Assembly (NCBI GenBank): GCA_028753945.1 | Contig: JAPNXP010000001.1 | Coordinates: forward strand, 5,012,501 to 5,076,500 | DNA length: 64,000 bases | Direction of reading: 5' to 3' | Source: Hexactinellida sp. DTS-2022 | Lineage: Eukaryota > Porifera > Hexactinellida | Shown here: piece after piece, positions 1-64,000 of the stretch | Layout of the letters: every line of letters begins with the position of its first letter | Position numbering within the stretch: position 1 is the stretch's first letter | The notes under the pieces: generated by a model | Told to the model about the DNA's origin: nothing | Databases searched by the model: none | The model's input: only the letters and a program-made list of their open reading frames with translations | Translations under genes and position numbers: made by a program

Positions 1-106
1 TGTCTTCAGTTAGTACTTTTTGTAGCGATCCTATAATTCTTAGTGAGCCTAGATATGAAATACTCAACAGCCAATTTGTAAACCATGCTAACAGTATACA
101 CTAGAC

Positions 107-828
107 CAGGGGTCTTATTCACTAACAATTCTTAACTTTGTATTCTTGAAATTATGAGAGAGGTTATCGAAATAATATTTGAATTACCAGTCTAAAGGTT
201 CGAAATACCTAAAACACCTTGGAGGATAAATTTTGTTCGATTCCTCAGAATTTCTTCAGAGTTATGCACCATTTAACTTAAGCATGACATCATATTCTTA
301 GAATTTTTCTTAACTCATTTTTATACAAATTTGCACCTTGGTTGTTAGATTTCACAGATACTTTGGATGGATACGAATCTAACCCCTAATTGAAATGCCT
401 ATCTAAGCAGGCTTCTTGAATTTATAATTATTTCTACTAGAATTTGTATAAATAGGAGTTAAGAAAAAAAGTTAAGAATTCTTAGTGAATAAGGCCCCAG
501 TGGTTTTCAACCTTTTTTGTACTACGGAACCCCTAAATTGTTTGTGGCAGCGGCGGAACCCTACACTTCTAAATCCTCTACGAATATATTCATAACAAAT
601 TTAACTACATTCATTAATTAACTAGTATTGTCAGGTACAGTTTCAATGTGAGATCTGTGATTGTTTACTTTTGCATATTTCTTTTATTCGTGGTCTGATA
701 GTCAATAAGCTGCTAAAGATTGTATTTCCGATTGACTATTATGAGTCTCTGATGTATTTACATCGATTTTCCATTAATCTCACGGAACCCTTGAGGTTTA
801 GTCGCGGAACCCCGGTTGAAAACCACTG
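107..828. mobile_element. hAT-type MITE, interrupted
   Basis: The right end reads ggttgaaaaccactg, the inverse of cagtggttttcaacc at 498-512, a typical hAT terminal repeat. The 8-bp direct repeat cactagac lies at 99-106 and 829-836, just outside the element. A second MITE (110-497) sits 3 bp inside the left terminus, so the original hAT element was only about 330 bp. No transposase is encoded, and the small ORF inside is not a gene. Confidence 0.82.
110..497. mobile_element. MITE nested in hAT element, 3-bp target duplication
   Basis: Terminal inverted repeats of about 29 bp begin gggtcttattcactaa and end ttagtgaataaggccc. The trinucleotide cag flanks both sides (107-109 and 498-500). A 3-bp duplication with GGG/CCC-type ends suggests the PIF/Harbinger superfamily, although CAG is not its usual target. 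The insertion is younger than the hAT copy it splits. Confidence 0.7.
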
Positions 829-836
829 CACTAGAC

Positions 837-1190
837 TATCCCTACGATCAGTCATCAATGACTAAGTACGGTACATCCTGACCAATCTGAACCTTGTTAA
901 TGAAACCCTCGCTAGCCCGAAGTATTTTTCGTATAAAAGTAGGAAATCATAAATAAATAAAAATAAACCTCAGATAAGACAAGTATTTAGATAGTATACT
1001 ACATGTTTTGTTTGCACTAAAACGATTTGGACAAATTTAGTTCAGATTATTTAACGAGGAAGCAGCCTCAAACAGAAGTGGACTTAGTTTGACAAACCGA
1101 TGTCGGAGTGCCAGCGGTCCCCCGGACCTGTGGCCCTAGTGTCAGCTGTGAGCTGTCCCCCCTCAGGCCACCCCTGCATGGGTTACAGAT
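837..1190. other. non-coding AT-rich stretch
   Basis: No coding exon or clear repeat is recognised here. A GC-richer patch at about 1080-1190 leads into an R1-type repeat end. Confidence 0.4.
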
Positions 1191-2400
1191 GTGCACCTGG
1201 GGTCACGATTTATTAATTTCGATTTGGAAAAATTGTTAACTGGACTTTTAGCTTTTTTGTCCCATAAGAAAATAAATAGTAGATACAATAACAAGAAATT
1301 TTTATAATCATTACTCATTAGTATCAGAAAAGTATTTTGCAATTTATAGCTCTTCACGATTTTTTTAATCCGTCCTCATTTTCCTAATAATTAGGCTCAA
1401 AGTTGCCACAATTCACCCTTAACTTTCTAAAATCGTAAATTCATTAATATTCAATTATGCAATTATTTCGTGGTTTCGATGAAGATCTACTATTTATGAA
1501 TAATTCAATTAGATTCAGTTTTATTTCGATTCAAGTTATTGTTGATATCATAATTACAATAAATAATTCTAGTACACGTATATATGAATAATTAATTTAC
1601 ATTCAATAGCTAAATTTACTATACAAATCATTTTCTGATATCATAGTTACAATAAAGTATTCTATTTATATGAATAATTCAATTTGATTCAATAGCTGCT
1701 ACTATATATAAATCGATTTCTAATACATAGTTGTATTAAAGTTTTCTCCTATATGAAAATTCAATTTCACTCTACAGTTATTCAATTTCAGAACGATTTC
1801 TGATATTCAAACAATGGATTAATGAGATGGAATATCTATTTGTATGAATATTTGTCTACGTATGTGTGTGCTTGGTGCCCGAAATGTATTAGAGTGTAAG
1901 GGGGGGTTTATAACGCGTTTATAATGGGAATATAAACTTAATCCCTTTTGTCATTCTAAGTAAGCAAGTATGCTGATTTCCAGTTTTTAACAGTAGTACT
2001 ATATTAATATTCAATGGATTAAAGCAAATTAAATTAATTTGGGAATTTGTTTACTTAACTCAACTCACAGTGGATAACATTGCTAAAATAATTAACTATT
2101 TATATAATTTATTATCTATACATAATGAATGAATGGCATTAAACGCAAGATGGTTTAAGATGGAAACAAAATTCCAATTTATCAATCGATCCTTTTTCCC
2201 ATAGCAACTTGATAAATGTGTGTAAACACCTTCAGGCGTTCATGACATGTCGAAAAAATCCAAAATTGCATCCTGTTCCGAAAGTATTCCCATTGGAGGC
2301 ACTACTAGTTACCCAACCACCAAATGTAGTGCCTCCAAAGGGAATATGCGTCGGCACAATTGCAAATTTGGATTTTTTTGTCTCCCAGGGTGGTACCCTG
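1190..2400 (-). repeat. R1 dispersed repeat, reverse copy with hairpin
   Basis: This is a diverged reverse-complement copy of the repeat that forms the array at 3.7-14 kb. The gtgcacctggggtcacgat end lies near 1190-1215. The conserved stretch including the complement of atgttatccacggtga lies near 2065-2090. The hairpin core is at 2253-2379. Here the hairpin apex is changed in both arms relative to the array copies (attccc paired with gggaat instead of ttcctt paired with aaggaa). No gene is contained. Confidence 0.65.
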
Positions 2401-2434
2401 GGAGACAATAAAAAGTACCGAGTTCTACTGTATG

Positions 2435-3230
2435 CAGTGATGTGCTCCGTTACTAAATCTTCCGTTACTCCGTTACTCCGTTACCGTTACTTTAATTCTT
2501 CCGTTACCGTTACTCCGTTACCGTTACTTTATTTCTTCCGTTACCGTTACTCCGTTACCGTTACTTTATTTCTTCCGTTACCGTTACTCCGTTACCGTTA
2601 CTTTATTTCTTCCGTTACCGTTACTTTAACTCTTCCGTTAACGTTACTTTTTTCCCCCCGTTACGATTACTTTATTTCTTCCGTTACCGTTAAGCCGTTA
2701 CATTCAATCAGTTACCTTTAGCTTAATGTAACGGACGGTAACTGATTAATAGTAACAAAGTAACGGACTAAAGATAACGATGTAACAGTGCGGTAATGTA
2801 ATTAAAGATAACAGTAATTAATTAAAAGTAACGGAATAACGGAGTAACGGAATAACGGAATAACGGAGTAACGGAATAACGGAATAATGGAGTAACTGAG
2901 TAACGGTAATGGAAAAGTTTAACATAGGAACGGTAAGAGAGCAACGGTAATGGAATGGTAAGAGTGACTGAATAAAGATAAATGTAAATGATTTCCTTAC
3001 ACTTTTTTCTCCCGTTACCGTTACTTCTTTTCTTCCTTTACCGTTACTTTTTTCCGTTACCGTTACTTTTACTTCCGTTACCGTTACTTTTTTCCGTTAC
3101 CGTTACTTTTTTTCCTCCGTTACCGTTACTTTTTTCCGTTACCGTTACTTTTTTTCTTCCGTTACCGTTACTTTTTCCGTTACCGTTACCGTTACCGTTA
3201 CTCCGTTACTAGTAACGGAGCACATCACTG
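2435..3230. mobile_element. hAT-like foldback element filled with ccgtta minisatellite
   Basis: The terminal inverted repeats are cagtgatgtgctccgttact at 2435-2454 and its complement at 3211-3230. The interior consists of tandem variants of ccgttaccgttactt, followed by a block in the opposite orientation (about 2725-2960) and then the original orientation again. The whole element can therefore fold on itself. The CAGTG ends suggest hAT, but no convincing 8-bp target duplication is visible. Open frames across it are only translations of the repeat. Confidence 0.65.
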
Positions 3231-3293
3231 TTTGGTACGAGTGTCTTTTACAAAAACCTTTGTTCCATCCAGAATACTACTTGCCTCGATATA

Positions 3294-3553
3294 CCGTATA
3301 TACTCTAATAGTAGCCCCTATTCGAATAATCGCCTACCTCCAATAATCGCCCCCCCAAATTAGCAAATACACATTTACTACCGGTACCCTGAGTAAATTT
3401 CTTTATCTAATATTAGTCGCAAAACGATTATTAACCGACTATACTAAATAAATTGTATCAACATGTGATATTCTCGAAAAGTCACAAAGATTATTGGTCA
3501 TAAAATGGCCTAAAAAACAATAATCGCCTGGGCTACTATTCGAATAAATACGG
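3294..3553. mobile_element. mariner/Tigger-type MITE with TA duplication
   Basis: The ends match as an inverted repeat of about 24 bp, including aatagtagccc, and are flanked by TA. A diverged second copy lies at 59426-59654. It is non-coding. Confidence 0.65.
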
Positions 3554-4145
3554 TAAGTTGCAAGAGGTTATATATCAATAGATTTAATAAGATCTTTAAA
3601 TTGACTGAGTGTATTTCCGTTTTGTATATACTCTAGTATTCCCTTACGTTGAGTGTTGGAATGAATTAAAAATCCAAAATTGCAGCTGTGCCGACGCATG
3701 TTCCTTTGGTGGCACTATATTTTGTTGCTGGTTTATTGATAGTGCCTCCAAAGGAACATGCTGTCGGCGCAGGCTGCAATTTTGGATTTTTTTCGCTAAG
3801 TCATCAACGCCCAAGGTGTGAAGAACCATTTGTTAATTGGTCGGAGTCACAAGGAACGGTAGATAAATTTAAAGTTAGTTTCTATCATAAACCATCTTGA
3901 GTTTAATGCCATTCTTTCATTATGTATTGATAATAAATTATATTATTAGCTATTTATTTTAGCAATGTTATCCACGGTGATTTGAGTTTAGTCAACAAAT
4001 TCCTTATATTATATTATTATATTTAATCCATTGTATAGTAATACTACAATTAAATAGAAGCCAGCTGGAATTTATAAGTTAAATCAATTTAATTATTGCA
4101 AGTTGAAACAATAGTGAAAGATTTAACAAGTTAAATCAATATAAA

Positions 4146-7100
4146 TATTACAAGTTGAAACAATGGAATTAGATTTAACACTTTACAAGAAATTGAGGTG
4201 TAAGTAAACAAAGAAATTTCAACCCCCTTTTATGGTAGAAATTAAACCCTTTATTGAAAGTTTTATTCTCCCATCAGACGCAGAATTTTATGGCGAATCC
4301 AAATGTGAAATAAAATTTGGGGGTTTAGTAAAACAATTTTTGAGTTATGGACCAGACAAAATTTGAAAGGTGTTAAAGATGTGTCAAAAATTTCTAAATA
4401 AAAAATCGTAACCCCAGGTGCAAATTAGACGGTCCCATCGCACCTACATGCCAAGTTTAAGCCCATCAACTATAAAGCTCTGGCCAGGGCACCGTCTACG
4501 AAGAAAAAAATAATAATAATAATAATAATAAAATCCAAAATTGCAGCTGTGCCGACGCATGTTCCTTTGGTGGCACTATATCTTGTTGGTGGTTTATTGA
4601 AAGTGCCTCCAAAGGAACATGCTGTCAGCACATCTGCAATTTTGGATTTTTTTCGCGATGTCATCAACGCCTCAAGGTGTCATGATCCATTTGTTAATTG
4701 ATCCGAGCCACAAGGAACGGTTGATAAATTTGAAGTTTGTTTCTATCACAAACCATCTTGAGTTTAATGTCATTCATTCATTTTGTATTGATAATAAATT
4801 ATATTATTAGTTATTTATTTTAGCAATGTTATCCACGGTGATTTGAGTAAAGACAATAAATTCCTTATTTTATTAGATTTTATTTAATCCATTGTATAGT
4901 AATACTACAATTAAATAGAAGCCAGCTGGAATTTATAAGTTGAATCAATATAATTATCGCGAGTTGAATCAATAGAGTAAGATTTAACAAGTTAAATCAA
5001 TATAATTGCTACAAGTTGAAACAATAGAATTAGATTTAACAGTTTTACTGAAATTGAAGTGTGAGTAAACAAAAGAAATTTTCAACTCAATTGTGGGACA
5101 AACTAAGCCCAATTTGAAAATTCGTGCACTGTGAAAAGGTGTAGAATTTAATTCTCTATCCAAATATGCAAATTTTATCAAGCTCACTATTTATTATTCA
5201 ATGTTATGAGGTTTAATAAGATTAAATAGGTGTTAAGAAATTTTGAACGGAAATCGTAACCCCAGGTGCAAATTAGACGGTCACTCCGCACCTACATGTC
5301 AAGTTTTAGCCCTCAATGTATAAGGGTGAGGGCAGGGTACCGTCTACGGAGAAATAATAATAATATAAAAATCCAAAATTGCACCCTGTGCCGACGCATG
5401 TTCCTTTGGTGGCACTATATTTTGTTGGTTGTTTATTGATAGTGCCTCCAAAGGAACATGCTGTCGGCGCAGGCTGCAATTTTGGATTTTTTTTCGACAA
5501 GTCATCAACGCCCAAGGTGTGAAGAAGCATTTGTTAATTGGTCCGAGTCACAAGGAACGGTAGATAAATTTGAAGTTTGTTTATATCTTAAACCATCTTG
5601 AGTTTGATGCCATTCATTCATTATGTATTGATAATAAATTATATTATTAGTTATTTATATTAGCATTGTTATCCACGGTTGAGTTGAATTAAGTCAACAA
5701 ATTCCTTATATTATATTATTTTATTTTATCCATTGTATGGTAAATTAAATAGAAGCCAGCTGCAATTTATAAGTTAAATCAATTTAATTATCGCAAGTTG
5801 AATCAATAGAGTAAGATTTAACAAGTTAAATCAATATAATTATTACAAGTTGAAACAATGGAATTAGATTTAACAGTTATACTGAAACTGAAGTGTGAGT
5901 AAACAAAGAAATTTCAACCCCATTTATGGCAGAAATAAAACTCTTTATTGAAAGTTTTCTTCTCCCATCAGACGCGGAATTTTATGGTGAATCCAAATGT
6001 GAAATAAAATTTGGGGGTTTACTAAAACATATTTTGTGTTATGGACCAGACAAACTTTGAAAGGTGTTAAAGATGTGTCAAAAATTTCTTAATCAAAAAT
6101 CGTTACCCCAGGTGCAAATTAGACGGTCCCATCGCACCTACATGCAAAGTTTAAGCCCATCAACTATAAAGCTCTGGCCAGGGCACCGTCTACGGAGAAA
6201 AAATAATAAAAAAAAATCCAAAATTGCAGCCTGTGCCGACGCATGATCCTTTGGTGGCACTATATTTTGTTGTTGGTTTATTGATAGTGCCTCCAAAGGA
6301 ACATGCTGTCGGCACAGGCTGCAATTTTGGATTTTTTTTTTCGCCATGTCATCATCACTATGAAGGTGTTAAATTATTTCAGAAAGGTGTTTCAGAAGGC
6401 AACGACCCTTTAGAGTGGTGGAAGTTTCCATTCAGCTCACTTCATTAAAGAGATATTCAAGTTTCAGTAGAATATAATCTGTAATGACTCAACATTTTTT
6501 AAGTGGGTGTTGGGTCATCAACCAACATTAACTAACCCATTTTAAATGTCGAATTAACAAAATTGTAAAAATACATTTTTTTAACGATGTCATCATCACC
6601 TCAAGATGTCAAGACCCACTTGTATAGGTGGCACGTGTCATAAGGACCAATTGATATATTGAAAGTTTGTTTCTATCTTCTATGATCTCTGAGATTTATG
6701 ATATTTAATTAATTAGTATAAATAATTATTAATATTATTTATAATATGACACCAATTTCAATGTCAACATACAATTATTAAGTTCAATTATTTTGTCATA
6801 AATAATTAATTAATTAATTTATCTATCAAATTTCAATTCCGCACACTCGATAACCTCTAATATACAAATTGGAAGCTTCTATATAAGTTAAATACAAACT
6901 GAATTATTTATAATTAATTACGTCAGTATATTAACAGTGCAATTATATTCTCGCAGAAGTAAATATAATCACATAATATGTCGTTGTTATGAAATATATA
7001 ATCTTAATTTTCAATTGCAAAATAGAAGCCAGCTTGAATTCACAAGTTAAATCAATATAATTATAGCAAGTTGAATCACTAGAGTAGGATTTAACAAGTT

Positions 7101-8072
7101 AAATCAATATAATTATTACAAGTTGAAACAATGGAATTAGATTTCACAGTTTTACTGAAATTGAAGTGTGAGTAAACAAAGAAGTTTCAACCCCCATTTA
7201 TGGCAGAAATTGACCCCTTTATTGAAAAATTTCTTCTCCCATCAGACGCAGAATTTTATGGCGAATCCAAATGTGAAATAAAATTTTGGGGTTTAGTAAA
7301 ACATTTTTTGAGTTATGGACCAGACAAATTTTGAAAGGTGTTAAAGATGTGTCAAAAATTTGTTAATACAAAATCGTAACCCCAGGTGCAAATTAGACGT
7401 CGACTCCGAATCTACATGCCAAGTTTCAGCCCTCTATGTATACAGGTGTGGCCAGGGCACCTGCTACGGAGAAATAATAATATAAATAAAGGCAGTGATT
7501 CTAATACTGGGCCACTATACTATAGTATAGTCGGCACAGTAATAAAGGCAGTGATTCCAATACTGGGCCACTATACTATAGTATAGTCGGCACAGTAATA
7601 AAATCCAAAATTGCACCCTGTGCCGACGCATGTTCCTTTGGTGGCACTATATTTTGTTGGTTGTTTATTGATAGTGCCTCCAAAGGAACATGCTGTCGGC
7701 GCAGGCTGCAATTTTGGATTTTTTTTCGCCAAGTCATCAACGCCCAAGGTGTGAAGAAGCATTTGTTAATTGGTCCGAGTCACAAGGAACGGTAGATAAA
7801 TTTGAAGTTTGTTTCTACCTTAAACCATCTTGAGTTTGATGCCATTCATTCATTATGTATTGATAATAAATTATATTATTAGTTATTTATCTTAGCATTG
7901 TTATCCACGGTTGAGTTGAATTAAGTCAACAAATTCCTTATATTATATTATTTTATTTAATCCATTGTATGGTAAATTAAATAGAAGCCAGCTGCAATTT
8001 ATAAGTTAAATCAATTTAATTATCGCAAGGTGAATCAATAGAGTAAGATTTAACAAGTTAAATCAATATAAT
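4146..8072 (+). repeat. 3,927-bp duplicated block, copy A
   Basis: This block contains four R1 units. All the stretches compared by eye recur in copy B at an offset of exactly 3,927 bases, including every short ORF. The left junction lies within R1 homology (cattacaagttgaaacaa-type sequence), as expected for unequal crossing-over between R1 units. Homology continues about 35 bp beyond each junction. Confidence 0.9.
7494..7605 (+). repeat. 56-bp palindromic minisatellite, two units
   Basis: Two 56-bp units occur, each containing the perfect 18-bp palindrome actatactatagtatagt followed by cggcacagtaat. They lie between the (aat)n tract and an R1 hairpin. Confidence 0.85.
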
Positions 8073-11000
8073 TATTACAAGTTGAAACAATGGAATTAGA
8101 TTTAACACTTTACAAGAAATTGAGGTGTAAGTAAACAAAGAAATTTCAACCCCCTTTTATGGTAGAAATTAAACCCTTTATTGAAAGTTTTATTCTCCCA
8201 TCAGACGCAGAATTTTATGGCGAATCCAAATGTGAAATAAAATTTGGGGGTTTAGTAAAACAATTTTTGAGTTATGGACCAGACAAAATTTGAAAGGTGT
8301 TAAAGATGTGTCAAAAATTTCTAAATAAAAAATCGTAACCCCAGGTGCAAATTAGACGGTCCCATCGCACCTACATGCCAAGTTTAAGCCCATCAACTAT
8401 AAAGCTCTGGCCAGGGCACCGTCTACGAAGAAAAAAATAATAATAATAATAATAATAAAATCCAAAATTGCAGCTGTGCCGACGCATGTTCCTTTGGTGG
8501 CACTATATCTTGTTGGTGGTTTATTGAAAGTGCCTCCAAAGGAACATGCTGTCAGCACATCTGCAATTTTGGATTTTTTTCGCGATGTCATCAACGCCTC
8601 AAGGTGTCATGATCCATTTGTTAATTGATCCGAGCCACAAGGAACGGTTGATAAATTTGAAGTTTGTTTCTATCACAAACCATCTTGAGTTTAATGTCAT
8701 TCATTCATTTTGTATTGATAATAAATTATATTATTAGTTATTTATTTTAGCAATGTTATCCACGGTGATTTGAGTAAAGACAATAAATTCCTTATTTTAT
8801 TAGATTTTATTTAATCCATTGTATAGTAATACTACAATTAAATAGAAGCCAGCTGGAATTTATAAGTTGAATCAATATAATTATCGCGAGTTGAATCAAT
8901 AGAGTAAGATTTAACAAGTTAAATCAATATAATTGCTACAAGTTGAAACAATAGAATTAGATTTAACAGTTTTACTGAAATTGAAGTGTGAGTAAACAAA
9001 AGAAATTTTCAACTCAATTGTGGGACAAACTAAGCCCAATTTGAAAATTCGTGCACTGTGAAAAGGTGTAGAATTTAATTCTCTATCCAAATATGCAAAT
9101 TTTATCAAGCTCACTATTTATTATTCAATGTTATGAGGTTTAATAAGATTAAATAGGTGTTAAGAAATTTTGAACGGAAATCGTAACCCCAGGTGCAAAT
9201 TAGACGGTCACTCCGCACCTACATGTCAAGTTTTAGCCCTCAATGTATAAGGGTGAGGGCAGGGTACCGTCTACGGAGAAATAATAATAATATAAAAATC
9301 CAAAATTGCACCCTGTGCCGACGCATGTTCCTTTGGTGGCACTATATTTTGTTGGTTGTTTATTGATAGTGCCTCCAAAGGAACATGCTGTCGGCGCAGG
9401 CTGCAATTTTGGATTTTTTTTCGACAAGTCATCAACGCCCAAGGTGTGAAGAAGCATTTGTTAATTGGTCCGAGTCACAAGGAACGGTAGATAAATTTGA
9501 AGTTTGTTTATATCTTAAACCATCTTGAGTTTGATGCCATTCATTCATTATGTATTGATAATAAATTATATTATTAGTTATTTATATTAGCATTGTTATC
9601 CACGGTTGAGTTGAATTAAGTCAACAAATTCCTTATATTATATTATTTTATTTTATCCATTGTATGGTAAATTAAATAGAAGCCAGCTGCAATTTATAAG
9701 TTAAATCAATTTAATTATCGCAAGTTGAATCAATAGAGTAAGATTTAACAAGTTAAATCAATATAATTATTACAAGTTGAAACAATGGAATTAGATTTAA
9801 CAGTTATACTGAAACTGAAGTGTGAGTAAACAAAGAAATTTCAACCCCATTTATGGCAGAAATAAAACTCTTTATTGAAAGTTTTCTTCTCCCATCAGAC
9901 GCGGAATTTTATGGTGAATCCAAATGTGAAATAAAATTTGGGGGTTTACTAAAACATATTTTGTGTTATGGACCAGACAAACTTTGAAAGGTGTTAAAGA
10001 TGTGTCAAAAATTTCTTAATCAAAAATCGTTACCCCAGGTGCAAATTAGACGGTCCCATCGCACCTACATGCAAAGTTTAAGCCCATCAACTATAAAGCT
10101 CTGGCCAGGGCACCGTCTACGGAGAAAAAATAATAAAAAAAAATCCAAAATTGCAGCCTGTGCCGACGCATGATCCTTTGGTGGCACTATATTTTGTTGT
10201 TGGTTTATTGATAGTGCCTCCAAAGGAACATGCTGTCGGCACAGGCTGCAATTTTGGATTTTTTTTTTCGCCATGTCATCATCACTATGAAGGTGTTAAA
10301 TTATTTCAGAAAGGTGTTTCAGAAGGCAACGACCCTTTAGAGTGGTGGAAGTTTCCATTCAGCTCACTTCATTAAAGAGATATTCAAGTTTCAGTAGAAT
10401 ATAATCTGTAATGACTCAACATTTTTTAAGTGGGTGTTGGGTCATCAACCAACATTAACTAACCCATTTTAAATGTCGAATTAACAAAATTGTAAAAATA
10501 CATTTTTTTAACGATGTCATCATCACCTCAAGATGTCAAGACCCACTTGTATAGGTGGCACGTGTCATAAGGACCAATTGATATATTGAAAGTTTGTTTC
10601 TATCTTCTATGATCTCTGAGATTTATGATATTTAATTAATTAGTATAAATAATTATTAATATTATTTATAATATGACACCAATTTCAATGTCAACATACA
10701 ATTATTAAGTTCAATTATTTTGTCATAAATAATTAATTAATTAATTTATCTATCAAATTTCAATTCCGCACACTCGATAACCTCTAATATACAAATTGGA
10801 AGCTTCTATATAAGTTAAATACAAACTGAATTATTTATAATTAATTACGTCAGTATATTAACAGTGCAATTATATTCTCGCAGAAGTAAATATAATCACA
10901 TAATATGTCGTTGTTATGAAATATATAATCTTAATTTTCAATTGCAAAATAGAAGCCAGCTTGAATTCACAAGTTAAATCAATATAATTATAGCAAGTTG

Positions 11001-11999
11001 AATCACTAGAGTAGGATTTAACAAGTTAAATCAATATAATTATTACAAGTTGAAACAATGGAATTAGATTTCACAGTTTTACTGAAATTGAAGTGTGAGT
11101 AAACAAAGAAGTTTCAACCCCCATTTATGGCAGAAATTGACCCCTTTATTGAAAAATTTCTTCTCCCATCAGACGCAGAATTTTATGGCGAATCCAAATG
11201 TGAAATAAAATTTTGGGGTTTAGTAAAACATTTTTTGAGTTATGGACCAGACAAATTTTGAAAGGTGTTAAAGATGTGTCAAAAATTTGTTAATACAAAA
11301 TCGTAACCCCAGGTGCAAATTAGACGTCGACTCCGAATCTACATGCCAAGTTTCAGCCCTCTATGTATACAGGTGTGGCCAGGGCACCTGCTACGGAGAA
11401 ATAATAATATAAATAAAGGCAGTGATTCTAATACTGGGCCACTATACTATAGTATAGTCGGCACAGTAATAAAGGCAGTGATTCCAATACTGGGCCACTA
11501 TACTATAGTATAGTCGGCACAGTAATAAAATCCAAAATTGCACCCTGTGCCGACGCATGTTCCTTTGGTGGCACTATATTTTGTTGGTTGTTTATTGATA
11601 GTGCCTCCAAAGGAACATGCTGTCGGCGCAGGCTGCAATTTTGGATTTTTTTTCGCCAAGTCATCAACGCCCAAGGTGTGAAGAAGCATTTGTTAATTGG
11701 TCCGAGTCACAAGGAACGGTAGATAAATTTGAAGTTTGTTTCTACCTTAAACCATCTTGAGTTTGATGCCATTCATTCATTATGTATTGATAATAAATTA
11801 TATTATTAGTTATTTATCTTAGCATTGTTATCCACGGTTGAGTTGAATTAAGTCAACAAATTCCTTATATTATATTATTTTATTTAATCCATTGTATGGT
11901 AAATTAAATAGAAGCCAGCTGCAATTTATAAGTTAAATCAATTTAATTATCGCAAGGTGAATCAATAGAGTAAGATTTAACAAGTTAAATCAATATAAT
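8073..11999 (+). repeat. 3,927-bp duplicated block, copy B
   Basis: This is the second member of the tandem duplication. After about 12035 the sequence departs from copy A (cagttatactgaaactg instead of cactttacaagaaattg), which places the end of the duplication. Confidence 0.9.
11421..11532 (+). repeat. 56-bp palindromic minisatellite, two units
   Basis: This is the duplicate of 7494-7605 and lies within copy B. Confidence 0.85.
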
Positions 12000-13833
12000 T
12001 ATTACAAGTTGAAACAATGGAATTAGATTTAACAGTTATACTGAAACTGAAGTGTGAGTAAACAAAGAAATTTCAACCCCCATTTATGGCAGAAATAAAA
12101 CTCTTTATTGAAAGTTTTCTTCTCCCATCAGACGCTGAATTTTATGGTGAATCCAAATGTGAAATAAAATTTGGGGGTTTAGTAAAACATATTTTGTGTT
12201 ATGGACCAGACAAATTTTGAAAGGTGTTAAAGATGTGTCAAAAATTTCTTAATCAAAAATCGTTACCCCAGGTGCAAATTAGACGGTCCCATCGCACCTA
12301 CATGCAAAGTTTAAGACCATCAACTATAAAGCTCTGGCCAGGGCACCGTCTACGGAGAAAAAATAATAAAAATAATAATAATAAAATCCAAAATTGCAGC
12401 TGTGCCGACGCATGTTCCTTTGGTGGCACTATATTTTGGTGGTGGTTTATTGATAGTGCCTCCAAAGGAACATGCTGTCAGCACTAGCTGCAATTTTGGA
12501 TTTTTTTTCGCCTAGTCATCATCACTATGAAGGTGTTAAATTATTTCAGAAAGGTGTTTCAGTAGGCAACGACCCTTAGAGTGGTGGAAGTTTCCATTTA
12601 GCTCAATTCATTTGAGAGATATTCAAGTTTCAGTAGAATATAATCTGTGATGACTCAGCATTTTTTAAGTGCGTGTTGGGTATTCACCCAACTCCAACCA
12701 ACCCATGCGAATTATTTAATTCACAAAATTGTAAAAATACATTTTTTTAACGATGTCATCATCACCTCAAGGTGTCAAGACCCACTTGTATAGGTGGTAC
12801 CTGGCATAAGGACCAATTGATAAATTGAAAGTTTGTTTCTATCTTGTATCATCTCTGAGATTAATGAAATTTACCTAATTAGTATAAATATTTAATTAAT
12901 AAATTAATAATTTAACACCATTATTATGTACAGCAAAATAAATACAGTTCAATTATTTGCACTTATTATTAATTTAAATCGAATTTCACTATCATATTTG
13001 AATTCAGCGCACTCGATAACCCCAATAATCCAATTGGAAAATTCTATAAGTTAAATACAAAAGGAATTAATTATAATAAATTACGTCAGTACATTAATTG
13101 TGCAAAAAGAATATTCTCGCCGAAATAAATATAATCACTTAATCTGTCGTTGTTGTGGAATGTAAAATCTTAACGGTTCTATCATAAACCATCTTTAGTT
13201 TAATGCCATTCATTCATTACTTAATGATAATAAATTAAATTATTAGTTATTTATTTTAGCAATGTTATCCACGGTTAGTTGAGTAAAGTCAACAAATTCC
13301 TTATATAAATTAATTTAATTTAATCCATTGTATAGTAATGCTACAATTAAATAGAAGCCAGCTGGAATTTATAAGTTGAATCAATATAATTATCGCAAGT
13401 TGAATCAATAGAGTAGGATTTAACAAGTTAAATCAATATAATTATTACAAGTTGAAACAATGGAATTAGATTTCACAGTTTTACTGAAATTGAAGTGTGA
13501 GTAAACAAAGAAATTTCAACGCCCATTTATGGCAGAAATTGACCCCTTTATGCGAAACTTTCTTGTCCCATCAGACGCAGAATTCTATGGCGAGTCCAAA
13601 TGTGAAATAAAATTTGGGGGTTTAGTAAAACAACTTTTGAGTTATGGACCAGACAAAATTTGAAAGGTGTTAAAGATGTGTCAAAAATTTGTTAATAAAA
13701 AATCGTAACCCCAGGTGCAAATTAGACGTCGACTCCGAACCTACATGCCAAGTTTCAGCCCATCAACCATAAAGCTCTGGCCAGGGCACCGTCTACGGAG
13801 AAAAAATAATAATATAAATAATAATAATAATAA

Positions 13834-14057
13834 TAAAGGCAGTGATTCCAATACTGGGCCACTATACTATAGTATAGTCGGCACAGTAATAAAGGCAGTG
13901 ATTCCAATACTGGGCCACTATACTATAGTATAGTCGGCACAGTAATAAAGGCAGTGATTCCAATACTGAGCCACTATACTATAGTATAGTCGGCACAGTA
14001 ATAAAGGCAGTAAGATTAGAACTGGGCCACTATACTATAGTATAGTCGGCACAGTAA
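13834..14057 (+). repeat. 56-bp palindromic minisatellite, four units
   Basis: Four units with the actatactatagtatagt palindrome end exactly where KDZ-derived coding sequence begins (14058). The fourth unit is variant (taagattagaactggg). A reverse-oriented single unit occurs near 45398-45450, and a fragment near 53062-53085. Confidence 0.85.
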
Positions 14058-14635
14058 AAACGCAAGTTTCTTGATACTGGTGGTATAATTTGAGTATTGT
14101 CAAACTCTATACTGGATGGAGGAATTTCTTTAATACTCCCAAGAGTTATTCCATCGTAGATAACAACATCAGGGTAGTCTTTGCAAATAGGACATTTGAA
14201 ACTTTCGCTATAGTTTATGTCAATAAGGAGGAGGTAAGAATTCCATGCATAATGAAAAACGTGATATTGAATTCTTTCTCGTCTACCTAAACGGGCTAAC
14301 TTCCGATTTTTTGCTCTATTATAAGAAGGCGGGTGTTAATAAATTATTCAAAGAGATGAATAGAGAACTATAATTTTAAAGTTTACCTAATAAATCCTTG
14401 GAGTGTATTCTTCGACATAGCCATTAGTTCACTATATTCATATAATAATGAATAATGGACAAAATAGTGATCGTCTATGTTAAGAAGTAAGTTTGAGGAC
14501 CCGTCATATCTTGCGTTGCAGTTAAATGAGCCAGTGCAGGTTGCATTGAATACTATGTGAGTATATGATCAGAAATACAACCTCTAAGAGACCAAAAGAA
14601 ATTGGAATAAGAATATATATACGTATATATAAATT

Positions 14636-15031
14636 TAGGGCTGAAACGAATATACCGAATATTCGAATATTCGTTCGAAATGATTAAACGAATATTCGTT
14701 CGTTTCCAAACGAATATTCGTTTGGACGAATATTAAATTGACTCGGATATTTGTTGACTACTTTTGGACAACAACAAGACTTTTCTTTTTCTTGGAGATA
14801 TCGTAAATATAAATTCCTACCTAAACTAAGTGATTATTTAGCTAACTTGTGTCTAATACACTTTGTAACTATTATTAAACATTTGTAACATTAATAAAAA
14901 CCAATTTTCAAATGTATTTTGTGTCTTGAAATTGATTTAATGCTTAGTCATCCAAACGAACGAATATTCGAATATTCGTTCGTTTAGAAAAAGGTTCGTT
15001 CGTTACATTTCGAATATTCGTTTCAGCCCTA
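14636..15031. mobile_element. hAT-like MITE rich in cgaatattcg
   Basis: The ends are tagggctgaaacgaat and attcgtttcagcccta, and the interior contains many copies of the palindrome cgaatattcg. It lies in an intron of the KDZ pseudogene, between E5 and E4. The target duplication is unclear because the flanks are both AT repeats. Confidence 0.65.
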
Positions 15032-15435
15032 TATATAATATTTACCTTGATGTCCTGGCAAAGGGATAACATCACTTTCCGTATATATTTTTATTCCTTT
15101 GGATGAACGTGCTGGTTTTGGATCATGAAATGGATAGCCATTAATACAAGTGTATTTCTCTGGTTTAATTTCTACTGGTAATTGAATTCCATACTTCAAT
15201 TGATCGTCATAAACTCTGGAAAGATGTTCATCTAAAGGCTAATGGTATGGGAACAGTAGAAATTGTTTGATATTTCTTCTCTGAATATTCCATAGATCTA
15301 GGTGTAGGCTCTGGAAGAATCTTCAGGAATGCTGATTTACTAGTACATGTCATCAAACAAGTTTTACTGTACCAATTAGCTTCCTACAGAATTAAATGCG
15401 TTTAATTAAAAATAGCTACCTATCACTTTCTAGTA

Positions 15436-15928
15436 CAATGGAACCTCTATAAGTGGGGAGCATGGGACGGGGAAAATTTCAATTGCCCCCCATTCCCCGG
15501 TTATAAAATTCAATTGGAAAAACATTATATATGCTATATTATACAAAGTATTCATATAACACACACATTAATGCACGTTATAGTTATTATTTGTATATTA
15601 TGACAATTTAGTTAACTGCTGATCTACACTAGGTGATTTCTTCTAAAAACATCAGAGTAGATCAATCGAAAATATTTTTTCTGTAGAACTTTAGAGTCGA
15701 TTTATTGGAAATATTGTATTATTTTATAAGAATCATGTTAGGATTTGTCCATTCCCCCCATTTATGGAGGTTGTTTTGTATGCAGATAAAAACTCCTTGA
15801 AATTTATGGTCCCCCACTTCCCCGCTTATAGAGGTTCATTTGTATGGATATATACGAATATGGTAAAAAAATTCCCCACTTATGGAGGTTCCCCATTTAT
15901 AGAGACCCCACTTATAGAGGTTGCACTG
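15436..15928. mobile_element. Tigger/pogo-type MITE in KDZ intron
   Basis: The inverted ends caatggaacctctataagtg and its diverged complement ending ggttgcactg are flanked by TA (15434-15435 and 15929-15930). It lies between exons E4 and E3. Confidence 0.75.
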
Positions 15929-16302
15929 TAATTAAATAACTAATTAACTATAAAAGATGTTGTTTATTCAATATTATTTACTGACCTTATAATAGAATGA
16001 GTGAAATGTCGAGTCTTTGAAGAAAATAGCTACATTTGGAGTTAAATAGAAACTTCTTGATCCATCATATTTTTCTCCTTCAATATGTTGAAATAAATTA
16101 TCACCATTAGCTGGTTGGGCGGCTTTTACATGAAGACATTGGTTATCCACGCAAGTTGTACAAAAAAAGAATCAACAATCACAATCACAGATTTCCGAAG
16201 TGATTGCATATCTAATTTATATAAATGTATTTAACCTTAAGGTAAAACAAGTTCAGAAAATATTATAGTCTACTTACCTTCATTTTCAACATAATCACAC
16301 AT

Positions 16303-17952
16303 CTATATTATTAAATCTCGATTGTTGTTTCTGTGTTTGTGTGTGTGTGTGTTTGTCCGGATTATATTAAAGTGATGGGGGAATAGAAACCGCAATTAAT
16401 ATTGGATATAAACTAACTTTTAAATGTTATAATAGGTAAACAAATGTTATAATAGGTAAACAAGAATGCCGAACACGAATTTCGCGTTTATAAATTTATC
16501 ATATTAATATTTGTTGTTGTTGTTTACACAAAATAGGTAAACAAATTAATGAAAATTCAAAATCAACCTAGAAGTTAGCTTCCAACGGGTATTATAGGTA
16601 AACAAGTATGCTGAACACGAATTTCGCGTTTATAAATATATCATATTAATATTTGTTGTTGTTGTTTACACAAAATAGGTAAACAAATTAATGAAAATTC
16701 AAAATCAACCTAGAAGTTAGCTTCCAACGGGTATTATAGGTAAACAAGTATGCTGAAGACGATTTTCGCGTTTAAAAATATATACGTAATAGGAATATTG
16801 TTGTTGTTGTTTCACAAAATAGGTAAACAAATTAATGAAAATTCAAAATCAACCTAGAAGTTAGCTTTCAACGTGTATTATAGGTAAACAAGTATGCTGA
16901 AGACGATTTTCGCGTTTAAAAATTTATAATATGAATATTTGTTGTTGTTTACACAAAATAGGTAAACAAATTAATGAAAATTCAAAATCAACCTAGAAGT
17001 TAGCTTCCAACGGATATTATAGGTAAACAAGTATGCTGAAGACGATTTTCGCGTTTAAAAATTTATAATAGGAATATTTGTTGTTGTTGTTTACACAAAA
17101 TAGGTAAACAAATTTATGAAAATTCAAAATCAACCTAGAAGTTAGCTTCCAACGGGTATTATAGGTAAACAAGTATGCTGAAGACGATTTTCGCGTTTAT
17201 AAATTTCTCATATGAATATTTGTTGTTGTTGTTTACACAAAATGGTAAACAAATAAATGAAAATTTAAAATCAACCTAGAAGTTAGCTTCCAAATGTTAT
17301 AATAGGTAAACAAGTATGCCGAACACGAATTTCGCGTTTATAAATTTCTCATATTTGTTGTTGTTGTTTACACAAAATAGGTAAACAAATTAATGAAAAT
17401 TCAAAATCGACCTAGATGTTAGCTTTCAACGGGTATTATAGGTAAACAAGTATGCTGAACACGAATTTCCCGTTTAAAAATTTATAATATTATTATTTGT
17501 TGTTGTTTACACAAAAAGGTAAACAAATTAATGAAATTCAAAATCAAGCTAGAAGTTATCTTTCAATGGGGATTATAGGTAAACAAGTATGCCGAACACG
17601 AATTTCGCGTTTATAAATTTCTCATATTAATATTTGTTGTTGTTGTTTACACAAAATAGGTAAACAAATTAATGAAAATTCAAAATCAACCTAGAAGTTA
17701 GCTTAAAATGGGTATTATAAGTAAACAAGTGTGCTGAACACGAATGTCACATTTATAAAATTCTAATATGAGTATTTGTTGTTGTTGTTGTTTACACAAA
17801 TAGGTAAACAAATTAGTGAAAATTCAAAATCATATCGTCCCTTTCTATTATTTCCATGGTAGAAAGTGTGAGGAGTAAGGCCGCGTAGCGGCCGTTAACT
17901 TGAGGTGCATAGCACCGATCTGTCGCAAAGCGACCGAGACCGAAGGGCTCGT
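16303..17952 (+). mobile_element. Helitron-like non-autonomous element with ~145-bp minisatellite
   Basis: The left end ctatattattaaatctcg is followed by GT-rich sequence and tttgtccgg. The centre holds about nine tandem units of roughly 145 bp, each with aggtaaacaagtatgctga and ttgttgttgtttacac. The right end has four small hairpins (ggccgcgtagcggcc, ggtgc..gcacc, gtcgc..gcgac and cgag..ctcg) and stops at gggctcgt. No target duplication is seen. This layout matches Helentron-associated elements, an inference from structure. It splits KDZ exon E2, whose frame resumes on both sides. Confidence 0.68.
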
Positions 17953-18265
17953 AGCTATTATATTGGTATCTGTCAGTTTCCAAACTTTTTCGTGATGTTG
18001 GAGAGAATGTAAATATCTGTTAACTGGGGACAGATCAAAAATTTGAAAATCCATTTCAGGATTAGATTTGACTTGAGGGAGATCAGTGTTTTCAAACTCA
18101 TCTATTTGTTAATTGCATTGAATAGATATTAATAATTTCTATTGGCGTCATTCGATGACTGATAGTAAATTAATTCGTACTTACGAATAGTTGGCAGGTA
18201 TTCTGTATCAGGAAGTGGTTGAATATCGTCAATCTGGAGCTGGGAAAGCCTTAACTCCTCTGTAC

Positions 18266-18504
18266 CAGAGACGGAACCGGTCGACCGGTCGGGTCAGGTC
18301 GGGTCGGGTACCGGTCGAACCCTGACCGGCCGGTCGAGATCTCGATATGATCTATTCGATATCATAATATCATAATTTGTTTTCTATTATTTATAAATTA
18401 TTGTTAGCTATGATTGACCGGTCGACCGGCCGGTCGGGTCGGGTCAAATTTCCAACTGCACCGGTCGGATCGGGTCATGAAAATCCCGACCGGTTCCATC
18501 TCTG
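18266..18504. mobile_element. hAT MITE (cagagacggaaccgg family)
   Basis: The inverted ends are cagagacggaaccgg and ccggttccatctctg, and the target duplication is ctctgtac at 18258-18265 and 18505-18512. The ends are rich in accggtcg repeats. It interrupts exon E1 of the KDZ pseudogene. A close relative is at 27828-28063. Confidence 0.92.
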
Positions 18505-18682
18505 CTCTGTACGTCTTCGTTTGTTGGGAAGTTCAAGTTCGCTCATGAATAATGATTTCTTATCAGTCATAATAAATCTACACTTATAACAATAATTGTA
18601 GCATTATTTATAATATCTATACTATTAGACTTATTAGGAATTGAATATTTTTACCAAATTCGCATTTATTTGTGTACTTTTA

Positions 18683-18768
18683 ACGAGCATGCTCTATATA
18701 CTTTTATACGAGCATGCTCTATGTACTTTTATACGAGCATGCTCTATGTACTTTTATAAAAAGAAAAC
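18683..18768. repeat. 25-bp minisatellite with gagcatgctc palindrome
   Basis: Three copies of acgagcatgctctatgtact plus tttat occur here. The same repeat, in the same orientation, recurs in about ten copies at 22733-22962. Confidence 0.85.
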
Positions 18769-19075
18769 AAGCCCTGAGGGGCATGTACTTTTGGCATTGC
18801 ACCAAAATATCTGTCCTCTATTAGCATGGATCATGGAACGGTTTGAGACCCTACATTCCACACCAACAAGAAAATTAATACCTTTTAAACCGCAGATTCA
18901 ATGAATTTTTCTTATTATTTTCCAGCATTTAAGACCCAATACAAGTGAGTAAATATTTAAGATAATACAAGGTATACTATCCATCGTCCGGGATATTTAG
19001 TTTATCTATGTATAGTCTACGGTCGTCTAAAATAATTGAATTTTGGAAAGTTGATGCCCTACCACTGTAGTTTCC

Positions 19076-19259
19076 TTAGTGAATAATGACTGCTGGTAAA
19101 ATTTCAAAACAATCAAAATAATTTAGTACGTCGAATGGTTTATACTGTGATGCTGAGACATTTTCTATAGCACTTCCAATAGAAAGTAGAGATGCCTTGC
19201 GCACCACTAAATCCATTCTCCTTGAAACTTTATCAATTTCATTTTTAACATAAGGGAAG
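19076..19259 (-). pseudogene. unknown terminal coding exon fragment
   Basis: A minus-strand frame of about 60 codons opens after a possible AG acceptor and ends in a stop, with composition unlike the flanking noise (it includes RRMDLVVRKASLLSIGSA). No preceding exon was identified. It may belong to the transposon complex that surrounds it. No function is proposed. Confidence 0.35.
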
Positions 19260-19342
19260 CTTTACCAGGGGTGGGACATAAAACTTTCAAAATTATGATT
19301 ATTTTGGACCTCCCTATAATAATGTATACGTATGATTTTAGA

Positions 19343-20132
19343 TTACCGATCTATCAAGATCATAGGCGGATCTAGGGGGGGGGGGCAGGGGGCCTGGGCC
19401 CCCCTTCGAAACTGAAATTTAGGCTGAAATTGACCAAATAATTAAGAAACTTCAGCCTCAAGTTTGAATTATGGCTCCTTATAAAGAAATTAGCGTTTAA
19501 AATGACTTCTGAGTGTATATAACCCCCCAGACCCCCTTATAAGTTGCTCGCTACGCTCGCCTTATTTCTTGGGCCCCCCCCTTTTCAACATGTCTGGATC
19601 CGCCACTGAAGATGATAAAAATCCAGTCGTTAGAGACATCTGTGCAAAGAAGTTTCCAGTTCATCCGACACTATCACCTGGTATGGTAATGATGAACTGT
19701 CAGCATCAGATATGTTATGGGTTTACAATATTGAGAGCTAAAGAATCAACTGTTGGTATTCTACATCTGTTACTTAACATTTTTGTAAACTACCTCGAAT
19801 AATAATATATGACAATACATGTAACCTGCATAGAACTTGTATGATCAGGTAAGTAATTTTATACTAAGATTTGATTCAATCTATAAAGGTTTCTTAAACT
19901 GATAATGTTTTTTAGGGATCCTCGTGCATTTCAACATACCAGCTTTCTTGTCGACCGATTTCACTCCCGTAATCATCTCTGTAACCCCTTATACTCAATG
20001 AAACATATTACTGAGAACAAATTGAATAGAATTAACTCTCAAGTATGTGAGCAACTATTCTCGACAATGAGAAGGATATCCACACAGATAGCCTATATGC
20101 GCCTGGAAAATATATTCTACACAACCCGCTAA
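19343..20132 (+). pseudogene. KDZ-family transposase, C-terminal half
   Basis: Exon one (19343-19848, interrupted by a MITE) reads through KFPVHPTLSPGMVMMNCQHQ and CYGF to IIIYDNTCNL. Exon two (19916-20132) carries FLVDRFHSRNHLC and NRINSQVCEQLFSTMRRIST, then QIAYM. The YDN-CNL, DRFH-NH and S-QVCEQ motifs are, from memory, hallmarks of the KDZ catalytic core (two Asp and a Glu). The intron is 67 bp, GT-AG. A frameshift lies near 19795, just before IIIYDN. There is no N-terminal half upstream on this strand; the matching half lies in opposite orientation at 14059-18570. Confidence 0.75.
19364..19608. mobile_element. hAT MITE with poly-G/poly-C arms
   Basis: The ends are aggcggatctaggggg and ctggatccgccactg, with an imperfect 8-bp duplication aagatcat / aagatgat (19356-19363 and 19609-19616). 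It interrupts the first exon of the KDZ fragment, and the codons for YQDD resume after it. Confidence 0.75.
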
Positions 20133-20422
20133 TTCCTGGCTATTATTAATAACATTAACAAATAATTATTGTTGTGAATCACTTGACACATAGGATTATA
20201 ATAATATTTTTATGTAACCAACTTATCAATGCTTATTGTTACATTTCAGACTATTCAATCTAGCAAAAATAAATATCTAAATTAATAAATAAATAAAAAT
20301 TAGGCATATACTAAATACATTTGAAACAATGGAAATCTGTAATGTCCCTATTTTCGTAACCGACACAAACTCTGGTAGGTGTCATTACAACGGCAACATT
20401 TCAAAGTGGAAGTAAATGAAAA

Positions 20423-22642
20423 TTAAGGTAACCTACAAACACATATTAAGGGGATTGTGATTAGAGAAGCTGTTTTTCTCTTTTTCAGACTATGCTTAAC
20501 TGGAGCGATAGGAAATTCAGTTAGATACATTGCTTCTAAACATTGCCTTAAGTGCTCTCTCATCCGGTTTTGTCGCCATCTAGTCTTTGAGGGATTTCCT
20601 CCCAGGGCTAGATTGATACAAATAGCAGCAGCGAATAAACCGCAGTCACATCCACCTTGCTGTTGTTGGATTGGTTCTACAATTACTTCTAGGTTATGAG
20701 GAGCTTCTTTACGATAAAGAGAAGCGAGTTGTCCTTTTAGTTCATTAGTTATGGATCCATAATACATTGAATCATACAGGTACACTTCACTATCAGCATC
20801 ACTCCTTGATACAACCCAATGGAAGGCTCCATCGTGGTGGATTTGAATGCTTTCTGGTAGCGCTGGAACAAATTGTAATCCCTATAGTTAGATATACAAG
20901 ATAGTGGTAGCATAATTTCAATAATTGTATCTTACTTGACTTAGTATTGTGTCTTGTAATCCTTTTAGACCCGGGAACTGGTTTAGTAACATAAGTAAAA
21001 TATGAGAAGTGCATGGATTATGTTAGAAGTACAATTATAAGTCAAATCAAAGTACTTACATTGAAAGCATTCATTGTTCTATCCGTCAGGAACGTACGTT
21101 CATGACTCAGCTCGTGAAGTGCAATTTTCATGTCCCCTTCGGATATGATTCTAGGTCGGATAGCTTTGTCCAATGACATCTGTTGAGTGGTTAAGGTTTT
21201 ATCGGGTTGCTGAATTACATCGACCATCATATTTACTGTACTACCTAGAATTTGCATCATTATATGTGAGAACACAGTCACATTAAGTACAAAGCACGGA
21301 AGTAGAGTTGTTGTTCTGACTTTACATTAACTAAGTCAAGCCCATCCGGATTGGCTCCGCCGTTCATGATGTCTATTCCGTGGTATACAATAACTTCTCT
21401 GAGATTTTCATCTTAAGTTAAATTTCCCCTAAAATTTGGTTACTAGAAGGGCCGAAACAATCTCACCGGTAGGGCTGATAGGGCCATGGCCCTACCAATA
21501 ATTTGTTTAGCGTTAGAATTTCTACTAATCTTAATACAAATTGTCTGAAAAGGCCATACAATCCCCATTTCGAGTATATGCCATGCGCTATATCTGGTAT
21601 TCATTTGTTAGTATTATAAAATTAAATCAGCCAAAATTGTTAGTATAGTGCAACCTCGATTATCCGGAACCATTTGACCGAACGAAAATGTCCGTATAAG
21701 CTAAAGTCCGGATATCCGAGGTCATTTTATATATAATAGTATAGGATTGGGATTTGGACCCATGTCCGGATAATCGAAGAGTCCGGATAATCAAAGTTCG
21801 GATAATCGAGGTTGCACTGTACATATAACTCACCTTGTATTTGGCACTCTTTAAATGGCGTATCAGGGATTATAGGGAAATAGCGTGTGTAGTTGAAGGA
21901 GGAAGTATGTCTGATAAACTTTCATCAGTTAAGGGATAATGATCATTGTATAAACATTCCAGATCAACCTTTTTTAGAATATCTTCTGAGGTAGGAAATT
22001 CATCGACACCAGATGATATAATATCATCCAATAGGGTTTCAGTTTTCTTCTTTGGACTGGCATGTGGTGATCTATCACGAAAGTTGTCTTCTTCGGAATT
22101 GATCTCTTCAGAATCGCGGGTTTTGTATGTTTCCAGTATAGTTATTATGCATTCGCGAGTACAATTCCTTATATTACTATATGAGATATGCTTTGGCCAC
22201 CATTTAGGTTTTTTCTCGTTCCAGATATTTCGTTTTCGTCCTAAACGAGTAAGTAAGACAATACGTAACACAATAATTAGGCAAATAATATATCATCGAA
22301 CTTACCGATCGATTGCTGTGTTATCCACCTCACCATGCACCGAAGTGTTGAGACATTGAGTTTCCGGTAATCTTTTGTAAATAGTTCAGAAAAATCTCTA
22401 TCATTTTCCGGTTTAGATAATGGGATTGCTTGGCTAGGCCTGTGTAGTACAGAGGAAATCAAGGAATGCCATATTTCGTTTTGATTTTTCTCAGCATACT
22501 CTTTGTAAGAGCTTGTTCCAACGACATTCATTTTCCCATTCCAGGTGAATGTTGCTCCTACAGCTTCGCCAGTAACCTTAGTAAAAACATCTAAAGCACT
22601 TTGAAGGTGTTTTCTAGCATTCGCTTTAGTGACTCGTGGCAT
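20423..22642 (-). CDS. multi-exon Ulp1-like (C48) cysteine protease, transposon-associated
   Basis: Minus-strand exons: 22642-22306, 22240-21834, about 21411-21326, about 21250-21060, 20977-20936 and 20881-20423. The start is MPRVTKANARKHLQSALDVF. Exon two contains KPKWWPKHISYSNIR, reminiscent of the WWP segment of NRF1-type DNA-binding domains (tentative). The last exon has the Ulp1/SENP catalytic set: HDGAFHW (His), YLYDSM (Asp) and QQQGGCDCGLF (oxyanion Gln and nucleophile Cys). Such proteases usually remove SUMO-like modifiers and are often carried by KDZ/Zisupton transposons, which fits the KDZ fragments beside it. An apparent 1-nt frameshift near 21885 (before YFPIIPDTPF) suggests decay or a sequence error. 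Whether it is still expressed is unknown. Confidence 0.7.
21656..21819. mobile_element. Tigger/pogo MITE in Ulp1-gene intron
   Basis: The ends are tagtgcaacctcgattatcc and ggataatcgaggttgcactg, flanked by TA. It lies wholly inside the intron between 21834 and 21411. Confidence 0.85.
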
Positions 22643-22732
22643 TGATAAATTGGTATCAATTGGAATGCAATTCGTAAGTAGTAAATATTATACTTGTGAT
22701 TATTATACTAGGGTAAATCATTTATCTTACCA

Positions 22733-22962
22733 GGATGCTCTATGTACTTGTATACGAGCATGCTCTATGTACTTTTAACAAGCATGCTCTATGTACTTTT
22801 ATACGAGCATGCTCTATGTACTTTTATACGAGCATGCTCTATGTACTTTTATACGAGTATGCTCTATGTACCTTATGAGCATGCTCTATATACCTTATGA
22901 GCATGCTCTGTGTACCTTATGAGCATGCTCTGTGTACTATATGAGCATGCTCTGTGTACTTT
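22733..22962. repeat. 21-25-bp minisatellite with gagcatgctc palindrome
   Basis: About ten copies of gagcatgctctatgtactt with variable spacers end about 50 bp before the fucosyltransferase start codon. The promoter or 5' UTR of that gene must lie in or beside this array. Confidence 0.85.
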
Positions 22963-23014
22963 TTGTTACCTCGTATGCAATGTATTTATAAAATATTTGA
23001 TAGCTAAAAATTAG

Positions 23015-24394
23015 GTGATGCTTAAATATAATATTTTGCTGTGTTTCCTGGGGTATTTTATATGGACAGTACATTCCATACAAGTCAAGATGGTACCTGA
23101 ATATTTCTGGGGATTTCACCAAGGAGGAGATTTTACAGAGAAGTGTAATATGTCATGTGTGTTAGCAGAGAACCCACCTCAACCAGATGCCGCATTTTTC
23201 AGGTCAATGGGTAATGGGCATGTTACTGAAGCAATAAATTATGAAACCAACATTCCAATAAAAATCCTGGGCTCCTGGGAACCTCAACACTACTACCCAT
23301 TGCATAAAATCCATTATTTGAACCAGTTCTTCCAGGGCACAGCACTCCTTGATTGGACATCAGATGTGCCATGGCTCATGATAATAAATATGGATGAAAT
23401 TAAGACGGTTGAGATGCCAGAAAATCCAGCACCAAAAGTTACGTTCGTGGCTAGGAATTGCGATCCAATGAACAATCGTATGGACTATGTGAAGGCCATT
23501 GATAAGTTGATTGGCGTGGTAGCAATGAGCAGCTGTTATCACAACACACCATGGCCACAATGTGAGGGAAGAGAGTGCACTAAGGTAGAAGCGATTCGAG
23601 GCTATAAAATCCATCTCGCATTTGAAAATGGCAACTCACGAAATTTTGTGACTGACAAAATCTACCAAGCATTTAAGGCTGGAGTACTGCCTGTGTGGAT
23701 GGGGACACAAGACATTGCACAGGCTGTGCCTAAAGGCTCCTACATCGACGTAGCAAATTTCGCTTCCCCTGACGAAGTAGCTCAGTATCTTGTAAAGGTT
23801 TTGTTTGATGATGATCTCTATCAGAGCTACTTTGAATGGAAGGGGAAACCCTTTGATAAGGAGTTTGTGGATAGGTTTAGAGTTCTATGGTCAGTTCCGT
23901 TTGAGTGCAGAATGTGCAGATACATTGAGGCTCTGCAGAATGGTTGGGAATGGGACCAAATAAAACAAGCTTCCATTATTCCTGAAGCTAATCCAATCGA
24001 AAATAGTGATGAGAAAGCGCCACTTGAAAATAGTGATGAGAAAGCTCCACTTGAAAATAGTGATAAGAAAGTTCCCATTGAAATTAGTGAAAACAAATCC
24101 TCAATTGAAAACAGTCATGAGAAAGTTTTTATTGAAAATAACGATTATGAAACTCGAATTGAAAATAATTATGAAAAAGTTTCTGTTAAAAATAACGAAG
24201 ATAAATTAGAAAAACTAAAAAATCACATTCAACAACAACCCATCACTCCTTTATTAATTGGCCCCTACCGAACTCAATTCAATGACCCAAGTGGTTTATA
24301 CTTGTACATGCTAATCTTACTCCTTGTTTTGACTCTAATACTCGTATTCAAGAAATCAATCATTAAGTTATCCAAGCGATCTTTTCTGATATGA
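23015..24394 (+). CDS. GT10-family alpha-1,3-fucosyltransferase-like protein
   Basis: This is a single-exon 459-residue protein predicted to transfer fucose from GDP-fucose to N-glycans or other acceptors in the Golgi/ER lumen. Residues 5-20 are a hydrophobic signal or anchor. The catalytic region resembles Glyco_transf_10: RNCDPMNNRMDYV near residue 146, and the donor-binding block from residue 198 (KIHLAFENGNSRNFVTDKIY, then AGVLPVWMGT and YFEWKGKPF). After residue 330 comes a hydrophilic, repetitive tail of about seven units like LENSDEKAP. A second hydrophobic segment lies at about 427-446, followed by basic residues (KKSIIKLSKR). Most family members have only an N-terminal anchor, so the C-terminal membrane segment is unusual. 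The ATG is the first of two (MM). There are no frameshifts, so the gene is probably functional. The exact linkage cannot be told. Confidence 0.88.
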   Translation: MMLKYNILLCFLGYFIWTVHSIQVKMVPEYFWGFHQGGDFTEKCNMSCVLAENPPQPDAAFFRSMGNGHVTEAINYETNIPIKILGSWEPQHYYPLHKIHYLNQFFQGTALLDWTSDVPWLMIINMDEIKTVEMPENPAPKVTFVARNCDPMNNRMDYVKAIDKLIGVVAMSSCYHNTPWPQCEGRECTKVEAIRGYKIHLAFENGNSRNFVTDKIYQAFKAGVLPVWMGTQDIAQAVPKGSYIDVANFASPDEVAQYLVKVLFDDDLYQSYFEWKGKPFDKEFVDRFRVLWSVPFECRMCRYIEALQNGWEWDQIKQASIIPEANPIENSDEKAPLENSDEKAPLENSDKKVPIEISENKSSIENSHEKVFIENNDYETRIENNYEKVSVKNNEDKLEKLKNHIQQQPITPLLIGPYRTQFNDPSGLYLYMLILLLVLTLILVFKKSIIKLSKRSFLI

Positions 24395-25500
24395 CTTTAC
24401 ATTACTTCTTACCATTCAACTCTTTTCATTTGTTATTTAAAATATGTAATTAGCTATTTTTTTTATATTAGGTTTTACCTATTTATCGGTATCACTTATT
24501 ATAATTTCAATTTTATTTTATAAGACCAGTTATTAATCTGTAATTCCTAGTTTTGTATTAAAACATGTGTCATGATGAATTATATTCGTTAAATTAGAAC
24601 CTTAATTCGCGAAATTTTATAAATACCACTTATTTAATACTCTATTTTTCACAGTCTTAGGGTTTTCTTTAAAATTTGTCATATTTCATGGTGTTCATTG
24701 GGGATAACTGTTACGAATAAATGCATATTCATATCGGACACCATAAGAACGATGCATTATTCCAATCAGTGGCCTAGCTTATGATTTTCCCACCCGATGC
24801 GGATGTATTCCAGCTCCAGTCGCCCATCAACTAATATATCATATCATATATATTATATAACATAGATGCCCTGGGGTCCAAGGTATAAATAGAAAAAAAC
24901 CACTTTCAATTGAAATTCACTTATATTTCACTTTCACTTTTACTTTCAATTGGCAACTAAGTGTTTTAACTTAAATTACCATTATCAATGCTTTAGCTTT
25001 TGTGAGTAATTGTGAGTGGTAATACTCGTTAGTTTGTGCAACTAAACTGTAACAATTAATGCACAAAGGGATAAATTAATTTCACTATATTAAGAAAATA
25101 TTTCTTCGAGCCTTCTAGAAATGTCTGTGTAAATGAACCAATGTCCGTCAAATTCTTGACACAAGTCCAAGGACTTGTCTAGACTAGTTGGCAGGTATTC
25201 TTATTGATGTATCTCTTCAGATAATAAATTTTATGTACTCGTTTAAACTATTGACTAGATCTAATTGAATTGGTACTTGGGTTTACAAAAACAATACCCG
25301 CAGCTAGGAAACATTACTTTATGAACGTACTTAATGCAAAAAACATGTCAAATTGGAATAGAACTACACAACTACACTAACAAGCCAAAATATTTGAACA
25401 TTAGGAATTTTAATGCAGATAAAATATACGTCTTGTACCTTATTAACGGCTGTTTAAACTACTCTAAAATGACTATAAATTTCCTACTATACTAGTTATA
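24395..25500. other. intergenic, no gene recognised
   Basis: AT-rich sequence downstream of the fucosyltransferase. A possible polyadenylation hexamer aataaa is near 24715. The stretch near 24865-24965 (gtataaatagaaaaa, then runs of tttcaa and ttcactttc) resembles a stretch near 39595-39690, so a diverged repeat may be present. Confidence 0.4.
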
Positions 25501-25504
25501 ATAA

Positions 25505-25800
25505 AAAAATCCAAATTGCAACTGTGCCGAGATATGTTCCTTTGGAGGCACATTATTTTGGTGGATGCATCCAAAGGAAAATGCTGTCAGCACAGCTGCA
25601 ATTTTTGATTATTTTTAGCCATGTCATGAACGCCTCAAGGTGTTTAGATCCATTTATCAAGTTGTTACGGTAAAGGAACGATTGATAAATTAAAGTATGT
25701 TTCTTGAATATAATTTAATTATGTATAGATAATAAATTCTATAAATAGGTAATTATTTTTGCAATGTAATCCACGGTGAGGGAGTTAAGTCAAAAACTCC
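25505..25800 (+). repeat. R1 dispersed copy with diverged hairpin
   Basis: The hairpin core at 25505-25618 is followed by R1 sequence (gccatgtcatgaacgcctca, then a diverged tgtaatccacggtga). The loop is shorter than in the array. Confidence 0.75.
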
Positions 25801-26230
25801 TCACAGACGGGATGGGAGTGTGCTTCTTCTGGTTGATTTTCAAACCTTGAATAGTATTGCATTGTAGATACAAGGAAGGATTTAAATATAATTCAAATTA
25901 CATTTCATCTTAGTTTAATATAATTTAAATTTAATTAATTGTACTACGTGGCTCCACCAGACAATGACGTATCTTTGTATAGTGCTTGTCATATACTCAT
26001 AGGCGTAGAGTATGACGGGGCGGCCGGGGCACGCCCCGTCAGCTAGGATGCATTACGGGGCGGAGGTTTCTTCGCCCCGTCAGCTTTCTGTTAAAGATTT
26101 CGCAAAATATATACTATGTACAGAGTATGAAATCATGACTATTTCAATCAAGAATGACTATACTTTCCGGCTATTTTATCAATAATTTACTTTACGAGTA
26201 TACCAATTGTGGACTCCCGCTTAATGGGCG
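25801..26230. other. non-coding stretch with partial hAT-like GC-rich segment
   Basis: A segment beginning cataggcgtagagtatgacg near 25997 and rich in cggggcg looks like one end of a hAT MITE. The matching inverted end was not found. No gene is recognised. Confidence 0.35.
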
Positions 26231-27050
26231 TAGAGATCTCCTACAAACGATTTGATATCGTAATCTAGGTGCCAGTTTCGCAACAGAAAACTGCTCAGAT
26301 GTATACAAAAGCCTCAAGTCCTACAAAATATATAATAAAGTTTAAGCTCATACTTATGTACGAGTTACAAGTACCTGAAACGTAGCCTTTGATAATCTTG
26401 CTGGATAATTAGAATGTAGAATATCTTCGAAGTTTAGAAATATATTAGTACAAGCATGATCCTTTTGATTGATCCAATTGTTCCTGATTGTCTTGATAAT
26501 GTGCACGAATCGAAAATTAAGTAGAGAGACCGCTCACAATTATTTGGATGCGGCACCCAGGGAATAAGTTGCTTCCATCACCAAGGACTTTGAAAAGGTG
26601 CAAATTGAGCGGATAATTCTCTGAGATAATTACATCAACAAAAGGTCACAGACTCACAGTGTTTAACATCTCTAATAATTTGTTGTGTAATAGGAAGTAG
26701 GTCTGAACAGGCTTTCATCCAGGCAAAATTTTCCGCGCGCCTAGATTAAGTTTGAGTTCGCTCACACGCGCCTAAAATACTCAATTTGTATTACGTCTAT
26801 GGGAGCATCTCTGGATTTTCGCGCGCCTAGAAAATCTTCTTCCAAAATTATGCTCCTAGAGGCGCGTCGCGCACACCTACATGAAACCCTGGGTCTGAAG
26901 CTTTTGGATTTGCTATCGGGAGCAAGCGAACTACTGTAGACCACTTCTTACATAAGCTGGTAACCATTTAACAGAGGATATTCTTTGCAGGTATTAACGA
27001 GTGAGAGGTAGTTGCGCTACAATCAGCAGTGCCAAAGAACTTCCCACCTA
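26231..27050 (-). pseudogene. DDE-type (P-element/THAP9-like) transposase fragment
   Basis: The minus-strand frames give, in order, LPIANPKASDLLPITQQIIR, VIISENYPLNLHLFKVLG, FVHIIKTIRNNWINQKD and, after a GT-AG intron (26375 to 26321), DLRLLYTSEQFSVAKLAPRL. The run with DFVHIIK-IRNNW and the following L-Y-E motif resemble P-element/THAP9-like transposases as remembered. Damage includes an in-frame TAA near 26965, frameshifts near 26620 and 26530, and a hAT MITE at 26708-26891. The N-terminal part is missing. Confidence 0.5.
26708..26891. mobile_element. hAT MITE with gcgcgcc interior
   Basis: The ends are caggctttcatccagg and cctacatgaaaccctg, with target duplication ggtctgaa (26700-26707 and 26892-26899). 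Removing it and one duplication rejoins the transposase frame as KASDLLPITQQ. Confidence 0.9.
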
Positions 27051-27081
27051 AGCAAAATAGATTGAATAGTGAATACTACTA

Positions 27082-27275
27082 CAGTCAGGTCTGCTTATTA
27101 TGAACAAGATTTCGTCTGCTTAATATGAAGATTTTTTATTATGAACAAACCCTACGGTCCCAATTTAACAATTTACATAGGGTTTGTATTAAGTTGAGTT
27201 CGCTTATTATGAAGTCTCTCTATTATGAACACAATTTTTGGTCCCTTGAATGTTCATAATAAAAGAACCTGACTG
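27082..27275. mobile_element. Tigger/pogo MITE
   Basis: The ends cagtcaggtctgcttattat and a matching inverse ending gaacctgactg are flanked by TA (27080-27081 and 27276-27277). Internal copies of cttattatgaac lie in both orientations. Confidence 0.85.
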
Positions 27276-27827
27276 TATATAGAAAATGACATACAAACGT
27301 ACTTTTATATGTAACGTTGGCTTTTACATGAATTTCATCCATATTAAGGGAGAGATGACGTTCAAATTGAGTAAAGCGTGACCTACGTTATATAAGGCCT
27401 ATGCACCAACTTTGTGAAACTGGACCATGGGTTAAAGGAAGGCTATTGATAAAATAGGTTATTTATCGTTATCTAAATAACTAGTACCTCATAAATGTTC
27501 TATAACTATATAGGAAAATGGTATCAAGGTATACATAGCACCCTTCAGAATTGAGCTATGTCATCATCTGATTACGTAATCGCTAATTTTGGTGGGTATT
27601 ATCGTGTTTTTATAGCCTACTTTAAACATAGTTTGACGCGTAATAAATGTTCAAAGTTGGAACATGATGATGCCCATAACTAGTTAAATGAAATCTATCG
27701 AAATTATAAATGGAATGTTGACACATTCCCGGTTGCCAGGGAAATGAATATTTCCTAAAATGAGCCATAACTCAAAAACTATCGATTTTATGTAAACTAG
27801 GCTAGTACTGATCTATCCGCAATAGGT

Positions 27828-28063
27828 CAGAGACGGAACCGGTCGGGTCTGACCGGCACCGGTCGACCGGTCGGGTCGGGTCGGGTCGGAACCTTGACCG
27901 GCCGGTCGAACCCTGACCGACCGGTCGAGATCTCTATATGTTCTATTCGATATCATAATATCATAATTTATTTTCTATTATTATAAATTATTGCTAGCTA
28001 TGATTGACCGGTCGACCGGCCGGTCGGGTCGGGTCATGAAAATCCCGACCGGTTCCATCTCTG
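27828..28063. mobile_element. hAT MITE (cagagacggaaccgg family), second copy
   Basis: Its ends match those of the element at 18266-18504. The target duplication is caataggt (27820-27827 and 28064-28071). It lies in the left arm of the large inverted repeat and is absent from the right arm, so it post-dates that repeat. Confidence 0.92.
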
Positions 28064-28558
28064 CAATAGGTAACTTCCGATTCATTGATAATACATTATG
28101 TATGCAGTATGCCTAACTACAATAATTTTTGAGATAATGAGTGTATTACCTCATAAGGAATTAAGTGCTAATTATCTTATTATCTCAAAAATTATTGTAG
28201 TTAGGCATACATAATGTATTATCAATGAATCGGAAGTTACCTATTGCGGATAGATCAGTACTAGCCTAGTTTACATAAAATCGATAGTTTTTGTGTTATG
28301 GCTCATTTTAGGAAATATTCATTTCCCTGGAAACCGAGGAATGTGTCAACATTCCATTAATAATTTCGAAAGATTTCATTTAACTAGTTATGGGCATCAC
28401 CATGTTCCAATTTTGAACATTTATAATGCGTCTAACTATGTTTAAAGTAGGCTATAAAAACACGATAATACCACCAAAATTAGCGATTGCGTAATCAGAT
28501 GATGACATAGCTCATTCTGAAGGGTGCTATATATACCTTGATACCATTTTCCTATATA

Positions 28559-29173
28559 CAGTAGAGCCTCTGAACAACGGACACCTTGGGACCGGAACCG
28601 TTGTCCGTTATTTAGAGGTTGCTTTTCTATTAGACATATGGTAAATAAATAAATCCGTGCCACGAGGGTTGTCCGTTATTTAGAGTTTGTCCGCTATTTG
28701 GGTCAGAGTTGGAATCGGGTCCACTTTTCAGAACCCGACCCGACCCGAACCCGACGATATTCAACCCGAACCCGACCCGAACCCGACGATCTTCAACCCG
28801 AACCCGACCCGAACCCGAAGTGTATATAAGTGTAGATATTAACTGAAATTCCTCTAAAATATATGTTCTGTTGACATTTCAAATAATATTAGTCAAACAA
28901 GTATGGGTTAATAATATTTATCCCATAAATGTCCTTATGAGGCCATTTCATTAAAGTTCCATATATTGTTTCTATTGTAAATATAATCTTTCAAAAAATA
29001 GAATTAAATGATTGAATTTAAAATAATTACGCACAAAGTTCGAACTGATCAACTTCGAACCCGAACCCGACCCGAACCCGACCCGACCCGAGAAACCCGA
29101 ATCCGACCCGACCCGAGAAACCCGAACCCGATTCCAACTCTGATTTGGGTGTCCGTTATGGGAGGTTCCACTG
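28559..29173. mobile_element. Tigger/pogo MITE, itself interrupted
   Basis: The ends are cagtagagcctctgaacaac and a matching inverse ending ggaggttccactg, flanked by TA. It lies in the right arm of the inverted repeat, and the left arm shows the empty site (ctataactatatagg). Confidence 0.82.
28704..29142. mobile_element. hAT MITE nested in Tigger MITE
   Basis: The ends cagagttggaatcgggt and cccgattccaactctg, with acccgacccga repeats inside, carry the duplication atttgggt (28696-28703 and 29143-29150). Confidence 0.92.
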
Positions 29174-29248
29174 TAGTTATAGAACATTTATGAGGTCTAT
29201 CACTACTAGTTATTTAGATAACGATAAATAACCTATTTATCAATAGCG

Positions 29249-30206
29249 CACTGGCGCCCAACTTGCCATTCTGGGATGGGGCCCCCATCTCGAGATTTTT
29301 CCTGGGATGGGAATGTATGGATTCCCATCCCGAGAATCTGTCGAATGGAGGAAATCTGCGATTACTTACAAACACAATTAAGGAGATGGAATGTCGATTT
29401 CAGGAAATCAACTATGGCAACATTTAATCTATTACTATTTCTAAATATACTGTAAGATGCTATCTATCCAAATCCGAAAGAAAAATTTAATTCTGACATT
29501 TCTTTAACCTTTTGACGCCACTAGAGGTCAAAATCGCAGACATTTTGTAAAAAATAATCCGCAAAATTTCCTGGGAGTGACCTTTGAATACCATAGCATA
29601 TCTCAAAATGCATAAGTCGTGGAGCGAAATCTTTCCCTAAAAATGATCCTTATTAGTTGTTCTTGTGATTATGCCGTGTCGATTTTCAACTTTAATACAA
29701 AGTTATAGAGTTAATAATTATATAATGCCAAAATTCTCATAAAATCGAGTTATTATTTGAAAATCTATAGAATAAAGAATTTAATCTATATCGTAAATTC
29801 TGTGCGGCATAATTACTTCTAATAATATTGTAGTGTTAAACTTGCACTTATAATAGAACTTCCGCCAAATAGAGTAAATAGCTAGAATTTATATTGACGA
29901 GTATGGATTCATTATTAGGCTATTTTAAACTATTGATATCTAATTTAAATTTTAAATTTAGAGAATTGTGGTTATGCTGTTATATATAACATAGGCGTAG
30001 CACGCGGTCCGGCTGGTCCGGCAATGGCCGGACCAGTTTTAATTTATTCTACTATATTATATAGGAGGGTCCGGTTATGGCCGGACCACTTTAACTGTTT
30101 GGCCGGAGAGTTTTCAAAGCCGTGCGACGCCCGTGTTTTCCTATTAAATATTAGCACAAATCAAGTGAGTCCCCATCCCGACATTTTGGAAACTTGGGCG
30201 CCACTG
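29249..30206. mobile_element. hAT-like element in right arm of inverted repeat
   Basis: The ends are cactggcgcccaacttgcca, then gggatgggg, and the inverse ending gggcgccactg. The tagc at the junctions is repeated, but a full 8-bp duplication is not convincing. The interior is AT-rich, without a gene, and holds a second element at about 29990-30135. The left arm shows the uninterrupted site. Confidence 0.72.
29990..30135. mobile_element. hAT-like MITE (tggccgg family)
   Basis: The ends cataggcgtagcacgcggtc and a diverged inverse ending gcgacgcccgtg enclose ggccggacca repeats. A relative in the opposite orientation lies at 57392-57528. No target duplication is apparent. Confidence 0.6.
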
Positions 30207-30300
30207 TAGCCTCCTTTAATCCATGGTCCAGTTTCACAAAGTTGGTGCATAGGCCTTATATAACGTAGGTCACGTTGAGGCGCATGCACTAGTCAGAATT

Positions 30301-30520
30301 TCGATGTTGTCACAAGTCAGAATGTTTTTTTGGACAATTGTCACAAGTCAGAATAGTTTTTTGGACAATTGTCACAAGTCAGAATAGTTTTTTGGACAGT
30401 CGTCACAAGTCAGAATGTTTTTTTGGACTGTTGTCACAAGTCAGAATAGTTTTTTGGACTGTTGTCACAAGTCAGAATAGTTTGTTTGGACTGTTGTCAC
30501 AAGTCAGAATAGTTTTTCCA
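30301..30520 (+). repeat. MULE left subterminal repeat array
   Basis: About seven units of roughly 31-33 bp contain gttgtcacaagtcagaat followed by a T-rich spacer and ggac. Such arrays may bind transposase, which is an inference. Confidence 0.85.
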
Positions 30521-30780
30521 TTGTTGTCACCACAGTTCTCACTTTTAAGAATCCTCAATTACTTTTATTTCTTCGATTTAATTTTCACACTTGTAGATAC
30601 AATTCATGTTATATAATTTCATCACTTCTGATACATTTGGAGACTATTCGTTATTGTCACTGAAATTAGGCCGATTTCTGAACTCTAATCGTAGGCACTA
30701 TATAATAGATATATGAATTTTAAGTTTTTTAAACGAATATTGAATACACTTTACAAGAGTACAAACGTCGTGAAGGAAAA

Positions 30781-31800
30781 GTGTTTACAACTTCAGATGG
30801 ACATAAATATATTCGGTCAAAAATCACTGAAAAATATGTTTACCTGAAATGCGCTTTATTTAGACAGAATAATTGCAAGGGAACTAGCAGACTAAATCGG
30901 GAAACTGAATTAATTACTCCATTAACACGGCACCATCACAGTAATGAAGATTATCAATCAAATATATTTGATCTAAAGACAAAATGTAAAACCCTTGCCA
31001 AACACACACAAACAATTTGAGGAAAGTATTTAACGATGCAACAAGAACAGATCCATCTGCTCATGATATATCTTTCGAAGAATGTGAAGCTGCAATGTAT
31101 CGTGCAAGGAGGACTTCGCAACCAAAAATACCTTAATTAGCTTCCGAATTCTCTGAGATGTTATCAACTACACCTTTGGGTGATTATCACAAATTCACTG
31201 TCACGCGTAATGGCCAAATAGGAGTGGTTTTCTTTTCCGACCAAATGAAAACTTTCATGTCTGAAGTTACTAACATACAGTTTGATGGTACTTTTTTACA
31301 GTGCCTGTTCAATTCTTCCAACTTTGGACTATATTTGTGTCTGTCGGAAGAAACACTTTACCAGCAATTCACTGCCTGTTGACTGCAAAGAATCAAGAGT
31401 TATATCAAGCTGTTTTAGAAAGCCTCAAAGAAAATATCCCTCTATTTACACCCATCGCATCCATTTCCAATTGGGAACCGGCAGCAAGGATGCTTTTAGA
31501 GAAATTCATCCCCAAATGAGGATTTTTGGATGTTGGTTCCATTATACCCAGCGAATTTGGGGATAAACACAAAAGCTTGGGCTTAGCCAAGAGTTTAAGG
31601 ACAAACCACAAGTTGCAAATTTTATCCGAAATCTAATGGCCTTACCTTTTCTACCTGCTGCTCTCATTAATTCTTCCTTTACCTTCCTCGAGCTGCCTTC
31701 ATTGGATAATATTACAAAGATGAAACTTGACAGACTAGCGAAATATTTTAAAAAGCGTTGGCTGAACCAAATTTCCTCAGAAGAACTTTCTATTTGAATT
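30781..31800 (+). pseudogene. MULE transposase with FLYWCH-type zinc finger, frameshifted
   Basis: The opening ORF (30781-31017) looks like a FLYWCH finger: DGHKYIRSK, then YLKC, NNCKGTSRL and a terminal HHH. It ends in TGA. The following frames carry FDGTF near 31282, VPVQFFQLWTIFVSV and LPAIHCLLTAKNQELYQAVL from 31301 in another frame, and MRIFGCWFHYTQRIWG near 31517 in a third. These blocks match the DGT-F-VP, P-Y-L-K-Y and GC-FH-Q order of MULE DDE transposases. At least three frameshifts or stops show that it cannot be translated as one protein. Confidence 0.78.
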
Positions 31801-31852
31801 AGATATAGCAACGAATAATGCTGACGAAAGCTATCATTCAAAGCTGAAAACA

Positions 31853-32347
31853 ATGATAAAAACTTGCCATCCAAGAATATGGACGTTTTTTGATACAATA
31901 AACGAGGTTATTCAAGATACCGACAATGAAATAGGTCGCTTACGTCTCGGAAAAGAAATTACTAGGCAATGGAAAAGGAAAGCGATTAGAAACGATGATT
32001 GTCGGAGAATGCATAAACAAAAGTTAAGGGAAGGGATTTTTACTCCAATGGAATATGTTCAGGCTATCAGTCATACTATTGGTAAAATATCTATAGAGGA
32101 CAGTTACCATTCAAGCGATTCAGAATATTTTGGTAATGAAACTCCTTATCAAAGTCCTAATGAGAGTCTTAATCAAGGAAATAGTTGTGTCGTTTGTCTC
32201 TCTCCACGAGCAACAACTTGGATTTTTATGCCATGTCGCCATGCAAGTTGTTGTTCAAGCTGTAGCCAACAAATTGTAGAGTTGGGACAACCTTGTCCAA
32301 TTTGTCGATCAAATATCGAAACTCGATTTGAAATATTTACTTCATAA
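31853..32347 (+). CDS. C-terminal MULE segment with RING-HC finger
   Basis: The 164-residue frame begins in the C-terminal part of the transposase (KTCHPRIWTFFDTINEVIQD, then RQWKRK). It ends in a C3HC4 RING: CVVC at about residue 112, then C, MPCRHASCCSSC and CPICR. RING fingers of this kind are usually E3 ubiquitin ligases. It lies inside the MULE, so it is cargo or the tail of the transposase rather than a separate host gene. Its own start codon is uncertain because the upstream frame is broken, so translation is doubtful. Confidence 0.65.
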   Translation: MIKTCHPRIWTFFDTINEVIQDTDNEIGRLRLGKEITRQWKRKAIRNDDCRRMHKQKLREGIFTPMEYVQAISHTIGKISIEDSYHSSDSEYFGNETPYQSPNESLNQGNSCVVCLSPRATTWIFMPCRHASCCSSCSQQIVELGQPCPICRSNIETRFEIFTS

Positions 32348-32519
32348 ATGGCAATCAATTCACTATCTTCCATCTTCAGTATCCATCCAACAAGCTATAA
32401 TTTCACTTTGTGTTTTTTCATACCTTTATCAATATTTCATTAAACAGTCATTATAATTACAACACGGAAAAAATTTCTCAGGGAAATGATGATTTTTAAA
32501 ATATTAATAATAATTCTCA

Positions 32520-32790
32520 CTTGTAACAACAATTTATAAAAACCATTCTGAATTGTGACAACAATTTATAAAACCATTCTCACTTGTAACAACAATTTGT
32601 AAAAACATTATGACTTGTGACAACAGTCCAAAAAAAACATTTTGACTTGTGACAACAGTCCAAAAAAAACATTCTGACTTGTGACAACAGTCCAAAAAAC
32701 TATTCTGACTTGTGACAATCGTCCAAAAAACTATTCTGACTTGTGACAACAGTCCATAAAAACATTCTTACTTGTGACAACTCCGAAATT
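32520..32790 (-). repeat. MULE right subterminal repeat array
   Basis: About eight units contain attctgacttgtgacaac, the complement of the left array, so the two ends of the element can pair. Confidence 0.85.
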
Positions 32791-32981
32791 CTGACTAGTG
32801 TAACTCCCCCGGTCACGTTCCATTGTAATTGCCATCCATGGTCCAGTAATTCACTAGAGTGCCATTGCCTTAGTATATAGATTTGCAATGCCCTATACAA
32901 ACATACAAATAACTCTGGTTGAATACTAATTAGTTTCTTGTTTAATGTAATATACCTCATAAAGTCATAATAATGCATATA

Positions 32982-33171
32982 CAGTAAACTCCGCTTAATA
33001 GAGCCACCGGTTAATCGGTTTCTCCGCTTAATCGGGTCAAAATTTCACAGGATTTATAGGACAGAATTACAGTTTGGCTTACAATATTTTCGGTTAATCT
33101 GTTTTTCCGCTTTAATCGGGTCAAAACAACCTGGTCCCGAGGTGGCTCTATTAATTAAGCGGAGTTGACTG
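32982..33171. mobile_element. Tigger/pogo MITE immediately upstream of WDR33 exon
   Basis: The ends cagtaaactccgcttaatag and a matching inverse ending cggagttgactg are flanked by TA (32980-32981 and 33172-33173). A close copy lies at 57688-57851. It ends 31 bp before the predicted splice acceptor of the WDR33 exon. Confidence 0.9.
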
Positions 33172-33202
33172 TAAGTACATTCCTCCCCCCCCCCCCCCGT
33201 AG

Positions 33203-35372
33203 TGACCTGTTTGGTAACTTCGGTGAAAGTATGCAAATGATGACAGATGTGAATACCAATACTCAAATATCCGCTATCTATGATGGAAAGAAGGCACGTA
33301 CTGCTATTCGCCCCCGCAAGACAGTGGACATGCACGTGACTGTAATTCGAGAGTTGGAGACTAGGGTCTGGCAGCGGGACGAGAGGGATCGACCTTTCGT
33401 CCAACCAGATGCGCTCTATTTCTCCGAGATGACCACGCCTGCCCAGTTGGCCCCGCTCGAAGTCAACGCTATCTGTACTAAGTACGTGCGAACAAACGCG
33501 AATAAGGGGCGGTGTCCGATATTCTGTGTAACCTGGACCCCAGAGGGCCGTAGGCTCATCACAGGCGCTAACACGGGGGAGTTCACCCTCTGGAATGGTG
33601 TAACTTTCAACTTTGAGACTATCCTGCAGGCGCATGACACTCAAGTGCGAGACATGCGGTGGTCGCATGACGACATGTGGATGCTGAGCACCGACAACAA
33701 CGGCTGGGTCAAGTACTGGCAGGCTAACATGAATAACGTACACACATTCCGGGCACACGACGAGGCATGTCGCTCTATCTCCTTCTCTCCAACAGACGTC
33801 AAGTTCGCTACCTGCTCGGACGACGGGACTGTCCGACTGTGGGATATGTACCACAAACACGACGAGCCGGAGCGGGTGCTGAAGGGACACGGCTCAGACG
33901 TTAAAGTGGTAGACTGGCACCCAGAAAAGGGTCTTCTCGCGTCTGGTTCTAAGGACAGCCAGCAGCCTGTAATCCTATGGGATCCTCGCACCGGAAAGCC
34001 CCTGACTACCATCCGAGAACATAGGAATTCAGTGTTCGATCTTAGCTGGAATAAGCACAACGGTAACTGGCTCGCTACTGGGTCGCGCGACCACCTCATC
34101 AAGCTGTACGATATCCGCATGATGAAGAGGGTGCAGGATTTCCGCGGACACAAGCGCGAGGTGTGCTGTCTCGCGTGGCACCCAGTACACGAGGGGATGC
34201 TGGCTTCCGGGGGGTGGGACGGGTCCCTCTACTTCTGGTCCGTTGGGTGCGAGCAGGAGATCGGCTCTTTCGACGCCGCTCACGACTCTCATGTCTGGTC
34301 GATCAGCTGGCACCCCCTGGGTCACATCCTCTGCACGGGCAGCAACGACTACACCACCAAGTTCTGGACGCGCCACAGGCCGGGTGAGGACCTCTCTGAA
34401 ATGAAGTTCAACAGAGACAGCGCCGTGGCCGCTCCCAACCGAGAGCCTCTGGTGCTGGAGGAGGCACAGCCGGAGCCTATGTTGGTGCAGAGCGACGTGC
34501 TGCCGGGGCTCTCTTCCGAGCAGGAGCTGGACATGCTGAGTTCCCAGCACAGACATACCGAGTTGCCGAAGCGAGCCTCTCACCTGGCGTTGGAAGAGAG
34601 AGTGCGGCACCTTCCCTCCGGCGCCTCTCTCATGCTCTCTCACTTGCAGAGGAACGCTCCCATCCAGCCACAGCATACCCCTACCGGACAGGGCCCGCCC
34701 CGGCAGCACATCGAACCCGAACCGACCACCTTCCGCGCCTCCTTCTCCTCCTCCTCGGAGCTGTACAAAGAGCCCATGGGGGCCCCTCCCCCCCAGAATC
34801 CAGTCCCGGGGCTTGGGGACACGGAGCCCCCCGCGCACCTCGTGCCTCATATGCGGCCCAGTCTCCTGGTCCCCCAGTCGGGACCTCATGCGGCCCTCTC
34901 CCCGCAGGACTACGACTACCCTCAGCTCAAAAGAGAGGTATCTGATACGGGGTCTGGACCGGGGCTCATGGGACCCATTCAGGGGATCCCGCCTGCTCCC
35001 CCCGGACATCCGGACACCTGGCACGAGTATGACCAAGGTTACGACGATTGGGATTATCCTAAAGACCCTCCGAGACCTATGCCTCCTCCCTTCAATCCCC
35101 ACGATGCTCCCTACCAACACCCAGCCCCCCCTTTCGAGCGGGAGCCCGTGTGGAGACACGGCGCCCCGGGTCCGGGCCCAGCCCCTATTCGTGCCCCGGG
35201 TCCAGGTCCCCAAGAGGACGAGTTCTACTTCTACGACGAGTGGGCGTGGCAAGAGCCCGCCCCAGGCCGGGGTATGATGCGCGGAAGAGGGATGCCCTGG
35301 GGCCGGGGGTGGCCCGACGATAGGGGCAGGAGAGGGAAGGGCCCTAGTAGAGGCAAGAGGGGAGGCAGATAG
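33203..35372 (+). CDS. WDR33: WDR33-like pre-mRNA 3'-end processing factor
   Basis: WDR33 is the subunit of CPSF that recognises AAUAAA together with CPSF30 and scaffolds mRNA cleavage in the nucleus. The exon opens after a poly-C tract and AG (33201-33202), with the first in-frame ATG at 33231 (713 residues from there). [20 protein letters not shown] corresponds to the basic N-terminal RNA-contact segment. Seven WD-type blades follow, with highly conserved stretches such as [86 protein letters not shown] and [20 protein letters not shown]. The C-terminal part is Pro-rich and ends in [19 protein letters not shown], an RG-rich tail. It is shorter than the vertebrate protein, and I saw no collagen-like region. 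The true start may lie in an upstream exon not seen here. The exon is GC-rich, unlike all other genes in the window. Confidence 0.93.
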
Positions 35373-36945
35373 GATAATAATAATACGATCGTAGATTGAG
35401 TTATTCTATTATTGTTTCTTTAACAGTTCAATATTAATTCTTTCAACTGCACCACTTAGGATTATATATTATACAGCATAGCTTAATATGTAGACATAGT
35501 CGCTTCTTGGTTCAATCAAATCAAGCTAATTATAAGGACAATTTAGGATGTTATCATGTTAGAATCTTTTGATTCAGGATCGCGGTCCATTTTACAGGAT
35601 CCAATTAGCATCGTAGATCCTTTTGAAAACTTGGATCGGGATCAGATCAAGGATTTCTAACAATTGATCCCAATTCTTTTTTCAGAATCAAAATACAGAA
35701 ATGAGTAGCTTGACAGTTTTATCAATTATAATTCACAACATTAATTATAGCTCACATACTATACACACTGTTCTCTCTAATAGTCCACCAGTGGCCAATT
35801 GGCCCAAAGTGGACTATTAGAGAATATGGACTATTACAGATATATAAATAGTTGATTTGGACAAGTAAATAAGTGGACTATTAGAAAAGTGGACAATTAG
35901 AGAGAACAGACTGTACCTTTAGTGACATGTACGATGAAACAGGTCTCATAATTGGATAATTACGAAAACACATCAACACATCGAGTCAGTCATATCGATA
36001 TGACTGATAATAAATACGAAATATTACGATATGCATATCGTAATTTCGTATTTATTATCCATCTTTTTTATCTTCGATTTCTTGAGGAGGAGTATTTAAT
36101 GCTTTCTATTTACATTTCTTAGCCATAGCACTAGCATGTTTAGCTACCAAATTTTCAATTACAAATAAAGTATACTACCTGTATCAGTGTATCTATTCTA
36201 ATTGTATATTGAAATCTTATAATATCCTAGGTTCCAGATATAGACGCCAACATTTGAGGCCAGACTAAAAAGTTTGGGGTGGGGAGGTCCTTATTTGGAA
36301 AATCTCAAATATTGTACCACACATTTCGTCAGAATCATTATGAACATGAACATACTCACTGATACTGCACACATTGGCTTTAGTCTATAGATTACACAAG
36401 CATAAGGATCGCACACTCTTTTCCAGGACCTTATAATCCCAGATCCAGGTGGAATAACCTTAACTGCCTTCCACATTATTTACACGTGGTTCAAGTTGAT
36501 GGTTACAAATATCTATGTTCCTAGTGTCTTGGATGGTTTGAGGACCCCTTATAGGGTATCCATTTTAGTATATTATGAAGTGATGTCATCATGTGAAAGT
36601 GTTTAATCGTGTAGCATAAAATAACTAAATGTGAAAAAGTAAGAAAATTCATTACAATAATGGCATATAGAAGTTATCTGGCATAGCATCATTAATTTAA
36701 AATATTAAGCTTGTTGAGAGGAATCATAATATTAATATTTATAATATTAATATATGTAGTAATGTTATTTCTTTAAGCTGAGCTGTTCAAGTCTGAGAAA
36801 GTAGAGGTCTTATAGAGTATCAAATAAACTGTTGTACAGATTCAGTACTCTCTCACTTCTCATAATGATCTACCTGCAGAAAAATATTGAAAGATTAGGA
36901 TAAAGTTGATGGTTAAATTTATTATATATACACTCAAACTTCCGA
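35373..36945. other. intergenic with one MITE and one palindrome
   Basis: No gene is recognised. A Tigger-type MITE of 150 bp (35764-35913) has ends with ctgttctctctaatagtcca and TA duplications. A hairpin-forming palindrome (about 36003-36060) joins gataataaatacgaaat to its complement around atatgcatat. A minus-strand frame at 36291-36476 is discussed under rejected items. Confidence 0.55.
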
Positions 36946-37587
36946 TTTAGGATAAACTATGCCTCCTATTGTTGTTATTTGGGTTGCATATGGGGTAATC
37001 AACCATTGCGAGTCCATTAGAACCACTTTTGAGATTCTCAGATTTGTGGTTAAGCTGTTTAGGCGCCATTTAATGATGACACCACAAATATACAAAAATA
37101 TAAAATTCGAGTCTAAAGAACTGCGAGGAAATGAAAATAATTTGCTAATATACTTAGAATACATTTTCCGAATATATAATGAGAATGAATATAGTATATA
37201 TTATAAAACCAGCAATTATATACGTTTTATGTACGAAAATAGTAAGTTTTAATTCGGATACTACTTGTATTTTAGCATGTGGTTGCTTAATAATTTTTAA
37301 TTTTTTTAGAATGTCGCCATTTTGTGATTTAGTAGCCTTTGGGGTATGAAATATATCCCTATATTAGTATTCCTATTATAAAATTATTAGAAAGTAGGAA
37401 GAAACTGAAATTTATGATATTTGAAAAAAAATTCATTTCACCATAAATTGTTACCGTCATCATTAATTGCGCCTAAACAGCTTAACCACAAATCTGAGAT
37501 TCTCAAAAGTGGTTCTAATGGGCTCGCAATGGTTGATTACCCCATATACAACCAAAATAACATCAATAGGAGGCATAGTTTATCCTA
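36946..37587. mobile_element. element with ~140-bp terminal inverted repeats
   Basis: The left arm (36946-37085) begins ttaggataaactatgcctcc and is matched in reverse complement by 37450-37587, including caaccattgcgagtccatta and cagatttgtggttaagctgt with few changes. The interior of about 370 bp is AT-rich and non-coding. The superfamily is unknown and no clear target duplication is seen. Confidence 0.75.
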
Positions 37588-38165
37588 AAATGAAAATTAA
37601 AAACTGGCCTTCTCGTTTTATGGCCTTCTCGGTGACATATCTAGCCGTATATTAAGTAGGTCATGGGGCACCTCATTCAACCGGGAAGCCTTATTGGTGT
37701 AGAGTCAACTAAATATGTATTCATAACCAATAATGGAGTTTAATGACAAAATTATCACTGTGCCGACGCATACTCATTTGGAATAACTATATTTGGTGGT
37801 TCAGTTACTAATAGTGCCACCCCGAGAGTATGCTGTCTGCAGAGCTGTAATTTTAGATTTTTTCTCCCACAGGGTGAAATGAATATAAATGTAACGACTC
37901 CTTTGTTCTCGTCAGCTTCGCGATGGATCACTTAACCGCTTCGCATTAGATATATTCTCTAAAATACTATCTGTATTATATCTTTTTAAACTTTACCACT
38001 AGTCCACTACACGCAATAATTATTAATCAATTCTCAGTTGACAAGTCTTCATTATGTGCATTTATCTGTAATACCCTTTGCCCTCCATGTACATATTAAA
38101 TTTCATCCATTTGTATAACTTTTTACGAACTTCCGTCCAAGCGCTCAGCGCCCCGATACGAGGGA
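37588..38165. other. non-coding, with degenerate R1 hairpin at 37750-37861
   Basis: The hairpin remnant keeps actgtgccgacgcata and tatgctgtctgcagagct, but the arms pair poorly. The rest is AT-rich without recognisable genes. Confidence 0.5.
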
Positions 38166-38169
38166 GTAC

Positions 38170-38327
38170 CAAGGACGGATCCAGGCTAGAATTAGCTAGG
38201 GGGTTCAAATTTAAACCATAGCGTAATTATTACTCTAATTTAGCTATCTGTGAAATGTGACAGTCTCTTGAGTCGAATCTCACGAAGAGTTGGGGAGGTG
38301 CGCACCCCCCCGGTGGATCCGTGCCTG
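38170..38327. mobile_element. hAT MITE, 158 bp
   Basis: The ends caaggacggatccaggc and ggtggatccgtgcctg carry the duplication gggagtac (38162-38169 and 38328-38335). It split a Tigger-like sequence with ccccgatacg motifs. Confidence 0.92.
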
Positions 38328-38777
38328 GGGAGTACCCCGATATGCGGGGTTCTAAGAGAACTCCAATATGTTTGGTTAAAACAATTATGTTAGCACCTAC
38401 ACAACAAATCATACACATATAGTAAAAACCTAGAGTTATGATATTTAAGCAGTACTACACCTTACAATTTCACATTATACTTTACCTACACTAGGAATCA
38501 CAAATCGATGATATTCACGGAATATTTCTTTTGGAAAAACTCCCTCGATTACCTCAGCACGAGTCTCTAGCGTGAGTGGGTGACGCTTAGAGACCATTAC
38601 AAAGAATAGTAAGCTGCTCAAAAATAAAAAGCATGTTACTCAAGAGAAAATAATCTTCGATGGAGTGCGCCGATAAGTGAATGGAGCCCCGATACGCGGG
38701 ATTATTTTTAAAGGGAAAAAGCAAATTCCCAACCTACTGCCCCGATACGCGCATGCCCGATATGCGGGGTTCTACTG
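38328..38777. mobile_element. Tigger/pogo-like MITE remnant (ccccgatacg motifs)
   Basis: Repeated ccccgatacgcgg and gatatgcggggttcta motifs end at cggggttctactg followed by TA. The left terminus was not found, so the copy is probably truncated or more diverged there. Confidence 0.5.
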
Positions 38778-39029
38778 TATGTAAACATAATAGATTCGTA
38801 AATTCGAAATCAGTATACTTGTTACTTAGAATGACTACTTACTCCATTATAAATGTTACAAACACCCCTATTACTCTAATACATTTCGGGCTCCAAACAA
38901 ACACAGAGGAATGTTCAAATAATAGATATTTCATCTCATTAATCCTTGTTTGGATATCAAAAATCGTTTTGAAATTTAATAACTGTTGAACTAAATTGAG
39001 TAGGAAACTTCAATGCAAATATAGTATAA

Positions 39030-39560
39030 AAAATCCAAAATTGCAGCCTGTGCCGACGCATTTCCCTTTGGTGGCTACTGGTTGGGCAATTGATAGTGAC
39101 TCCAAGGAAAATGCTGTCGGCACAGCTGCAATTTTGGATTTTTTTCACCATGTCATCATCACTATGAAGGTGTTAAATTATTTCAGAAAGGTGTTTCAGA
39201 AGGCAACGACCCTTAGAGTGGTGGAAGTATCGTTTTAGCTCACATCATTTCAGAGATATTCAAGGTTTAGTAGAATATAGTAGGTGATGAGTCAGCATTT
39301 CTTGTGTGCGTGTTGGGTGTTCGCCCAACTCCAACCAACCCATTCGAAATATAAAATTCACAAAATTGTAAAAGCACATTTTTTTAAACATGTCATCATC
39401 ACCTCAAGGTGTCAAGACCCATTTGTAGAGGTGTTAAGTGGCATAAGGATCAATTGATAAATTGAAATTTTGTTTTTGTATCATCTCTGAGATTTATGAT
39501 ATTTAACTAATTAGTATATATAATTATTAATATTTTTAATAATTTAACACCAATTTCAAG
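39030..39560 (+). repeat. R1 dispersed copy with variant hairpin
   Basis: The hairpin (39030-39147) has the tttccctttgg-type apex and a ggttggg loop, then about 400 bp of R1 sequence (ccatgtcatcatcactatga onward, near 39148-39560). It belongs to the same subfamily as the copies at 2253 and 48848. Confidence 0.82.
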
Positions 39561-39926
39561 GTCTACTTACATTTATTAATTTTAATAACCCCGGATGCAT
39601 AGGGTAGAAGGTATTAATAGAAAATCCCATTTTCACTTTGAATTTGAATTGAAAGTGAACTAACTTCCGGTTTTACTTTCACATTACTGCTCTCCGGACG
39701 ACAATGCCCGGATAAGGAAACTTGAGTGTGCAATTAAATACTTAATCACAATCAATTCATGTGGAAGCTTGCAATTATAGAATTCCACAATGAGCATGCA
39801 CATTAGGAATTATATATACTATAGCGATTTTAACTCGTATTCGATTATTCAGCAGCGTACGAGACAATCTGCAACAACTTACAATTCTTATTTACGTGCT
39901 AGAATCTAGAAGAAAGTATAAGTATA
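39561..39926. other. intergenic, no gene recognised
   Basis: AT-rich sequence with a diverged relative of 24865-24965 near 39595-39690 (runs of tttca). Nothing else is recognised. Confidence 0.35.
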
Positions 39927-42143
39927 CTACAAATTAAATATTCTAGATAGTAAAAATACCTGGAGATTGCATTTATACTTCAAAGGAGTTATAGGATCTT
40001 CGTCTGTTAGTCTGCGTTTTACGCCCCTTGCTCCTATATCAATTTGAGCTGCGGTAAGAAATGTTGAGAGTGATTCAGTGCCAGTTGAGCCAGCTGCACT
40101 CAATTGAGAAGTTATTGATGAATACTTGGTAAGAGTATTACTCACTATACTACTGGGTGTGGTAGAAAGAGATTGTGTACTTAGTTGAAGAGATGACGGT
40201 AGCTTGGTACTGGAGATAGGAGTACCAGTACTTAATGGACTGATAACAGAGTTGTTGGTTGGTATAGCAACAGGCGCGGTGGCACTTAGTTGAAAAGATG
40301 ACGGTAGCTTGGTACTGGAGATAGGAGTACCAGTACTTAAAGGATTGATAACATAGTTGTTGGTTGGTATAGCAACAGGCGCGGTGGCACTTAGTTGAAA
40401 AGATGACGGTAGCCTGGTACCGGAGATAGGAGTACCAGTACTTAATGGATTGATAACAGAGTTGTTGGTTGGTGTAGCAACAGGCGCGGTGGCACTTAGT
40501 TGAAAAGATGACGGTAGCCTGGTACCGGAGATAGGAGTACCAGTACTTAAAGGATTGATAACATAGTTGTTGGTTGGTATAGCAACAGGCGCGGTGGCAC
40601 TTAGTTGAAAAGATGACGGTAGCCTGGTACTGGAGATAGGAGTACCAGTACTTAATGGACTGATAACAGTCTTGTTGGTTGGTGTAGCAACAGGCGCGGT
40701 GGCACTTAGTTGAAAAGATGACGGTAGCCTGGTACCGGAGATAGGAGTACCAGTACTTAATGGACTGATAACAGAGTTGTTGGTTGGTGTAGCAACAGGC
40801 GCGGTGGCACTTAGTTGAAAAGATGACGGTAGCCTGGTACCGGAGATAGGAGTACCAGTACTTAATGGACTGATAACAGAGTTGTTGGTTGGTGTAGCAA
40901 CAGGCGCGGTGGCACTTAGTTGAAAAGATGACGGTAGCCTGGTACTGGAGATAGGAGTACCAGTACTTAATAGACTGATAACAGAGTTGTTGGTTGGTAT
41001 AGCAACAGGCGCGGTGGCACTTAGTTGAAAAGATGACGGTAGCCTGGTACCGGAGATAGGAGTACCAGTACTTAATGGACTGATAACAGAGTTGTTGGTT
41101 GGTGTAGCAACAGGTGCGGTGGCACTTAGTTGAAAAGATGACGGTAGCCTATTACTGAAGATAGGAGTACTAGTACTTAATGGACTGATAACAGAGTTGT
41201 TGGTTGGTATAGCAACAGGCGCGGTGGCACTTAGTTGAAAAGATGACGGTAGCCTGGTACCGGAGATAGGAGTACCAGTACTTAATGGACTGATAACAGA
41301 GTTGTTGGTTGGTGTAGCAACAGGTGCGGTGGCACTTAGTTGAAAAGATGACGGTAGCCTAGTGCTGGAGATAGGAGTACCAGTACTTAATGGACTGATA
41401 ACATAGTTGTTGGTTGGTGTAGCAACAGGCGCGGTGGCACTTAGTTGAAAAGATGACGGTAGCCTGGTACTGGAGATAGGAGTACCAGTACTTAATGGAC
41501 TGATAACAGAGTTGTTGGTTGGTATAGCAACAGGCGCGGTGGCACTTAGTTGAAGAGATGACGGTAGCCTATTACTGAAGATAGGAGTACTAGTACTTAA
41601 TGGACTGATAACAGAGTTGTTGGTTGGTGTAGCAACAGGCGCGGGGGTACTTACTCTCTGCTTAACTGGAGGAACAGTTCCAATCCATCCCTTTCCCACC
41701 ACAAAGATGTTTTTAATGGCATCCTTCGGAATTCTACCCTCGAAATCTATCTCTTCATACCTTCTAGCATAGCCCAGCTGCATCCCAACTAAATATTTAG
41801 ACCTCACCTTCTCGTCAGTAAAATTATAAGCAGAGTTAGCAACTCCAGGATTTCTTTCTTTGATATATTTAACGCTTATTTGCACTATTGTGTCTCTACG
41901 TTGTAGGTGAGAATACTGAGATGGACGGTGGGAGTGAGATGTGTCTATCCAATCCCTAGCAGCATTAAAGCTAGCAGTTGTTGAGATAAATTTAGTTGGT
42001 ATCTTCAGACCTTCCTCCACATGGTGAGAAATTTTGTGATTAGAATTAGGATCCTTACATACAATGTCCTTATAAGGGTTTTCATCTGGTCTCAAAAGTC
42101 TGTAAACAAACTCTTCTTTGTAATTTTCTAGACCTCTGCTCAT
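39927..42143 (-). CDS. 738-residue protein: ART-like N-terminal domain plus 35-residue repeats
   Basis: Residues 1-165 form a compact domain with EEFVYRLLRPDENPYKDIVC, TKFISTTASFNAARDWID and a later YEEIDFEGRIPKDAI. The order R, F-STT, E-x-DFEG resembles the R-S-E layout of ADP-ribosyltransferase-like folds such as DUF7587-type domains (inference, not proven). Residues about 175-650 are some 13-14 tandem 35-residue repeats (TPISSTRLPSSFQLSATAP and variants), rich in Ser, Thr, Pro and Ala and probably disordered. The tail contains GVKRRLTDEDPITPLKYKC. The frame ends shortly after a possible splice donor (CAG|GTATTT near 39961), so the last ten codons may be intron. There is no signal peptide or membrane segment. 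The intact frame argues for a real gene. Confidence 0.68.
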   Translation of the reverse strand: MSRGLENYKEEFVYRLLRPDENPYKDIVCKDPNSNHKISHHVEEGLKIPTKFISTTASFNAARDWIDTSHSHRPSQYSHLQRRDTIVQISVKYIKERNPGVANSAYNFTDEKVRSKYLVGMQLGYARRYEEIDFEGRIPKDAIKNIFVVGKGWIGTVPPVKQRVSTPAPVATPTNNSVISPLSTSTPIFSNRLPSSLQLSATAPVAIPTNNSVISPLSTGTPISSTRLPSSFQLSATAPVATPTNNYVISPLSTGTPISSTRLPSSFQLSATAPVATPTNNSVISPLSTGTPISGTRLPSSFQLSATAPVAIPTNNSVISPLSTSTPIFSNRLPSSFQLSATAPVATPTNNSVISPLSTGTPISGTRLPSSFQLSATAPVAIPTNNSVISLLSTGTPISSTRLPSSFQLSATAPVATPTNNSVISPLSTGTPISGTRLPSSFQLSATAPVATPTNNSVISPLSTGTPISGTRLPSSFQLSATAPVATPTNKTVISPLSTGTPISSTRLPSSFQLSATAPVAIPTNNYVINPLSTGTPISGTRLPSSFQLSATAPVATPTNNSVINPLSTGTPISGTRLPSSFQLSATAPVAIPTNNYVINPLSTGTPISSTKLPSSFQLSATAPVAIPTNNSVISPLSTGTPISSTKLPSSLQLSTQSLSTTPSSIVSNTLTKYSSITSQLSAAGSTGTESLSTFLTAAQIDIGARGVKRRLTDEDPITPLKYKCNLQVFLLSRIFNL
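40195..41640 (-). repeat. 105-bp coding minisatellite
   Basis: About 13-14 units of 105 bp, nearly identical in DNA (for example gttgttggttggtatagcaa and gatgacggtagcctggtac), encode the 35-residue repeats. The few differences are mixed among units, which indicates recent homogenisation. Confidence 0.92.
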
Positions 42144-42696
42144 TAATCCTAGATTTGAACAAATAATATTATTTCAACTTAATTTACTATGATAGTTGGG
42201 TGTTAAATTCAACGGTAATTTCCAAGGGGATTATTTTGTATTAAAGACTATTTCAAAATTGTTTGTATAAAGTCCTGCTTTACAATATACCCTACTTATT
42301 TGGTTAAAATACAATATTTATCTTGAACATTTCATGAATTTTCCATTTATCCATGCTTCCATTAGCAATTCTGATTCTTTTTCAAAATTTTTATCATGAC
42401 ATCATTTGCAAAAAAATCCGTACAAATTAGCGTATCTTCCACCTACAAAATGTTCCGATTCCTTTACTTCCAATAATTATAAACCAGCATTCCGTATATT
42501 GTGATAAAAACATTTACTTGTGAAATATGGCAGGAGTAAAAGCCACGAATGTATGTGTGGTTCTGATACAAAATTTATAGTCAATACTAGTTATCAAAAC
42601 ATATTCTGGGAACACTTATATTAACTTGTATTTGAATAGTATCGGATATAAGAACAAATTTCTCTACATAGTGCAGCGGCACAACTATACAATTGT

Positions 42697-43345
42697 TAAT
42701 TTTTTGATAAAAGCACCAAAATTTGTACACATGTACTTTGATGTAGTGCGACATTTTTGGATATTGAGGCAATTGAAAGAGTGTCTATATCGGCCATAAC
42801 AGCTCGCCAAAGTAACCACGTCCGATAGTGTTCGCCGGACTTGTCTCCCATAATAACTTGTTTAAATTAAGTAATATCGTCTTTATATTATTGAATTCGG
42901 TTTCGAAGTAAGATTTCCGATAATTTGATATATCACATGACCATATTTGGAAGAATTTTCCATAAAATTATTTGAGATTCACCGTGATTTACCATAAATA
43001 TCGAATAATCTTATCAAATCACGTTTTACAGTGTCGATATGTATATAATTATACTCAGGTTGAGTGAAGTTGAAAGAGGGGTCACTCGATTGGGCAAGGA
43101 CACAATTGGAGAATGGCACATTCCTGATACATTCCAGCGTTGCTATGGAAAAATTCTTCCAAATATGCCATGTGATATATCAAACTTTACTTCGAAACCG
43201 AATTCAACAATAAAAAGGGTTACTTTGGCGAGCTGTTATGGCCGATATAGACACTCTTTCAATTGCCTCAATATTCAAAAATGTTCGCACTACATCAAAG
43301 TACATGTGTACAAATTTTGGTGCTTTTATCAAAAAAATGAACAAT
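42697..43345. repeat. inverted repeat, arms about 130-210 bp
   Basis: The left arm (about 42697-42965) matches the right arm (about 43135-43345) in reverse complement over tttggcgagctgttatggcc, agtgtctatatcggccat and atgtgatatatcaaa. The left arm holds an extra segment of about 70 bp (42831-42895). Short frames in the right arm give no recognisable protein. Confidence 0.75.
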
Positions 43346-43459
43346 CTGTTGAAATTTTATGGCTATGCCTCTGGACTAACACCCAAAGATGTTCTTGTAA
43401 CCAAAGCGATAACATGCATGAGTTTGTGATTATATTGATAAATTGTACTGATTAATTAA

Positions 43460-44880
43460 GGACCAAATTGAAATTCAGGCAAAAATTATTGAACGAAATT
43501 CAATGAATCACTAAATGAGTAACTCAATAGAACATTATAGCACGAACTGACTAATGCTTATTATGTGTCTAGATATAAGGTTACAAGAGTGATCTAATAC
43601 TGTAGTCTTCTCAGCTAAACCATAAAAATTTGTTTACCTTATCCTAGCATTCCACTCCAATTATGTAATACAGTTTGGGCCAAATTATCACTATATCCAA
43701 TATACCAGTCCACTATATCCACTGAATCACTACATCTAATATACAACTGTATAACATAGTCAATACTTATATTCTCATAAGTATGATCAAATTCCTTATC
43801 GAATTGAACTGGTAACGATATTTATACTGTAAATAATATTTATGGGGACAAGGAAGTTCAAAAATACAATATTATTGTATAATATGCTCACAAATTATCA
43901 CAATATCCAATAATGATATCACTATAACCAATAAATTTTGTATGGGATTTACTCGGGAACACACCTGAAGCGGAAAAATTATCACTATATCCATTATGTA
44001 ATGTAATAAGCAATTTGCAGCTCTCCATTATTTTCGGAGCGGGCAGACTGAAGTGCGCTCCGATTTACTACAAACAATTTATGAATTATGATAGTAAGTA
44101 AATTTCATAAATTTTTGTACATAAGTTGTTGAATTTTTGTTTGAAAACATAAAAATAATACATACTCTGCCATAAAAATAATATTTATCGCCAAATGCCT
44201 GTTTGCCATTTCTCTAATGTCAAATGAACCATTCGGAACCTGATCATGCATAATGTGATTGCACGACTGCTATCCTGTTAAATACAAATGAGCGCAAAAG
44301 GATTGCCAAATTCTTGAGATTTCGTAGCGGAAATGAGAGTGTGTTCCCAAAATTGAGGAATGCTTAGTACTCTGTAAATACATATTATCAGTTGCCACTA
44401 AGCAAACCATTAATTAAGCGATCCTCAATTTTTTGCAGTGAGTTCCTTTGTATTTGTTAGAATAGCATTTGTATATCGCATAATGTATGATCAGATCCCG
44501 AATGATACATTTTGACTTGAAAAAAGGTCGATGATAATGATAATTTTGTTGACTAAGTATTTTTTTTTTTATGGCTCAAGTAGAATCCAACAACTTATGA
44601 GCATAAATCCGCAAAAACAAAATTGAAATATTATTTATCAGAAATTTTTCGTATTAATTAAATAATCGGGTTTTGTCCTAGGCCATATCAGAAGGTTGTC
44701 TAGGGAGGGTTGATAAAAATCATGATTTTTTTAAAAGATAAAAAATAAGGTTTTATTTTATTTTAATAATTTAAAAAAATTAAATAACAGTTTAAACAAT
44801 TGTGCTTATCTTGTTTTCTACCTGCCATAGCAAGGTATTAACCGTAATAGGCAATAATTAATAATAATAGTTAGTAAAGT
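43460..44880. other. intergenic, AT-rich, no gene recognised
   Basis: Scattered motifs such as atcactatatcca recur at 43685, 43980 and nearby, probably remnants of a MITE. Nothing else can be supported. Confidence 0.35.
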
Positions 44881-45394
44881 TCCTGCCCAGGTAGGGTTTT
44901 TTATCGCGGATTTTACAATCCCGGGAATTCGCGATTTCATTTTTCTAAATCCTGGGATTCCGGGATCCCAGGATTAGAATTATATTATTAATAAATAAAA
45001 CTAAAGTAAATTTACAGATAACCCCGTTAAACGAAGCCGGAATCTATTTCTAATACCATGATAACCCTTTCTCCAGGATTTGCATTCAGCTAATTTTTTC
45101 AACATATACGACATGTAGAGCGATGAAAATGATACCAAATTTTGATCCTTCAAAGTCTCTCAATTGAATTACGTTTTTCGCATCAATAATAGTAGTTCTA
45201 GTTGAAATATACTTCTTATGATTTGAGATAATTTATATACGTAGATTCTTGGGTAAAGACGCAACCTTGCAAATTCAATCAGATTATATTACATGTTAAA
45301 AGATAACATATTATGAGAAACCTTCAAAATCATTCCGGTTATATACATCACAATTAACAATACACTATAGTAATTAATGAGAAACACAATTTTT

Positions 45395-45990
45395 ACTGTG
45401 CCGACTATACTATAGTATAGTGGCCCAGGTCTAATCTCACTGCCTTTATTATTGTATTTTTCTCCGTAGACGGTGCCCTGGGCACACTTGTATACATTGA
45501 GGGCTGAAACTCGGCATGTAGGTGCGGAGTGCAGGAACGTAGCTACGGGGGGGGGCGAGGGGGGGCGACCGCCCCCCCAAAAGTACTTCTCGCCCCCCCC
45601 TCCCAAGAGAATTAGGAAGTGTTCGTTATAGTAAATAGAGTGATTCGTCCCCCACTTGCCCCCCCGACTCCCTGCACTTGCCCCCCCAACATGAAACTTG
45701 CCCCCCTGAATTACATACTCTAGCTACGTGCCTGGCGGAGTGACCGTCTAATTTGCACCTGGGGTTACGATTTCCGTTCAAATTTTCTTAACACCTATTT
45801 AATCTAATTATGGCTCATCACATTAAATAATAAATAGTGAGCTTGATAAAATTAAGATATTTGGATATAATTAAATTTTACACCTTTTGGTAAATCACAA
45901 ATGTTCAATTTGGCCTATGTTTGTGTCATAATTGGGCTGCCAATCTCCTGTATTTCCTCACACTTCAGATTCAGTAAATCTGGTAAATCT
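45395..45990 (-). repeat. R1 dispersed copy, reverse, interrupted by hAT MITE
   Basis: Read on the minus strand: the conserved aaccccaggtgcaaattaga block, then the accgtcta block, an (aat)-like tract and one 56-bp palindromic unit (near 45398-45450) where array copies have a hairpin. It is split by the MITE at 45532-45734. Confidence 0.75.
45532..45734. mobile_element. hAT MITE, 203 bp
   Basis: The ends caggaacgtagctacgg and tctagctacgtgcctg carry the duplication gcggagtg (45524-45531 and 45735-45742). The interior has long G and C runs. Confidence 0.92.
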
Positions 45991-46000
45991 AATTATCTAT

Positions 46001-47263
46001 CACTATATTAAAAGCGCAATTGTGTGTTTGTTTGTGTGTGTGTTTGTCCAGAATTAATAGGAAAGACTACGAGTCCTAGAAAGCTGAAAATTGGCATGCA
46101 GGGGTAACTTTGTACTGCGACAACGATCTATTGGTTTTCTAAACAAAATAACGGGATTATGACGTCACAGTTGCGAAAAACAGATATTTTGTACTAGCTT
46201 TCCAATTTTCCTCCGATCTGTAGAAAATTCAAATCATTAGACGTACACTAAATTTCTACACCTGATAGCAGTTCACGAATTCCCATTTTACTTCTGATTG
46301 TGACACAGTTAATTAATTAGTCCCTGCACTAATCAACCATAAATAGTGTATCGTACCAACACAGGTATAGCAAAGTGCAAGTGTGTGTTTGTGTGTGTGT
46401 TTGTCCAGAATTAATAGGAAAGACTACAAGTCCTAGAAAGCTGAAAATTGGCATACAGGGGTAATTTTACACGCTGACAACGATCTATTGGTTTTGTAAG
46501 CGAAATAACGGGATTATGACGTCATAAACGCACATATTTGGGGATAACTCATTCAGTTTTTATTCGATTCGCCCACAATTTTCGATAATAACACAACATG
46601 CAATGAGACACACGTATACCAATTTATGGGAATGTGACGTCACGTAGGAACTAATTTGGATTCAGCTCTTACATTTTTGGTTCAATCGACAAATAATTTT
46701 GTCACATTATAAAACAGAATGTATTGCATGTGTCTAGAAATTTTTGTAATTTTCGCACTTAATCTGCGCCAGGCAATAACAAAAATGTAACCTCCTATTG
46801 CTGCATCATTGCATATATTGAGGTTTATGATTTAATCTTCACCTACAATATTTCCGAAATTGCATACTTGATTAATCCAGTTTGGCTTCCATCAGTTTAT
46901 TTCTATTCGTGATGTATTTAGCTTACGTCAATTACATAAGCATAATATTACTATCAAAGTAATTCAACTATTTACAAACAATTTACTATGCAGTATATCA
47001 TGGTTAGTAAATAACATGAATGAATGAATGAATTAATATATTGACATACTGGGGTCCCAAATAGCAGCATACTGAATTGAGTACGTGTAATTCACTAGCC
47101 ACAGGTGAAGTCATTAGTAATATTATAGCTTTTTGGGAAGGCAAAGGCCGCGAAGCGGCCGTTAATTGTATTGCGTAGTCCCTAACACGAACGAACAAAA
47201 GTCGCGAAGCGACTTTTGTGAGAGAGTGATCCGTCGCGAAGCGACCGAGACCGAAGGGCTCGT
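46001..47263 (+). mobile_element. Helitron-like element (5' GT-rich start, 3' hairpin cluster)
   Basis: It starts near actatattaaaagcgcaat with a gtgtgtttgtcc stretch. A second similar start occurs near 46360, so two elements may be nested or truncated. The right end has hairpins ggccgcgaagcggcc, aagtcgcgaagcgactt and cgtcgcgaagcgac, and finishes at gggctcgt. The middle includes tgacgtca-containing sequence but no ORF. Confidence 0.6.
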
Positions 47264-48370
47264 ATTATTAAATCTCGATTGTTGTTTGTTTGTGTGTGTG
47301 TGTGTGTGTGTATTTGTTTGTCCGGATTGTATTAAAGTGATGGGGGAATACAAACCGCATTTATATATGAGATATAAAATAAGTTCCAACGTTATAATAG
47401 GTGAACAAATGTTATAATAAGTAAACAAGTATTCTGAACACGAATTTCGCGGTTATAATTTTCTAATATGAATATTTGTTGTTGTTGTTTACACAAAATA
47501 GGTAAACAAATTAATGAAAATTCAAAATCAACCTAGAAGTTAGCTTCCAACGGGTATAATAAGTAAACAAGTATTCTGAACACGAATTTCGCGGTTATAA
47601 TTTTCTAATATGAATATTTGTTGTTGTTGTTTACACAAAATAGGTAAACAAATTAATGAAAATTCAAAATCAACCTAGAAGTTAGCTTTCAACAAGTATT
47701 ATAGGTAAACAAGTATGCTGAACACGATTTTCGCCGTTAAAATTTTCTAATATGAATATTTGTTGTTGTTGTTCACACAAAATAGGTAAACAAATTAATG
47801 AAAATTCAAAATCAACCTAGAAGTTAGCTTTCAACGGTTATTATAGGTAAACAAGTATGCTGAACACGAATTTCGCGTTTATAAATTTCTCATATTAATA
47901 TTTGTTGTTGTTGTTTACACAAAATAGGTAAACAAATTAATGAAAATTTAAAATCAACCTAGAAGTTAGCTCTCAACGGGGATTATAAGTAAACAATTAT
48001 GCTGAACACGATTTTCGCCTATAAAATTTTCTAATATGAATATTTGTTGTTGTTGTTTACACAAAATAGGTAAACAAAATAATTAAAATTCAAAATCAAC
48101 CTAGAAGTTAGCTTTTAATGGGTAATATAGGTACAAGTGTGCTGAACACGAATTTCGCATTTATAAAATTCTAATATGAGTATTTGTTGTTGTTGTTGTT
48201 TACACAAATAGCCTGAAATAGGTAAACAAATTAAAGAAAATTCAAAATCATAACGTCCCTTTCTACCATTTCCATGGTAGAAAATGTGGGGAGTAAGGCC
48301 GCACAGCGGCCGTTAACTTGAGGTGTGTAGCACCGATCTGTCGCAAAGCTACCGAGACCGAAGGGCTCGT
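47264..48370 (+). mobile_element. Helitron-like element with ~145-bp minisatellite
   Basis: It begins attattaaatctcgattgtt directly after the 3' end of the preceding element and ends gggctcgt. About six internal repeat units match those of 16303-17952, and the right-end hairpin cluster is the same. The head-to-tail junction with the previous element is unusual. Confidence 0.72.
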
Positions 48371-48986
48371 TATAGTGAAATTTAATTTTGATTCATAATT
48401 ATTGCAATTAATTGAACTTAATTTATTTTGCTGTACATAATGATGGTGCTAAATTATTAATCATTTAATAATTATTTGTACTAATTTGGAAATAGCATTA
48501 ATCTCAGAGGTGATACAAAATAGAAACAAACTTCCAATGGACAATTGTTCCTTATGCTACGTAACACCTCTATAAATGGGTGTTGACACCTTGAGGTGAT
48601 AATTTTTTAAATGTGTTTTTACAATTTTGTGAATTATATAATTCGAATGGGTTGGTTGGTGTTGGATGATCACCCAACACACACACACATCAAAAATGCT
48701 GAGTCATCACCTATTATATTCTACTGAAACTTGAATATCTCTAAAATGAGGTGAGCTAAATGGAAACTTCCCCCACTCTAAGGGCCGTTGCCTTCTGAAA
48801 CACCTTTTAGAAATATTTAACACCTTCATAGTGATGATGGCATGGCGAAAAAAATCCAAAATTGTAGCTTTGCGGCCTGTGCCGACAGCATTTTCCTTGG
48901 AGGCACTATCAGTTACCCAACCAGTAGCCACGAAAAGATAGTGCACCAAAGGTAAATGCTTCGGCACAGCTGCAATTTTGGATTTT
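48371..48986 (-). repeat. R1 dispersed copy, reverse, with variant hairpin
   Basis: The hairpin at 48848-48985 is followed on the minus strand by R1 sequence. The apex is of the ttttcctt/aaggtaaa type with some unpaired bases, and a short insertion (tttgcggcc) lies in one arm. Confidence 0.75.
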
Positions 48987-49269
48987 AAATTAAGATAGTC
49001 CGCTAGCAAAGTTCCAAAACGCAATATCATATTAGTGCCTAGCATAAAAAAATGGTTAACGGATCCCAGGATTGATAAATCAAATTCCGGGATTCAATCC
49101 CGGTGAAATAGCATCGAGATCCCGGGATCTCGCGATTGAAAATGCTATTCGCAGCATTTAACGATGAAATACTAATTATTATAATATCCGGAAAAAAGGT
49201 GAACTTAAATACTATAGGGATCTTTCTAATTTGGGTTTATGAGGCCAATTCTGAAATTCTGAAACTTAC

Positions 49270-49581
49270 AAAAGAGAAGAGAGGGAATTAGCGCTAATCC
49301 AAACACTTCGAAAAACCGTTGTTTCAACACTTTATGCGACGTGCTGAGGCCTAAGTGTCCGAGGACAATCGCAATGTCTACACTCCTGCACGCATAAGCT
49401 AGTGATCTCGGTACTTCGATGGGGAATACCTAGCATGGAGTGTGTGTGAATATCACTCCTGCTAGCACCATACCTGCCATCGGGTTTAGGAATATAACCT
49501 TGAAGACATAGCCTAAAAATGCTGTGAACGTTGTGAGAGAGAAATAGCTGTCATTGATATCCATAAAGGGACTCATATATA
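49270..49581 (-). pseudogene. SLC9B-like Na+/H+ antiporter exon with in-frame stop
   Basis: A 312-bp minus-strand exon lies between an acceptor (TTTATTACAG) and a donor (GTAAGT). It encodes hydrophobic helices: FSLTTFTAFLGYVFKVIFLN, then PMAGMVLAGVIFTHTPC, a TAG stop (49430-49432), then VFPIEVPRSLAYACRSVDIA, IVLGHLGLSTSHKVLKQRFF and EVFGLALIPSLLF. The PLLGMLLAG-like and W-LR-IAL-IIL-RAGLGL-like order resembles SLC9B/NHA cation-proton antiporters. No other exons were identified with confidence, although the frame at 49940-50182 could be related. It is probably a broken gene fragment, unless the stop is a sequencing error. Confidence 0.48.
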
Positions 49582-49626
49582 CTGTAATAAATGAATCTAG
49601 ATCACTACAGTTAGTATAGCGGTATG

Positions 49627-49904
49627 CAGTGGCGCAAACAGGGGGGGGGGGCGTGCGCCCCCCGTAAAAAGTTGAAGGGGGGAAACATTAATGGTGCGGG
49701 TGTTACCGTGCCCTCTGGATAAAAAAAAATGTTCAATATAATTTAGGCTAGTTAAATGTACGTATAATTCATTCAAAAAATGTTATTTGTTGCAAACAAA
49801 TTTTTTCTGGGGGGCAAGCCCCCCAGGAACCCAAAAATCGCTCGCTACAATCGCTCCGCGCCCTCCCAACTTTAACCTCAGAATGGTAAAACTTTGCGGC
49901 TATG
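49627..49904. mobile_element. hAT MITE, 278 bp
   Basis: The ends cagtggcgcaaacagggg and a diverged inverse ending actttgcggctatg carry the duplication gcggtatg (49619-49626 and 49905-49912). Confidence 0.9.
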
Positions 49905-50329
49905 GCGGTATGTGAAGTTAGTTGAATTGTACAGTAATTTTATTGATAAGAACAGAGAGTAGGTATTCGAGGCGTAATTTCGGCCCAATGAAATGGATAA
50001 ATTCCTGTTATTGATGCTGCAGTTTTCTGAGAGAGGAATCGCATTAAAAGAGGGAGCATTGAGGCAGTAGTACTCAAGGTTAGATTCATTGGTTGAGTTT
50101 TGTGAAATTGGTATAGTTTTAGAGACTGGAATAGATACTTATATATTACGAGTATCCAAACGCTTGTGATGAGACATCGCATGTACCAAAGTTCAACAAT
50201 TTCAACAATTCTTTTCCATATCGGGAATTTTGAAATCTGTTGCAGATGACTTTAAATGATTCTCACTGTGGTGAGCATGAGACACCGTAAATGTATCTCA
50301 CACCCACCGGGATACGACATGTGGTGGAA

Positions 50330-50379
50330 GTGGTTTAGTCCTATCACAAGGACTCATCAGGAGGGTAACCCTCGACCAC
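50330..50379 (-). ncRNA. hammerhead ribozyme fold, G12 changed
   Basis: Minus strand, in order: stem III strand GTGGT, C17 (50374, cleavage after it), stem I GAGGG-TTA-CCCTC, core CTGATGA (50360-50354), stem II GTCCT-TGTGAT-AGGAC, then TAA and the stem III partner ACCAC whose first A is A15.1. All three stems are perfectly paired (5 bp each), and every core base matches the hammerhead consensus except position 12, which is T (50337) instead of the catalytic G. Stem III is the open helix, so the topology is type III. The fold is complete, but the G12 change probably abolishes or strongly reduces cleavage. The surrounding 50240-50510 is GC-richer than its neighbours and may be a retroelement remnant. 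Two or more of these bases matching by chance is very unlikely. Confidence 0.8.
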
Positions 50380-50585
50380 ACTACAACTGGTCTACTCCAG
50401 TTCTAGTTACCAGTGAGCCATGCCGTTCTCCAACCACAGGTACTAAGCACAACTCAGTGAACTCACCTACACTAGGACCCCTCTAGTGCACTCCTGTCAG
50501 CCCGTCATCACATCACTTTGTTTGAAATATTTTTCTGCTTTCTTCTTTTGAAATTTTATCCACCATCTAGGAATATATCTATACT

Positions 50586-50924
50586 CAGGGGCGTGGACTC
50601 GTTTTGGAGATTGGTAATGCCCTTATAGGCTGGATGTTAGGATTGGTAGGGCTATCTTGGCATATTTGTGCTATTAGCTTCTATGGAGAAAAGACAATTG
50701 GTAGGGCCATGGCCCTACCAGCCCAACCAGTGATGGATCTAGACTTTTACCTCAGAGGGGGGGGGTAATTTAGATTTCGCTATAGTTAATTACCCCCCCC
50801 CTAAGAGGGGGATCAGAAAAAATCTCAGGGGGGTCCTTTTTCTCAAAAAATAATTTCAGGGGGGGCCTAACCCCCCTGAAGGGGGTATAGATGAAACCCT
50901 GAGCCCAACCGGGGCCTACGCCTA
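50586..50924. mobile_element. hAT MITE, with nested hAT MITE
   Basis: The ends caggggcgtggactc and the diverged inverse ggcctacgccta are flanked by tctatact on the left (50578-50585). On the right the same octamer is split by the MITE at 50931-51106 (tctata ... tact). Confidence 0.8.
50728..50901. mobile_element. hAT MITE nested in 50586-50924
   Basis: The ends cagtgatggatctag and a short diverged inverse ending atgaaaccctg carry the duplication agcccaac (50720-50727 and 50902-50909). It has long G and C runs. Confidence 0.85.
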
Positions 50925-50930
50925 TCTATA

Positions 50931-51106
50931 CAGTCGAAATCGGGGTTTTTTGCCCCCCAAAATGCACGACAAAAGGAGGCAAAAAAACCCAATAAGCAAA
51001 AAAACCCGATGGAAAACACATTAAGATATCACATTTTTGCACGACAAAAGGAGGCAAAAAAACCCAATAAGCAAAAAACCCGTGGAAAAAAACCCGATTT
51101 CGACTG
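50931..51106. mobile_element. mariner/Tigger-type MITE inserted in a target duplication
   Basis: The ends cagtcgaaatcggggttttt and the inverse ending cccgatttcgactg are flanked by TA. The repeat aaaaggaggcaaaaaaaccc occurs twice inside. Confidence 0.9.
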
Positions 51107-51109
51107 TAC

Positions 51110-51370
51110 TATTAAAACACAAGGCTGGGTATGTGTATATATATATTTGTTTGTATGTTACAAGTTGATTGAAGAAACTGGACGGTTTCCAAATGTGATT
51201 TTTGGCATTTAGGGGTAACTTTTGGCACCCGCCAACAAGTTGAGGTTTCCACTCACAATTTCTCACACCTCGACAAGTTATGACGTCATTGTCACATTTC
51301 GAGAACCCTGAAAATTCACTTAATCGCACATAATTCCCGCCCTCTAAGAGATAGAAATCTGAAAATTTAA
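51110..51370 (+). mobile_element. Helitron-like 5' fragment
   Basis: It starts ctattaaaacacaaggctgg with a GT/TA-rich stretch and a text similar to the start at 46001, then includes tgacgtcat. It is cut off by the reverse Helitron-like end at 51377. Confidence 0.45.
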
Positions 51371-51697
51371 TAGAACACGAGCCCTTCGGTCTCGGTCGCT
51401 TTGCAACAGATCGGTGCTACGCACCTAAAGTTAACGGCCGCTGTGCGGCCTTACTCTTCACCCTTTCTGCCATGGAAAATGGTAGAAAGGGACGTTATAT
51501 ACATCCCTTTATAAGATTTCCTTAGTTTTAACTTGTTTTTCATACTCTAAATTTAGAAATGCGAAATTCGTGTTCAGCATACTTTTGTTTACCTATAATA
51601 CCCAATGAAAGCTAACTTCTAGGTTGATTTGAATTTCATTAATTTGTTTACCTATTTTGTGTAAACAACAACAATAAATATTCATATTAGAAAATTT

Positions 51698-52617
51698 CTA
51701 TGTTGTTTAATACGCGTATTGCGTATAATACGTATTATACGTGATACGCTATCCATCAGCACGTATTAACGCTAATCTATGATCAACCAGGAACGTTTTC
51801 GAAGTAATTTAGTAAAGCATATTTATAAATCTATATTATTAAATCTCGATTGTTGTGTGTTGTTTGTGTGTTTGTTTGTCCGGATTGTATTAAAGTGATG
51901 GGGGAATAGAAACTGCATTTATATATGAGATATAAAGTAACTTTTGAATGTTATAGTGGGTAAACAAATGTTATAATAGGTAAACAAGTATGCTGAATTC
52001 GAATTTCGCATTTATAAATTTGTAATATGAATATTTGTTGTTGTTGTTTACACAAATAGGTAAACAAATTAATGAAAATTCAAAATCGACCTAGAAGTTA
52101 GCTTTCAACGAGTATTATAGGTAAACAAGAATGCTGAACACGAATTTCGCGTTTATAAATTTATAATTCTGTATTAATATTTGTTGTTGTTGTTTACACA
52201 AAATAGGTAAACAAATTAATGAAAATTCAAAATCAACCTAGAAGTTAGCTTTCAACGGGTATTAAAGTATATAACACTTACAAATATTACTAACTATGTA
52301 ATCAATTGTTTAGTTAGGAGTAAGGCCGCGTAGCGGCCGTTAACTTGAGGTGCGTAGCACCGATCTGTCGCAAAGCGACCGAGACCGAAAGGCTCGTATT
52401 ATTGTAAATACAAGATTCTAGCAAATAATCAAATTTAACTATACAGACTATACTTTGAGTCGATTAACAATAAAATAATAACGATTAAACAGAAAGTTGT
52501 TCAAAGGAAATTTCATGAGCTCGATATTATAAGTAAGGTATACGTATAATTAATACGTATTACATTATACGTATTAAACGTAATACGTATCCATTAAAAG
52601 ACGTATTAAACAACTTA
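51698..52617. mobile_element. TIR element with tacg repeats, itself containing a Helitron-like copy
   Basis: The ends gttgtttaatacgcg and gacgtattaaacaac are inverted. The flanks gaaaattt and ggaaattt form an imperfect 8-bp duplication, which suggests hAT. Subterminal cgtataatacgtatta motifs occur at both ends. Confidence 0.65.
51831..52397 (+). mobile_element. Helitron-like element, short copy
   Basis: It runs from ctatattattaaatctcg to aggctcgt, with only about two minisatellite units. The flanks are aaat and attattg, with no duplication. It lies inside the TIR element at 51698-52617. Confidence 0.75.
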
Positions 52618-52671
52618 GGAAATTTGTAAATGCAAAATTCGAAATCAGCATACTTGTTTACCTATTATAAC

Positions 52672-52760
52672 ATCCTAATGATTATGATAAATAAATTCAG
52701 ATAATAAATAATCCCATACTAATCCCATACTCTGAATTTATTTATCATAATCATTAGGAT
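52672..52760. repeat. perfect inverted repeat, 29-bp arms
   Basis: The arms atcctaatgattatgataaa... and its exact complement are separated by about 31 bp containing aatcccatact twice. It could form a stable hairpin or cruciform. Confidence 0.85.
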
Positions 52761-53103
52761 TAGTCAGAATAAAAAGGAATATAATTGAAAGAAACATAAT
52801 TACAGATATCTGAGAGGTAAGAATTAGCTAAACTACAAAACAGGGGTCGGCAATCTTCCTTAAGTTTGCTTTTAAACTTGCTGTCTTTGTTGGAGCTATA
52901 TTAAAATATTATTGAATTAATGTAATGGAAACTATTATGCATATTATTAATACATTTTATTATGTAAAGCAATCTACACAGTCTACATGCTAAGCATAGT
53001 TGCTTTATATTCAACTCTAGTTTTCGTTCTGGTAGCCAGCGTTTGTTTGAGCATTTTTACTGTATTCTATAGTATAGTGGCCCAGTATTGAAATGCTGCC
53101 TTG

Positions 53104-53573
53104 CAGGGTTGTATCAACTCAATTTGAGTTGGCAGAATCAACTCATTTTCTTGAATGAGTTGAATGAGTTGGTAACAGCAAAATGAATGAGTTGAATGAG
53201 TTGGTAGACAAAAAATTAGTTGTTTTTGCCAACTCAAAATGAGTTGATACAACCCTTCCTTCCGACCATGGCCAGACCACTTTCACTTTGTCGTAACATT
53301 AATGCGTAGGGAGATCCAAATTTGGCCGGACCACTTTTGAAAGCCGACCGACGCAGCTGTAAATGTAGTAAACTGAAGATTTAAGATATACGTTGATTAC
53401 AATTAGTCTAATAAAAAATGAGTTGGCAGAATCAACTCATTTTCTTGAATGAGTTGAATGAGTTGGTAATAGCAAAATGAATGAGTTGAATGAGTTGGTG
53501 AAGGAAATTTGAATGAGTTGGTAGACAAAAAATGAGTTGTTTTGCCAACTCAAAATGAGTTGATACAACCCTG
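53104..53573. mobile_element. hAT MITE made of gagttg repeats, with internal insertion
   Basis: The ends cagggttgtatcaactca and the inverse ending gttgatacaaccctg carry the duplication ctgccttg (53096-53103 and 53574-53581). The body repeats gaatgagttgaatgagttgg. A ggccgga-type segment (about 53265-53360) interrupts it. Confidence 0.88.
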
Positions 53574-53664
53574 CTGCCTTGGTAGTTATTGGTCCGTAGA
53601 TCCTCCAAAGAACAGAGTTTTATTAACGAAGAACTGAAATTTCAGGATAGGTCTCTCATGAATT

Positions 53665-54520
53665 ACAGATGTGCAACTGGGGGTCACGATTTTTGATTAC
53701 ATTTTTTGGGACACATTTTTGCACTTTAATGTCACAATCGGAACAATAAATGGTGCCCGGATATTCAATTTATATGCATTTGATTGAGAATTTCACAATT
53801 GAGTTGCAAATTTCCTTTGTTTACTAACACTTCAGTTCAATTGGTAGTGTTAAATCTAATTCTATTGTTCCAACTTGCAATAATTATATTGATTCAACTT
53901 TTGAGATCGAGTAGGCTTCTATTTTCCAATTGAAAACTGAGATTTTACATTCCATAAGTACGACAGATTATGTGATTATATTTCCTTCTGCAAGAATACA
54001 CTTGCACTATTAATATACTTACATAATTAATTATAATTAATTCAATCTTTATTTGACTTATATACTTAGATGATTCCTATTTGTTTATTAGGGGTCATCG
54101 AGTGTGCGGAATTGAAATTTGGTATCCAAATTAATTTTATTTACTATTTATAACAAATAATTTAACTTAATAAATGTAAGTTGACCATGAAATCGGTGTA
54201 AATTATTAAAAATATTAATAATTATTTATACTAATTTGCTAAATAGCATTAATCTCAGAGATGATACAAGATAGAAACAAACTTCCAATTTATAAATTGA
54301 TGCTTATGCCACGTAACACCTTTACAAAGACATCGTCAAAAAATGTGTTTTTACAATTTTGTGAATTATACATTTCGAATGGGTTGGTTTGGTGTTGGGT
54401 GAACACCCAACACGCAACACGCACATAAAAATGCTGACTCATCACATATTATATTCTACTGAAACTTGAATATCTCTGAAATGAAGTGAGCTAAAAAGAA
54501 ACTTCCACCACTTAAGGTTA
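53665..54520 (-). repeat. R1 dispersed copy, reverse
   Basis: It corresponds to the long R1 unit type (as at 6360-7130) in reverse: the tcacgattttt end at 53690, cgacagattatgtgattata, gggttggtttggtgttgggt, and the gaaacttgaatatctctgaa end near 54480. No hairpin is present at this copy. Confidence 0.75.
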
Positions 54521-54630
54521 TATAAATTAGTAAACAAACTACCAGTTTATCTTGATCAAATACCGATCGGTGTGCGCCGGGTAAAGTAGCTGAATTAGCA
54601 CCAAAGGCAGGTTCATGAGATATATTATAA

Positions 54631-54925
54631 ACGAGCCCTTCGTTCTCGTCGCTTTGCGACGGATAACTAAACACTACGCAGGTATCGCTTTTTTCAACAA
54701 ACAATAAATATTTACAGTAAAATTTTTACAATTGAATTCGTAATCAGCTGTTTGTTTACCTTATCTAACATTTTGAAGTTAGTCTCTAGGTTCATTAATT
54801 TTGAATTTGAATTTTTTACCTATTTTTTGTCAACAACAACAATAAATATTCATATTAGAAGTCTAGAAATGCGAAATTCGTAATCACCATACTTGTTCAC
54901 CTACTGTATAATAACATTTCAAAGT
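54631..54925 (-). mobile_element. Helitron-like 3' fragment, reverse
   Basis: acgagcccttcgttctcgtc followed by gctttgcgacgga and two partial minisatellite units (caacaacaacaataaatatt) represents a diverged, truncated copy. Confidence 0.6.
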
Positions 54926-54976
54926 TTGTCAATACCTTTACACAACTTTTCTTTTAGCAAAATGTATTAAGATGAC

Positions 54977-56224
54977 CTAACAAAACTTGTTACCAGAGTT
55001 GTCTCCGATGTACTCGTATTCGAAAAGAACAAAATCTTCTTTATACAATTGATAGATTTTGTTCCTCACTTCTAATGGGATATTCGAGAAAGCTTCATAA
55101 CACAGATTAGGTGTAGTGCTGGGTTCTTGCTTAGGAATTTGAACTATGTTATGGGAATCGCTTGCTTGGATATAGCTAAGTATTGCTTCTGAGTCTTCAT
55201 GAAGTGTCTCAAACTTTCCGATAAAGTCATACCTGATAGTGCAGGGATCACACATGGTGGTAACAGGAGCCCAATGATAGTCCAATGACAGTTTTCCAGA
55301 TTCCGTGATAACCACAATTATGTAACTAAGAAACTCAGCAAATGTGATTTCGTAATTTCCAATACCTGCATCTAACCTCCTTATTTGCTGAATAACACTC
55401 TCCTCCAATTCTTCTCTCGGATTATATTTACCATTCTTCAGATTTATTCTCACTTTTTCAATTAACTCAGGTTTTAAATTTGACAGGTAGTTTGCTTTTA
55501 TAATATGAGCAGCGAATGCAGTTTCGAATGCGTTATCTTTTCGTGTGAATTTATCATTATACGCAGAAAGTAATCTCTGGAAAGGATGTCTAGTGATTAG
55601 AAACTTTGTATAGGTTTGATATCGCTTGGCTACGAGTCTTATATCGCTAAAATTGCTGATGAGGGAAAACGATCCCCATCTGGGATCTGATTCTGGTATT
55701 CCGGGCCTGTTGTAGATGTTTTCATTTTCTATGAGGTTTAAAAAAACATTGACCCAAGTGGAAGAGCTAATCTTTTGTACTTGACATTGTAGCAACTGTA
55801 TTTTGTCATTAAACAGTACAGGATATGGACCTGTATCAAGGTTATACCTTCCTTGGTTGACTGATGGGAAGACACTGCAGTATTTCTCAATCCTCTCTAC
55901 ACGCTTAAAGTAACGTTCGTATTTCACGCTGAGTGGGTGTAACCCTTTTGAGATCATTCTAAATTGGTACTCATCTGTAAATATAATTTCTTTCTTACTT
56001 GGATTGGTTTCAATTAAGATTTCTCCATTCCATTTTTTGCCATATTCCAACCAGGAACTATTTTTTATATTACCAATTTGGGAACAAATAATTGGTAGGC
56101 AAACTTCATTCTGTCCAAACAATTTTAACAATATTACCCACAATGTGAAGAGAATTGACAGAGCAACAATGAACAGCAAACTGTGCTCAATTGAAATTGG
56201 CTTTCTGCATCGGAAATAATGCAT
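54977..56224 (-). CDS. HNK-1-type carbohydrate sulfotransferase
   Basis: This is a single-exon 415-residue type II membrane protein predicted to transfer sulfate from PAPS to glycan chains in the Golgi, as CHST8-14 do. Residues 16-37 are the anchor. The 5'-phosphosulfate site is at about 147-157 (CQVQKISSSTW), and the 3'-phosphate site at 208-221 (FLITRHPFQRLLSAY). The family motifs YHWAPVTTMCDPC (316-328) and YDFIGKFETLHED (332-344) follow, and the C-terminal YKEDFVLFEYEY is also typical. The start ATG is 56222-56224, and the stop is followed by a short AT-rich spacer and Helitron debris. There are no frameshifts. The acceptor sugar cannot be inferred. Confidence 0.92.
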   Translation of the reverse strand: MHYFRCRKPISIEHSLLFIVALSILFTLWVILLKLFGQNEVCLPIICSQIGNIKNSSWLEYGKKWNGEILIETNPSKKEIIFTDEYQFRMISKGLHPLSVKYERYFKRVERIEKYCSVFPSVNQGRYNLDTGPYPVLFNDKIQLLQCQVQKISSSTWVNVFLNLIENENIYNRPGIPESDPRWGSFSLISNFSDIRLVAKRYQTYTKFLITRHPFQRLLSAYNDKFTRKDNAFETAFAAHIIKANYLSNLKPELIEKVRINLKNGKYNPREELEESVIQQIRRLDAGIGNYEITFAEFLSYIIVVITESGKLSLDYHWAPVTTMCDPCTIRYDFIGKFETLHEDSEAILSYIQASDSHNIVQIPKQEPSTTPNLCYEAFSNIPLEVRNKIYQLYKEDFVLFEYEYIGDNSGNKFC

Positions 56225-56860
56225 TGCGATTAAATTAGTTGTAATTTAAAATTATGAATAAATTTCGAAAGTGAACCCATCGTATCTTCACTAACTTAAG
56301 TATAAAAACTGATTCAATATCTGATTTGTGCAGCCATTGTATGAACTAATGCCTAAACTAACTTTAGGTATTACTCAAATGACACTGTAATATATAATAC
56401 AATTACGAGCTATAAATTCGCGTTTTTTTATGTAAAAGATACAGAGCGATAATATATAACCAAACCTTATCAAAATTTTAAATACTCTAAATATTTATCT
56501 ATTGATTTTTTAAGTTTTGCAGAAGTTGAGACACTCCACGTTTGCAATTTTTGGACGTAGGGAGTTGAATGGATTAATGTATTATACCTACATTAATTTT
56601 CACCATGAAGGTGCTATCATAGTTATAATATATTCGAGTCACAGATTCTGAATCTTTCATTGTTATAGCTAGCAAAATATTACTATCAATAAAACAGTTG
56701 ACCTCACAATTTTTGCAAAGAACTATGTATGAGTTCTTGATTACGAACGTCCAACGTAAAGCTATGTAAGAAAATTGTCATGTACTGGTTTTCAGGTGAT
56801 GAGAAGATAGCAGAAACGCTGTGGTGGAGTTTGAGAGTTAATGACCTGAGCAGCTAAAAG
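56225..56860. other. upstream region of sulfotransferase, no gene recognised
   Basis: AT-rich sequence that should hold the sulfotransferase promoter. No clear promoter element or repeat is recognised. Confidence 0.35.
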
Positions 56861-57239
56861 CAGGGCCGAGGAGAGCGCGAGCGGACCCCGGGTCATAATT
56901 TTGGGTGCGGGCCTCCTCTGATATTTTAGTTCCGTTATCGTGAGGTGAATAAACTAAACGCAAACTATCGCATTCGTATTATATATTTAAATTTTTAAAT
57001 AAATTAAATCCTATTTACTCTTATATTTTCTGAATTTAAGTCAGGACCGGGTTTCTAGGAACTAGGAAGGATTAAATAACCAAGGTATTACTCTGCCCAT
57101 CGATGTCTTTATTTTCCCCTTCACTTGTCTACTTAATACAGCCAATAAAGCCCATGCATACCTTCACAGACAGAATTTCTCGGGCCCTCTCGGCCCCGGC
57201 CCCGGGATAATTACCCGCCTACCCCTCTCTACGGCCCTA
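56861..57239. mobile_element. hAT MITE, 379 bp
   Basis: The ends cagggccgaggagag and the diverged inverse ending ctctacggcccta carry the near-identical duplication gctaaaag / cctaaaag (56853-56860 and 57240-57247). Confidence 0.8.
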
Positions 57240-57391
57240 CCTAAAAGTGACATAAAACTTTCACAAAGATTCACATGGATCATTTGCCAGCATTTAAAGA
57301 ATAAAATATATCACTATATTCGATAGAAGAGTTTTGAAATCTAAAATGTTGGAAGCGTGAATGTTCTTGATAGTGTAGTGAATATACTATT

Positions 57392-57528
57392 CACGGGCGT
57401 CGCACGGCTCTGAAATATCTCCGGCCAAACAGTTAAAGTGGTCCGACCAAAACCGGACTGTCCGAGATAATTTAGTATAATAAATGAAAACTGGTCCGGC
57501 CATGGCCGGACCGCGTGCTACGCCTATG
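57392..57528. mobile_element. hAT-like MITE (tggccgg family)
   Basis: The ends cacgggcgtcgcacgg and gcgtgctacgcctatg match the element at 29990-30135 in the opposite orientation. No clear target duplication is seen. Confidence 0.65.
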
Positions 57529-57687
57529 GTATAGTACATTATATACCCACCCAAAGGATTTTTAGCAAGTTCCATATATAAATCAAACAAAATCAGCGGC
57601 TACAACAAAGTCACACCCCTGTTTACTATAGTAGCAGCTAAGTTGAATATTTCATGATTCTTCCTCTTCCTCTCAAATTAGGAATTA

Positions 57688-57851
57688 CAGTCAACTCCGC
57701 TTAATAGAGCCACCGGTTAATCGGTTTCTCCGCTTAATCGGGTCAAAATTTCACAGGATTTATAGGACAGAATTACAGTTTGGCTTACAATATTTTCGGT
57801 TAATTAATCGGTTTCTTCGCTTAATCGGGCTCTATTAAGCGGAGTTGACTG
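57688..57851. mobile_element. Tigger/pogo MITE, second copy
   Basis: It is nearly the same sequence as 32982-33171 (cagtcaactccgcttaatag to gcggagttgactg) with TA duplications. It is shorter by an internal deletion near its right end. Confidence 0.9.
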
Positions 57852-57886
57852 TATTCATGAATTATTCCACAAGGTTTGTACATAAA

Positions 57887-58150
57887 TTATTTCTTAAGAA
57901 TTATACATGCGTAACTCTTAGTGTATTTCATGATCGGTTGAATTTGAATTTTGAAACGTTGTCTAAATTCAAAATTATCTTCTAATTCTAATCGAATATG
58001 AATATTGATTAATTCTTCCTCACTAAGATGAATTTTTGTTTGAATAATTATTAATTTTTCACTAAGAATTATACAAACAAGCTCGTCCGCACTACGCGCG
58101 TTCTTACAACTTACACTCAGGCATTCGGTCCTCGCTTGTAATAACAGCAT
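57887..58150 (-). CDS. short ORF, unknown
   Basis: An 87-codon frame with a soluble, charged composition (LSEEELINIHIRLELEDNFE). No family is recognised and no splice partners were found. It may be spurious. Confidence 0.2.
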   Translation of the reverse strand: MLLLQARTECLSVSCKNARSADELVCIILSEKLIIIQTKIHLSEEELINIHIRLELEDNFEFRQRFKIQIQPIMKYTKSYACIILKK

Positions 58151-58640
58151 ATTCCTTTTCCAATTATATGCTGGTTGTATTTATATGATACACATAGGTA
58201 GCAAGTACAGAATTAATGTAGAGCGAGCAGTGGCGGTTCAATGGGTTCATGGGAACTAGGTGGGGCGGTCACCCCTCAAAGAATAGATTGCTCAATATGT
58301 TAATGGTTTGAGTACTTTGGGAAGAATGAATATGGCAATCTGCTCGCTAAATTTGATAATTTAAAAAATTAGAATTTTAACTGCACCTATGTTCTAGGAA
58401 GCTAGATCCGCTTCTAGAGAGCAGGTAATCCCAACTTTTTTTGAACTGTGGACAGTGGACACCCTAAGCTATTATTGTTGCTTTCCTAATAGCAATTGTT
58501 CTAATGGCAATGTGGAAGTCCCCAAAGACTTCCAGATCAAGATCCAAGCGAGGATTTAATGTCTATTTTGTACCTCTCTACAGCAAGTTCGCCTATTGGC
58601 AAGCAAATTTCGAAGTGCTATTACGCATACACAGATCTAT
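58151..58640. other. intergenic, with possible hAT MITE near 58238-58410
   Basis: A segment starting cagtggcggttcaatggg and ending with a diverged ctagatccgcttcta may be a hAT MITE, but its flanks do not match well. An open frame from 58504 runs into the MITE at 58647 and is unrecognised. Confidence 0.35.
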
Positions 58641-58646
58641 TTATAT

Positions 58647-59065
58647 CAGAGATGCAGCGGTCTGGACCGGACCGGACCGACCGGTCTCAGGTCGGTCCGG
58701 TCCGCTTATTTTCAAGTGCGGTCTGGATCGGTCCAAATTAACGATATTACGGTCTGGACCGTTCATAGGTCTGGACTCATCCTAGATTGGACAAACGATT
58801 AGGCTCCAATCCGTTATTTCCTATTGTTTACAAGCACATAAGTAATAAGTATCTAATAAATACAAGTGGATATAATTAGCCACTCTACTATGTGGTCTGT
58901 AACTGTCCAAATAAGGGATATAACGGTCTGGACCATTGATCGGTCTGGACCGGTCTAGACCGATCCAATATTTTTATCATACGGTCTGGACCGGTCCGGA
59001 CCGTCCAGAAAAAAATCATGACGGCCCGGTCCGGTCCATGAAATTTCCGGACCGCTGTATCTCTG
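58647..59065. mobile_element. hAT MITE (cagagatgcagcggtc family)
   Basis: The ends cagagatgcagcggtctgg and accgctgtatctctg carry the perfect duplication atttatat (58639-58646 and 59066-59073). It is rich in ggtctggaccgg. A related copy is at 63267-63600. Confidence 0.92.
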
Positions 59066-59425
59066 ATTTATATCATATGGGGGTTTAGTAATTAGTGTAC
59101 TGCCAAAGTAAAGTAATTGAAATTACTAATCCAGTGATCTTTGGTGTTGTTGATTATTACATAATATTAATTTGAACACAGACAAAATCTTGATAATAGT
59201 ACTTGTCCGTGTGTGATACACCGACTCCAAATATGGAAATTACCATGATTCTCAAGTTAAAATCAAATCTGATAACTTAGCCCAGGCTAATCCCTGGACT
59301 TATGCCAAGAATTCCCTGGAAATTGACTCATTCCCCTGGACACATTTCTAGAGACTCGAATGTCTAAAAATTTTAGCTCGCTCGCTAGGCTCTCTCGATT
59401 ATTATCAAAAACATACATTTTATTA
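59066..59425. other. non-coding stretch
   Basis: No gene is recognised. Repeated tccctgga motifs near 59295-59345 resemble those near 62830-63000. Confidence 0.3.
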
Positions 59426-59654
59426 CCGAATATCTCGATTAGTAGCTCCCCTCTAATAATCTCCCCTCCCCCAAAGTAGCAAATAAAAATTTATTACCAC
59501 TGCCCAGAGTAAATATCTTTTCGAATATAAGCCCTAACACGACTATCAACCGTCTTTAATAAATAAATTGTGACAATATGTGATATTCTCGAAAAATCCT
59601 ACAATTTTTTGGTCCCAAAATGGCGAAAACAACAATAAACGCTTATAAATACGG
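59426..59654. mobile_element. mariner/Tigger-type MITE, second copy of 3294-3553
   Basis: It shares tgtgatattctcgaaaa and ataaatacgg with the first copy and has TA at both ends. It is more diverged at its left end. Confidence 0.65.
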
Positions 59655-60226
59655 TAATTGAAATACTTTCTATTACAGTAAACATTGGATTTAACGACAC
59701 TCGTTTGGGCAGGCTAAAAAGGTCACTATATGCGATGTGTCGCTAAATCCGAAGTACCTCCAATTATGCATTATATACTTTATATCCCAAATTTCTCCAT
59801 ATTTTCATTTTGAACACGAACCAATCACAATTGATGATGTATAAATATGATGATATACAATGTAGTAGACATGTAGTTGGATTATGAGCATCTAAATTAT
59901 ATGACGGATTTTAATGTTTGTCATCACACTGGAAAAAACTGGTTATTGAGGTCTGCTGCAACCGATTCAACTGACGGTCTGCCAAGAAATCTTGAATCTC
60001 GCGAATGTACTGACTCTGTTTCACAGAGCATGGAAGGGTGCGCAAGAACTTCATAACGGTGTCAAGGCATGAGGCAGCAGTGTCGAATGACGGAGCTGGT
60101 AGGTTGGGTTCATCCTCATCGTCTTCAACATCTTCATCAGGCAAGACTTCAGGGTACAGGATATTAAGAATATCGTCAACTTCGAGACCATCTACACCAG
60201 GTCCGATTGCCACACCATCATCCAAA

Positions 60227-61626
60227 CGCTATTTCCGCCAAAATGAATGGAGTGAGTATATACAACACACTACACGCTGATCCTAGTAAGCTAATATTTT
60301 CAGTTCTAATTAGCGTTTATATGTAAGCTATTTTAAGACTGCTAGCGCTCTAATATAAGGCTTCTAAGTACTGATTTTTTTTGAAATTCTATATTTAAGC
60401 TCCCAAAGAGAATAATATAGTACCAAAAGCTTAGTTCTGAAGAATTGAAAAAGATTACAAGGATCTGAATCACTCAAATCCATTCTACTACATCCCCTTG
60501 AGATTAGCTAGGAAAGTCCTAATATTAAAAAGTCAAATTTTTCGTCGGGATTGCTCCATTTTAGAAAAAACGGACGGTTTTCCCACATTTGAGCCACATT
60601 CTTGCTCCCAAAGGTGTCTAGATTTTAATTAAGTACGAAATCGGACAATCCGAACTGTAGCAGGTCTAAGTATACTTATTATGGTGCTATATTCCAAATC
60701 TCAGCGATAAAACTTCAAAAAGTTCCCCAAAACTAAGCTTTGAAATAGTGGTATGCTATAATTAGTTACGGTGGTCTTCAAGTGGCAGAGAGGATTTTCG
60801 ACACGTCTACAGCGAAGAATATTGATTCGGGAAGGAATTAAAATCGGCCATCTTGCTGGAATTCAATCACTAATAGTGTCTGAAAGTTAGAACTAAGCTC
60901 CAGTTAGCTTTTGAATTTGGATTTTCTCAATTATGATGATTACATGACACTCCTTATATGGGCATTCGAGATTATTAGCAAGGTAACCATTTGGTTTTGA
61001 GTGATTTTTGACTTTGCAATGATTTAGAAATGATATATCAATGTGATTAGGAATTTAGAGCTTAGCTCTAGAGTCTCCCGTTTAGGAGATACAAATTTGC
61101 ATGTGTCATCAAAATTGGTCACATTCACACTACCATATAGGGCAATCTCGAAAACGGTGCGTCCTAGGCTCACAAAATGTATTATTCACATATGGGAAAC
61201 CATGTGTTCTGATCATTTTTCACTAGTCTAACTTGAATTTATCTCTTTTCCTCTCTGAGTTACAAATTAGTTAAGAATCCGTACCCTGAAGACCGCCGAA
61301 GGGCTATAACTTTTGCAATTTCCACTTTTATCTAAAAATTTTTGTTGAGTTGTGCAAAAATTTTGTCAGACTATCATATGTCTGAATATTGAATCGTTGT
61401 AAATACAATAAATAGTTATTTTAACGTGGGCAACACCTTTGGAGTTATAAAACCGCGTTATAATATTAAAAGCTGCTCTACTAAAACAGTTATAACTCTG
61501 GAAATAATGATCGGATCGATGAAAACCCAAGTCCCATCGATAGATACCATCCTTCCGCAGTGTCTGTAAAAATATCGTTAAAATCGGTGAAATTTTAATT
61601 CCTTATTATTTTGGGCTGAAATAGCG
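60227..61626. mobile_element. 1.4-kb MULE-like insertion with 9-bp target duplication
   Basis: The direct repeat tcatccaaa flanks it (60218-60226 and 61627-61635). The short inverted ends are cgctatttccgcc and ggctgaaatagcg. No coding capacity is seen in the interior. The length of the duplication suggests the Mutator superfamily. Removing it restores the Tigger frame as VALDDGVAIGPGV. Confidence 0.82.
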
Positions 61627-61841
61627 TCATCCAAAGCAACAAAGTCATCGAATGATAAGCAATCCGACACAAACCCAGGCTCTTCAGCACTGTTCCAAAG
61701 TGATGTGTCGGGCGCTCGGATATCTTCAGTGTCAGCCACATCCTTGAATCCAACTTGCTGATAGCAATGCTTGATGGTTGCAGGGGTGACATTATCCCAG
61801 GACATTTTCAGCCAGTCTAGTGCCTGTACAAGTAAAGTTTG

Positions 61842-61921
61842 AACCCCGTTTCAGAATTAACTGCCAACAACCGCTTTTTAATCAGAAAACGGTTGTTGGC
61901 AGTTGATTCTGAAACGGGGTT
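61842..61921. repeat. 80-bp near-perfect palindrome at transposase deletion point
   Basis: aaccccgtttcagaat and actgccaacaaccg are matched by their complements across a loop of about 8 bases (ttaatcag). It marks the junction where the transposase core is lost. Confidence 0.85.
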
Positions 61922-62555
61922 TCCTCTGGAGCTGTGCTCTTCAAGCAGCAAAACCACTGAAGCAGGCAGGGTCGACCTCCGGGTATCGAGACAGCTTTGT
62001 GCTCTTCGAATCCATATTTGAGGAACTTGCGATGGACCCTTCATTGGTCGCCCGATTCGTCAAGAAGCCAGCTAGGGTCCCATGAGAAATACCATGTTTC
62101 CGCTCCACGAATGGTCTCTTCGCTCCTGCATCAAGCTCCTTTAAATTTTCTTATTTTTCAGCAAAAGAAAAGCGCTTTCTATTGACACCTCCGCTCGAAT
62201 CCATGACGATATATAGAAATGACATTGTACATACTAATGGCTTTAAATACGTTTTCATTTTGATAACAAGCCAGCTGTTGATTCATAACAGGAAAATTTT
62301 AATTGGTTAATATTTAGATCAATGAAAACTCAATTATTCACTATTTAGACAAATCGAAAGTCGTAATATCTGATGGAATTTCTAGGCAGCGGGCATAGAA
62401 ATATGTCGATAGATTCGATCTGTCGTTATTTGACAGGTCGTTATACCCGAGGTATGGTGTGTACAGAACACTGCTGCGGGTTTCTGGGCAAGAAATATAT
62501 GTCGTTATAAGCGATTTGTCGCTAAACCCGATGTCGTTAAATCCAATGTTTACTG

Positions 62556-63049
62556 TACTAAATACAGATCTTAGTCACTGTCAGAAGTGATATACTGAGT
62601 TTGTGGACTCTAGTGGACTAAATACGTATCTGAACGGGTGGACCAGGGGTAAAATACCCTGGTGTTGGCAGGTATAAAATTGGGTGTGGCTTAGTACACG
62701 CGTATAATTACAGTTTACATGCAACTTTCAGATATTTTTCCGTTTTTATGAACCGTATCTAACCAGTTTTTTCAGCTTCTTAAGAATTACAAGTTATCTT
62801 TTCCTTAGGATAACGGGGATTTCCCTGGATTCCCTGGATTTTCATTGCTAAATACCTGGGAAAAATTTTTTTTGATAATTATTTTCTTCAAGTATGACAT
62901 TATTTGCATATTGAATGGTTATTTATTAACGGAAATACGTATAGGCAAATATAATTTGAAAAAATCCCTGGATATTCGATGAAATCCCTATATCCCTGGA
63001 TACTTTGTAAGTATGACTAGTTCATCGTAGCTCCATTATGTTCGGATAA
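62556..63049. other. non-coding stretch
   Basis: No gene is recognised. It has tccctgga repeats near 62835-63000. Confidence 0.3.
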
Positions 63050-63842
63050 ATTCTGACGGATGGAAAAGCTGTACCCCTGAAAAATTGGAAGAGCATTTCC
63101 AGAAATGATCCTCATCCTGGAAGCCAAAGAGCAGCTATTATTAACATTTCATTCGTGGATTGCCCAGACATGTTTACGAAAACATTTTCTCAATTAGTTG
63201 AACGGGCTCAATTAGTTGAGCGGATGAATGAAGAGGCGTCACTTCGAAGCTCTGAAGAGGTGGCTGCAGAGATGCAGCGGTCCGGCAATTGCATGAACCG
63301 GACCGGACCGTAATTGATTTTTTCTGGACGGTCCAGACCGTATGATCAAAATATTGAAGCGGTTCAGAACGTTAAATCCCTTATTTGGAAGGGATTTATC
63401 CACTTGTGTTTATGAGATACTTATTACTTATGTGCTTGTAAACAATGGGCAATAACGGATTGGACCCTGATCGTTTGTCCAAACTAGGATGAGTCCAGAC
63501 CGTTAAATCGATAATTTGGACCGGTCCAGACCGCACTTGAAAAGAAACGGAACGGATCGACTGGAAACCGGTCGATCCGGTTCAGACCGCTGCATTTCTG
63601 ATTGGCTGTCGTTAGCTCTAGCATTTCGATCGATAATTTGCAAGCGGTAACCGCGAATAAAGAAGCGAGTGAAAAAAACATTTCACAAGCGGCTATCAAT
63701 GAAGCGGTTAAGGTTATTACAGAAAAGTTGGGGGTAACATCTGATGAAATCACGTGTACGGTACAGAGAGGAGTAGGTGGACGATCCTTTGTCGAAAATA
63801 AGAAACTTTCCTATATTAAGTGCTTCGTGTGTGGGATTTAAT
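63050..63842 (+). pseudogene. unknown coding exon split by a hAT MITE
   Basis: One frame runs 63050-63266 (containing RNDPHPGSQRAAIINISFVD and FSQLVERAQLVERMNEEASL). It resumes in phase after the MITE at 63609, reading through NKEASEKNISQAAINEAVKV and DEITCTVQRGVGGRSFVENK to CFVCGI and a stop at 63842. The middle is Ala/Glu-rich and likely helical. No family is recognised. It may be a transposon gene or a host exon. The frame's conservation across the insertion argues that it was real coding sequence. Confidence 0.5.
63267..63600. mobile_element. hAT MITE (cagagatgcagcggtc family)
   Basis: The ends cagagatgcagcggtccgg and cagaccgctgcatttctg carry the imperfect duplication ggtggctg / attggctg. 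It interrupts the unknown coding frame. Confidence 0.82.
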
Positions 63843-63843
63843 A

Positions 63844-64000
63844 AAATCCAAAATTGCAGCCTGTGCCGACGCATGTTCCTTTGGTGGCACTATATTTTGA
63901 TGGTGGTTTATTGATAGTGCCTCCAAAAGGAACATGCTGTCGGCACAGGCTGCAATTTTGGATTTTTTGCATATGTCATCATCACCATGAAGGTGTTAAA
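63844..64000 (+). repeat. R1 dispersed copy with well-paired hairpin, runs off the window
   Basis: The hairpin at 63844-63968 has long nearly perfect arms (aatccaaaattgcagcctg and complement), followed by the start of R1 (atgtcatcatcaccatgaag). Confidence 0.85.

Follow-up and report, generated by a model that had tools for sequence, protein, structure and literature searches.

The window, a 64-kb stretch of DNA from the animal Hexactinellida sp. DTS-2022, contains a long open frame on its minus strand (39927–42173; 748 amino acids, with 13 to 14 tandem Ser/Thr/Pro-rich units of about 34 residues) and a 142-bp tandem repeat array (47264–48273), of which further direct or inverted copies lie near 51585–52407 and 54807–54908. 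A G+C-rich block adjoining the array is repeated at 48290–48380 and 52317–52407. At 50328–50381 the minus strand matches the hammerhead ribozyme family Hammerhead_3 (Rfam RF00008) along the full length of the model (positions 1–54), scoring 53.3 bits against a gathering cut-off of 48.5 (E value 5.7e-9), and no other Rfam family passes threshold within the 64-kb window. An earlier note had proposed a type III hammerhead here from the letters alone; this match above the curated score, with stem III as the open helix, bears out both the ribozyme and its topology. The features of the motif are as follows.

50328 to 50381, minus strand: type III hammerhead ribozyme motif (RF00008), from the Rfam match and the Rfam alignment
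50354 to 50360, minus strand: conserved core CUGAUGA (C3 to A9), from the sequence and the Rfam alignment
50373 to 50374, minus strand: predicted cleavage site, between C17 (50374) and 50373, from GUC in the sequence and the Rfam alignment
50337, minus strand: position 12, U here and G in all 31 other aligned copies

The three helices, CUGAUGA core and GUC site that the earlier note described are all seen in the sequence and the Rfam alignment. Stem I pairs GAGGG with CCCUC and stem II pairs GUCCU with AGGAC, as read from the same two sources, and stem III consists of five Watson–Crick pairs, a U–U mismatch and a G–U pair. The predicted minimum-energy fold of the motif contains all three helices at −18.1 kcal/mol (z −2.10), and 6 of 200 shuffled sequences fold as well or better. 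The fold had been called perfect; its three helices are predicted, and the mismatch and G–U pair of stem III make the word slightly generous. After stem II the motif reads U(50337)AA in place of the consensus GAA, confirming the U that had been noted at position 12, so that the window copy departs from the full catalytic core, which includes G12. The predicted fold also pairs A9 with U12, extending stem II into the core.

The motif lies inside a 246-bp insertion with TGTG...CACA ends, flanked by a 4-bp target duplication.

50267 to 50512, minus strand: 246-bp unit best read as a solo long terminal repeat (LTR), ends TGTGATGACGGG...CTCACCACA, from 32 copies that cover it almost fully and a paralogous empty site
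50513 to 50516, minus strand: target-site duplication GTGA on the 5′ side of the element, from flank comparison and the paralogous site
50263 to 50266, minus strand: target-site duplication GTGA on the 3′ side of the element, from flank comparison and the paralogous site
50432, minus strand: private substitution, T on the minus strand where all 31 other copies have A, from the alignment of 32 copies
50457 to 50465, minus strand: 9-nt insertion private to the window copy, from the alignment of 32 copies

Thirty-two copies, the window's included, span this unit nearly whole in the genome DNA examined. A paralogous place (L095) has no insertion: aligned across the joined flanks, it carries a single GTGG where the window has GTGA–element–GTGA, with similarity that begins about 80 bases upstream of the insertion and continues through the downstream flank compared. 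An exact 4-bp repeat adjoins the TGTG...CACA unit in 15 of the 32 window-family copies; the remaining 17 have no exact repeat, and some of them are located in dimers or palindromes. We read the insertion as most likely a solo LTR, belonging to an LTR-type mobile element with several families, a context that a single window cannot reveal. The window copy is probably young, and it should be inert because it has neither a partner LTR nor G12. Two further window-family copies, at C14:4210856 (L060) and C15:2963813 (L059), lie on two contigs in matching flanking sequence; segmental duplication therefore accounts for part of the copy number.

G12 has been described as the general base of the hammerhead (PMC6155905), and an approximately million-fold loss was measured for G12A in a full-length hammerhead (PMC2553840). 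We infer, rather than read from a measurement, a loss of catalysis through U12, because the available text of the latter paper names neither G12U nor a pyrimidine. The core pattern CTGATGAGTC(5-14)GAC-x-AAAC, in which base x at position 12 is free, was scanned over the 112.4-Mb host genome and occurs at 215 places, with G at 211 and another base at 4 (U at 3, the window among them, and A at 1); the reversed pattern gives no place in either genome scan (G12 and non-G12). With a fixed-length core pattern and at most one mismatch the genomic places rise to 284, again with none for the reversed control. Position 12 is G in 89, U in 3 and A in 1 of the 93 ribozyme copies read in context, a set that is a minority of the genomic copies (individual positions were available for 100 of the 211 G12 places), and 82 of the 93 have every core feature checked intact; the set was found by a pattern allowing two substitutions in 28 bases, which leaves worse-decayed copies uncounted.

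Within the window family U12 is private to the window copy, the other 31 of the 32 aligned copies having G. The other three non-G12 copies in the genome resemble the window unit only inside the ribozyme, and two of them carry further damage. The earlier note had left two explanations standing, recent decay and a ribozyme kept as a structural element. That selection holds the U12 motif as an inactive structural element would fit the otherwise intact fold and the score above the Rfam cut-off, and is extremely improbable: the private status of U12 among 32 copies and a non-G base at 4 of 215 places together leave no visible selection for an inactive fold, and the character of the other three non-G12 copies also counts against it. 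Change across the LTR points the same way. Twenty-nine close copies depart from the majority at 11 of 1,566 bases inside the motif and at 106 of 5,312 outside (Fisher p 0.0002, a rough value given that shared subfamily differences enter both counts), and a hammerhead less changed than the rest of its LTR suggests that selection acts on the active motif at the family level. We therefore reject the structural-element reading on the private nature of U12, which supports recent decay. As far as the copies can be compared, U12 is the ordinary decay of one copy and no preserved structural variant.

Conservation of the ribozyme extends well beyond the window family. Genome-wide there are at least 68 RF00008 matches, at least 64 of them over the cut-off, with 68 of 12,319 candidates scored and the window copy not among the 68; the whole-genome search that the earlier note had suggested is thus positive. 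Among nine LTR representatives (36 pairs; the representatives are partly related, and two of the pairs are close), identity is 84% in the hammerhead, 37% in the part before it and 56% in the part after it, against 31%, 27% and 28%, respectively, in shuffled controls (15 pairs). Across 17 stem pairs in 50 distinct copies, 90.5% of the 850 cells are paired. Seven of the 17 pairs have changed on both sides, compared with a shuffled mean of 4.0; this level is reached by 2 of 500 shuffles, and slid structures give 0 to 3. The alignment holds 50 of 55 distinct ribozymes, the other five being omitted as out of register through indels or replaced sequence in or adjoining stem I. A model match and related copies with stem covariation, either of which the earlier note would have counted against its claim if missing, are thus both present. 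Judged from these alignments, the conservation seen in the element families is that of a working hammerhead.

The type III hammerhead is located inside the LTR in the window family and in other families alike, and several places retain more than one LTR. Two direct LTRs surround a short internal region at L082, L096, L039 and L074, and at all of these but L074 the 5′ copy is the shorter. The insertions L082 and L096 belong to the same family; each is 684 bp in total, with direct repeats starting 385 bp apart and a hammerhead in each repeat, and their target duplications are CTAC and ATAG, respectively. L039 is a complete copy of the window family (548 bp, target duplication AAAC) whose first ribozyme has a mutated core. 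At L074 full-length repeats 486 bp apart flank the internal region, and this family sits in a composite of 2,184 bp whose target duplication is CTAT. In one direct dimer the junction is short and both units share a single target duplication, CTCC; a C16 element without its 3′ end has no outer 4-bp repeat. Eleven multi-LTR structures were chosen by eye, and an exact 4-bp repeat bounds 9 of them (8 before the start of L062 was redefined). Among the 93 hammerhead copies, 32 lie in a TGT...ACA unit that an exact 4-bp repeat flanks, a few of these being visibly chance matches, compared with 2 to 7 in eight shifted controls; there is no excess of 3-, 5- or 6-bp flanking repeats in the same set.

A purine tract, AAGGG...TGA, precedes all six 3′ LTRs examined; of the 14 bases before the LTR, 11 or 12 are purines, and the three families that have the tract in common share little else. 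One LTR start lies 223 to 486 bp from the next, so there is hardly any space for coding sequence. Searches with one internal stretch from each of three families gave 5, 6 and 18 places; many were pieces and few were full elements, and most ribozymes are for that reason probably solo LTRs. The elements have the features of short non-autonomous LTR retrotransposons. Variants of GGCAGTACG and CTGGTAAC recur in the 5′ part of otherwise dissimilar LTR families (L003, L024, L027, L071, L074 and L082).

Beyond the LTR end, where a primer-binding site would be expected, none was identified, and a hairpin stands there instead. It has 14 or more pairs, and the final seven LTR bases form part of its stem (as in CATAACATAATAAC...GTTATTATGTTATG). 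All five versions of it fold, each with a different sequence. At L074 and L071 internal sequence follows the hairpin, which therefore belongs to the element; the other three hairpins are the hinge of a tail-to-tail LTR pair, and their outer pairing could stem from the fold-back itself. A pattern joining LTR end and hairpin start gives 19 matches, a weak result when taken alone against 9 for the reversed control. L074 and L071 are also the only places with internal sequence after a full LTR end, and there the hairpin does not start with TGG; over 78 LTR-end motifs, solo copies included, TGG occurs within the next 8 bases at 8. The plant tRNA-Met primer-binding motif is TGGTATCAG. It occurs once in the genome DNA examined, away from any LTR end, and that DNA holds no host tRNA for comparison. 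Downstream of the hairpin region, the internal regions of L071, L074 and L082 resemble one another briefly at and around CTGGACTCGCGAGC (in L074, CTGGACTGCGCG), which is possibly a dimerisation or primer-binding signal.

Tail-to-tail LTR–hairpin–LTR copies place the 5′ ends of their LTRs outside, and exact target duplications bound such copies on C14 (CGTA), on C2 (ATAT) and at L062 (TGAA). Because of these duplications, the palindromic DNA probably existed before integration. One of the four palindromes tested, at C1:12100898, has no outer repeat, and other tail-to-tail pairs, such as L090 and L043, are truncated on one side. A second departure from a plain LTR layout concerns the 5′ repeat, which ends soon after the hammerhead in L082 and L096 and in the window-family copies with an internal region.

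Another reading of the 237–246-bp units would be a MITE-like DNA transposon carrying a hammerhead by chance. A terminal-inverted-repeat element could equally have the 4-bp target duplications and the imperfect ends TGTGATG/CACCACA, and most window-family copies seen are single units. Such a transposon does not account for complete copies with two direct repeats and an internal region ending in a purine tract before the second repeat, an arrangement found in three families with no other evident similarity, nor for a direct dimer and palindromes that each have one outer target duplication. On these grounds we reject the DNA-transposon reading, which we consider quite unlikely. An unusually arranged non-LTR animal retrozyme, as in coral, mussel and axolotl, is a very unlikely source of the units: it would match them in size, at about 170–400 nt (PMC11722881), and in being short and without a coding region, whereas the known ones are described as type I, without LTRs, primer-binding site (PBS) or polypurine tract (PPT) (PMC7229834, PMC7761336). 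The elements here have a type III hammerhead, LTRs and a purine tract, and their target duplications are exact and 4 bp long; such duplications, together with the TG...CA ends, count against a non-LTR origin; the type III hammerhead, LTRs and purine tract led us to reject it. A Hammerhead_1 search of the genome gave no matches, and no match to its positive control either.

We conclude that the window motif is very probably the decayed ribozyme of a solo LTR, left by a multi-family non-coding LTR-type element that works like the LTR retrozymes of plants. The LTR architecture, ribozymes, target duplications, purine tract, and tandem and palindromic insertions are read directly from the sequence; the steps that would connect them are inferred. 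The element would be transcribed, its transcript cut at the hammerheads of both LTRs and the unit between the two cuts closed into a circle. A reverse transcriptase supplied in trans by a helper would copy the circle, and the helper's integrase would insert the copied DNA. The palindromes suggest that hairpin-ended DNA may fold back and prime on itself. Five expected circular units of 238–486 nt, one of which (L039) has the mutated core in its first ribozyme, are predicted to be 66–70% paired and more stable than shuffled sequences (z −1.8 to −6.6). These circular folds mostly favour other pairings over the hammerhead helices.

Some copies have open frames nearby that match a zinc knuckle, an integrase H2C2 domain, RVT_1 (29.8 bits against a cut-off of 29.6) and a TRAF zinc finger. 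The first three indicate that LTR-kind retrotransposons exist in the genome, and we read those near the copies as Ty3/gypsy. The TRAF zinc finger, with seven Ets matches in the genome that all pass the cut-off, indicates an animal host, Ets being a family not known outside animals; a Wnt search gave no match, and none to its positive control. No autonomous partner with matching ends was found among the open frames near copies. One open frame near L060 and L059 looks integrase-like by eye and has no Pfam match.

The two families whose 5′ repeat lacks the part after the hammerhead argue against a simple LTR or circular-template cycle, which would not regenerate such a repeat. As a guess, what is missing might come from a donor, possibly through a template switch at the common ribozyme stretch. 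A more specific scheme, which we put forward tentatively and think somewhat doubtful, is that these are animal LTR retrozymes of type III in which a hairpin at the LTR/internal junction would prime reverse transcription in place of a tRNA, the hammerhead would serve as the strand-transfer stretch, and fold-back of hairpin-ended DNA would yield palindromes that integrate whole.

The retrozyme literature separates plant LTR retrozymes, with type III hammerheads, from animal non-LTR retrozymes, with type I (PMC4918200, PMC11722881, PMC7229834, PMC7761336). The earlier note's remark that type I is the usual form in animal retroelements agrees with this literature (PMC7229834, PMC7761336, PMC3088659). 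Plant LTR retrozymes are short non-coding elements with a type III hammerhead in their LTRs (Cervera et al. 2016, PMC4918200; reviewed in PMC11722881). The elements described here resemble those of flowering plants in these respects and in their 4-bp target duplications, purine tract, solo LTRs, tandem copies and families with little in common apart from their hammerhead and ends (PMC4918200, PMC11722881). They differ in having an animal host, in LTR representatives of 200–330 bp, in the hairpin of 14 or more pairs at an LTR end with no identified primer-binding site, and in the shorter 5′ repeats of two families and the palindromic copies bounded by target duplications. Because the plant-type tRNA-Met binding site was not found and circular RNA is only predicted here, we file the elements as LTR-retrozyme-like, a placement made on sequence, and not as strict members.

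Other known systems share single traits with these elements. Non-LTR metazoan retrozymes have in common with them an animal host, short hammerhead repeats, tandem copies and a stable folded unit, and differ in their type I hammerheads, in the absence of LTRs, PBS and PPT, and in target duplications that, when present, are larger (PMC7229834, PMC7761336). The TRIM elements Helenus and Ajax are likewise short non-autonomous LTR elements, with 4-bp target duplications in animal Helenus; they carry tRNA-like or 5S-like sequences in their LTRs, and the available text describes no hammerhead in them (Kojima 2024, PMC10886601). The hammerheads of Drosophila pseudoobscura and other flies, and those of HDV-like RNAs of toad and termite, are type III in animals, with longer helices and pseudoknotted loops and, in the available text, no placement in LTR elements (PMC7936874). 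The 23-base stretch GAGGGTTACCCTCCTGATGAGTC has no exact match in viral contigs and none in prokaryotic contigs, sets from which records near the window's genome may be excluded. In the open-licence literature, as far as its available text extends, we found no report of an animal LTR retrozyme with type III hammerheads; a description of the fly type III motifs was announced as in preparation (PMC7936874). A large set of type III LTR elements with near-identical copies in an animal would break the division between plant and animal retrozymes and would give a second case, independent or transferred, of ribozymes incorporated into LTRs. Copies that naturally have or lack G12, together with the palindromic insertions, would offer material for asking what ribozyme cleavage and circular RNA contribute to reverse transcription.
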